From assembly GCA_017517845.1 (NCBI GenBank), contig JAFWXW010000017.1, positions 1 to 36,636 on the forward strand: a stretch of DNA of 36,636 bases, read 5' to 3'. The notes beneath the pieces were generated by a model. That model had not been told where the DNA came from. It was given only the letters and a program-made list of their open reading frames with translations, and did no database searches. The DNA comes from Paludibacteraceae bacterium. GTDB taxonomy: Bacteria > Bacteroidota > Bacteroidia > Bacteroidales > Paludibacteraceae. Below are positions 1 through 36,636 of the stretch, in pieces; positions within the stretch are counted from its first letter, which is position 1; the number at the start of each line of letters is the position of its first letter. The position numbers and the translations under genes were made by a program.

Positions 1-2303
1 TCTTCGTTTTGGAAGATTACTTCGTATTGGTTCTTAACGCTGCTATAAGTTGCGGTATAGGTTTGAGCACCTTCTACTACGGTAATTGCAGGTGACCAAC
101 CAGCGAAGGTGTAAGTAAACTCAGCGGTTGCGTCTTTAGTTGGGGTTGCGCCAGCGTAAACAGGTGTTTCACCGTAGGTTACATTGCTACGTTGCAGTTC
201 AGTTCCGTCTTCATTTTGGAAGATTACTTCGTATTGGTTCTTAACTGAGCTGTAGGTCGCAGTGTAAGTTTGAGCACCTTCTACTGCAGTGATGCTTGGT
301 GACCAACCAGCAAAGGTGTAAGTAAACTCTGCGGTTGCTGGTTTGGTTGGAGTTGCACCAGCGTAAACTGGAGTTTCACCGTAGGTTACGTTGCTGCGTT
401 GAAGTTCTGTACCGTCTTCGTTTTGGAAGATTACTTCGTATTGGTTTTTAACACTGCTGTAGGTTGCAGTGTAGGTTTGTGCACCTTCAACAACGGTAAT
501 AGCAGGTGACCAACCAGCAAAGGTATAAGTAAACTCTGCAGTTGCTGGTTTTTCAGGAGTTTCACCGTTGTAAACAGGAGTTTCACCATATGTTACGTTA
601 GAGCGTTGAAGTACTGTACCATCCTCATTTTGGAAGATTACTTCGTATTGGTTCTTAACGCTTGAGTATGTTGCTGTGTAGGTTTGTGCACCTTCAACTA
701 CGGTAATAGCAGGTGACCAACCAGCAAAGGTGTAAGTGTATTCTGCAGTTGCTGCTTTGGTTGGGGTTGCACCATTATATTTAGGTGTTTCACCGTAGGT
801 TACATTACTACGTTGTAGTTCAGTACCATCTTCGTTTTGGAACACCACTTCGTATTGGTTCTTAACTGAGCTGTAGGTGGCGGTATAGGTTTGTGCACCT
901 GTTACTGCAGTAATGCTTGGAGTCCAATCTTTGAAGGTGTAAGTAAACTCAGCGGTTGCTGGTTTGGTTGGAGTTTCATCGTTGTAAACAGGAGTTTCAC
1001 CGTAAGTAACATTGCTACGTTGAAGTACTGTACCATCCTCATTTTGGAAGATTACTTCGTATTGGTTCTTAACACTTGAGTAAGTTGCGGTATAGGTTTG
1101 TGCACCCTCAACCATTGTAATCGCAGGTGACCAACCAGCGAAGGTATAAGTAAACTCAGCAGTTGCTGGTTTTTCAGGAGTTTCACCGTTATATTTTGGT
1201 GTTTCGCCGTAAGTAACATTGCTACGTTGAAGTTCTGTACCGTCTTCGTTTTGGAAGATTACCTCGTATTGATTCTTAACACTGCTATAGGTTGCGGTAT
1301 AGGTTTGTGCACCTGTTACTGCAGTAATGCTTGGCGACCAACCAGCGAAGGTATAAGTAAACTCAGCGGTTGCGTCTTTTACTGGAGTTGCACCATTATA
1401 TTTAGGTGTTTCACCGTAGGTTACGTTACCTTTTTGAAGTTCTGTACCGTCTTCGTTTTGGAAGATTACTTCGTATTGGTTTTTAACGCTTGAGTATGTT
1501 GCGGTATAAGTTTGAGCACCTTCTACTACAGTAATTGCAGGAGACCAACCAGCAAAAGTATATGTAAACTCTGCGGTTGCAGGTTTTACAGGAGTTTCTC
1601 CGTTGTAAACAGGTGTTTCTCCGTAGGTTACGTTAGAGCGTTGTAGTTCAGTACCATCCTCATTTTGGAAGATTACTTCGTATTGGTTCTTAACGCTTGA
1701 GTAGGTTGCAGTATAGGTTTGTGCGCCTTCAACCATTGTAATTGCAGGCGACCAACCAGCGAAGGTATAAGTAAACTCTGCGGTTGCTTCTTTTACTGGA
1801 GTTGCACCATTATAAACTGGTGTTGCTCCATAAGCAAGTTGCGAACTTTGCAACACATCGCCATTATCGTTTACAAAAGAAACGGTATAACTATTCACAG
1901 AACTTGCAAACATCGCCGTGTACACCTTAGATTCTGTTACCACGGTAGGCTCACTATCCCATCCCGTAAACGCATAAGCATATTGTGCAGTAGAAGATTT
2001 TGTAGGATTTTCACCCTTAAAAGAAGGCATTGTTCCATACTCCAAAACTTCGCTTTGCAACACAGTGCCATCGTAATTAACAAATTGAATGGTATATTTC
2101 TGAATTTGTTGAGAATAAGTAGCCGTATAAGTTACATTGTCCACCACTGGCGACATAGTAGGTTCCCAACCGTTAAAAGTGTAAATGTATTGAGCTGTAG
2201 ATTCACGAGTTGGAGTTTCACCCGTGTATGTAGGCATTTCCCCCTCACTCATTTCTGACGATTGCAATACCGTACCATCATAATTTACAAACTGAACAGT
2301 AAA
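1..2303 (-). repeat. Tandem 207-bp coding repeats, 11 full units plus a partial one
   Basis: The Phe codon of each unit (VxF) begins at 12, 219, 426, 633, 840, 1047, 1254, 1461, 1668, 1875, 2082 and 2289. The spacing is exactly 207 bp every time, with no insertion or deletion. Units 4-12 (from the N-terminus) are nearly identical at protein level and very close at DNA level. Units 1-3 are increasingly divergent towards the N-terminus, so recent copying has involved the distal units. The array continues beyond the left edge. Confidence 0.95.
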
Positions 2304-2543
2304 CAACACTTCTTCTGAAAAAATCAGAGTACGGACATTTGGCATAGAAACACCATCTTTTCTTAACACAGACATTTCTGCCTTGCCATCAGGCATGTTG
2401 TTAATATCCACATGTTGAACATTTTTAATTAGGTAGGAAGTTTTATTTCCACCAAACTCCAATGCCACAAAACCTGTTACGTCATTTGCAAACAATGCAA
2501 ATGCACAAAACAGGGCGCAAAAAAATGCGTAAATTCTTCTCAT
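1..2543 (-). CDS. Secreted tandem-repeat protein (InlB/Listeria-Bacteroides-type repeats), C-terminus beyond left edge
   Basis: An open frame reads on the minus strand from ATG at 2543-2541 to base 1 with no stop: 847 codons are visible and the end is outside the window. Residues 1-19 (MRRIYAFFCALFCAFALFA) form a signal peptide. About 60 residues of unique sequence follow. From about residue 81 the protein is a run of 69-residue units with the pattern YxVxFxNxDGxxLQ, then YGExPxYxGxTPxK, then ATAEFTYTFAGWSPxIT, ending TYTATY. This matches the InlB B-repeat/Listeria-Bacteroides repeat class, found in surface adhesin-like proteins; function is inferred from that class only. Eleven full units and the start of a twelfth are visible. 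A Bacteroidota-type promoter lies just upstream. Plus-strand open frames inside this stretch are antisense shadows. A T9SS or anchor domain could lie in the missing C-terminus. Confidence 0.9.
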   Translation of the reverse strand, partial: MRRIYAFFCALFCAFALFANDVTGFVALEFGGNKTSYLIKNVQHVDINNMPDGKAEMSVLRKDGVSMPNVRTLIFSEEVLFTVQFVNYDGTVLQSSEMSEGEMPTYTGETPTRESTAQYIYTFNGWEPTMSPVVDNVTYTATYSQQIQKYTIQFVNYDGTVLQSEVLEYGTMPSFKGENPTKSSTAQYAYAFTGWDSEPTVVTESKVYTAMFASSVNSYTVSFVNDNGDVLQSSQLAYGATPVYNGATPVKEATAEFTYTFAGWSPAITMVEGAQTYTATYSSVKNQYEVIFQNEDGTELQRSNVTYGETPVYNGETPVKPATAEFTYTFAGWSPAITVVEGAQTYTATYSSVKNQYEVIFQNEDGTELQKGNVTYGETPKYNGATPVKDATAEFTYTFAGWSPSITAVTGAQTYTATYSSVKNQYEVIFQNEDGTELQRSNVTYGETPKYNGETPEKPATAEFTYTFAGWSPAITMVEGAQTYTATYSSVKNQYEVIFQNEDGTVLQRSNVTYGETPVYNDETPTKPATAEFTYTFKDWTPSITAVTGAQTYTATYSSVKNQYEVVFQNEDGTELQRSNVTYGETPKYNGATPTKAATAEYTYTFAGWSPAITVVEGAQTYTATYSSVKNQYEVIFQNEDGTVLQRSNVTYGETPVYNGETPEKPATAEFTYTFAGWSPAITVVEGAQTYTATYSSVKNQYEVIFQNEDGTELQRSNVTYGETPVYAGATPTKPATAEFTYTFAGWSPSITAVEGAQTYTATYSSVKNQYEVIFQNEDGTELQRSNVTYGETPVYAGATPTKDATAEFTYTFAGWSPAITVVEGAQTYTATYSSVKNQYEVIFQNE

Positions 2544-2572
2544 AATATATCGTTTTTTATTATTTTCTATTA

Positions 2573-2600
2573 CAAAATTACATCATAATTCTGTGTCAAC
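2573..2600 (-). promoter_or_regulatory. Bacteroidota-type promoter for the repeat protein
   Basis: On the minus strand TAATTTTG (2580-2573) fits the -7 consensus TAnnTTTG, and TTGAC (2599-2595) lies 16-17 nt upstream as the -33 element. The start codon of the repeat protein is 30 nt downstream. It lies just past the terminator at 2644-2677, so the repeat protein has its own transcript. Confidence 0.5.
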
Positions 2601-2640
2601 CATAGCCCTTTTTGAGCCTAATTCATAGTTCATAAAAGGA

Positions 2641-2941
2641 CATAAAAAAAACGTGGACCCGACAGTTGTCGTTCCACATTTCAGAGGCCTTCGCATTGCC
2701 TAATATCAATAGAACAAACAACGCAAAGCCCACGCCGATATAAGTAAGCATACTATACAACAAAGTATAGATATGCCATATAGATACCCATATCCCGCAA
2801 GCATTTATCGTTGCTATATTCTGATTGATATCATTAGAAAGTTGCGAAGTTTCTGAAATGTCAGAACATGCGTAATAAACGCTCACATACCCCACGCCCT
2901 TTGTGCAACGCTCTACACTCCTAATCAGCGTGGGTATTATT
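2641..2941 (-). ncRNA. Candidate structured non-coding RNA of about 300 nt
   Basis: A strong promoter (2948-2976) and an intrinsic terminator (2644-2677) on the minus strand delimit a transcript of about 300 nt. Its 5' end folds into a 10-bp stem: ATACCCACGC (2937-2928) pairs with GCGTGGGGTAT (2897-2887) with one bulged G. A second GCGTGGG at 2735-2729 could compete for the same CCCACGC strand. A 90-codon frame (2895-2623) with hydrophobic stretches crosses this region, but it reads straight through the terminator hairpin and its T-run before its stop, which argues that it is not a gene. No RNase P, tmRNA or SRP hallmarks were seen. The alternative is a small membrane protein. Confidence 0.5.
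2644..2677 (-). terminator. Intrinsic terminator of the candidate ncRNA
   Basis: Reading the minus strand, GTGGA pairs with TCCAC and, inside it, CGAC pairs with GTCG around an AACT loop. A G and eight T residues follow at once (2651-2644). This is a textbook rho-independent terminator. Confidence 0.75.
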
Positions 2942-2947
2942 TACTTG

Positions 2948-2976
2948 CAAATATAATGTAAATATTTAAAAATCAA
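2948..2976 (-). promoter_or_regulatory. Strong Bacteroidota promoter for the candidate ncRNA
   Basis: TATATTTG (2955-2948, minus strand) is a perfect TAnnTTTG -7 element, and TTG (2976-2974) lies 18 nt upstream. Transcription would start near 2941 and immediately enter the 5' hairpin of the candidate RNA. Confidence 0.65.
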
Positions 2977-3060
2977 TAAAATTTTCAAATATTTCTTTAG
3001 TTAATACATTGTAACACCTTCTTCTTAACAACTTCAAAACGGTCAACTCCTACCCTAAGT

Positions 3061-3906
3061 TCAAGAGTTACTATCATTTTCAGATTCTTCCAATAAAAAT
3101 TTTCCTTTATCGTACGATTTCTCAACATTTTGTAGTAACTTTGCAACCGAAAGTTGACTAGTTCCATTTTGAACAGCAACTTTTAAGTCCAAAATAGAGT
3201 TATTTGATTCGTCAAGTAACTCTATTTTCGTTACTTCAAAAGAATAAGATTTGTTTTTAAAATCTGGTTGTTTATACTCCAATATTGTAATTTTTGTTCT
3301 ATACAATTTATATTCTAGTTCTATTGCTCCATAAAACCTATGAATTAATACACTACTATTCACTGGATTATCTACGGAACGGACATTGTTAACTTTCGTA
3401 TAATCTGCATGAATTTCTGTTTCAATACTCGCATCTATAACTAATGGCAGGACTTTCAACACAGATAAATGAACTAAAATACTATCACTTTTATTTATTG
3501 CTGTAGGATGAAGATATTTCTTTATAGACTTTTTACTTATTTGATATTCAAATTCTTCAGATGTTCCTTTATGTGAAACATACGTTTTTATTAGATTCTC
3601 TTCTGCCCATTGTCGTGCTTTACCCAATGGGTCACTTCCCATAAAATTATGGTGTTTTACTTTTACAATTTCTACATACTTACTTTTCAGGTTGGGCAAA
3701 ACAATACCTCTAGTGCGTTCTGCAAAAGACTGTATACGTTCAAATTCTAAATAAGGGATTCCTGAATAATACTCAACAAATGGTTCTGAAAGAATTGAAT
3801 CATTAATATTTTCAGAACTATAAGTATTGTTTTGTTTATAAAGTATAATTTGATTTTGATTTACCTGCAATGCATCATTGCAAGACGATGTTAATTTTTT
3901 GCTCAT
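3061..3906 (-). CDS. LPD3-like (large polyvalent protein-associated domain) protein, standalone
   Basis: 281 residues with no signal peptide or membrane segment. Residues from about 95 to 265 resemble, from memory of the family, the domain called LPD3 in large polyvalent proteins of phages and conjugative elements in Bacteroidota. Visible parts are the ARQWAEENLI helix, a SKKSIKKYL motif, the HLSVLKVLPLVIDASIE stretch with following IHADYTK, the HRFYGAIELEYKLYRTKIT strands, YSFEVTKIELL, and the C-terminal SVAKLLQNVEKSYDKG. The domain is usually part of a much larger protein; here it is alone. No antitoxin, integrase or conjugation gene is adjacent. The exact biochemical role is unknown; a nuclease-like fold is possible but unproven. 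It has its own promoter at 4081-4112 and a long leader containing a palindrome. Confidence 0.65.
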   Translation of the reverse strand: MSKKLTSSCNDALQVNQNQIILYKQNNTYSSENINDSILSEPFVEYYSGIPYLEFERIQSFAERTRGIVLPNLKSKYVEIVKVKHHNFMGSDPLGKARQWAEENLIKTYVSHKGTSEEFEYQISKKSIKKYLHPTAINKSDSILVHLSVLKVLPLVIDASIETEIHADYTKVNNVRSVDNPVNSSVLIHRFYGAIELEYKLYRTKITILEYKQPDFKNKSYSFEVTKIELLDESNNSILDLKVAVQNGTSQLSVAKLLQNVEKSYDKGKFLLEESENDSNS

Positions 3907-3996
3907 AAAGACTAAAAATTAAGATTAATAAAACTCTAGTTATAAAAGATGTTCTACGCATGAGGCTTGCGCACTACATCCCTTTCATTGCATTAC

Positions 3997-4016
3997 GGAC
4001 ACAGCACGCTGTGTCC
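3997..4016. repeat. REP-like palindrome GGACACAG/CTGTGTCC
   Basis: GGACACAGCACGCTGTGTCC is a perfect inverted repeat with a 9-bp stem and a 2-nt centre, GC-rich in an AT-rich gap. It lies in the predicted leader of the LPD3-like gene. It resembles REP-type intergenic palindromes common in Bacteroidota genomes, but no second full copy lies in this window. Confidence 0.55.
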
Positions 4017-4080
4017 CTACATATTTAAATTCACAAAATGTAACCAAGACCTAACCTGTGCTTGAGTTCAAAGGCTATTG

Positions 4081-4112
4081 CAAAGGTAACATTATTATGG
4101 GATATAAACAAA
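4081..4112 (-). promoter_or_regulatory. Bacteroidota promoter for the LPD3-like gene
   Basis: On the minus strand TACCTTTG (4088-4081) matches TAnnTTTG, and TTTG (4112-4109) lies 20 nt upstream. The predicted start of transcription is about 170 nt before the LPD3-like start codon, which gives an unusually long leader. Confidence 0.6.
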
Positions 4113-4134
4113 AATACACATTTACATTCTCATT

Positions 4135-4156
4135 AACTATCATTATGTTGATAGTT
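4135..4156 (-). other. Hairpin downstream of the MBL-fold gene
   Basis: AACTATCA and TGATAGTT form an 8-bp stem around a 6-nt loop, 40 nt past the stop of the minus-strand hydrolase. No T-run follows, so it may protect a 3' end rather than terminate transcription. The 3907-4195 gap otherwise holds only the palindrome and the promoter listed separately. Confidence 0.35.
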
Positions 4157-4195
4157 ATATCCTTTATTGGACTATAATTATCAATATATTGAATG

Positions 4196-4990
4196 TTATT
4201 TACAATTTTCTGCAATAAGTTTCATCGCTTCGGGGCAGGTGCAGTGAGAGGTGTTTATGATAGTTGAGGGAGTAAGAGAAGATTTTACTTCAAGGAAAGA
4301 CGCAACCTCAGCAGCTACTTGTTCAGATTCTACTATATGCAGACCTCCTGTGTAGCGTATGACATTTTCTACGCCTGTAAACTCGCGGCAAGCAGAAACA
4401 ATATTTCCAAATCCACCATGCGAGCAAGGAGAAAATATTTCTAGTCCACCTTCTGTTACTATGCACAAGTGCAATTCGTGAGAAAAATCATCAGAAAAAA
4501 TTTCACCATCGACCTCAGCAGTTAAAAATTTATTGCCGTATGGTCTAGGATAACCAAAATCTTTGTTTGCTACAAGGGCAATATTTGGCAAAATCCAACA
4601 ACTTTCACTTACAATGCGAAAACGATTGTTATATTTTTCCAAAAGTTCTAAATCTGTGCCTATATTTCTAAGACCTTTGTCGCCACGACAAGAGTGAAAC
4701 TTTTTGCCAAAAACGTTTTCCGATAGGTAAATTGGGCAATGAGTCTGAGAAATCAAATGTTTCAATCCACCTGTGTGGTCACGATGTCCGTGCGAGAGTA
4801 CTGCTAAGTCTATTTCCGAAATATTAATACCTAAGCGTTCTGCATTCTTAAAAAAATTATCAGATGCACCTGTGTCTATTAGATTCTTTTTTTCTCCAAA
4901 TTCTATATAAACTGAATAGCCGTGTTCCGTTAAAAATGCAGGAGAATCGGCACTAGAATAATTATCCGAAAGTACATTGATTTTAATCAT
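4196..4990 (-). CDS. MBL-fold metallo-hydrolase, COG1237-like
   Basis: 264 residues of the metallo-beta-lactamase fold. The metal-binding signature HGHRDH is at residues 67-72, with further likely ligands in CSHGG (His191), GGLH (His218) and the C-terminal SHCT (His249). These motifs and the length fit the COG1237 branch, annotated in archaea as a dihydropterin aminobenzene-phosphate synthase. In bacteria the substrate is usually unknown, so only a metal-dependent hydrolase or transferase role is supported. No signal peptide is present, so it is probably cytoplasmic. It is transcribed away from pnp. A TATTTTTG element lies only 5 nt before the ATG, so if that is the promoter the mRNA would be nearly leaderless. 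Confidence 0.85.
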   Translation of the reverse strand: MIKINVLSDNYSSADSPAFLTEHGYSVYIEFGEKKNLIDTGASDNFFKNAERLGINISEIDLAVLSHGHRDHTGGLKHLISQTHCPIYLSENVFGKKFHSCRGDKGLRNIGTDLELLEKYNNRFRIVSESCWILPNIALVANKDFGYPRPYGNKFLTAEVDGEIFSDDFSHELHLCIVTEGGLEIFSPCSHGGFGNIVSACREFTGVENVIRYTGGLHIVESEQVAAEVASFLEVKSSLTPSTIINTSHCTCPEAMKLIAENCK

Positions 4991-5038
4991 ACGACAAAAA
5001 TAATAAAAATTTAGTAGTCTTTTTACGAAAATAATTTC

Positions 5039-5046
5039 TATCTTTG
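5039..5046 (+). promoter_or_regulatory. Promoter -7 element for pnp
   Basis: TATCTTTG matches TAnnTTTG and lies 42 nt before the pnp ATG. The expected -33 region is only a T-rich stretch and not a clear TTTG. Confidence 0.55.
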
Positions 5047-5088
5047 CTCGAATTTAAGAGTTTAAGACTTATTTATTGAAAATTTATT

Positions 5089-7264
5089 ATGAATGTAGTT
5101 ACAAAAACCATCACATTGGCTGATGGAAGAGAAATCAGCATCGAGACTGGAAAACTAGCTAAACAAGCTGACGGTGCTGTTATGGTTCGCATGGGAAACA
5201 CCATGCTTTTAGCTACGGTTTGTTCTGCACAAGATGCAGTTCCTGGCACAGACTTCATGCCACTTACCGTTGAGTACAAAGAAAAATTTGCTTCTGCAGG
5301 ACGCTTTCCAGGAGGTTTCACTCGTAGAGAAGGTAAAGCATCAGATTACGAAATCTTAACTGCACGTCTTGTTGATCGCGCACTTCGTCCCTTGTTCCCA
5401 GATGATTATCACGCAGACACTTTTGTAAACGTAACACTATACTCTGCTGATGGTGTTGATATGCCAGACGCACTTGCTGGTCTAGCTGCTTCTGCTGCTA
5501 TCGCAGTTTCTGATATTCCATTCAATGGTCCTATTTCAGAAGTTCGCGTAGCTCGCATCGATGGTGAGTTTGTTGTAAACCCAACATTTGAGCAATTAGA
5601 AAAAGCAGACCTAGATATTATGGTGGCTGCTACACTTGATAACATTATGATGGTAGAGGGTGAAATGAACGAAGTTTCAGAAGCAGACCTTCTTAATGCT
5701 ATCCGCACTGCTCACGAAGCTATTAAACCTCACTGCCAAGCTCAATTAGAATTGATGGAAGCTGTGGGCAAAACTGTTAAACGCGAATATTGTCACGAAG
5801 AAAATGATGAAGAGTTGAGAAAAGACGTTCGCGAAAAAACTTATGCAAAAACTTATGAATTAGCTAAATCTTGCAACACAGACAAACATTCTCGTGGCGA
5901 AAACTTCAAGGCTGTTCGTGAAGAATATAAAGCAACATTCTCAGAAGAAGAATTGGAGGAAAAAGCAGCCCTTATAGACCGCTACTATCACGATGTAGAA
6001 AAAGAAGCTATGCGTCGTGCCATTCTAGACGAAGGCATCCGCTTAGACGGTCGTAAAACCACAGAAATTCGTCCTATCTGGTCAGAAGTAGGTTATCTAC
6101 CTGGTCCTCATGGTTCTTCTATCTTTACTCGTGGCGAGACTCAATCTCTATGTAGTGTTACTCTAGGTACAAAACAAGATGAAAAAATCATAGATGAATC
6201 ATTAATTCAAGGCAAAGAACGTTTCTTACTTCACTACAATTTCCCTCCATTCTCTACAGGTGAGGCTCGTGCTCAACGTGGTGTTGGTCGTCGTGAAATT
6301 GGTCACGGAAACTTAGCTTGCCGTGCATTAAAACGTATGATTCCAGACAACTATCCATACGTAGTACGCGTGGTTTCTGATATTCTAGAATCTAATGGTT
6401 CTTCATCTATGGCTTCTGTTTGTGCTGGTACTCTTGCACTTATGGATGCAGGTGTTCAAATTAAGAAACCTGTTTCTGGTATTGCTATGGGTCTTATCTC
6501 AGAAAATAAAGGAACCAATTATGCAGTACTTTCTGACATCTTGGGCGACGAAGACCACTTAGGTGATATGGACTTCAAAGTTACAGGTACAAAAAGACGG
6601 TATCACTGCTACCCAAATGGATATCAAGGTAGATGGTCTTTCTTATGAGATATTAGAAAGAGCACTTGCTCAAGCACGCGAAGGTCGTATGCACATATTA
6701 GGTAAGATAGAAGAAACTCTACCTGCTCCACGCGAAGACTTCAAACCTCATGCTCCACGTATTGTTACTATCAACGTGCCAAAAGATATGATAGGTGCTA
6801 TCATAGGTCCTGGCGGTAAGATTATCCAAGCAATGCAAGCAGAAAGTGGTGCTAGCATCTCTATCGAAGAACAAGACAACTATGGCGTAGTAGAAATAGC
6901 TGCAAACAACAAGGAATCTCTAGATTGTGCAGTACGCAAAGTGAAAGCTATCGTAGCTGTACCAGAAGTAGGTGAAACATACGATGCAGTAGTAAAATCT
7001 ATCATGCCATACGGTGCATTCGTAGAATTTATGCCTGGTAAAGAAGGTTTACTTCATATTTCAGAAATCAGCTGGGCTCGCATAGAAGACATGGAAAAAG
7101 CTGGTCTTAAAGAAGGTGACGAAATTCAAGTTAAACTTCTAGACATAGACAAAAAGACAGGTAAGTTTAAACTTTCTCACAAAGTTCTTACTCCTCGTCC
7201 TCCACGTCCTGCAAAACCAGAAGCCAAGGCAGAAGCAAAAGCTGAAGAAAAACCAGCAGAATAA
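5089..7264 (+). CDS. pnp: Polynucleotide phosphorylase, with a one-base frameshift at 6591-6595
   Basis: PNPase phosphorolytically degrades RNA from the 3' end and is a cytoplasmic RNA-turnover enzyme. The first frame (5089-6648) holds both RNase PH-like domains and then becomes nonsense after VTGTK. The continuation, [14 protein letters not shown], is in the +1 frame from 6596 and runs to the stop at 7264. Removing one A from the A5 run at 6591-6595 restores a 724-residue protein of normal length. The second part carries the KH domain (IIGPGGK near residue 570), an S1 domain (about 626-698) and a Pro/Ala/Lys/Glu-rich tail. Codon use is that of a highly expressed gene on both sides of the break, so decay is either very recent or the extra base is a sequencing or assembly error. 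The open frame at 6563 is only the continuation, not a separate gene. Confidence 0.9.
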
Positions 7265-7277
7265 CATAAATAAAAAG

Positions 7278-7303
7278 TCTCACCAGAAATGGTGAGATTT
7301 TAT
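7278..7303 (+). terminator. Intrinsic terminator-like hairpin after pnp
   Basis: TCTCACC (7278-7284) pairs with GGTGAGA (7291-7297) around a 6-nt loop, followed by TTTTATTT. It ends 2 nt before tRNA-Pro, leaving no room for a tRNA promoter. Confidence 0.7.
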
Positions 7304-7305
7304 TT

Positions 7306-7380
7306 CGGGATGTAGCTCAGCCCGGTTAGAGTACACGTCTGGGGGGCGTGTGGTCGCTGGTTCGAATCCAGTCATCCCGA
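7306..7380 (+). tRNA. tRNA-Pro (anticodon GGG)
   Basis: The acceptor stem CGGGATG pairs with CATCCCG, with discriminator A at 7380 and no encoded CCA. The D arm has GCTC/GAGT. The anticodon stem CACGT/GCGTG encloses the loop CTGGGGG, which gives anticodon GGG for proline codon CCC. The T loop is the canonical TTCGAAT. Confidence 0.9.
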
Positions 7381-7395
7381 CAAATCCGAGCAGCG

Positions 7396-7428
7396 AGAGC
7401 AATGATAAGCTTGCTTAATCATTGCTCT
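7396..7428 (+). other. Long hairpin between tRNA-Pro and the YfhO gene
   Basis: AGAGCAATGAT plus AAGC pairs with GCTT plus ATCATTGCTCT: a stem of about 15 bp with one bulge and a two-base tip. No strong T-run follows. It could mark the 3' end of the tRNA transcript or act as a processing signal; the YfhO start is 15 nt downstream. Confidence 0.5.
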
Positions 7429-7443
7429 TATAATAAATACTAT

Positions 7444-9972
7444 ATGAAAAAATTTCTTCCACACATCATTGCAATTATTTCATTCCTAGTTCTCACTTTT
7501 GCATTCCTTTCACCTGTATTTTCTGGGAAAGACATATTTGGTGGTGATACCCAAAGCTATATGGGCATGGCACAAGAAGCGAATGCCTACAACGAAACAC
7601 ATGACGACCAAACCCTATGGACAGGATCTATGTTTTCTGGTATGCCAACCTATCAAATCTGTATGAAAGATGACAACAGTATCATATCTCTAACAGATGA
7701 TGCTCTACGCTTACTACCAGGACCCACATACAGAGTTTTTCTATATTTAGTGGGATTCTACATACTTCTAATAGCATTCGGACTATCCCCATATTGGGCT
7801 ATAGCAGGTAGTATAGCCTTTGCGTTCGGGTCTTACAACCTCATTATAATAGTGGCAGGACACAACACCAAAGCTGTTGCCATTGCATATATGGCACCTA
7901 TCATAGCATCTATTTATATGGGATTCAGACAGAACAAACCATATATAGGAGCTACACTTTTAGCATTATTCCTAGGGCTTGGATTATACGCAAATCATAT
8001 TCAAATCATTTACTATACCCTATTTATAGCAATAATTCTAGGTATTTCAGAAATCGTTTTTGCAATCAAAGAGAAAACAATTAAAAAATTCTTCACAAGC
8101 CTAGGTTTTCTTGCCCTTGGTGCAATATTGGCAGTAGGCTTAAATGCCACCAGACTCATCACCACTGCAGAATATAGTAAACACACTATGCGTGGTGATA
8201 GTAATGGACTAACTATCATAGAATCTGGAGATAAACACGGATTGGATATAGATTACATAACCGCATGGAGTTATGGAATAGATGAAACCTTCACTCTTCT
8301 AATTCCAGATTTCAAAGGGGGGGCTTCTCATACATATTTGGATGCAGATAGTCACACTGCTCAAAAAATGGGACAAATCACTGGCTTTAGAAATACTAAT
8401 AAAGACCTATCTAACGCAGACAAAGAAAGACTTGCCCGCACTGGAAACCCTAGAAATCTGGCAGAACTAATGTATATTCAGCCAATGCCAACATATTGGG
8501 GCACCCAACCATTCACATCTGGTCCTGTATATGCTGGTGCAATAGTCTGTTTCTTATTTATAGTAGGCTGTATTTTAGTTCCAAACAAACAACGTTGGTG
8601 GTTAATATCTGCCACCATTTTGGGAATTTTACTTTCGTGGGGACACAATTTTATGCCATTTACAGAGTTTTTTGTAAATTATGTTCCACTTTATGACAAA
8701 TTCCGCACTGTATCTATGACGCTTACCATAAGCTGTTTATGTATGGTTATTCTAGCATTTTTAGGAGTTAAAGAATTAATTTCTAATGATGTAGATTCCA
8801 AAAAGAAACTAAAATCACTTTATATAGGGGCTGGAATTACAGGAGGTCTATGTTTATTATTCACATTAATCCCTTCATTAGCAGGAGATTTCACCTCTAC
8901 TTCTGACAATTCTTATGGCAGTTCATACAGTTTCCTAACAGAAACTCTTCCACTAGACCGTGCAGAAATGCTTAGAGCAGGCGCACTTAGGTCATTAGTT
9001 TTCATTGCATTAGCATTTACTCTTTTATTCATTTATGTAAAAGGAAAAATAAATGCTTTAATGGCTTCTATTGCACTTTGCGTGCTTTGTGCTACAGATA
9101 TGATTCCTGTGGCTCACAGATACCTAAACGAAAGAAGTTTTGTAAAAAAAGAGGCAAAAAACAAACCTTTTACGGCATCTGATGCTGACAAATACATTTT
9201 GGCAGACAAATCTGAAGAATTCCGCGTATTAAATCTTACTGTGGATATATTTAATAGTTCTGCTCCATCATATTTTCACAAAAATGTGGGAGGCTATAGT
9301 GCTGTTAAACTACGTCGTTATCAGGAACTTATAGAAGTTCATCTATCAAAAGAGATTAGAGATTTCACATCTTCTCTAAGAACCATTAGCACACTTGGCG
9401 AAGCAGAAGAAATATTCAAAAAGACTCCTGTATTGAATATGTTAAACACAAAATATGTGATTTATACGCCACAGGCAATGCCAATTTCAAACCCATACAA
9501 GATGGGCAATGCTTGGCTAGTAGATAACATAAACTTGGTAAACTCTGCCGACAAAGAAATACTTTCTTTGGGGCTTGATTCACTTACAAATACGGTAATT
9601 GTGGATAAATCTACAGAAAATGCACCTAATGACAAGAAATACAATTCAGCAAACGGCAAAATCAAACTTATTAAGTACGAACCAAACTCTATGACTTATA
9701 AGTTCTCCAGTACAGAAGACCAATTGGCAGTATTTTCAGAAATTTACTATCCTGATGGTTGGAACGCATACATAGATGATGAAGAAGTACCATATTTCAG
9801 AGCAAATTATTTATTAAGGGCTATGGAATTAAAAGCTGGTGATTATACTATAGAGTTCCGTTTTGAGCCTAAATCTTATGATATAGGAAAAATTTTATCA
9901 ATTATTTGCTCTATTCTCTTGACAACGGCTCTTTCATGTATTATCTTTGTAAACTTAAAAAGAAAAAATTAG
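7444..9972 (+). CDS. YfhO-family integral membrane protein
   Basis: 842 residues from the ATG at 7444 (MKKFLPHIIAII). The frame is open further upstream, but that part lies inside tRNA-Pro and is not coding. An N-terminal membrane helix is followed by the conserved FSGKDIFGGDTQSYMG loop, a long series of hydrophobic segments, and a large soluble C-terminal part (about 580-800) before a last helix and a basic tail. This layout fits bacterial YfhO/DUF6541-like membrane proteins, thought to be GT-C-type glycosyltransferases or flippase-associated proteins; the substrate is unknown. The G7 run at 8317-8323 lies in the coding frame. The stop codon is the first unit of a TTAGAAA heptamer repeat. 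Confidence 0.85.
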   Translation: MKKFLPHIIAIISFLVLTFAFLSPVFSGKDIFGGDTQSYMGMAQEANAYNETHDDQTLWTGSMFSGMPTYQICMKDDNSIISLTDDALRLLPGPTYRVFLYLVGFYILLIAFGLSPYWAIAGSIAFAFGSYNLIIIVAGHNTKAVAIAYMAPIIASIYMGFRQNKPYIGATLLALFLGLGLYANHIQIIYYTLFIAIILGISEIVFAIKEKTIKKFFTSLGFLALGAILAVGLNATRLITTAEYSKHTMRGDSNGLTIIESGDKHGLDIDYITAWSYGIDETFTLLIPDFKGGASHTYLDADSHTAQKMGQITGFRNTNKDLSNADKERLARTGNPRNLAELMYIQPMPTYWGTQPFTSGPVYAGAIVCFLFIVGCILVPNKQRWWLISATILGILLSWGHNFMPFTEFFVNYVPLYDKFRTVSMTLTISCLCMVILAFLGVKELISNDVDSKKKLKSLYIGAGITGGLCLLFTLIPSLAGDFTSTSDNSYGSSYSFLTETLPLDRAEMLRAGALRSLVFIALAFTLLFIYVKGKINALMASIALCVLCATDMIPVAHRYLNERSFVKKEAKNKPFTASDADKYILADKSEEFRVLNLTVDIFNSSAPSYFHKNVGGYSAVKLRRYQELIEVHLSKEIRDFTSSLRTISTLGEAEEIFKKTPVLNMLNTKYVIYTPQAMPISNPYKMGNAWLVDNINLVNSADKEILSLGLDSLTNTVIVDKSTENAPNDKKYNSANGKIKLIKYEPNSMTYKFSSTEDQLAVFSEIYYPDGWNAYIDDEEVPYFRANYLLRAMELKAGDYTIEFRFEPKSYDIGKILSIICSILLTTALSCIIFVNLKRKN

Positions 9973-9986
9973 AAATTAGAAATTAG
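9969..9986 (+). repeat. TTAGAAA heptamer repeat containing the YfhO stop codon
   Basis: Two TTAGAAA units plus TTAG; the TAG stop (9970-9972) is inside the first unit. It is the AT-rich cousin of the TTAGGAG arrays elsewhere in the window. Confidence 0.6.
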
Positions 9987-10155
9987 TATTTTTATACTTA
10001 AAAATGCGATATTGCGATGAGCGGAAATAGATTTTATGCAATGATTAACGTTAAACAAAAGCGTTGTCTGAACGAAGTGAGTTTAGCTTTTGTAGTTAAT
10101 CATAAATAAAATCCCGTGAAGAGCTCTACTCGCAATTTTTAATGTATAAAAATTA
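9986..10155. repeat. Long imperfect palindrome upstream of ftsX
   Basis: Arms of about 70 nt (left from 9989, right to 10152) match as inverted copies at both ends: TTTTTATAC with AAAAAT, then GCGA, and towards the centre GATTTTAT, ATGATTAAC and ACAAAAGC. The centre (10063-10085) has a GAACGAAGTGAGTTT motif that can form its own small hairpin. It would fold as one cruciform or hairpin filling most of the 206-bp gap. No promoter was recognised in this gap. Confidence 0.7.
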
Positions 10156-10178
10156 CAGAACTAAAAAGAAACATAATA

Positions 10179-11057
10179 ATGAACAATAAATCACAACTAT
10201 CTGTGTCACATATATTCAATTCTAGATTGACTAGTATAATTAGTATATCTCTAGTGTTATTTCTTATAGGATTAAATACTTTGATTCTACTTTTAACTAG
10301 CGAGTTGTCTGTTTATGTACGCGAAAATTTAACAATGTCTATCGTTTTAAAAGACGAAGCTAAACTAGTTGATATCCAAAAACTTCAAAAAAACATAGAC
10401 GCTTCTGTTTATGCTAAATCTACAGAATACATAGACAAAGAACGTGCAGCAAAAGAACTTGCAGAAGAATTAGGACAAGACCCTACAGAATTTTTAGGGT
10501 ACAATCCCCTACTTGGTTCTATAGAACTAAAATTAAATTCGGAATATGCCAATAATGATAGCATTGCTATGATAGAAGCACAACTTCACAAATACCCTTT
10601 GGTCAAAGAGGTTATCTATCAAAAAGATTTAATAGAAATTATTAATCAGAATGTTAGCAGAATTTCTGCCATTCTTATGGGACTTTCTATTCTTCTTTTA
10701 ATCGTTTCATACGCATTGATTAGCAATACTGTTAGACTAACCGTGTATGCAAAACGCTTCATTATTCATACTATGAAGTTGGTTGGAGCCACAGGAAGTT
10801 TCATTCGTCGTCCATTCCTAGCACAAGGTGCTATTACAGGACTTATTTCTTCATTTATTGGCATGGGACTTTTGTCTGGAATGATATTCCTAGTCCAATC
10901 TGAACTAAGCGACTTATTCACAATGGAAAGTATAAATTCACTTCTTATATCTTTCCTTGTAATGTTAATATCTGGTATCTTAATCACTACTATCTCCACA
11001 TTTTTATCAGTGGGACGTTATTTACGTCTTCAAGTAGATGATATGTATTACATTTAA
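10179..11057 (+). CDS. ftsX: Cell division protein FtsX (permease-like)
   Basis: 292 residues with the FtsX layout. One N-terminal membrane helix lies at about residues 17-42, followed by an extracytoplasmic domain (about 45-160) and three C-terminal helices (about 165-187, 210-235 and 255-280). FtsX partners the ATPase FtsE to control septal peptidoglycan hydrolysis. ftsE is not adjacent, which is common in this phylum. The gene is first in a tight run ftsX, DUF3098, uppP, truB, queA, a gene order I recognise from Bacteroidales, so it probably heads that operon. Confidence 0.88.
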   Translation: MNNKSQLSVSHIFNSRLTSIISISLVLFLIGLNTLILLLTSELSVYVRENLTMSIVLKDEAKLVDIQKLQKNIDASVYAKSTEYIDKERAAKELAEELGQDPTEFLGYNPLLGSIELKLNSEYANNDSIAMIEAQLHKYPLVKEVIYQKDLIEIINQNVSRISAILMGLSILLLIVSYALISNTVRLTVYAKRFIIHTMKLVGATGSFIRRPFLAQGAITGLISSFIGMGLLSGMIFLVQSELSDLFTMESINSLLISFLVMLISGILITTISTFLSVGRYLRLQVDDMYYI

Positions 11058-11060
11058 TTT

Positions 11061-11303
11061 ATGAAAGAAGATAATAAATTAAACCTACGCTTAGGTAAGA
11101 AAAATCTTATTGCTATAAGCATAAGTATTGTTATAATATTAATCGGTTACATACTTATGATGGCTGGTCCTGTTTCTACAGATGGAAATTTTGAGCCAGA
11201 CATATTCAGTACTAGAAGATTAATTATCGGTCCTATGATAGTTTTCTTTGGATATTTATCTGTTATTGTAGCCATTTTATACAAAAAAAAGAATAAACAA
11301 TGA
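11061..11303 (+). CDS. DUF3098 family small membrane protein
   Basis: 80 residues with two hydrophobic helices (about 16-36 and 54-74) joined by the segment [13 protein letters not shown], which is typical of DUF3098. The gene starts 3 nt after ftsX and overlaps the start of uppP by 4 nt, so translation is probably coupled. Function is unknown; the fixed position between ftsX and uppP suggests a cell-envelope role. Confidence 0.85.
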
Positions 11304-12088
11304 GTTGGTACGAAGCACTTATTTTGGGTCTTATCCAAGGCTTAACAGAATTTTTACCTGTAAGTAGTAGCGGTCACCTAGAGATAGGACAAGCTATATT
11401 TGGCACTGCAAGTGAAAACAATTTATCTTTTACAGTTACTGTACACGTGGCAACTGTCATGAGTACTATTGTAATTCTATGGAATGAAATCTCCTTTTTA
11501 TTTAAAGGAATGTTTACCAAAACATGGAATCCAGAAAAAGAATACATAGCCAAAATAGCTATTTCTTGTATTCCTATTTTCATAGTTGGGGTTTTCTTCA
11601 AAGATAAGGTAGAAAGCCTATTTGGCAATGGTCTTATTTTAGTAGGTTGTTGTTTAATAATTACATCACTTTTACTAGCATTTTCATACTATGCAAAACC
11701 AAGACAAAAAGAAAATATATCATACCTAGACGCATTTATCATAGGTTTGAGTCAAGCATGTGCCGTACTTCCTGGACTTTCTCGTTCTGGAACTACTATT
11801 GCCACAGGTCTATTGCTAGGCAATAAAAAAGAAAACATGGCACAATTCTCATTCCTTATGGTATTAGTTCCAATATTAGGCGAAGCCCTTCTTGATACTA
11901 TAGAGATTTTCCAAACAGGTTTCACTACGGACAACAATACTATTAATCTAGTGATAGGATTTATTGCAGCATTCATTTCTGGCTGTTTTGCTTGTAAATT
12001 TATGATTAATATAGTTAGAAAAGGAAAATTAATATATTTCGCAATCTACTGTTTAATCGCAGGTTCTTTGGCTTTAATATTGGGTTAA
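11300..12088 (+). CDS. uppP: Undecaprenyl-diphosphatase UppP (BacA family)
   Basis: 262 residues, highly hydrophobic. It carries both BacA/UppP signatures: [13 protein letters not shown] near residues 14-26 and [13 protein letters not shown] near 157-169. The enzyme removes the terminal phosphate from undecaprenyl diphosphate at the membrane so that the lipid carrier of peptidoglycan and polysaccharide synthesis can be reused; some homologues give bacitracin resistance. The ATG overlaps the end of the DUF3098 gene (ATGA junction). Confidence 0.95.
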
Positions 12089-12091
12089 GAG

Positions 12092-12775
12092 GTGAATACT
12101 GTTTTATATTTTGACAAACCTTTGGGTTGGACTTCTTTTAATCTAGTAAATAGAGTGAGAGGAGTATTGAGCAGGCATATTGGAGTAAAGAAACTCAAGG
12201 TGGGACATGCTGGTACTTTGGATCCTCTTGCCACTGGAGTGATGATTCTATGCACAGGTAAGAACACAAAACTAATAGAAAGTTTCCAATACCAAACCAA
12301 AGAATATGTTGCCACCATCAAGTTGGGTGCCACCACTCCTTCTTTTGACTTGGAAACAGAAATAGACGCAGAATATCCTGTAGAACACATTACAGAAGAT
12401 TTGGTTAAACAAACCTTAAATAAGTTTATAGGTGAAATTAAACAAATTCCACCCACCTATTCTGCCATAAAAATTAATGGCAAACGTGCATACGAATATG
12501 CTAGAAAAGGCGACGAAGTGGAATTAAAACCCAAAACCCTTGTTATAGATGAGATAGAACTTCTGGATTATAAGATGCCAGAAATAGTGGTGAGAGTGGT
12601 ATGTAGTAAGGGTACATACATTAGAGCATTAGCTCGCGATATTGGCGAAGCGTTAAATAGCGGTGGACACCTTACTGCCCTTAGACGCACCAAAGTAGGC
12701 GACATTAGAGTAGAAAACTGCCTTCAATACGACGACTTTGTAAAAAATATAAATAATTTAATAACAACAGAGTAA
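12092..12775 (+). CDS. truB: tRNA pseudouridine(55) synthase
   Basis: 227 residues from a GTG start 3 nt after the uppP stop, preceded by AAGAGG. The catalytic motif GHAGTLDPLATG places the catalytic Asp at residue 44, and the substrate-binding KPLGWTSF is near the N-terminus. TruB makes pseudouridine 55 in the T loop of tRNAs. It is shorter than E. coli TruB and lacks a clear C-terminal PUA extension, as is usual for Bacteroidota versions. A heptamer array follows its stop codon. Confidence 0.95.
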   Translation: MNTVLYFDKPLGWTSFNLVNRVRGVLSRHIGVKKLKVGHAGTLDPLATGVMILCTGKNTKLIESFQYQTKEYVATIKLGATTPSFDLETEIDAEYPVEHITEDLVKQTLNKFIGEIKQIPPTYSAIKINGKRAYEYARKGDEVELKPKTLVIDEIELLDYKMPEIVVRVVCSKGTYIRALARDIGEALNSGGHLTALRRTKVGDIRVENCLQYDDFVKNINNLITTE

Positions 12776-12784
12776 AGACTAGGG

Positions 12785-12826
12785 TAACTCCTAACTCCTA
12801 ACTCCTAACTCCTAACTCCTAACTTT
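12785..12826 (+). repeat. TAACTCC heptamer array between truB and queA
   Basis: Five perfect TAACTCC units (12785-12819) plus one degenerate unit (TAACTTT) fill most of the 53-nt gap between the truB stop and the queA ATG and end 2 nt before that ATG. Copy-number change would alter the queA ribosome-binding region. Confidence 0.9.
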
Positions 12827-12828
12827 AT

Positions 12829-13878
12829 ATGAAATTATCACAATTTAGATTTAAGTTACCAGAAGAACTAATCGCACAGTATCCTGCAAAATACCGTGAC
12901 GAATCTCGTTTACTTGTATTACATAAAGATACAGGTGAAATAGAGCACAAGAAATTTTACGATATTATAGAGTATTTCGGCAAGGACGACTTATTCATTT
13001 TTAATGACACAAAAGTGTTCCCTGCTAGATTATATGGTAACAAGGAAAAAACTGGGGCAAAAATAGAAGTCTTTTTACTTAGAGAACTTAACGAAGAATT
13101 AAGACTTTGGGACGTTTTGGTAGATCCTGCTCGTAAAATACGTATTGGTAATAAACTATATTTTGGCGAAGACGATTCACTTGTTGCAGAAGTTATAGAT
13201 AATACCACTTCACGTGGTCGTACACTTCGTTTCTTGTTTGACGGAGACCACGACACATTCAAAGAAGTACTTTACAGCATGGGAGAAACTCCACTTCCTA
13301 GATATATTACTCGTCCTGTAGAACCTTCTGACGAAGAACGCTACCAAACCATTTTTGCCAAAAATGAAGGTGCAGTAGTAGCTCCTAGTGCAGCACTACA
13401 CTTTAGTCGTGAACTTCTAAAATTGATGGAACTAAATGATATTAATCATACTTTCATCACTTTACATGCTAGTTTGGGCAACTTCCGCGAAATAGATGTA
13501 GAAGATTTAACCAAACACAAGACAGATTCAGAACAACTTATAGTTGGTGAAGAGGCTTGTCAGATTATTAATACCACTCAAGACAAAAGAAGAAGAATTT
13601 GTGCTATCGGCACCACTGTAATGCGTGCATTGGAAACTGCAGTATGTACAGAAGGTCACGTTAAAACATACGATGGCTGGACTAATAAATTTATTTTCCC
13701 ACCATACGACTTCACTGTAGCAAACTCTATGGTAGCCAATTTCTATGCTCCAGAATCACAACTTCTAATGATGACAGCAGCATTTGGCGGGTTTGAGAAT
13801 GTAATGAATGCATACGATGTAGCTGTAAAAGAAGGCTATAAATTTGGTTGTTACGGAGACGCAATGCTAATTATATAA
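12829..13878 (+). CDS. queA: S-adenosylmethionine:tRNA ribosyltransferase-isomerase QueA
   Basis: 349 residues, the usual length. Typical QueA segments are visible: [14 protein letters not shown] at the N-terminus, [22 protein letters not shown], and the C-terminal [18 protein letters not shown] with [13 protein letters not shown]. The enzyme transfers and rearranges the ribose of SAM onto preQ1 at tRNA position 34, giving epoxyqueuosine. It is the last gene of the ftsX-queA run. The heptamer array occupies the region where a ribosome-binding site would be. Confidence 0.96.
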
Positions 13879-13882
13879 TTTT

Positions 13883-13914
13883 TTTGGGTTTTAAAAGTAT
13901 ATTTACTATATTTG
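13883..13914 (+). promoter_or_regulatory. Bacteroidota promoter for secDF
   Basis: TTTG (13883-13886) and TATATTTG (13907-13914) are 20 nt apart, a full match to the -33/-7 consensus. A small CTTG/CAAG hairpin follows in the roughly 65-nt leader. Confidence 0.7.
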
Positions 13915-13983
13915 CAACTTGTTTTTTCAAGGTATAAACCCTATTACAATAGAATTTAAACAATTTAATAACTAATTTATAAT

Positions 13984-16900
13984 ATGCAAAACAAAGGATT
14001 TATAACCGCTTTTGCTGTTTTATTAAGTTTAGTATGTTTATTTTACTTGTCATTTAATGTAGTTACTTCATACTACAATAAACAAGCAAAAGAATATGCT
14101 AATGGCGATAAAATGGCAGAATACCACTATCTAGATTCTCTTGCAACAGAACAAGTGTGGTTGGGATACACACTAAAAGAATGCCGTGAGAAAGAACTAG
14201 GTTTAGGTCTAGACCTTAAAGGTGGTATGAACGTTATCTTAGAAGTTTCTGTACCAGACATCGTACGTACATTAGCAGGAAACTCAAAAGATGCAACATT
14301 TAACAAGGCTATGGACTTAGCCATAGAACGTCAAGCTAGCAGTCAAAAAGACTTCTTAGAATTGTTCAATGAAGCATATACAGAACTTGACCCTAACGCT
14401 AGACTTGCAGCGATTTTCACAACATTCTCATTAAAAGATCGCATCAATTTAAAAAGTACTAATGAAGAAGTAATCTCTGTGCTTAAAGAAGAAGTTCAAG
14501 CTACAGTAGATAACTCTTACAACGTTCTTCGTACACGTATCGACCGTTTTGGTGTAGTTCAACCAAATATCCAACGCTTAGAAACAAATGGTCGTATCTT
14601 GATAGAACTTCCTGGTATCAAAGAACCAGAACGTGTTCGTAAACTTCTTCAAGGTTCTGCAAACCTAGAATTCTGGGAAACATTTAATCTAACCGAAATC
14701 TACGGTGACTTAGAAAAAGCTAACGCTATCATTGCAGAATCTCTAGCTGCAGAAGTTAAAGAAGAAGCACCAAAAGTAGAAGAAGTTGCAAAAGAAGAAG
14801 TTGTTAATTCTCTAGATTCTTTAAGCTCTGTTTTGGCAAATCAAGACGCAGCTAACGCAGACAGCGTTAAACAAATGGAAGAATTTGCAAAAGCAAATCC
14901 TTTATTTAGCAAATTAATGATTTCTAATAGCAATGGCCAACTTGTTCCTACACCAGCTGTTGGTGTGGTGAATGTAAGAGACACTGCCACTGTTATGGAA
15001 TACTTAAATATGCGTAAAGTAAAAGAAGTTCTTCCTCGTGAATTAGCATTCCGCTGGACTGTTAAACCTATAGACGAAAAAGGACTTTATTACGAACTTG
15101 TAGCTATCAAAGTTACAGACCGTGACGGTAAAGCTCCACTAGAAGGCAATGTTATCACAGATGCACGTGACGATTTAAGCCAATTCACTGCTAGCTCAAC
15201 TGTTAGTATGACTATGAACCCAGAAGGAGCAAAAGCATGGGCAAAATTGACCAAAGACAATATTGGTCGTAGTATAGCTATCGTTCTAGACGGCATGGTT
15301 TACTCTTTCCCTAATGTAAACACAGAAATCACAGGTGGACGTTCAGAAATCTCTGGTAATTTTACCCCACAAGAAGCAAAAGACTTAGCAAACGTACTTA
15401 AATCTGGTAAGATGCCAGCTCCTTCTCGCATTATCCAAGAAGACGTTGTAGGTCCTTCATTAGGTCAAGAAGCTATTACCAAAGGTTTGATTTCATTCGT
15501 TATCGCATTCTTTGCTGTAATGATTTATATGATGGTTTACTACGGATTTAAACCAGGTCTAGTAGTAGATGGTGCATTATTAGTTAACGTATTCTTCCTA
15601 GTTGGTATCTTAGCTTCATTCAAAGCTGTGCTTACCCTTCCTGGTATAGCAGGTATCGTGCTTACTCTAGGTATGGCAGTGGACGCAAACGTGCTTATCT
15701 ACGAACGTATCAAAGAAGAACTAAAAGCAGGCAAAACACACAAATCAGCTATCCAAGATGGTTATAAAAATGCAATGTCTGCTATTATCGACTCAAACTT
15801 AACCACAATAATCACAGGTGTTATCCTATTCTATTTCGGAACTGGTCCAATCAAAGGTTTCGCAACTACCCTTATCATAGGTATTATCACTTCATTCTTT
15901 ACTGCTGTGTTCCTAACACGCATATTCTATGAAGCAAAAGCAGAAAAAGGAAGCATTACAGACTGGACATTCTCTACTAAAATCTCAAAAAATCTACTAG
16001 CCAACTTAAAAGTAGATTGGGTAAAACTTCGTAAAATGGGATATATCATTTCATGTGCATTTATCCTAATTGCAGGTATTTCTCTTGGATTCCGTGGTTT
16101 AAATCAAGGTATCGACTTCACTGGTGGTAGAAACTATGTAGTTCGTTTTGCAGAAAAGGTTAATACAGAAGATATTCTAAATGCACTAGAAGATGGATTT
16201 ACAGATGCTCAAGTTTCAGTAATTACTATTGGTTCTGAAAATCAAGTAAGAATTTCTACCAACTACAAAATTAATAGCAATGACAAAGCTGTTGATGACG
16301 AAGTAGAACAAATCTTATTTGACGAATTACAACCAGAATTGGAACAATATAATGTAACTAAAGAAATGTTCTTGAAAGGTTACGTAATTACCGATGGTCA
16401 AGCTCAACTTTCTACAGGCAATGAAGCAGAACTATTAGGTGTTCAAAGTTCACAAAAAGTAGGTCCTGCCATAGCAGACGATATCAAAGCAGATGCTGTT
16501 TGGGCTATTCTATTCTCTATTATTGGTATATTCATTTATATCTTCATCAGATTTAGAAATGTGTCTTATAGTGTTGGTACAATTGGTTCTATTGCACATG
16601 ACGTATTATTCATCATAGGAACATACTCATTACTATACAGCATTATGCCATTCTCTATGGAAATTGACCAACAGTTCATTGCAGCTATTCTAACCATCAT
16701 TGGTTATTCTGTAAATGACACCGTGGTAGTATTTGACCGTGTGCGTGAATTAATACAACTATATCCAAAACGTGATAGAAAAGATGTTATCAATGAAGCT
16801 ATCAACGCTACATTAACTCGTACATTAAGTACATCACTTTCTACATTTATTGTATTAATCGTTATCTTCCTACTAGGTGGTGAAACTATCCAAGGATTTG

Positions 16901-17013
16901 TATTCGCTATGATGGTAGGTGTAATCATCGGTACATATTCTACTCTATTCGTTGCTATCCCATTGGCTTACGATATAGAAAGAAAAAAATTGGCAAAAAC
17001 TGCTAAAAAATAA
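13984..17013 (+). CDS. secDF: Protein translocase subunits SecD and SecF, fused
   Basis: 1009 residues combining SecD and SecF in one chain, as is normal in Bacteroidota. In the SecD half there is an N-terminal membrane helix, GLDLKGG near residue 77, a periplasmic P1 domain, and GMAVDANVLIYER near 564 in the membrane bundle. A Glu/Lys/Ala-rich low-complexity insert lies at about 250-300. The SecF half begins near 680, with GIDFTGG near 710 and GYSVNDTVVVFDR near 907. SecDF uses the proton gradient to pull secreted proteins across the inner membrane after SecA action. Codon use suggests strong expression. It is a single gene between its own promoter and terminator. Confidence 0.97.
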   Translation: MQNKGFITAFAVLLSLVCLFYLSFNVVTSYYNKQAKEYANGDKMAEYHYLDSLATEQVWLGYTLKECREKELGLGLDLKGGMNVILEVSVPDIVRTLAGNSKDATFNKAMDLAIERQASSQKDFLELFNEAYTELDPNARLAAIFTTFSLKDRINLKSTNEEVISVLKEEVQATVDNSYNVLRTRIDRFGVVQPNIQRLETNGRILIELPGIKEPERVRKLLQGSANLEFWETFNLTEIYGDLEKANAIIAESLAAEVKEEAPKVEEVAKEEVVNSLDSLSSVLANQDAANADSVKQMEEFAKANPLFSKLMISNSNGQLVPTPAVGVVNVRDTATVMEYLNMRKVKEVLPRELAFRWTVKPIDEKGLYYELVAIKVTDRDGKAPLEGNVITDARDDLSQFTASSTVSMTMNPEGAKAWAKLTKDNIGRSIAIVLDGMVYSFPNVNTEITGGRSEISGNFTPQEAKDLANVLKSGKMPAPSRIIQEDVVGPSLGQEAITKGLISFVIAFFAVMIYMMVYYGFKPGLVVDGALLVNVFFLVGILASFKAVLTLPGIAGIVLTLGMAVDANVLIYERIKEELKAGKTHKSAIQDGYKNAMSAIIDSNLTTIITGVILFYFGTGPIKGFATTLIIGIITSFFTAVFLTRIFYEAKAEKGSITDWTFSTKISKNLLANLKVDWVKLRKMGYIISCAFILIAGISLGFRGLNQGIDFTGGRNYVVRFAEKVNTEDILNALEDGFTDAQVSVITIGSENQVRISTNYKINSNDKAVDDEVEQILFDELQPELEQYNVTKEMFLKGYVITDGQAQLSTGNEAELLGVQSSQKVGPAIADDIKADAVWAILFSIIGIFIYIFIRFRNVSYSVGTIGSIAHDVLFIIGTYSLLYSIMPFSMEIDQQFIAAILTIIGYSVNDTVVVFDRVRELIQLYPKRDRKDVINEAINATLTRTLSTSLSTFIVLIVIFLLGGETIQGFVFAMMVGVIIGTYSTLFVAIPLAYDIERKKLAKTAKK

Positions 17014-17034
17014 AACATAATAATAAAATCATAA

Positions 17035-17072
17035 AAGAAGTTGACTATTAACGTGGTCAGCTTCTTTTTTTT
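17035..17072 (+). terminator. Intrinsic terminator of secDF
   Basis: AAGAAGTTGAC pairs with GTCAGCTTCTT, with one mismatch, around a loop of about 10 nt and runs into eight T residues. Confidence 0.8.
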
Positions 17073-17106
17073 GTTAAAAAATATTAGGTGTTATAAAAAT
17101 AATCTT

Positions 17107-17114
17107 TATATTTG
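17107..17114 (+). promoter_or_regulatory. Promoter -7 element for the secreted amylase
   Basis: TATATTTG is a perfect TAnnTTTG, 32 nt before the ATG at 17146. The -33 position has no clear TTTG. It shows that the in-frame codons before 17146 are leader, not protein. Confidence 0.6.
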
Positions 17115-17145
17115 TGCTTACGCAATTAATCTAATCAAAATATTT

Positions 17146-20019
17146 ATGAAAAAATTATTACTTATTTTTAGTTTTATGCTGTGTAGTATGGCTCTATGGG
17201 CTCAAGTCTATACAGAACCTACTTTTATTACCTCTGCAACTAACGAAACATTTTATGTTTACTACGATGCAACACAAGGTAATGCAAGTATGAGAGATGT
17301 GGAAGAATGTTATGCTCACACAGGCGTCATTACTACAAAAAGTACATCTGACACCGATTGGAAACATGCTCCAAAATGGCTAGATAATAGCGACAAATAT
17401 AAGATGGAAAAAGTTTCTGAGAACCTTTGGAAATTGGAAATTACAGGCGGTCTTAAAGCTTATTATGAATTAGAAGATGACGAAGTTGTTACCAAATTAG
17501 CTTTTGTATTCCGTGATGCAAAAGGTGAAAACCAAGGAAAAACTTCTGGTGGCAGTGACATTCTCTACGAACTAGTAGAAGACGGAGTTCCTGCGGCAAA
17601 AATAACTAACCCTACAGATGGTAGTCTTCTAAGTATTAATCAAAAAATCAATGTAAAAGGAGAAACCTCAATCAAAGGTTCACTTACTTTGAAGATTAAT
17701 GAAGAAACTGTTGCAACTCAAAAAGATGCCAGCAGTATTTCACACAAATTAGATTTGACAGAAGCAGGTAACCAAGAAGTTATTTTACTTCTTACAGAAG
17801 AAGATAAAGTAGTTGTTTCTGACACCATTTCATTCTTTGTAGCTACTCCTGTTACAGAAAAACAAGTCCCAGAGGAATATAAAGAAGGTATTAATTACCA
17901 CACAGATTGTGACTCTATCACATTAGTTTTCCGTGCTCCATTAAGTGAAGACATCTATATCATTGGCGATTTCAACGATTGGAAATACAATGAGAAATTC
18001 CAAATGTATCGTGCAGATGTACAACTTGAAGACGAAAAAGCTCCAACCAGATTATTCTGGCGTACCATTGCAGTAGAAGACCCTACTAAAAAATATGGCT
18101 TCCAATATCTAGTAGATGGAAAAATAAAAGTAAGTGATCCATATTCAGAAGTTGTTCTAGACCCATGGAATGACTCATACCTAATCAATAGATTAGACAA
18201 AACGCTTCCTAAATACCCAACAGGCAACAAAGCAGATGGTTTAGTTTCTGTTTTAGAAGGTCCAAAAGCAAAAGAGGTATATGACTGGGAAGTAACAGAT
18301 TTCAAAAAACCAGAAGCCAAAGATTTAGTAATATATGAATTATTAGTAAGAGACTTCTATTCTACAAAGTCACTTCAAGCAGTTATTAATAAGCTTGACT
18401 ATTTAGAAAAACTAGGTATTAATGCTATAGAATTGATGCCTGTAACCGAATTTGACGGAAATGACAGCTGGGGATACAACCCTAACCACTTCTTTGCATA
18501 CGACAAAGCTTACGGCAATAGAAACTTGTACAAGAAATTCATTGATGAATGTCACAAACGTGGTATTGCAGTAATTATAGACATGGTATTCAATCATGCA
18601 ACAGGTATTTGCCCTATGGCAAAACTTTATTGGGATGGTAGTTCAACTGCAGCAAATAATCCATGGTTCAATCGTGTTGCAAAACACCCATTCAATGTAT
18701 TCCACGACATTAACCACGAATACGAAGGCACACGCAAATATTTTAAACGCGTTCTAGAATATTGGGTAGAAGAATATCATGTAGATGGTTATCGTATGGA
18801 CTTAACCAAAGGGCTAACACAAAAGAACACTGGTGATGACGCTGGCAAATGGAGCCAATATGACGCATCACGTATTGTAATTATCAAAGATTATTGCGAC
18901 GCCGCTAAATCTATAGATCCAGAAACCTATTTCATTATAGAACACCTAGGTGATTATTCAGAAGAAAAAGTTTATGCAGAATATGGCATACTTCCTTGGA
19001 GAAATATGAACAACAGCTACAACCAAGTAGCTATGGGTTGGGCTTCTTCTAGTAACTTCACAGACAACAATGACCTTAAAAAAATTACAACTAATTATCC
19101 TGGTAGTGTAGGTGGTATGTTCACCGATACATGGGTAGGTTACGCAGAAAGCCACGACGAAGAACGTAATATGTACAAAGCAATCGCTTATGGTGACGGA
19201 AACTTAAAAGAATCACACGCTAGTCGTATGGCTCGTGTTCCAGCTGTTATAGCATTTGCTACACTTATTCCTGGTCCAAAAATGATGTGGCAATTCCAAG
19301 AACTAGGTTATGACTTCTCTATTAACTATTGTTCTAATGGAAAAATAGATGACGAATGTCGTACATACGCCAAACCTATTCCTTGGACACTTAAATGGGA
19401 CGAAGACCCAGATCGTTGGGCTGCATACGAAAAATCTGCAAAAGTTATTTCACTACGTACCAAAAATCCAGAAATATTCCGTGCAGAAAACTTCACTTCT
19501 ATAAACCTAACAGGAAGCACATGGGACAAACCACGTAGAATGGATATTTCATACGAAGATCCAGAAAACTCTAATAAGAACATAGACATTATAGTAATGG
19601 CAAACTTTAGTGCTACTACTAATATTACCACTACTGCTAATGTATCTAAAACAGGAACATGGTACAACTATTTAACTGGTGAACAAATAAATATTAGACG
19701 TAAAGACCACGTACTAACATTGAAACCAGGAGAACTTGTAATATTAATGTCTAGAGAACTAGAAAACTTAGTATCTATAGACGAAACACTTGCAGACGGT
19801 ACCTCTTGCATAGTATTACCTACCATAGCAGAAGACAACATCACTGTTATTGCAAAAGAAACACCTTCTAACATAGAAGTAATTAATCTTTCTGGCAATG
19901 TAGTAGCTCAAGCTCAAGACACCGATAATATATCAATAGATGGATTAGCAAAAGGACACTATATTGTACGCATTCTTATAGACAACAATATTTCAACTCA
20001 CAGAATCATTAAAAAATAA
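17146..20019 (+). CDS. Secreted GH13 alpha-amylase family enzyme with T9SS sorting domain
   Basis: 957 residues from the ATG at 17146; the longer open frame upstream overlaps the terminator and promoter. A signal peptide (about 1-20, ending ALWAQ) is followed by an N-terminal region, an early-set/CBM48-like domain (about 250-365, with YIIGDFNDWKY) and a GH13 barrel (about 385-780). Catalytic motifs are all present: DMVFNH (479-484), GYRMD with nucleophile Asp552, IIEH with acid/base Glu599, and ESHDEE with Asp671. The last 75 residues have the T9SS type A sorting-domain pattern (IEVINLSGNVV, then GLAKGHYIVRI, ending HRIIKK). It therefore probably crosses the outer membrane through the type IX system and acts on alpha-glucans at the surface. 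Exact specificity is unknown. The SUMF1-like gene follows by 5 nt. Confidence 0.9.
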   Translation: MKKLLLIFSFMLCSMALWAQVYTEPTFITSATNETFYVYYDATQGNASMRDVEECYAHTGVITTKSTSDTDWKHAPKWLDNSDKYKMEKVSENLWKLEITGGLKAYYELEDDEVVTKLAFVFRDAKGENQGKTSGGSDILYELVEDGVPAAKITNPTDGSLLSINQKINVKGETSIKGSLTLKINEETVATQKDASSISHKLDLTEAGNQEVILLLTEEDKVVVSDTISFFVATPVTEKQVPEEYKEGINYHTDCDSITLVFRAPLSEDIYIIGDFNDWKYNEKFQMYRADVQLEDEKAPTRLFWRTIAVEDPTKKYGFQYLVDGKIKVSDPYSEVVLDPWNDSYLINRLDKTLPKYPTGNKADGLVSVLEGPKAKEVYDWEVTDFKKPEAKDLVIYELLVRDFYSTKSLQAVINKLDYLEKLGINAIELMPVTEFDGNDSWGYNPNHFFAYDKAYGNRNLYKKFIDECHKRGIAVIIDMVFNHATGICPMAKLYWDGSSTAANNPWFNRVAKHPFNVFHDINHEYEGTRKYFKRVLEYWVEEYHVDGYRMDLTKGLTQKNTGDDAGKWSQYDASRIVIIKDYCDAAKSIDPETYFIIEHLGDYSEEKVYAEYGILPWRNMNNSYNQVAMGWASSSNFTDNNDLKKITTNYPGSVGGMFTDTWVGYAESHDEERNMYKAIAYGDGNLKESHASRMARVPAVIAFATLIPGPKMMWQFQELGYDFSINYCSNGKIDDECRTYAKPIPWTLKWDEDPDRWAAYEKSAKVISLRTKNPEIFRAENFTSINLTGSTWDKPRRMDISYEDPENSNKNIDIIVMANFSATTNITTTANVSKTGTWYNYLTGEQINIRRKDHVLTLKPGELVILMSRELENLVSIDETLADGTSCIVLPTIAEDNITVIAKETPSNIEVINLSGNVVAQAQDTDNISIDGLAKGHYIVRILIDNNISTHRIIKK

Positions 20020-20024
20020 ATATC

Positions 20025-20855
20025 ATGAAAGCAATTAAATATATCATAGCATTAGGTTTACTTGTTACAGGATTAACATCTTGTGTTCAAGAACCTCCTA
20101 CTCAAGAAGAAATAGAAGCACAATGGCCAGAAAACATTAACACAATAGTTGGTGACTTCGTTCTAGTAAAAAGAGACACATTAGGTTTCATTATGGGTGA
20201 TGCAAGTCTAGTAACTTCTAGTCCAGAGCACAAAGTGAAGTTCAGCAAATCATACTATATGTGTAAAACAGAAGTCACTCAAGCACAATGGGAAACAGTT
20301 ATGTTACTTAATCCTTCTGACAATGAAGGGTTGATAGAAGGAAACACAAATCCTGAAAATTGTCCAGTAAATAACATCACATTAGACCAGGCAAAAGAAT
20401 TTGTCGCTGCACTAAACCAACTTACAGGCAGAAAATTTGCTATTCCAACAGAAGCTCAATGGGAATGGGCTGCAATAGGTGGTATGAATTCTACTGGTTA
20501 CACATATAGTGGAAGCAATGACTTATCAGAAGTTGCATGGACTAATGGTTTGTTAAATGAAGTAGGTAAGTTAAAAGCAAACGAACTAGGTCTTTATGAC
20601 ATGACCGGTAATGTAGAAGAATGGACTGCAGATAAATATAGTAATTATAAAGAAGCAGAAGTAACTGACCCAAAAGGAGGTGCTTCTGGCACTTCATACG
20701 TAACTCGCGGTGGTTCTTCTTATGATAACGACGCAGACCTACTTAATGTAAAATCAAGAAACAAAGCTAAATCCTCAGACAAAATATACACTAGAGGTTT
20801 AAGATTAATTCTAGAAGAACCATTAAGCATAGAACTTATAAATAACGAAAAATAA
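20025..20855 (+). CDS. SUMF1/FGE-sulfatase-fold lipoprotein, probably non-catalytic
   Basis: 276 residues. The N-terminus is a lipoprotein signal with lipobox LTSC (Cys20). Residues about 45-265 show the formylglycine-generating-enzyme fold: SKSYYMCKTEVTQAQWE, IPTEAQWEWAA, LGLYDMTGNVEEW, YVTRGGSSY and the terminal TRGLRLIL. In true FGE the Cys residues that bind copper lie after the RGGS motif; here that stretch reads DNDADLLNVKSRN with no Cys. A structural or binding role is more likely than sulfatase activation. It is 5 nt behind the secreted amylase and probably co-transcribed, so an accessory surface role is a reasonable guess. Confidence 0.85.
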   Translation: MKAIKYIIALGLLVTGLTSCVQEPPTQEEIEAQWPENINTIVGDFVLVKRDTLGFIMGDASLVTSSPEHKVKFSKSYYMCKTEVTQAQWETVMLLNPSDNEGLIEGNTNPENCPVNNITLDQAKEFVAALNQLTGRKFAIPTEAQWEWAAIGGMNSTGYTYSGSNDLSEVAWTNGLLNEVGKLKANELGLYDMTGNVEEWTADKYSNYKEAEVTDPKGGASGTSYVTRGGSSYDNDADLLNVKSRNKAKSSDKIYTRGLRLILEEPLSIELINNEK

Positions 20856-20863
20856 TTGATTGC

Positions 20864-20899
20864 ATATAAAAAGCTGACCCAAAGGTCAGCTTTTTATAT
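20864..20899. terminator. Bidirectional terminator shared by convergent genes
   Basis: A perfect 16-bp stem (ATATAAAAAGCTGACC with its complement) encloses a CAAA loop, with a T-run on either strand. The stop codon of the minus-strand radical SAM gene (20896-20894) lies inside the stem, so this one element serves both genes. Confidence 0.85.
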
Positions 20900-21844
20900 A
20901 CAGTTATTACAAATATCTATACCTTTTCTATTATTTAATATCGCTTTTCTAAATTTATTGGCTTTAGTCCCTAGCCAAACATCTTTTACTGGAGAAAGTT
21001 TCAAATTTCCAAAACTATATTTCCCAGATTTATCAAAACAACATGCTGGTACATTTCCATCTACATCTATAACCATAGTAGAAAACAATCTCCAACATTT
21101 GTTTTTTAATTTAGCCTTAGGCACGAGCTTTCCCTTTTCATTACGTTTGTAACGCAAGTATTCATCTTTTTCTGGTACTAAATAGTCATCATAAAACTGA
21201 GCTTTTTTAAAGACTAACCTTTTAACACCCAAGGTTTTACAAAGAGATTTGATTTCTTCTATTTCGTTTTCTGTAGTACTTAAAAGAAGACATTGTACCT
21301 CTACAGGCAATCCATATTTCACAGAAAGTGAAATTCCATTTATCACTTTAGAGAAATCCCCACCTACTCTATATTTTGAATAAGAATCTGCAGTAGCACC
21401 ATCTAAACAAATAATAAGTCTTCCTATTCCACTCTGCACAAGGCGTTTTACCACATCTTCTGTGAGTGCATTCCCATTAGTAGAGACACAAGTAAAAACA
21501 CCTTTTTCATCTGCATATTTAATCATTTCTGGTAAATCTTTATTCAAAAAGGGTTCTCCTTGAAAATAAAGATTTAGATACATTAATTCTGGAAGCAGAG
21601 AATCAATATAGGACTTAAACTCTCTTATTGTCAGGCGTTTATCTGTTTTATCTATAAGTTTTCTTCCTGTCGGACAATGTGGACACGACAAATTGCAATA
21701 GTTCGCAGGCTCTATAGAGGCAGAAATAGGTTTTGCACAGAGTAATACTCTTTTTGTAAACGACGAGAAAATATAAGCGGAATATGCAGATATATAATTA
21801 CCTACACGTTTGGTTGTAATATTTCTTATTATCTTAAAATACAT
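20894..21844 (-). CDS. Radical SAM/SPASM domain protein
   Basis: 316 residues. CNLSCPHC (Cys50, Cys54, Cys57) is the CxxxCxxC radical SAM iron-sulfur motif; YFQGEPFLNKDL, VSTNGNAL and LIICLDGAT fit the SAM-binding barrel. The C-terminal half has the SPASM pattern for auxiliary clusters: CWRLFSTMVIDVDGNVPACC, FGNL, and ICNNC at the end. SPASM proteins modify peptides, sugars or other substrates; no partner peptide was found next to it, so the substrate is unknown. It is a single gene facing the amylase/SUMF1 pair, with no clear promoter in the gap before the TPR lipoprotein. Confidence 0.88.
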   Translation of the reverse strand: MYFKIIRNITTKRVGNYISAYSAYIFSSFTKRVLLCAKPISASIEPANYCNLSCPHCPTGRKLIDKTDKRLTIREFKSYIDSLLPELMYLNLYFQGEPFLNKDLPEMIKYADEKGVFTCVSTNGNALTEDVVKRLVQSGIGRLIICLDGATADSYSKYRVGGDFSKVINGISLSVKYGLPVEVQCLLLSTTENEIEEIKSLCKTLGVKRLVFKKAQFYDDYLVPEKDEYLRYKRNEKGKLVPKAKLKNKCWRLFSTMVIDVDGNVPACCFDKSGKYSFGNLKLSPVKDVWLGTKANKFRKAILNNRKGIDICNNCI

Positions 21845-22002
21845 ATTCTATCTGCCGATATTTTTACTTTCACACAACAAATTTCACAATTTAAAAAGAA
21901 GTAAATATATTTTAAATGTTAAATTATTTTAAATATACTAGAACATTTTTTTGTTAAGGATAAAATCTTTCTTTTTCTTTTTTTTCTTTCCTGTAATATA
22001 CT

Positions 22003-22010
22003 TATCTTTG
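22003..22010 (+). promoter_or_regulatory. Promoter -7 element for the TPR lipoprotein
   Basis: TATCTTTG matches TAnnTTTG, 47 nt before the ATG, just after a long pyrimidine run (about 21967-21991). No exact TTTG is seen at -33. Confidence 0.55.
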
Positions 22011-22057
22011 CCTATTAATTGTATCAAAGAATAAACTATTAACTAATTTTGATAAAT

Positions 22058-23719
22058 ATGAAGAATTTATTCCGTTTAAGCATTGGTATGCTTGTTGCCT
22101 TGGCTTTCGCTTCTTGCCAAGACCTAGGCGAACTTAAACCAGAGTATTTTACAGTAAACCCTAATCCACTAGAAGTAAAAGGTGGTAAAGTAGAAGGTAC
22201 TATCACCGCTACATTCCCAGAAAAATACTTCGCAGAAAAAGGTGTTGTAGAAGTTACTCCAGTACTTAAATATGAAGGTGGTGAAGCTCTTTCTGAGTCT
22301 AAAACTTACCAAGGTACAAAAGTAGAAGGAAACAACGAAACTGTACAATATAAAGCTGGTGGTACTGTATCACAAAACTTCTCTTTTGATTACGTTCCAG
22401 CAATGCGTAACTCTAAACTTGCTTTACGCTTCAAAGCTACATTAAAAGACAAAGAAGTTCAAATCCCAGAAATCGAAATTGCTGTAGGTTGTATCGCTAC
22501 TGAAACTTTAGCTTGTGCATCAGAAATTGCTCCTGCTTATGCAAAAGACAACTTCCAACGTGAAACATTTGAAGTTACAGAAGCAGACATTATGTTCCAA
22601 ATCCAACAATCTAATGTTAAAGCTAATGACGCTGTAAAAAATCTTAACAAAGTGGCAAAAGCTACTTTAAAAGATAGCTTACGCAACGTAGAAAGCCTAA
22701 CTTTAGTTTCTGCTGCTTCTCCTGACGGTGGTGTTAAATTAAATGACAAATTAGCTGCTGCTCGTGAAAAGAACACAGTTAGATACATGAAAGGCAAAAA
22801 CCAAGCTGCTATCGACGCTAAATACATTGCTCAAGACTGGGAAGGTTTCCAAGAACTTGTAAATGCTTCTAGCATCCAAGACAAAGAACTTATCTTACGC
22901 GTTCTTAGCCAATACCAAGATCCAGAACAACGTGAAGCTGAAATCAAAAACCTTTCTGCTGCTTACAAAGAATTAGCAAATGACATTCTTCCTAAATTAC
23001 GTCGTTCTCACCTAACTTTAACTGTTAAAGTTACAGGTAAAACTGACGAAGAAATCATTGCTCTTGCTAAATCTAACCCAGATACACTTAACGTAGAAGA
23101 ACTTATGTTTGCTGCTACTATAGCAGAAACAGAAGAAGATGCAGCTGCTTTCATTGCTTCTGCTGCAGAAATCTACGCTTCTGATTGGAGAACTGTAAAC
23201 AACTTAGGTGCTCAAGAATTGGCTGGTGACAACTATTCTAACGCTACTGCTACTTTGGAAAAAGCTGCAGCTGCTACAGAAAACGAACAAGCTGAAATCA
23301 ACTTCAACAACGCACTTATCTCTATGATTAACGATGACTATGCAAAAGCAGAAGAACTACTTGGTAAATCTGCTGGCATTGCTCAATTGGGCGAAGCTCA
23401 AGGTGTATTAAATATTACCAAAGGTAACTACGCACAAGCTGTTAGCGACTTTGGTGCTTCTACATCAAACAATGCTGCTTTAGCACAACTTCTAAGCGGT
23501 AACACAGACAAAGCTGCTTCTATCATCGAAAACATCGCTAATAAAAATGCTAAATCTTACTATATCGCTGCTATCTGTGCTGCTCGCTCTGGTGACGCTG
23601 CAGGTGTAACAGCAAACTTAGCAAAAGTTAAAGAATTAGATGAAGAAATGGCAAAATCTGCTCTAACAGACCTAGAATTTGCAAAATTCTTAGCTGCTGA
23701 AGTAGCTTCTGCTGAATAA
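22058..23719 (+). CDS. TPR-containing lipoprotein with OmpA-like segment
   Basis: 553 residues from the ATG at 22058; a TTG 9 nt upstream is less likely. A lipoprotein signal (FASC, Cys20) is followed by a beta-rich region of about 140 residues, then a segment (LTLVSAASPDGGVKLNDKLA, then AREKNTVRYM) that recalls the peptidoglycan-binding OmpA family. A C-terminal Ala-rich helical part (about 330-550) has TPR-like repeats such as NLGAQELAGDNYSNATATLEKAA. It probably sits in the outer membrane facing the periplasm. Codon use (GCT, CGT, AAC, GGT) is as biased as in pckA and pnp, so it is probably abundant. Exact function is unknown. Confidence 0.8.
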   Translation: MKNLFRLSIGMLVALAFASCQDLGELKPEYFTVNPNPLEVKGGKVEGTITATFPEKYFAEKGVVEVTPVLKYEGGEALSESKTYQGTKVEGNNETVQYKAGGTVSQNFSFDYVPAMRNSKLALRFKATLKDKEVQIPEIEIAVGCIATETLACASEIAPAYAKDNFQRETFEVTEADIMFQIQQSNVKANDAVKNLNKVAKATLKDSLRNVESLTLVSAASPDGGVKLNDKLAAAREKNTVRYMKGKNQAAIDAKYIAQDWEGFQELVNASSIQDKELILRVLSQYQDPEQREAEIKNLSAAYKELANDILPKLRRSHLTLTVKVTGKTDEEIIALAKSNPDTLNVEELMFAATIAETEEDAAAFIASAAEIYASDWRTVNNLGAQELAGDNYSNATATLEKAAAATENEQAEINFNNALISMINDDYAKAEELLGKSAGIAQLGEAQGVLNITKGNYAQAVSDFGASTSNNAALAQLLSGNTDKAASIIENIANKNAKSYYIAAICAARSGDAAGVTANLAKVKELDEEMAKSALTDLEFAKFLAAEVASAE

Positions 23720-23739
23720 TCTATAATTATATAATATTT

Positions 23740-23770
23740 AAAGGTTGGTTCATATGAACCAACCTTTTTT
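23740..23770 (+). terminator. Intrinsic terminator of the TPR lipoprotein
   Basis: A self-complementary 28-nt stretch with arm AAAGGTTGGTTCAT and its complement, ending in TTTTTT. It also shows that the in-frame codons from 23745 are not part of the next gene. Confidence 0.85.
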
Positions 23771-23811
23771 CATTTTAATTCTCTCTCCTTTTTTTATTCA
23801 ATTTAAACAAT

Positions 23812-23819
23812 TATCTTTG
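23812..23819 (+). promoter_or_regulatory. Promoter -7 element for the DUF6242-like gene and coaD
   Basis: TATCTTTG matches TAnnTTTG and lies 21 nt before the ATG at 23841, after the terminator. Confidence 0.55.
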
Positions 23820-23840
23820 CATAATTATTATAAAGCAATT

Positions 23841-25115
23841 ATGAAAAAGATATTATTCATACCTCTACTACTTGTATTTATATTTTCGGCATGCAACAAT
23901 AAAGAAAATATAAGAAGCTATAGTAATCCACACATTGAAACCTTTCGCTTCAACGAACACGAGAAAATTGATGGAATAGAAGATTTATCATTTACCGTGG
24001 ATACAATAGCCTGCGTAATATACAATGAGGACTCAGCCTCATACAATTGCAATTTTAGCAGAGTTCTTCCTGCTATTGGATTATACGAGAAATTAAGTTC
24101 AATCTCAATAAATGATAAAGAATGGAATTATCTAGACACAGTAGATATGACCCAACCTATTACCATTAAAACTGTTGGAGGTAACAAAAAGAGAACTGCG
24201 ACATATACTGTAACTGTTAATAAGCACAAGATAGAACCAGACTCTATCATTTGGTCTAAATCTATAATTAACGAAAACAATATAAATAGCATTAAATCTA
24301 GCGGTTACAAAGAACATATCTATTTATTCTTATCAAACAACAACAGTGAAACTAAAATATACAAATCTGATACAGGTCATGATTTCACATTAATACATAG
24401 TCAAAAAGACTTAAATATTAATTATAAGAAATCTATTATTCACAACGAAAAGTGTTTTGCCACAAGTTCTGATAATAAATCATTATATTATTTAGATTTA
24501 TCTGATATAAATTCTGGTTTTAAATCTATAGAACTTCCAGAAAACTCAGAAATAATAGACTTATGGGGTATTCTTAATGGGAAATTATATACCACTATAA
24601 AACTTGACAATCCACAATACATGAGTTTTGATGGAAGCACATGGACAGAAGAAGAATGCAATATGTTAGAAGAATTAACTACATTAGGTAGTGCAAAAAT
24701 CAATAATAACAACACTCTATACATTATTTCTGGCACCCTTAATGGTCAATTAACTAATAATATTTTGGCTACTCAAGACGGAAATTACTGGATTAATACT
24801 ATAAACCAAACTGACACATTACAATACGAGCCTGTAGAAAATGCCTGTGTAGTAGATTATTATAACTATTTCTACTTATGCGGTGGCAAAAACAAAGAAG
24901 GAAAAATCGCTACTAGTTATTATAGTAAAAACGATGGTTATAGTTGGCTGCCACTTAAATCATATCAGCGACCTAGTAATGGTTTTACTCCAAAAGAGCA
25001 TATGTCTGCAAGTTCATTAAACGACTATATTTATATCTTTAATTCTAACACAGATTCCAACATAGAAGTTTGGAGAGGTAGAATTAACAAGGCAGATTTC
25101 ATTATTAAGAAATAG
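23841..25115 (+). CDS. DUF6242-like lipoprotein with beta-propeller-type repeats
   Basis: 424 residues from ATG 23841. The signal peptide ends in a lipobox (IFSAC, Cys19). The N-terminal part (about 30-130) has a cadherin- or Ig-like pattern (LSFTVDTIACVIYN, then TIKTVGG and TYTVTVN) as in DUF6242 proteins. The rest has repeated strands with Asp/Ser-Trp turns (GYSWLPL, GSTWTEEE, GNYWINT) that suggest a Kelch or sialidase-like propeller. No catalytic residues were identified. It ends 1 nt before coaD and is probably transcribed with it, although no functional link is obvious. Confidence 0.65.
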   Translation: MKKILFIPLLLVFIFSACNNKENIRSYSNPHIETFRFNEHEKIDGIEDLSFTVDTIACVIYNEDSASYNCNFSRVLPAIGLYEKLSSISINDKEWNYLDTVDMTQPITIKTVGGNKKRTATYTVTVNKHKIEPDSIIWSKSIINENNINSIKSSGYKEHIYLFLSNNNSETKIYKSDTGHDFTLIHSQKDLNINYKKSIIHNEKCFATSSDNKSLYYLDLSDINSGFKSIELPENSEIIDLWGILNGKLYTTIKLDNPQYMSFDGSTWTEEECNMLEELTTLGSAKINNNNTLYIISGTLNGQLTNNILATQDGNYWINTINQTDTLQYEPVENACVVDYYNYFYLCGGKNKEGKIATSYYSKNDGYSWLPLKSYQRPSNGFTPKEHMSASSLNDYIYIFNSNTDSNIEVWRGRINKADFIIKK

Positions 25116-25116
25116 A

Positions 25117-25554
25117 ATGGAACGCATAGCTCTTTTTCCTGGCAGTTTCAATCCTTTCACTATAGGACATGAAAACATAGTAAACAGATCACTTACTATG
25201 TTTGATAAGGTTATTATTGGCATAGGCATAAATAGTGAAAAAAGTAACGATAATGCCCAAAAAAATCTAGCAGAAATAGAAAACAAGTACAAAAACGAAC
25301 CTAGAGTTAAGGTTATCACATACAATACTCTCACTGCAGATGTAGTAAAAAAAGAAAATGCCACGTGTATTATACGTGGCATTAGAAATGATGTAGATTT
25401 AAAATACGAGAGCGAAATAGCCCAAGTAAACTACACTCTATTCAATGTTGAAACTATTTTCCTACTTGCTTCTCCCGAACTAAAAAAGATTTCCTCCTCC
25501 CTAGTCCGCGAACTCCAAAAATTCGGCAAAAATATAACAGACTTACTACCGTAA
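25117..25554 (+). CDS. coaD: Phosphopantetheine adenylyltransferase
   Basis: 145 residues with the nucleotidyltransferase motif GSFNPFTIGH near the N-terminus (the family usually has D where N is seen), RGIRNDVDLKYE in the middle, and the C-terminal ISSSLVREL signature. CoaD adenylylates 4'-phosphopantetheine to dephospho-CoA, the penultimate step of CoA synthesis. It is at the short end of the family range but appears complete. It starts 1 nt after the DUF6242-like stop. Its own stop codon lies inside the terminator stem. Confidence 0.95.
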   Translation: MERIALFPGSFNPFTIGHENIVNRSLTMFDKVIIGIGINSEKSNDNAQKNLAEIENKYKNEPRVKVITYNTLTADVVKKENATCIIRGIRNDVDLKYESEIAQVNYTLFNVETIFLLASPELKKISSSLVRELQKFGKNITDLLP

Positions 25555-25567
25555 GTCTGTTTGTTTT
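25537..25567 (+). terminator. Intrinsic terminator overlapping the coaD stop
   Basis: A perfect 10-bp stem, ACAGACTTAC with GTAAGTCTGT, around a TACC loop, followed by TTGTTTT. The TAA of coaD (25552-25554) is within the descending arm. Confidence 0.8.
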
Positions 25568-25576
25568 ATGCGCATC

Positions 25577-25772
25577 TTATAATTCATTTTAAATGAGCGA
25601 ATTTTAGGCGTCACGAAGTCCGAGCAACCGGAGTTTACAGTAAATTCTGCGATTTAGTGAGAGCAGAGTTAAGTTTACTTAAACTATGCCGAGCGTGAGC
25701 AGAATCGCCGCTAGGCAATGAGGATTGTGAGGACGAGTGCAACGAAGAAGTCGCCATTTAAAATAATTATAA
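25577..25772. repeat. Long imperfect palindromic element between coaD and rpiB
   Basis: The outer arms 25577-25595 and 25755-25772 pair over 18 bp with one bulge. An inner pair joins AGTTTA-AGTAAA-type sequence (25632-25644) with TTTACTTAAACT (25674-25685), and CTGC/GCAG inside that. The interior has several GAGC/GAAG-type motifs and is richer in G and C than its flanks. The right arm includes the rpiB stop codon. This fills the 212-bp gap; no gene was seen in it. Confidence 0.6.
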
Positions 25773-26219
25773 CCCTGCAGAGATTTTACTTACACGCGCT
25801 AAATGTCTTCCCCCCTCAAAATCTGTAGAAAGAAAAGCTTCTACTATAAGTTCTGCAGTAGCTTGAGAAATGAAACGAGCAGGGATAGCTACGACATTTG
25901 CATCGTTGTGTTGACGAGCTAGTTTTGCAAGTTCCACTTGCCAACAAAGTGCTGCACGCACATTTTTATATTTATTAGCCACCATACTCACACCGTTGCC
26001 AGAACCGCATATAATAATGGCGTAATCAAATTTTCCTTCATTAACTTCTTTTGCTAGAGGGTGAATCATATCTGGATAATCCACACTTTCTTCTGAATTA
26101 GTTCCAAAATCTACTAACTCAAATAATTTACCTCCAAAAATGGATTTTAACTCTTCTTTTAGGGCATAACCAGCATGATCACATGCAATACCCACGCGTA
26201 ATGTATCTAATGGTTTCAT
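25767..26219 (-). CDS. rpiB: Ribose-5-phosphate isomerase B
   Basis: 150 residues with the RpiB/LacAB signatures: ACDHAGYALKE near residues 12-22, ESVDYPD, and ICGSGNGVSMVANK with the catalytic Cys at 71. Conserved RHNDANVVAIPAR follows. It interconverts ribose 5-phosphate and ribulose 5-phosphate in the pentose phosphate pathway. It lies 34 nt behind aroA and is probably transcribed with it. Confidence 0.95.
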   Translation of the reverse strand: MKPLDTLRVGIACDHAGYALKEELKSIFGGKLFELVDFGTNSEESVDYPDMIHPLAKEVNEGKFDYAIIICGSGNGVSMVANKYKNVRAALCWQVELAKLARQHNDANVVAIPARFISQATAELIVEAFLSTDFEGGRHLARVSKISAGL

Positions 26220-26253
26220 ATTAATTAAATTATTGACTGCAAAGTTAATATTT

Positions 26254-27498
26254 TTAATCTATTACTTGAATTTCACAAGATAAAACTTTCTGAAATTCTT
26301 TCCAAAAAGATGGATATGATTTGCTCACCACATCTGGTTCATTAATAGTTATATCTTTAAACACCAATACAGCAGGAGCAAATGCCATGGCCATTCTATG
26401 GTCTTCGTATGTATTTATGACTAATTCTTTATTGGGCAAACACTTTTCTCCGTTCCAACATAAAACCCCAGATTCCACCTCCTTGATGACAAAACCTAAA
26501 GTTTTACATTCATTTATAAGAGCTTGAATCCTGTCTGTTTCCTTAATTTTTAGGTTCTCTAAACCAGAAAACCTAAATGGAACATTCATCAATAAACAAC
26601 TTACCACCAAAGTCTGTGCTAAATCTGGCTGTTCCTTAAGAGAAATTTCATAAAAAGGAGGTAAACTAACATTATTATTCTTATATAGTTTCACTCCACT
26701 ACCAACAAACTCAGTTTCAACTCCCAATGGTTTATATAGTTCTTTTAAATACGAATCTCCTTGAAGACTTTCCTTATTAAGAAAATCTAGTTCTATAGAA
26801 ATATTACCAGAAAGTGCCACTACAGAATACCAATAAGAAGCTGCCGACCAATCATTTTCTACAGTAAATTCTTTTGGTTTATATTCTGATGGTTTTATTT
26901 CAATTATATTTTCTTTCCAAGTATAACAAATACCAAAATCTGACATTAAAGAAAGTGTCATTTGCAGATATGGTCTAGAGACCAAATCTCCTTCTATTAC
27001 TAGTTTAATTCCTTCTGCTGTATATGGTGCTATCATTAAAAGAGCAGAAAGGTATTGACTACTAACATCACCTTTTACATGAAGTTCCCCACCCTGCAAT
27101 TTTTTACCATTAATTTTTAATGGAGGATAACCTTCTTTTTCCATATATTCTATATCCGCACCTAAACTTCTTAATGCGTCCACCAATATAGAAATAGGTC
27201 TATTTTTCATTCTTTCTGTACCTGTCATAACAACAGACAAAGATGAAATAGCATAATACGCAGTCAGAAACCTCATTGCAGTACCTGCTGCACCAATATT
27301 TTTAACCTCATCGTTAGAAGAAAGAGCTGATATAACTGCCTGAGTATCATCACAATCAGAAAGATTCTTAAGACACCTATCTGCACCACACAAGGCAGCT
27401 ATAACCAAAGCCCTATTAGCTATACTTTTTGAAGCTGGTAAATTGGCCTTGACCTTTAAAATATTGCTTGGAGAATATATTAATTTATATTGTTTCAT
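26254..27498 (-). CDS. aroA: 3-phosphoshikimate 1-carboxyvinyltransferase (EPSP synthase)
   Basis: 414 residues. EPSP synthase landmarks: PASKSIANRA (Lys24, Ser25), GAAGTAMRFLTA (69-80), SSQYLSALLM, KETDRI, and YEDHRMAMAFAP near the C-terminus. It joins phosphoenolpyruvate and shikimate 3-phosphate in the shikimate pathway. The residue equal to E. coli Pro101 is Phe77 and the Asn of the usual GNAGTAMRP motif is Ala; both differ from the classical enzyme and may affect inhibitor binding. The gene has its own promoter, divergent from pckA. Confidence 0.95.
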   Translation of the reverse strand: MKQYKLIYSPSNILKVKANLPASKSIANRALVIAALCGADRCLKNLSDCDDTQAVISALSSNDEVKNIGAAGTAMRFLTAYYAISSLSVVMTGTERMKNRPISILVDALRSLGADIEYMEKEGYPPLKINGKKLQGGELHVKGDVSSQYLSALLMIAPYTAEGIKLVIEGDLVSRPYLQMTLSLMSDFGICYTWKENIIEIKPSEYKPKEFTVENDWSAASYWYSVVALSGNISIELDFLNKESLQGDSYLKELYKPLGVETEFVGSGVKLYKNNNVSLPPFYEISLKEQPDLAQTLVVSCLLMNVPFRFSGLENLKIKETDRIQALINECKTLGFVIKEVESGVLCWNGEKCLPNKELVINTYEDHRMAMAFAPAVLVFKDITINEPDVVSKSYPSFWKEFQKVLSCEIQVID

Positions 27499-27518
27499 TC
27501 ATATTTCAATTACAAATA

Positions 27519-27552
27519 CAAAAGTACAAAAAAAATAATATTTAGGGCACAA
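27519..27552 (-). promoter_or_regulatory. Bacteroidota promoter for aroA-rpiB
   Basis: On the minus strand TACTTTTG (27526-27519) matches TAnnTTTG, 21 nt before the aroA start codon; TTG (27552-27550) lies 23 nt upstream, slightly longer than usual spacing. Confidence 0.5.
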
Positions 27553-27576
27553 CACTTGAGTTTTTTGATATGCTAA

Positions 27577-27608
27577 TTTGGCAGTTTGGATTTATTTAAT
27601 TATATTTG
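27577..27608 (+). promoter_or_regulatory. Bacteroidota promoter for pckA
   Basis: TTTG (27577-27580) and TATATTTG (27601-27608) are separated by 20 nt, a full consensus match. The leader to the pckA ATG is about 85 nt and contains the tandem repeat listed next. Confidence 0.75.
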
Positions 27609-27630
27609 CATTGTGGATATCAGCGGTGAT

Positions 27631-27654
27631 TTTACCACATCGTTTACCATATCG
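27631..27654 (+). repeat. Tandem 12-nt repeat in the pckA leader
   Basis: TTTACCACATCG is followed at once by TTTACCATATCG, two copies with one difference, 16 nt past the predicted transcription start. GATATC before and ATATC after could pair around it. Confidence 0.5.
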
Positions 27655-27700
27655 AAGAGATTAAAAATTTTATTATAAATTCACTAATTATTAATTTAAA

Positions 27701-29305
27701 ATGGCAAATTTAGATTTAAGCAAGTACGGTATTACCGACGTGAAAGAAATTCTTCACAACCCTTCTTACGAAGTTCTTTTTGAAGAAGAAACTAAAGACA
27801 GCTTAGAAGGTTATGAAAAAGGACAATTAACAGAGCTTGACACTGTTAACGTTATGACAGGTATTTATACAGGTCGTTCTCCTAAAGACAAATTCTTCGT
27901 TAAAAATGAAGCTAGCGAAGACAGCGTATGGTGGACATCAGAAGAATACAAAAATGACAACAAACCTTGTTCAGAAGAAGCATGGGCTGACCTTAAAGCT
28001 AAAGCCGTTAAACAACTTTCTGGCAAACGTTTATTCGTTGTTGATACATTCTGTGGTACAAACGAAAGCACTCGTCTAAAAGTTCGTTTCATCATGGAAG
28101 TAGCATGGCAAGCACACTTTGTAACTAACATGTTTATCCGTCCTACAGCAGAAGAATTAGCTGCTTATGGCGAACCAGACTTCGTATGTTACAACGCTGC
28201 TAAAGCTAAAGTTGACAACTATAAAGAACTAGGTCTAAATTCAGAAACTGCTACTGTATTCAACCTAAAATCTAACGAACAAGTTATCTTAAATACATGG
28301 TATGGTGGTGAAATGAAGAAAGGTATCTTCTCTTTAATGAACTACTTCAACCCACTTAAAGGTATCGCTTCTATGCACTGTTCTGCTAACACCAATATGG
28401 AAGGCACTAGCTCAGCTATCTTCTTCGGTTTATCAGGTACAGGTAAAACTACCCTTTCTACAGACCCAAAACGTTTATTAATCGGTGACGACGAACACGG
28501 TTGGGACGACGAAGGTGTATTCAACTACGAAGGTGGTTGCTACGCTAAAGTTATCAACCTTGACAAAGAAAGCGAACCAGACATCTACAACGCTATCAAA
28601 CGTAATGCACTTCTAGAAAACGTAACAGTTGATGCTAATGGTAAAATTGATTTCGCTGATAAGAGCGTAACAGAAAACACTCGTGTTTCTTACCCTATCA
28701 ACCACATCAACAACATCGCAGTTCCTTCAAAAGGTCCTCACGCTCAACAAGTTATTTTCTTGTCAGCTGACGCATTCGGTGTATTACCTCCAGTATCTAT
28801 CTTGACACCAGAACAAACTCAATACTACTTCCTATCTGGTTTCACAGCTAAATTGGCTGGTACAGAACGTGGTATTACAGAACCTACTCCTACATTCTCT
28901 GCTTGCTTCGGTGCAGCATTCTTAAGCTTACACCCAACAAAATACGGTGAAGAACTTGTTAAGAGAATGGAAAAAGTTGGTGCTAAAGCATATTTAGTAA
29001 ACACTGGCTGGAATGGTACAGGCAAACGTATCTCTATCAAAGATACTCGTGGTATTATCGACGCTATCTTAGATGGTTCTATCAACAACGCTCCAACTAA
29101 GAAAATCCCATTCTTCGACTTTGAAGTACCAACCGAACTTCCAGGAGTTGATCCTAACATTCTAGACCCACGTGACACTTACGAATGTGCTTGTCAATGG
29201 GAAGAAAAAGCTAAAGACCTAGCTAATCGTTTCATCAACAACTTCAACAAGTTCACTGGTAACGACGCTGGTAAAGCTTTAGTTGCTGCTGGTCCAAAAC
29301 TATAA
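27701..29305 (+). CDS. pckA: Phosphoenolpyruvate carboxykinase (ATP)
   Basis: 534 residues, normal for the ATP-dependent enzyme. Visible landmarks are TGRSPKDKF near the N-terminus, the P-loop [11 protein letters not shown] near residues 243-253, the metal and substrate region [22 protein letters not shown], and [10 protein letters not shown]. It interconverts oxaloacetate and phosphoenolpyruvate with ATP; in fermentative Bacteroidota it often runs towards oxaloacetate in succinate formation. Codon use is strongly biased, so expression is probably high. A strong promoter precedes it and a terminator follows; it is a single-gene unit. Confidence 0.97.
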
Positions 29306-29331
29306 TCAAATTTTGACCTAAAATAAGAAAT

Positions 29332-29370
29332 GAGGAAGTTTCACCCAAAAAGTGATTCTTCCTCTTTTTA
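29332..29370 (+). terminator. Intrinsic terminator of pckA
   Basis: GAGGAAG (29332-29338) pairs with CTTCCTC (29358-29364), with an inner CAC/GTG pair, followed by TTTTTATT. Confidence 0.8.
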
Positions 29371-29396
29371 TTAAAATAAACGAGCAATGTGAGTTA

Positions 29397-29431
29397 TAAC
29401 TCCTAACTCCTAATTCCTAACTCCTAACTAT
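29397..29431 (+). repeat. TAACTCC heptamer array upstream of the DUF2400 gene
   Basis: Four units (TAACTCC twice, TAATTCC, TAACTCC) and a degenerate fifth end 5 nt before the TTG start of the next gene. Confidence 0.85.
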
Positions 29432-29436
29432 TTAAA

Positions 29437-30153
29437 TTGTACTCAGAATTAATCAACAAATACAACAATTTCAAATACTTCACTACCGACCCAGTGGCAG
29501 TGGTGAGAAAGTGCAAAGAAAAAACTGACATAGAAATTATGGCAGTTGTATGTTCGTGGCTTGCATACGGGAACAGAGACCAGATTTTCAAAAAGTGTCA
29601 CTTCGCCTACACTTTAATGAATGGCGAACCATACAAATATCTAATGTCAGGAAACTGGCAACAATACAAAACAGACAACAATTCGTTCTACAGATTATTT
29701 AAATTTTCCGATTTTTATAATCTAATGAACTCACTATTCAAGGTTTATACAGAATATTCAGACTTAGAATCATATATAAATTACTATCTAAGCAAGAACG
29801 CCCAAGCAGATTACCTAGACGCATTACTATCATGCCTGTCTGCCAATGGAATTCCAAAAAACAAACAATCTGCTTGCAAAAGACTCTGCCTTCTGCTCAG
29901 ATGGCTAATCAGAGACGACAAAATAGTTGATTTAGGCATTTGGAAATCACTATCCAAAAATAAACTTTACATTCCATTAGATGTCCATGTTAATAGAGTA
30001 TCTAAAAAATTAGGATTACTAAAAAGAAACGCAACAGACTTTAAAGCAGTCTTGGAATTAACAGAAAATTGCAAAAAATATTACCCAGAAGATCCTACAA
30101 TAATGGATTTTGCACTGTTTGGTAGTGGATTTACAGAGAAAGTTAGGAGTTAG
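29437..30153 (+). CDS. DUF2400/TIGR02757 family protein
   Basis: 238 residues from a TTG start; no ATG lies nearby and MYSELINKY fits the family N-terminus. Conserved features of TIGR02757 are visible: the DIEIMAVVCSWLAYGNRDQI stretch near 30-50, LLLRWLIRDD, the PLDVHVNRVSKKLGLL segment recalling HhH-GPD glycosylases, and DPTIMDFALFGSGF near the end. Function is unknown; a DNA-repair-like fold is suggested by the family. The final residues VRS and the TAG stop are encoded by a TTAGGAG heptamer repeat, so the C-terminus may have been reset by it. The DUF5103 gene follows by 32 nt. Confidence 0.85.
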   Translation: MYSELINKYNNFKYFTTDPVAVVRKCKEKTDIEIMAVVCSWLAYGNRDQIFKKCHFAYTLMNGEPYKYLMSGNWQQYKTDNNSFYRLFKFSDFYNLMNSLFKVYTEYSDLESYINYYLSKNAQADYLDALLSCLSANGIPKNKQSACKRLCLLLRWLIRDDKIVDLGIWKSLSKNKLYIPLDVHVNRVSKKLGLLKRNATDFKAVLELTENCKKYYPEDPTIMDFALFGSGFTEKVRS

Positions 30154-30155
30154 GA
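30142..30155 (+). repeat. Two GTTAGGA units containing the DUF2400 stop codon
   Basis: GTTAGGA occurs twice in tandem; the TAG at 30151-30153 is inside the second unit. Short, but the same heptamer as the other arrays. Confidence 0.6.
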
Positions 30156-30185
30156 CATATTGAAAAACATAGTTAATAAAGGAAT

Positions 30186-31469
30186 ATGAAAAATTATCTA
30201 TTTATATTATTTAGTATTGTTTGTGCTTCGACAGGCTCAGCAACCGTATATGCTCAGACTTATTATACTCAGTCATTTAAGAATAACATCAAGTCTGTAC
30301 AAATAAATAATTACTTCAAGACACCTAATTACCCTGTAATTTCACTTGCAGAAGAAGAATATATTACATTAAAATTTGATGATTTATCAAATAAAGAAGA
30401 GACATATACATACAAAATAATACATTGTGACGCCACGTGGAAAAACTCCAATTTAAGCGAAAGTGAATATCTAGATGGATTCTTTACTGGCTATCTTTCA
30501 CCCACAAGCACTTCTACCAATACATATTTTCCATACGACCATTATGAATTAAACTTCCCAAATGAAGATTGCAGACCATTAATTTCTGGAAACTATGCCA
30601 TACTTATCTACGAAGACAACAACGAACTACCTATATTAAGTGCTTGCTTTTCAGTTGTAGAACCTATGGTAGGACTTATTGCCCAATCTACCCCACTTAC
30701 GGTATTAAGTTACAAAGACACATACCAACAAGTGGATATAGAGATAGACTATGCAGACTATAATATCTCTCAACCTGCAAACGAGATAAAAGTATTGGTT
30801 CGTCAAAACCAAAGAATTGACAATCAAGCTTATTTGACCGATGCCAATTACTATGAACATAAGAAAGTAAGATTCCAAAACAATAGGAATTTGATATTTG
30901 AATCTGGAAATGACTATAGAAGTTTCGACATTTCTTCTGAATATATTCTTAGTGAACAGGTAGAGAGCATAGAATACTTTAAACCATATTTTCACGCCAC
31001 ACTCTACCCAGATGTATATAGAAAACCCAAAGAATCATATTATCACCCAGATGTCAATGGCAGATATATAGTAAACCTACAAAATTCATGGGATAGTGAT
31101 AGTGAAGCTGATTATTTTTTCACACACTTTAGTCTGCCTGCAGAAGAACCCTTCTTCAACTGCAAAGTATATATTATAGGTGAGCTTACAGGAAATAGAC
31201 TTACTAATGAGGGTTTAATGACATATAATCCACAAACTAAAGCATACGAAAAAGATATGTTATTAAAACAAGGTGGTTATAATTACCTATATGCAGTTGT
31301 TCCCAACGGGAATAAATCTACTTCACTATATCAGAATGGGGATATTCAAGTAATGAATAAAATAGAGGGGAATGCTTGGGAAACCGAAAACGAATATGCC
31401 ATTTACGTATATCACAGACCATTCGGAAGTAGATATGATAAATTAATAGCATTTGGTTCCACCAAATAA
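30186..31469 (+). CDS. DUF5103 protein, type IX secretion system plug protein homologue
   Basis: 427 residues with a signal peptide (cleavage likely after VYAQ, about residue 24). The body has the DUF5103 pattern: KSVQINNYFKTPNYPVISL, LKFDDLSNKEETYTYKIIHCDATW, LSESEYLDGF, a YDHYELNFPNED strand, SGNYAILIYEDN, and the later VYIIGELTG with QGGYNYLYAV. In Flavobacterium the family is named Plug, a periplasmic partner that closes the SprA (Sov) translocon of the T9SS; that role is carried over here by homology. It follows the DUF2400 gene without a promoter. Part of the signal peptide is coded by a REP-like sequence (30227-30246). Confidence 0.85.
   Translation: MKNYLFILFSIVCASTGSATVYAQTYYTQSFKNNIKSVQINNYFKTPNYPVISLAEEEYITLKFDDLSNKEETYTYKIIHCDATWKNSNLSESEYLDGFFTGYLSPTSTSTNTYFPYDHYELNFPNEDCRPLISGNYAILIYEDNNELPILSACFSVVEPMVGLIAQSTPLTVLSYKDTYQQVDIEIDYADYNISQPANEIKVLVRQNQRIDNQAYLTDANYYEHKKVRFQNNRNLIFESGNDYRSFDISSEYILSEQVESIEYFKPYFHATLYPDVYRKPKESYYHPDVNGRYIVNLQNSWDSDSEADYFFTHFSLPAEEPFFNCKVYIIGELTGNRLTNEGLMTYNPQTKAYEKDMLLKQGGYNYLYAVVPNGNKSTSLYQNGDIQVMNKIEGNAWETENEYAIYVYHRPFGSRYDKLIAFGSTK
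30227..30246 (+). repeat. REP-like sequence inside the DUF5103 signal-peptide codons
   Basis: TTCGACAGGCTCAGCAACCG resembles one arm of a REP-type repeat that I recall as widespread in bacterial genomes. It is GC-rich against AT-rich flanks and encodes the STGSAT part of the signal peptide. Confidence 0.4.
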
Positions 31470-31471
31470 AC

Positions 31472-31502
31472 TTGTATAAAACAGATTTTTTAATTACCTT
31501 TG
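31472..31502 (+). promoter_or_regulatory. Bacteroidota promoter for the response regulator
   Basis: TTG (31472-31474) and TACCTTTG (31495-31502) lie 20 nt apart. A possible upstream TTG start of the response regulator is actually this -33 element, so the ATG at 31526 is the real start. Confidence 0.65.
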
Positions 31503-31525
31503 ACTTTCATTTGAATCATTATTTT

Positions 31526-32233
31526 ATGCAACAGTATAGAATTTTAGTAGTAGATGACGAAGAAGATTTATGCGAGATTCTTCAATTCAACTTGGAGCAA
31601 GCTGGATATATTGCAGACACAGCCTTCTCTGCAGAAGAGGTCATAGAAAAAAAATTATACGATTATGATTTATTTCTACTAGACATAATGATGGGAGAAA
31701 TCTCTGGTTTCAAACTTGCTACACACCTCAAAAAAATAGAACAGTGTGCCAATAAGCCTATAATATTTTTAACAGCAAAAGACACAGAAACTGATAAACT
31801 TAGAGGATTCTCAGTTGGAGCTGACGACTATATTAGCAAACCATACTCTATTAACGAAGTAATGGCAAGGGTAAAAGCTGTCCTTAATAGAACTTCTAGA
31901 AGCACATCTACCATAGAAAACGAACCAAACAAACCTCTCAAAGACGAAATCATAGAGTTTGAAGATTTAAAACTGAATCTTACACAGAAAAACCTATTCA
32001 TCAACGATCAAGAAATCATCCTTACCAAACGTGAGTTTGAACTTCTTAGATTCTTCCTTAAATATAGAAATGTAGTTCTTTCTAGAGAACAACTAGCAGA
32101 AGAAATATGGAAAGAAGAAAGTTTCATTCAAGGTCGCACCATAGATGTAAATATTACTAGACTTCGCAAAAAGATAAAACCGTATGATAAGAATTTGATT
32201 ACTAGACAAGGGTACGGGTACATATTTAGTTAG
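31526..32233 (+). CDS. OmpR/PhoB-family response regulator
   Basis: 235 residues. Receiver domain: acidic pocket VDDEED (9-14), phosphoacceptor Asp53 in LLDIMMGE, switch Thr in FLTAKD, and Lys in YISKPYS. C-terminal winged-helix domain with the typical LTKREFELLRFF, RTIDVNITRLRKKI and RQGYGYIF. It is a DNA-binding transcription factor normally controlled by a histidine kinase; none is in the window, so it is an orphan here. RprY-like identity is possible but not shown. The stop TAG lies in the first unit of a heptamer array whose last units form the terminator. Confidence 0.93.
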   Translation: MQQYRILVVDDEEDLCEILQFNLEQAGYIADTAFSAEEVIEKKLYDYDLFLLDIMMGEISGFKLATHLKKIEQCANKPIIFLTAKDTETDKLRGFSVGADDYISKPYSINEVMARVKAVLNRTSRSTSTIENEPNKPLKDEIIEFEDLKLNLTQKNLFINDQEIILTKREFELLRFFLKYRNVVLSREQLAEEIWKEESFIQGRTIDVNITRLRKKIKPYDKNLITRQGYGYIFS

Positions 32234-32264
32234 GAGTTAGGAGTTAGAAGTTAGGAGTTAGGAG
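32230..32264 (+). repeat. TTAGGAG heptamer array at the response-regulator stop
   Basis: Five units: TTAGGAG, TTAGGAG, TTAGAAG, TTAGGAG, TTAGGAG. The stop codon TAG (32231-32233) is in the first. It is the reverse complement of the TAACTCC arrays. Confidence 0.9.
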
Positions 32265-32284
32265 TTTTCCTAACTCTTTTTTTG
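32255..32284 (+). terminator. Intrinsic terminator built from the heptamer array
   Basis: GAGTTAGGA (32255-32263), which is array sequence, pairs perfectly with TCCTAACTC (32268-32276) around GTTT and runs into seven T residues. Confidence 0.8.
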
Positions 32285-32309
32285 TTCAAAAATATTTAAA
32301 ATTATTTTT

Positions 32310-32325
32310 TGGCACGGAAATTGCT
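32310..32325 (+). promoter_or_regulatory. Consensus sigma-54 (RpoN) promoter for htpG
   Basis: TGGCACG (32310-32316), four bases (GAAA), then TTGCT (32321-32325) is a perfect match to the -24/-12 consensus TGGCACG-N4-TTGCW. The invariant GG (32311-32312) and GC (32323-32324) are separated by exactly 10 nt. Transcription would start near 32336, giving a leader of about 34 nt. No TAnnTTTG element was found between the terminator and htpG. No enhancer-binding protein gene is visible in the window. Confidence 0.8.
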
Positions 32326-32369
32326 GTAATATTTATAGTAATAATTAAACTAAACAAAATAATCATAAT

Positions 32370-34427
32370 ATGAAACAAGGTAATATTGGAGTAACATCGG
32401 AAAATATTTTTCCTGTTATTAAGAAATTCTTATACAGCGACCATGAAATTTTTCTTCGTGAGATAGTTTCTAATGCTGTTGACGCTACTCAAAAATTGAA
32501 AACACTAGCTTCTGTAGGCGAATTTAAAGGTGAAATTGGCGAAGCCGTGGTGAGAGTAAAACTAGACAAAGAAGCAAAAACTCTTACTATTTCTGACCGT
32601 GGTATTGGTATGACCGCAGAAGAAATAGATAAATATATTAACCAAATAGCATTTTCTGGTGCAGAAGAATTCCTAGATAAATACAAAGATGATGCTAATG
32701 CCATTATTGGTCACTTCGGTTTAGGTTTTTATTCTTCATTTATGGTCTCTAAAAAGGTAGAAATCATAAGTAAATCATACAAAGAAGGTTCAAAAGCTGT
32801 GAAATGGTCTTGTGAAGGCAACCCAGATTACACTATGGAAGAAGTGGAAAAAGCAGACCGCGGTACAGATATTGTTCTTTATATAGACGAAGAAAATGAA
32901 AACTTCCTAGAAGAAGGAAAAATTAATGAACTACTTAATAAATATTGCAAGTTCTTAGCTATTCCTATTGCCTTTGGCAAAAAGAAAGAATGGAAAGACG
33001 GTAAAAATGTAGAAACAGACGAAGATAATATCGTAAATAACACAGAACCTGCATGGGTCAAAAAGCCTGCCGACTTAAAAGATGAAGATTATAGTAAATT
33101 TTATCGTGAACTTTACCCATTTGGCGAAGACCCACTATTCCATATTCACCTAAATGTGGATTATCCATTTAATTTAACTGGTATTCTATATTTCCCTAAG
33201 GTTAAAAACAATATTGAATTACAAAGAAATAAAATACAACTATATTGTAATCAAGTATTTGTAACTGATAGTGTAGAAGGTATTGTTCCAGATTTCTTGA
33301 CCTTACTTCACGGGGTAATAGATTCTCCAGATATTCCACTTAATGTGAGCCGTTCTTACCTACAAAGCGATGGCAACGTGAAGAAAATCTCTGGACACAT
33401 TACCAAAAAAGTGGCAGACAGACTTCAAGAAATATTTAAATCTGAACGTACTGAGTTTGAAAACAAATGGGATAGTTTAAAGATTTTCATCAATTATGGC
33501 ATGCTAACTGATGAAAAATTCTATGAACGTGCAGTTAAATTTAACCTATTCAAAAATACAGATGGCAAATACTTCACTGCAGAAGAATACAAAGCCCTAA
33601 CAGAACCAAACCAAACAGACAAAGATGGAAATCTAATCTATCTTTACACCAACGACACAGAGCAACAATATAGCTATATCGAAGCTGCCAAGGCAAAAGG
33701 TTACGATGTTTTGGTTTTTGACGGTCAATTTGATGTTCACATGGCTTCTATGCTAGAACAAAAAAATGAAAAGACCAGATATGTGAGAGTGGATAGTGAT
33801 GTTATAGATAGAATCATTGTAAAAGAAGATGCTTCCAAGGTGGAACTTACTGCAGACCAAATGAACGCACTTTCCAAAGTTTTCACAGCAGAAACTCCAG
33901 AAATGAAAGACACTAATTTCATGGTTACATTTGAATCACTAGGTGCAGACGCTATGCCTATGATGGTAACCCAACAAGAGTTTATGCGTAGAATGAAAGA
34001 AATGGCAGCACTTCAAGGTGGAATGATGTCTTTCTATGGTCAAATGCCAGATTCATACAACCTAGTAGTCAATACAGACCACGAACTTATCAAATCTTTA
34101 ATGAATAAAGTTAATGATGGAACAGATTCTTTGGTAGCTCCGCTTAATAGTGAAATTTCTTCTCTTCAAGAAACAGTTAATAAGATTAACGAGATGAACA
34201 AAAACAAGAAAGATGAAGAAATATCTGAGGCTGACAAAGAAATAATCAAAGAAAACAATGATAAAATAAGTGGACTAAATTCTAAAAAGGACGAAATCTA
34301 TAAAGAATTTGCCCAAAAAGAAGATATGGTTCGTCAGATTATAGATCTAGCTTTACTTGCCAATAATATGCTAAAAGGCGAAGCTTTAAGCAAATTTGTC
34401 AAGAGAAGTACTAGTTTTATAAAATAA
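32370..34427 (+). CDS. htpG: Molecular chaperone HtpG (Hsp90)
   Basis: 685 residues, in the usual range for Bacteroidota HtpG. The GHKL ATPase domain is clear: SDHEIFLREIVSNAVDAT, DRGIGMT, GHFGLGFYSSFMV and RGTDI. The middle domain has GILYFP, YCNQVFVTD, LPLN-type DIPLNVSRSYLQ, and a C-terminal dimerisation part that includes a Lys/Asn/Glu-rich segment near 600-640. HtpG is an ATP-dependent cytosolic chaperone. The start is the ATG at 32370. The only promoter recognised upstream is of the sigma-54 type, which is unexpected for an Hsp90 gene. Confidence 0.97.
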   Translation: MKQGNIGVTSENIFPVIKKFLYSDHEIFLREIVSNAVDATQKLKTLASVGEFKGEIGEAVVRVKLDKEAKTLTISDRGIGMTAEEIDKYINQIAFSGAEEFLDKYKDDANAIIGHFGLGFYSSFMVSKKVEIISKSYKEGSKAVKWSCEGNPDYTMEEVEKADRGTDIVLYIDEENENFLEEGKINELLNKYCKFLAIPIAFGKKKEWKDGKNVETDEDNIVNNTEPAWVKKPADLKDEDYSKFYRELYPFGEDPLFHIHLNVDYPFNLTGILYFPKVKNNIELQRNKIQLYCNQVFVTDSVEGIVPDFLTLLHGVIDSPDIPLNVSRSYLQSDGNVKKISGHITKKVADRLQEIFKSERTEFENKWDSLKIFINYGMLTDEKFYERAVKFNLFKNTDGKYFTAEEYKALTEPNQTDKDGNLIYLYTNDTEQQYSYIEAAKAKGYDVLVFDGQFDVHMASMLEQKNEKTRYVRVDSDVIDRIIVKEDASKVELTADQMNALSKVFTAETPEMKDTNFMVTFESLGADAMPMMVTQQEFMRRMKEMAALQGGMMSFYGQMPDSYNLVVNTDHELIKSLMNKVNDGTDSLVAPLNSEISSLQETVNKINEMNKNKKDEEISEADKEIIKENNDKISGLNSKKDEIYKEFAQKEDMVRQIIDLALLANNMLKGEALSKFVKRSTSFIK

Positions 34428-34437
34428 AATGAAAAAA

Positions 34438-34489
34438 AGTGAGTGTAAATTTTGGTAGTAAAGAAAAAAGTATTACCTTTGCACTCACT
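34438..34489. repeat. 8-bp inverted repeat flanking the tRNA-Arg promoter
   Basis: AGTGAGTG (34438-34445) and CACTCACT (34482-34489) are perfect inverse copies and bracket the -33 and -7 elements; the right copy lies at the expected transcription start. Confidence 0.5.
34451..34481 (+). promoter_or_regulatory. Bacteroidota promoter for tRNA-Arg
   Basis: TTTG (34451-34454) and TACCTTTG (34474-34481) are 19 nt apart; the predicted start lies about 10 nt before the tRNA. Confidence 0.7.
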
Positions 34490-34497
34490 AAAACGAT

Positions 34498-34571
34498 GGC
34501 TGCATAGCTCAACTGAATAGAGCGTCACACTACGGATGTGAAGGTTACAGGTTTGAATCCTGTTGCGGTCA
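34498..34571 (+). tRNA. tRNA-Arg (anticodon ACG)
   Basis: The acceptor GGCTGCA pairs with TGCGGTC, with two G-T wobbles (2-71 and 4-69). D stem GCTC/GAGC. Anticodon stem TCACA/TGTGA encloses CTACGGA, anticodon ACG. T stem ACAGG/CCTGT. Discriminator A, no encoded CCA. Position 19 is A (34516) instead of the near-universal G, and position 56 is T (34554) instead of C, so the tertiary pair is A-U; 15-48 is also A-U. Confidence 0.85.
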
Positions 34572-34572
34572 C

Positions 34573-34607
34573 AAAAACGGAATCTTCAAAAAAGGTTCCG
34601 TTTTTTA
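34573..34607 (+). terminator. Intrinsic terminator of tRNA-Arg
   Basis: AAAAACGGAA (34573-34582) pairs with TTCCGTTTTT (34596-34605) and ends in a T-run directly after the tRNA. Confidence 0.8.
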
Positions 34608-34632
34608 TTTATATTTCCAAGGGTGAGACTAC

Positions 34633-34670
34633 ATTTTGGACAGGGTGGACATTTTGGCAACAGAGTGGAC
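34633..34670 (+). repeat. Two imperfect tandem copies of an ATTTTGG...GTGGAC unit
   Basis: ATTTTGGACAGGGTGGAC is followed directly by a 20-nt version with two extra bases, ATTTTGGCAACAGAGTGGAC. They lie in the gap between tRNA-Arg and the GH13 lipoprotein. They may be remnants of an insertion-sequence end; no transposase remains. Confidence 0.45.
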
Positions 34671-34690
34671 ACAGAGAAGACATTAGAAGC

Positions 34691-34726
34691 AAAATAAAAG
34701 GGCGATTTCACTTAAGAAACCGCCCT
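34691..34726 (-). terminator. Terminator of the GH13 lipoprotein gene
   Basis: On the minus strand GGGCG and TTTC pair with GAAA and CGCCC around a 6-nt loop, with one mismatch, followed by TTTTATTTT. It may also work in the opposite direction. Confidence 0.7.
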
Positions 34727-34745
34727 ATTTTATACCCTATTTAGG

Positions 34746-36089
34746 TTATTTTGTAAGCAATAGAAAATCCCATGCTGCCAAGTTTAATTCTGCTGGTACT
34801 AATACTTTTTCTTTTGTAAAGTAATTTTCAAATTCACCTTCTGGAGCATTTTCAGTGAAATGGAAAGAAACTTCATCTTTACTAATATTGCCTATATACA
34901 ATATTTCTTCATTATCTAATATTCTGCTTACTACTAATACATTTTCATTATTAGTTTCATAAACCTTAACTTCGCCACCTTGTTCACCTGCTCTTAAAGC
35001 TTTAGAATTATGTTTTAAGTCATTTAGTGATTTATAAAATGCGTACCATTCATTCTTTTCTTTTACAGGAGGAGTATCTTTTACAAAGAACTCTAATCTA
35101 CGATTCATACCCACTTCTTGACCTGTATAAATAAGTGGCATACCTGGCCAAACGTATGTCAAAGTAGCAAATGATTTAACAGCTGCACCATAACGTTCAA
35201 ACTCAGTTCCATCCCATGTATTACGGTCATGGTTAGTAACATGATTCATATAATAAGCATCACGAGCCAAATCTGAAGTTTGTTTAACTACTAAATCCTT
35301 TAAGTCTGATACTTTATTAGTACCTTTACAGATATTATCTAGCATAAATAATAAAGGCCAATTATAAACCATATCAAATGCTTTATCTGTTAGTTCTTTT
35401 TCTGTTGCCTCAGCAAGCATAAACACTGGTTTTACTTTATCCAATTCTTCACGTGCTGTATCCCAGAAATCTACTGGCACTAAGAAAGCTACGTCGCAAC
35501 GAAATCCATCTATATCCATTTCTTTGACCCAGAATTTCATTGCTTCTATCATACCTGCACGCATTTCCTTGTTGTCATAATCAAGAGAATATGTATCTGT
35601 CCAATCCCAAGGACTAACAAATTTTCCTCCTTCATATTCATACCAACTTGGATGTTGTTCTATCCAGACATTGTCGCAACCTGTATGATTTGCCACCCAG
35701 TCTAGAATCACCTTCATACCCAAAGCATGAGCCTCTTTTACCATATTTTTAAAATCTTCAAGAGTACCAAACTCTGGATTTAAAGCCATATAGTCTTGAA
35801 CAGCATAATAACTTCCTAGTTCGCCTTTTCTATTAAGCTCAGAAATTGGATTTACAGGCATAAACCAAAGAATATCAACTCCAAGTTCTTTTAAATATGG
35901 AAGATATTCTACAAAGGCATTAATGGTTCCTTCTTCTGTATACTGTCTTAAATTCACCTCATAAATCACTGCATTACGGGTAAATTCATCTTTTTTTGTT
36001 CCTGTTGACTCACAGTTTTTAGTGCAACAAGAAAAACATATCAATGCACTAAGCGACATTAATATCAAGTTTAGGACTCTGTTTCTCAT
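34746..36089 (-). CDS. GH13 alpha-amylase family lipoprotein
   Basis: 447 residues with an N-terminal hydrophobic signal ending in FSCC (Cys21/22), so probably a lipoprotein. The GH13 barrel starts almost at once: AVIYEVNLRQY, then WFMPVNPI, DWVANHTG (130-137), GFRCD with nucleophile Asp199, LAEATE with acid/base Glu227, and TNHD with Asp288. A short beta domain closes the protein. It probably hydrolyses alpha-glucans or malto-oligosaccharides; SusG-like surface placement is possible, but no SusC/SusD pair is in the window. It has its own promoter and terminator. It is a second GH13 enzyme besides the T9SS-linked one, and much smaller. Confidence 0.9.
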   Translation of the reverse strand: MRNRVLNLILMSLSALICFSCCTKNCESTGTKKDEFTRNAVIYEVNLRQYTEEGTINAFVEYLPYLKELGVDILWFMPVNPISELNRKGELGSYYAVQDYMALNPEFGTLEDFKNMVKEAHALGMKVILDWVANHTGCDNVWIEQHPSWYEYEGGKFVSPWDWTDTYSLDYDNKEMRAGMIEAMKFWVKEMDIDGFRCDVAFLVPVDFWDTAREELDKVKPVFMLAEATEKELTDKAFDMVYNWPLLFMLDNICKGTNKVSDLKDLVVKQTSDLARDAYYMNHVTNHDRNTWDGTEFERYGAAVKSFATLTYVWPGMPLIYTGQEVGMNRRLEFFVKDTPPVKEKNEWYAFYKSLNDLKHNSKALRAGEQGGEVKVYETNNENVLVVSRILDNEEILYIGNISKDEVSFHFTENAPEGEFENYFTKEKVLVPAELNLAAWDFLLLTK

Positions 36090-36116
36090 ATTGATTTAAT
36101 TTTATTGTTATAATTG

Positions 36117-36147
36117 CAAAATTATCTTGTTCAAAAAAAATATGCAA
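36117..36147 (-). promoter_or_regulatory. Bacteroidota promoter for the GH13 lipoprotein
   Basis: On the minus strand TAATTTTG (36124-36117) matches TAnnTTTG and TTG (36147-36145) lies 20 nt upstream; the start codon is 28 nt downstream. Confidence 0.6.
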
Positions 36148-36170
36148 TACTGATTTATAACCATATTTGC

Positions 36171-36636
36171 TTACAAAAGCCTCATGGATATAGCAGCTGT
36201 TAGTGCCTCCACAGAATTTCCTACACTTAATCGTTCAAGAATATTTTGTCGATGCCTGTTAACGGTATGTACACTGATACCCAATATATCGGCAATTTGT
36301 TTGCTTGCTTTTCCTTCTTTAATAAGCAAGAGTATTTCTTTTTCGCGCTCTGTCAAAATTTGTTTTTTCTTGTCGGAAAAAGAATAACTAATGATATTGC
36401 CAGAGTGGTTATTCATTATTTGAGGATTGATACCGCCGATAATCTCTTGGCACGAAGACAAGTCATAGCAACACAAAATCAACCATATTTTTCCAGCTGG
36501 CGAATGTCTCATTATTTGCGTACTGTTGTCAAAAACACGATAACACCCATTATCATCTTTGATTCTAATGCGACAAGTTGCCTTATATTGCAATTTTTCA
36601 TTTGCAGGCAGTTGATTTACAAACTTGAAAAATTCA
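36171..36636 (-). CDS. LuxR-family transcriptional regulator with PAS-like region, N-terminus beyond right edge
   Basis: The frame stays open to the right edge, so the start lies outside the window; a TTG at 36593 is not a convincing start. About 155 residues are visible. The first part (NEKLQYKATCRIRIKDDNGCYRVFDNST, split over two strands, then GKIWLILCCYD) resembles the last strands of a PAS sensor fold. The last 65 residues are a LuxR/GerE helix-turn-helix: LTEREKEILLLIKEGKASKQ, IADILGISVHTVNRHRQNIL. It would bind DNA in response to an unknown signal. It lies upstream of, and on the same strand as, the GH13 lipoprotein, and could regulate it; that link is a guess. Confidence 0.85.
   Translation of the reverse strand, partial: EFFKFVNQLPANEKLQYKATCRIRIKDDNGCYRVFDNSTQIMRHSPAGKIWLILCCYDLSSCQEIIGGINPQIMNNHSGNIISYSFSDKKKQILTEREKEILLLIKEGKASKQIADILGISVHTVNRHRQNILERLSVGNSVEALTAAISMRLL

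Follow-up and report, generated by a model that had tools for sequence, protein, structure and literature searches.

The htpG gene of the Paludibacteraceae genome analysed here stands behind a sequence, TGGCACGGAAATTGCT, that reads as a sigma-54 core promoter, and judged from sequence the control of htpG by this sigma factor is well supported. The site is quite probably a member of a Bacteroidia sigma-54 proteostasis (heat-shock) regulon that is driven by an enhancer-binding protein (EBP) lacking a sensor domain, and the mechanism that we set out for this regulon as a whole is likely. Taken by itself, the htpG promoter is a further case of the sigma-54 chaperone promoters that have already been published. 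The window, by which we mean the whole stretch of 36,636 nucleotides that was analysed, is contig 16 of an assembly of 1.68 Mb in 38 contigs, with an estimated completeness of 81%.

A sigma-54 core upstream of htpG

The core lies on the forward strand between positions -60 and -45 relative to the ATG of htpG, and its -24 GG and -12 GC elements are separated by exactly 10 nt (Table 1). The window has a single exact match to TGGCACG-N4-TTGCW, where dinucleotide shuffles predict 0.01. With up to two mismatches allowed there are four matches against 2.8 expected, which is chance level, and the three matches other than the htpG site each carry two mismatches. Between htpG and the response-regulator gene, which ends at 32233, the forward strand has no TAnnTTTG element and the reverse strand has one, at 32287-32294. 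The first-pass annotation, which had described a perfect RpoN consensus with GG-N10-GC spacing 45-60 nt before an Hsp90 gene, no TAnnTTTG element in front of that gene and no comparable site elsewhere in the window, was accurate on each of these points. Transcription from sigma-54 promoters begins about 12 nt downstream of the -12 element, which would place the start of the htpG transcript where Table 1 predicts it.

Table 1. Features at the htpG promoter of the window, and genes elsewhere in the host genome that are faced by matching sites outside ORFs
Feature	Position	Strand	Details
Predicted sigma-54 core promoter of htpG	32310..32325	+	-24 element TGGCACG 32310-32316; spacer GAAA 32317-32320; -12 element TTGCT 32321-32325
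htpG (Hsp90), 685 aa	32370..34427	+	ORF; Pfam HSP90 (PF00183), 1.4e-47
Predicted transcription start of htpG	32335..32337	+	about 12 nt past the -12 GC, from general promoter geometry
Position of the relatives' dyad, empty in the window	32284..32309	+	by alignment to 54 of 80 loci
Array of AGTTAGG heptamers (32228-32266), continuing into a putative terminator hairpin with a T run	32228..32285	+	Tandem Repeats Finder; hairpin by eye
groES	site 84 nt upstream		perfect TGGCACG-N4-TTGC
dnaK	site 190 nt upstream		one mismatch
clpC-like gene, GTG start	site 48 nt upstream		one mismatch
ECF-sigma-like gene (Sigma70_r4_2, 8.5e-9)	site 85 nt upstream, G000:C19:35773-35786	minus	TGGCATAGAATTTGC
438-aa protein of unknown kind			faced by one non-ORF site
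dnaX (named by eye) and a 91-aa ORF			faced by one palindrome, counted on both strands

The hairpin and T run listed in Table 1 stand after the upstream response-regulator gene. Arrays of the AGTTAGG/TAACTCC heptamer were seen at three places in the window (12785-12824, 29397-29429 and 32228-32266), one of which precedes htpG; a similar run, noted by eye, comes immediately before the groES core, at a place where the dyad described below is missing. The sequence GTTAGGAGTTAG was found in 27 of 386 fetched loci, every one of them from the host genome. Several other features of the window were recorded. A tRNA-Arg (acg) lies directly downstream of htpG (34498-34572) and a tRNA-Pro (ggg) at 7306-7381; the contig starts with a 207-bp tandem repeat in 8.8 copies (1-1824); and polynucleotide phosphorylase is split into overlapping ORFs at 5089-6648 (RNase PH and PNPase domains) and 6563-7264 (KH and S1), a frameshift that is either real or a product of the assembly.

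Conservation of the core in relatives

The sample of relatives comprised 80 htpG loci (best-segment identity 66-83%), one of which, L073, is short of upstream sequence. The strict pattern TGGCACG-N4-TTGC, sought in the 300 nt upstream of htpG in 79 relatives, was perfect in 1, and had one mismatch in 12, two in 24, three in 41 and four in 1; its reversed version gave no perfect match and a single one with one mismatch in the same relatives. The looser pattern TGGCAY-N5-TTG was sought in 200 nt, in 79 relatives and the window. It was exact in 76 of these 80 loci (75 of the 79 relatives, and the window), with one mismatch in three and two in one, against exact matches in 0 of 80 for the reversed pattern, 0 of 80 for a first-order Markov resample and 1 of 80 for the opposite strand, the loci including near-identical species and hence fewer than 80 independent cases. 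The motif named by the first-pass annotation is thus conserved in this looser form, whereas the strict TGGCACG-N4-TTGCW is not kept. A second sample, which may have species in common with the first, consisted of 61 genomes of the window's family, 53 with an HtpG match and 51 with a usable start; here TGGCAY-N5-TTG was exact before htpG in 45 of the 51.

Within the 75 aligned relatives the GG-to-G spacing is kept, most columns being fixed by the search pattern itself. Core base 11, which the pattern leaves free, is T in all 75 and A in the window, and the base that follows the -12 G is A in 54%, C in 20%, T in 16% and G in 9% of them. Having A at that base together with a perfect GC makes the window unusual among its own kin.

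A dyad at a fixed distance from the core

Upstream of the core, TGNCA boxes cluster at offsets 17-18 and 25-26. The dyad TGNCA-N3-TGNCA is exact in 55 of the 80 htpG loci, in 54 cases with its first base 24-26 nt upstream of the -24 TGG, and TGNCA pairs with spacers of 0-2 or 4-8 nt occur in only 0-3 of the 80 loci each. The family sample gave a similar picture, as 45 of its 51 genomes have the dyad with at most one mismatch (38 of them exactly) and six, including the window's genome, show at least three mismatches. Indeed, the best match within 80 nt of the window's htpG core has mismatches at 4 of 8 bases, and at offset 24 there are five; by eye, no dyad was seen upstream of the host groES either. 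Classical EBP sites lie at about -80 to -150, and the relatives' dyad, being nearer to the core, falls outside the range of such upstream sites. A literature search, which covered few subscription journals, found no description of such a dyad at a fixed close distance, none of an EBP assigned to these promoters, and no Bacteroidetes rpoN mutant with a heat-shock effect.

We combined dyad and core, as derived from the htpG loci, into the composite TGNCA-N3-TGNCA-N12-TGGCAY-N5-TTG, and sought it in 396 genomes of the class, namely the window's own and 395 that are at least 95% complete. There were 75 matches, in 71 of the 396 genomes and 39 of 196 genera, and the backwards pattern gave none. Seventy matches were examined, those in G085, G275, G070, G319 and G375 being left out, and among the ORFs that begin within 260 nt of the composite the longest was taken as the downstream gene. 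By blastp against host proteins the composite precedes htpG in 46 cases, dnaK in nine and clpB in one; by Pfam it precedes hsp20 in four, clpP in two, thioredoxin genes in two, and lon, a dnaJ-type gene, lemA and a phosphodiesterase gene in one each, where for hsp20, clpP and thioredoxin one case each was assigned by eye. Of the two sites that remain, one faces a short doubtful ORF and the other has no ORF before the contig end.

Proteostasis genes therefore stand downstream of the composite at 64 of the 70 sites. Since the pattern was built from htpG loci, the 46 htpG matches are partly there by construction, and the fair test is the other 24 sites, of which 18 precede proteostasis genes, two thioredoxin genes and four others. 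Both thioredoxin cases come from the family f42 (L229 and L230, genomes G305 and G148), and the matches in G275, G070, G319 and G375 are from f42 too, with site sequences similar to those of G305 and G148.

Matching sites in the host genome

The composite has no match in the window's own genome, and with the dyad absent at htpG and none seen at groES it is evidently not used there. For the core alone, TGGCACG-N4-TTGC with at most one mismatch occurs at 30 places in the whole genome, against 10 for the backwards pattern, and TGGCAY-N5-TTG at 50 against 21. Pooling both patterns gives 67 distinct sites, of which 55 lie within ORFs (100 aa or longer) and 12 do not, so that the motif taken by itself is of limited predictive value. 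Eight of the 12 sites outside ORFs point towards an ORF that starts no more than 250 nt away (Table 1); the other four do not. Only two perfect TGGCACG-N4-TTGC sites exist in the host genome, one at htpG and one before groES, and the latter falls inside the gene cluster that also encodes the EBP. In addition, the region upstream of the host clpB contains TGGTAT-N5-TTG, preceded by TGTCA-N4-TGGCA as read by eye. GrpE was not found in the host genome, owing either to incompleteness or to divergence. The site before the ECF-sigma-like gene (locus L145) would allow for a possible cascade from sigma-54 to an ECF sigma factor.

RpoN and an enhancer-binding protein without a sensor domain

The host genome encodes RpoN (G000:C32, 500 aa), with the AID, CBD and DBD domains of Pfam, and rpoN was found in 391 of 396 Bacteroidia genomes, the five negatives being assemblies of 170-460 contigs. 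It also encodes one true EBP (PF00158, 8e-69), a protein of 388 aa with an AAA+ domain (16-182), a lid (188-263), a C-terminal HTH of the Fis type (HTH_8, 344-384) and a GSFTGA loop. Three further PF00158 matches are weak (E 6e-7 to 4e-5) and look by eye like Clp-type ATPases; at 81% completeness of the assembly a second EBP could be missing. Both components that the first-pass annotation would have looked for in the genome are thus present. The host EBP has no N-terminal sensor domain, and 18 aligned orthologues start at about the same place.

In the host the gene order is pdxA-EBP-lptE-TPR-secG-groES-groEL, where lptE was named by Pfam and the others by eye, the "TPR" protein having no Pfam match. 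Across 18 other genomes, in some of which a contig end truncates the region, lptE comes after the EBP in 16, secG in 15 and groES in eight, and pdxA adjoins it in two. Upstream of groES in the eight linked genomes, the best match to TGGCAY-N5-TTG has no mismatch in one and one mismatch in seven, and the dyad is exact in one and has one mismatch in two more; both of these counts are uncontrolled.

At least one EBP is encoded in each of the 396 Bacteroidia genomes (PF00158, E <= 1e-40, with at most eight candidates scored per genome). An orthologue of the host EBP is present in 19 of 20 chosen genomes, host included, while the twentieth, G266, has a C-terminal EBP fragment close to the beginning of a contig, together with a more distant paralogue; in the family, 56 of 61 genomes have the orthologue (E <= 1e-80). 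Three genomes are informative as to which protein acts at the composite: in G358, G176 and G339, where it precedes dnaK, lon and htpG, respectively, the orthologue is the sole EBP shown. If these sites are sigma-54 promoters and the assemblies are complete, this EBP would be the one that serves them.

Most aligned orthologues carry SERTLYRK, or nearly so, in the HTH, and the host has MSIRTLYRK. Over 47 family genomes in which both helix and dyad could be read, the E of SERT is changed in two of five dyad-negative genomes versus one of 42 dyad-positive ones (Fisher p 0.027, kinship ignored). The dyad-negative genomes G404, G414 and G443 retain SERT, and a sixth, G412, has no EBP at the cut-off. 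As the residue was picked after seeing the host genome, and kinship was ignored, an association between helix and dyad is suggestive only, and the idea that a changed EBP helix goes with a lost dyad is accordingly a weak, post hoc one.

The architecture of the host EBP, AAA+ plus HTH with no N-terminal sensor, is also that of PspF of E. coli, a sensorless EBP that is held by PspA. PspF has sites farther upstream and a different regulon. The AAA+ domain of the host protein matches PspF chains at E of about 5e-52, and NtrC-family and FleQ chains score higher. Heat-shock control by HrcA/CIRCE and by RpoH acts on target genes that overlap with those found here. Unlike the system described here, HrcA/CIRCE control needs hrcA, which was found in 0 of 20 genomes, host included, by a search that was positive in 7 of 14 control genomes; HrcA was consequently set aside as a regulator of these chaperone genes.

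Alternative readings of the dyad and the core

It is conceivable that the core is a sigma-54 promoter as read, and that the dyad serves as operator for a different regulator, such as an OmpR-family repressor of the RprY type, with the EBP needing no specific site. The accessible text of PMC3646045 describes gel shifts of P. gingivalis RprY with groES, clpB and dnaK promoter fragments and proposes it as a repressor, but there RprY did not bind the htpG promoter, yet the dyad is present at most htpG loci. The dyad is unusually near the core for an EBP site, and the gene immediately before htpG does encode an OmpR-type response regulator (Pfam) in the window, as it does in L040 and in L036 (cut by a contig end). 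Yet among the 76 loci that have over 1 kb of upstream sequence this regulator adjoins htpG in only one (L040), and with L036 as the one addition we rejected it as a conserved neighbour of htpG. The EBP orthologues, moreover, keep a conserved HTH, a domain that would be superfluous in an activator without a site. We therefore regard a foreign operator as unlikely, and prefer the reading in which the dyad is served by the EBP.

Far less probable is that TGGCAY-N5-TTG forms part of a three-box TGNCA repressor operator, or a variant of the housekeeping promoter, rather than a sigma-54 core. Such a reading would account for the -24 TGGCA being itself a TGNCA box and for the -12 GC being mostly GA in relatives. 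It sits poorly with the constant spacing from GG to the -12 G in the 75 aligned relatives (most columns pattern-fixed) and their invariant T at the free base 11, with the presence of rpoN in 391 of 396 genomes, and with start sites in F. psychrophilum that put -24/-12 elements before the same genes (accessible text of PMC9723704). That the htpG site is a meaningless chance match is hardly credible and was excluded, for although the window holds about as many two-mismatch versions as chance would give, and just one of 79 relatives has the strict motif in perfect form, an exact site is expected 0.01 times, the second perfect site lies at groES, and the looser core is found at the same place in 75 of the 79.

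Discussion

The present results join a published set of sigma-54 promoters. According to the accessible text of PMC9723704, a start-site map of F. psychrophilum places sigma-54-type (SM4) promoters before groES-groEL, lon, dnaK, grpE-dnaJ, htpG and clpB, which is the same sigma-factor type and the same target genes as here; mutagenesis confirmed the motif at the remFG-sprCDBF gliding operon, not at a chaperone gene. The same text leaves the activators open, mentioning three EBP-domain proteins of which none is assigned to chaperone promoters, and shows no upstream dyad, as opposed to the dyad seen in relatives here. The tags in its Table 2 (0733 EBP, 0732 LptE, 0729 GroES and 0728 GroEL) fit the gene order of our host. 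A cross-phylum comparison from 2025 predicts heat-shock chaperones in Bacteroidota, and Hsp90 (COG0326) in Bacteroidia, to be under sigma-54, and states that groES and grpE of B. thetaiotaomicron are sigma-54 dependent (PMC12316311); it works with core-promoter matrices and the enrichment of gene categories, and its accessible part names no dyad or activator for these genes. In the accessible text of two B. thetaiotaomicron transcriptome papers, "RpoN" has no matches and no sigma-54 promoter is named (PMC10994844, PMC7366714).

Sigma-54 control of htpG, as put forward in the first-pass annotation, is hence favoured by RpoN, the EBP, the conserved core and the similar sites before groES, dnaK and the clpC-like gene. 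Its suggestion that such control had not been described fails because of the F. psychrophilum precedent, with promoters of this type before htpG and other chaperone genes (PMC9723704), and the Hsp90 enrichment in Bacteroidia (PMC12316311), each as given in the accessible parts of these papers.

We propose that RpoN-RNA polymerase would sit at TGGCAC/TTGC as a closed complex, whose opening would require ATP hydrolysis by an EBP. In many relatives, the dyad just upstream of the polymerase, with a centre that we infer to be near -45, would be bound by a protein, most likely this EBP. The window's lineage lacks the dyad at both htpG and groES, and so the EBP may activate these two genes there from solution or through weak contacts. 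A sensorless EBP is most likely controlled by a partner protein, in the way that PspA controls PspF, and the free chaperone pool would be the first candidate. The genes of the regulon would probably be heat-induced. The weakest links in this scheme are which protein binds the dyad and what the signal is.

Going further, and only tentatively, heat shock in Bacteroidia might run on sigma-54 together with one sensorless EBP, often linked to groESL, acting on a dyad that adjoins the closed polymerase on its upstream side (centre near -45), with no distant enhancer. The free chaperone pool might set its activity, and the window's lineage might have dropped the operator at htpG and groES while the recognition helix drifted.

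A named activator gene, often beside groESL, a defined operator and a conserved core now make the control of heat shock in Bacteroidota without HrcA directly testable in tractable laboratory strains. If the proposal is true, these bacteria would mount their heat-shock response through sigma-54 activation powered by ATP.
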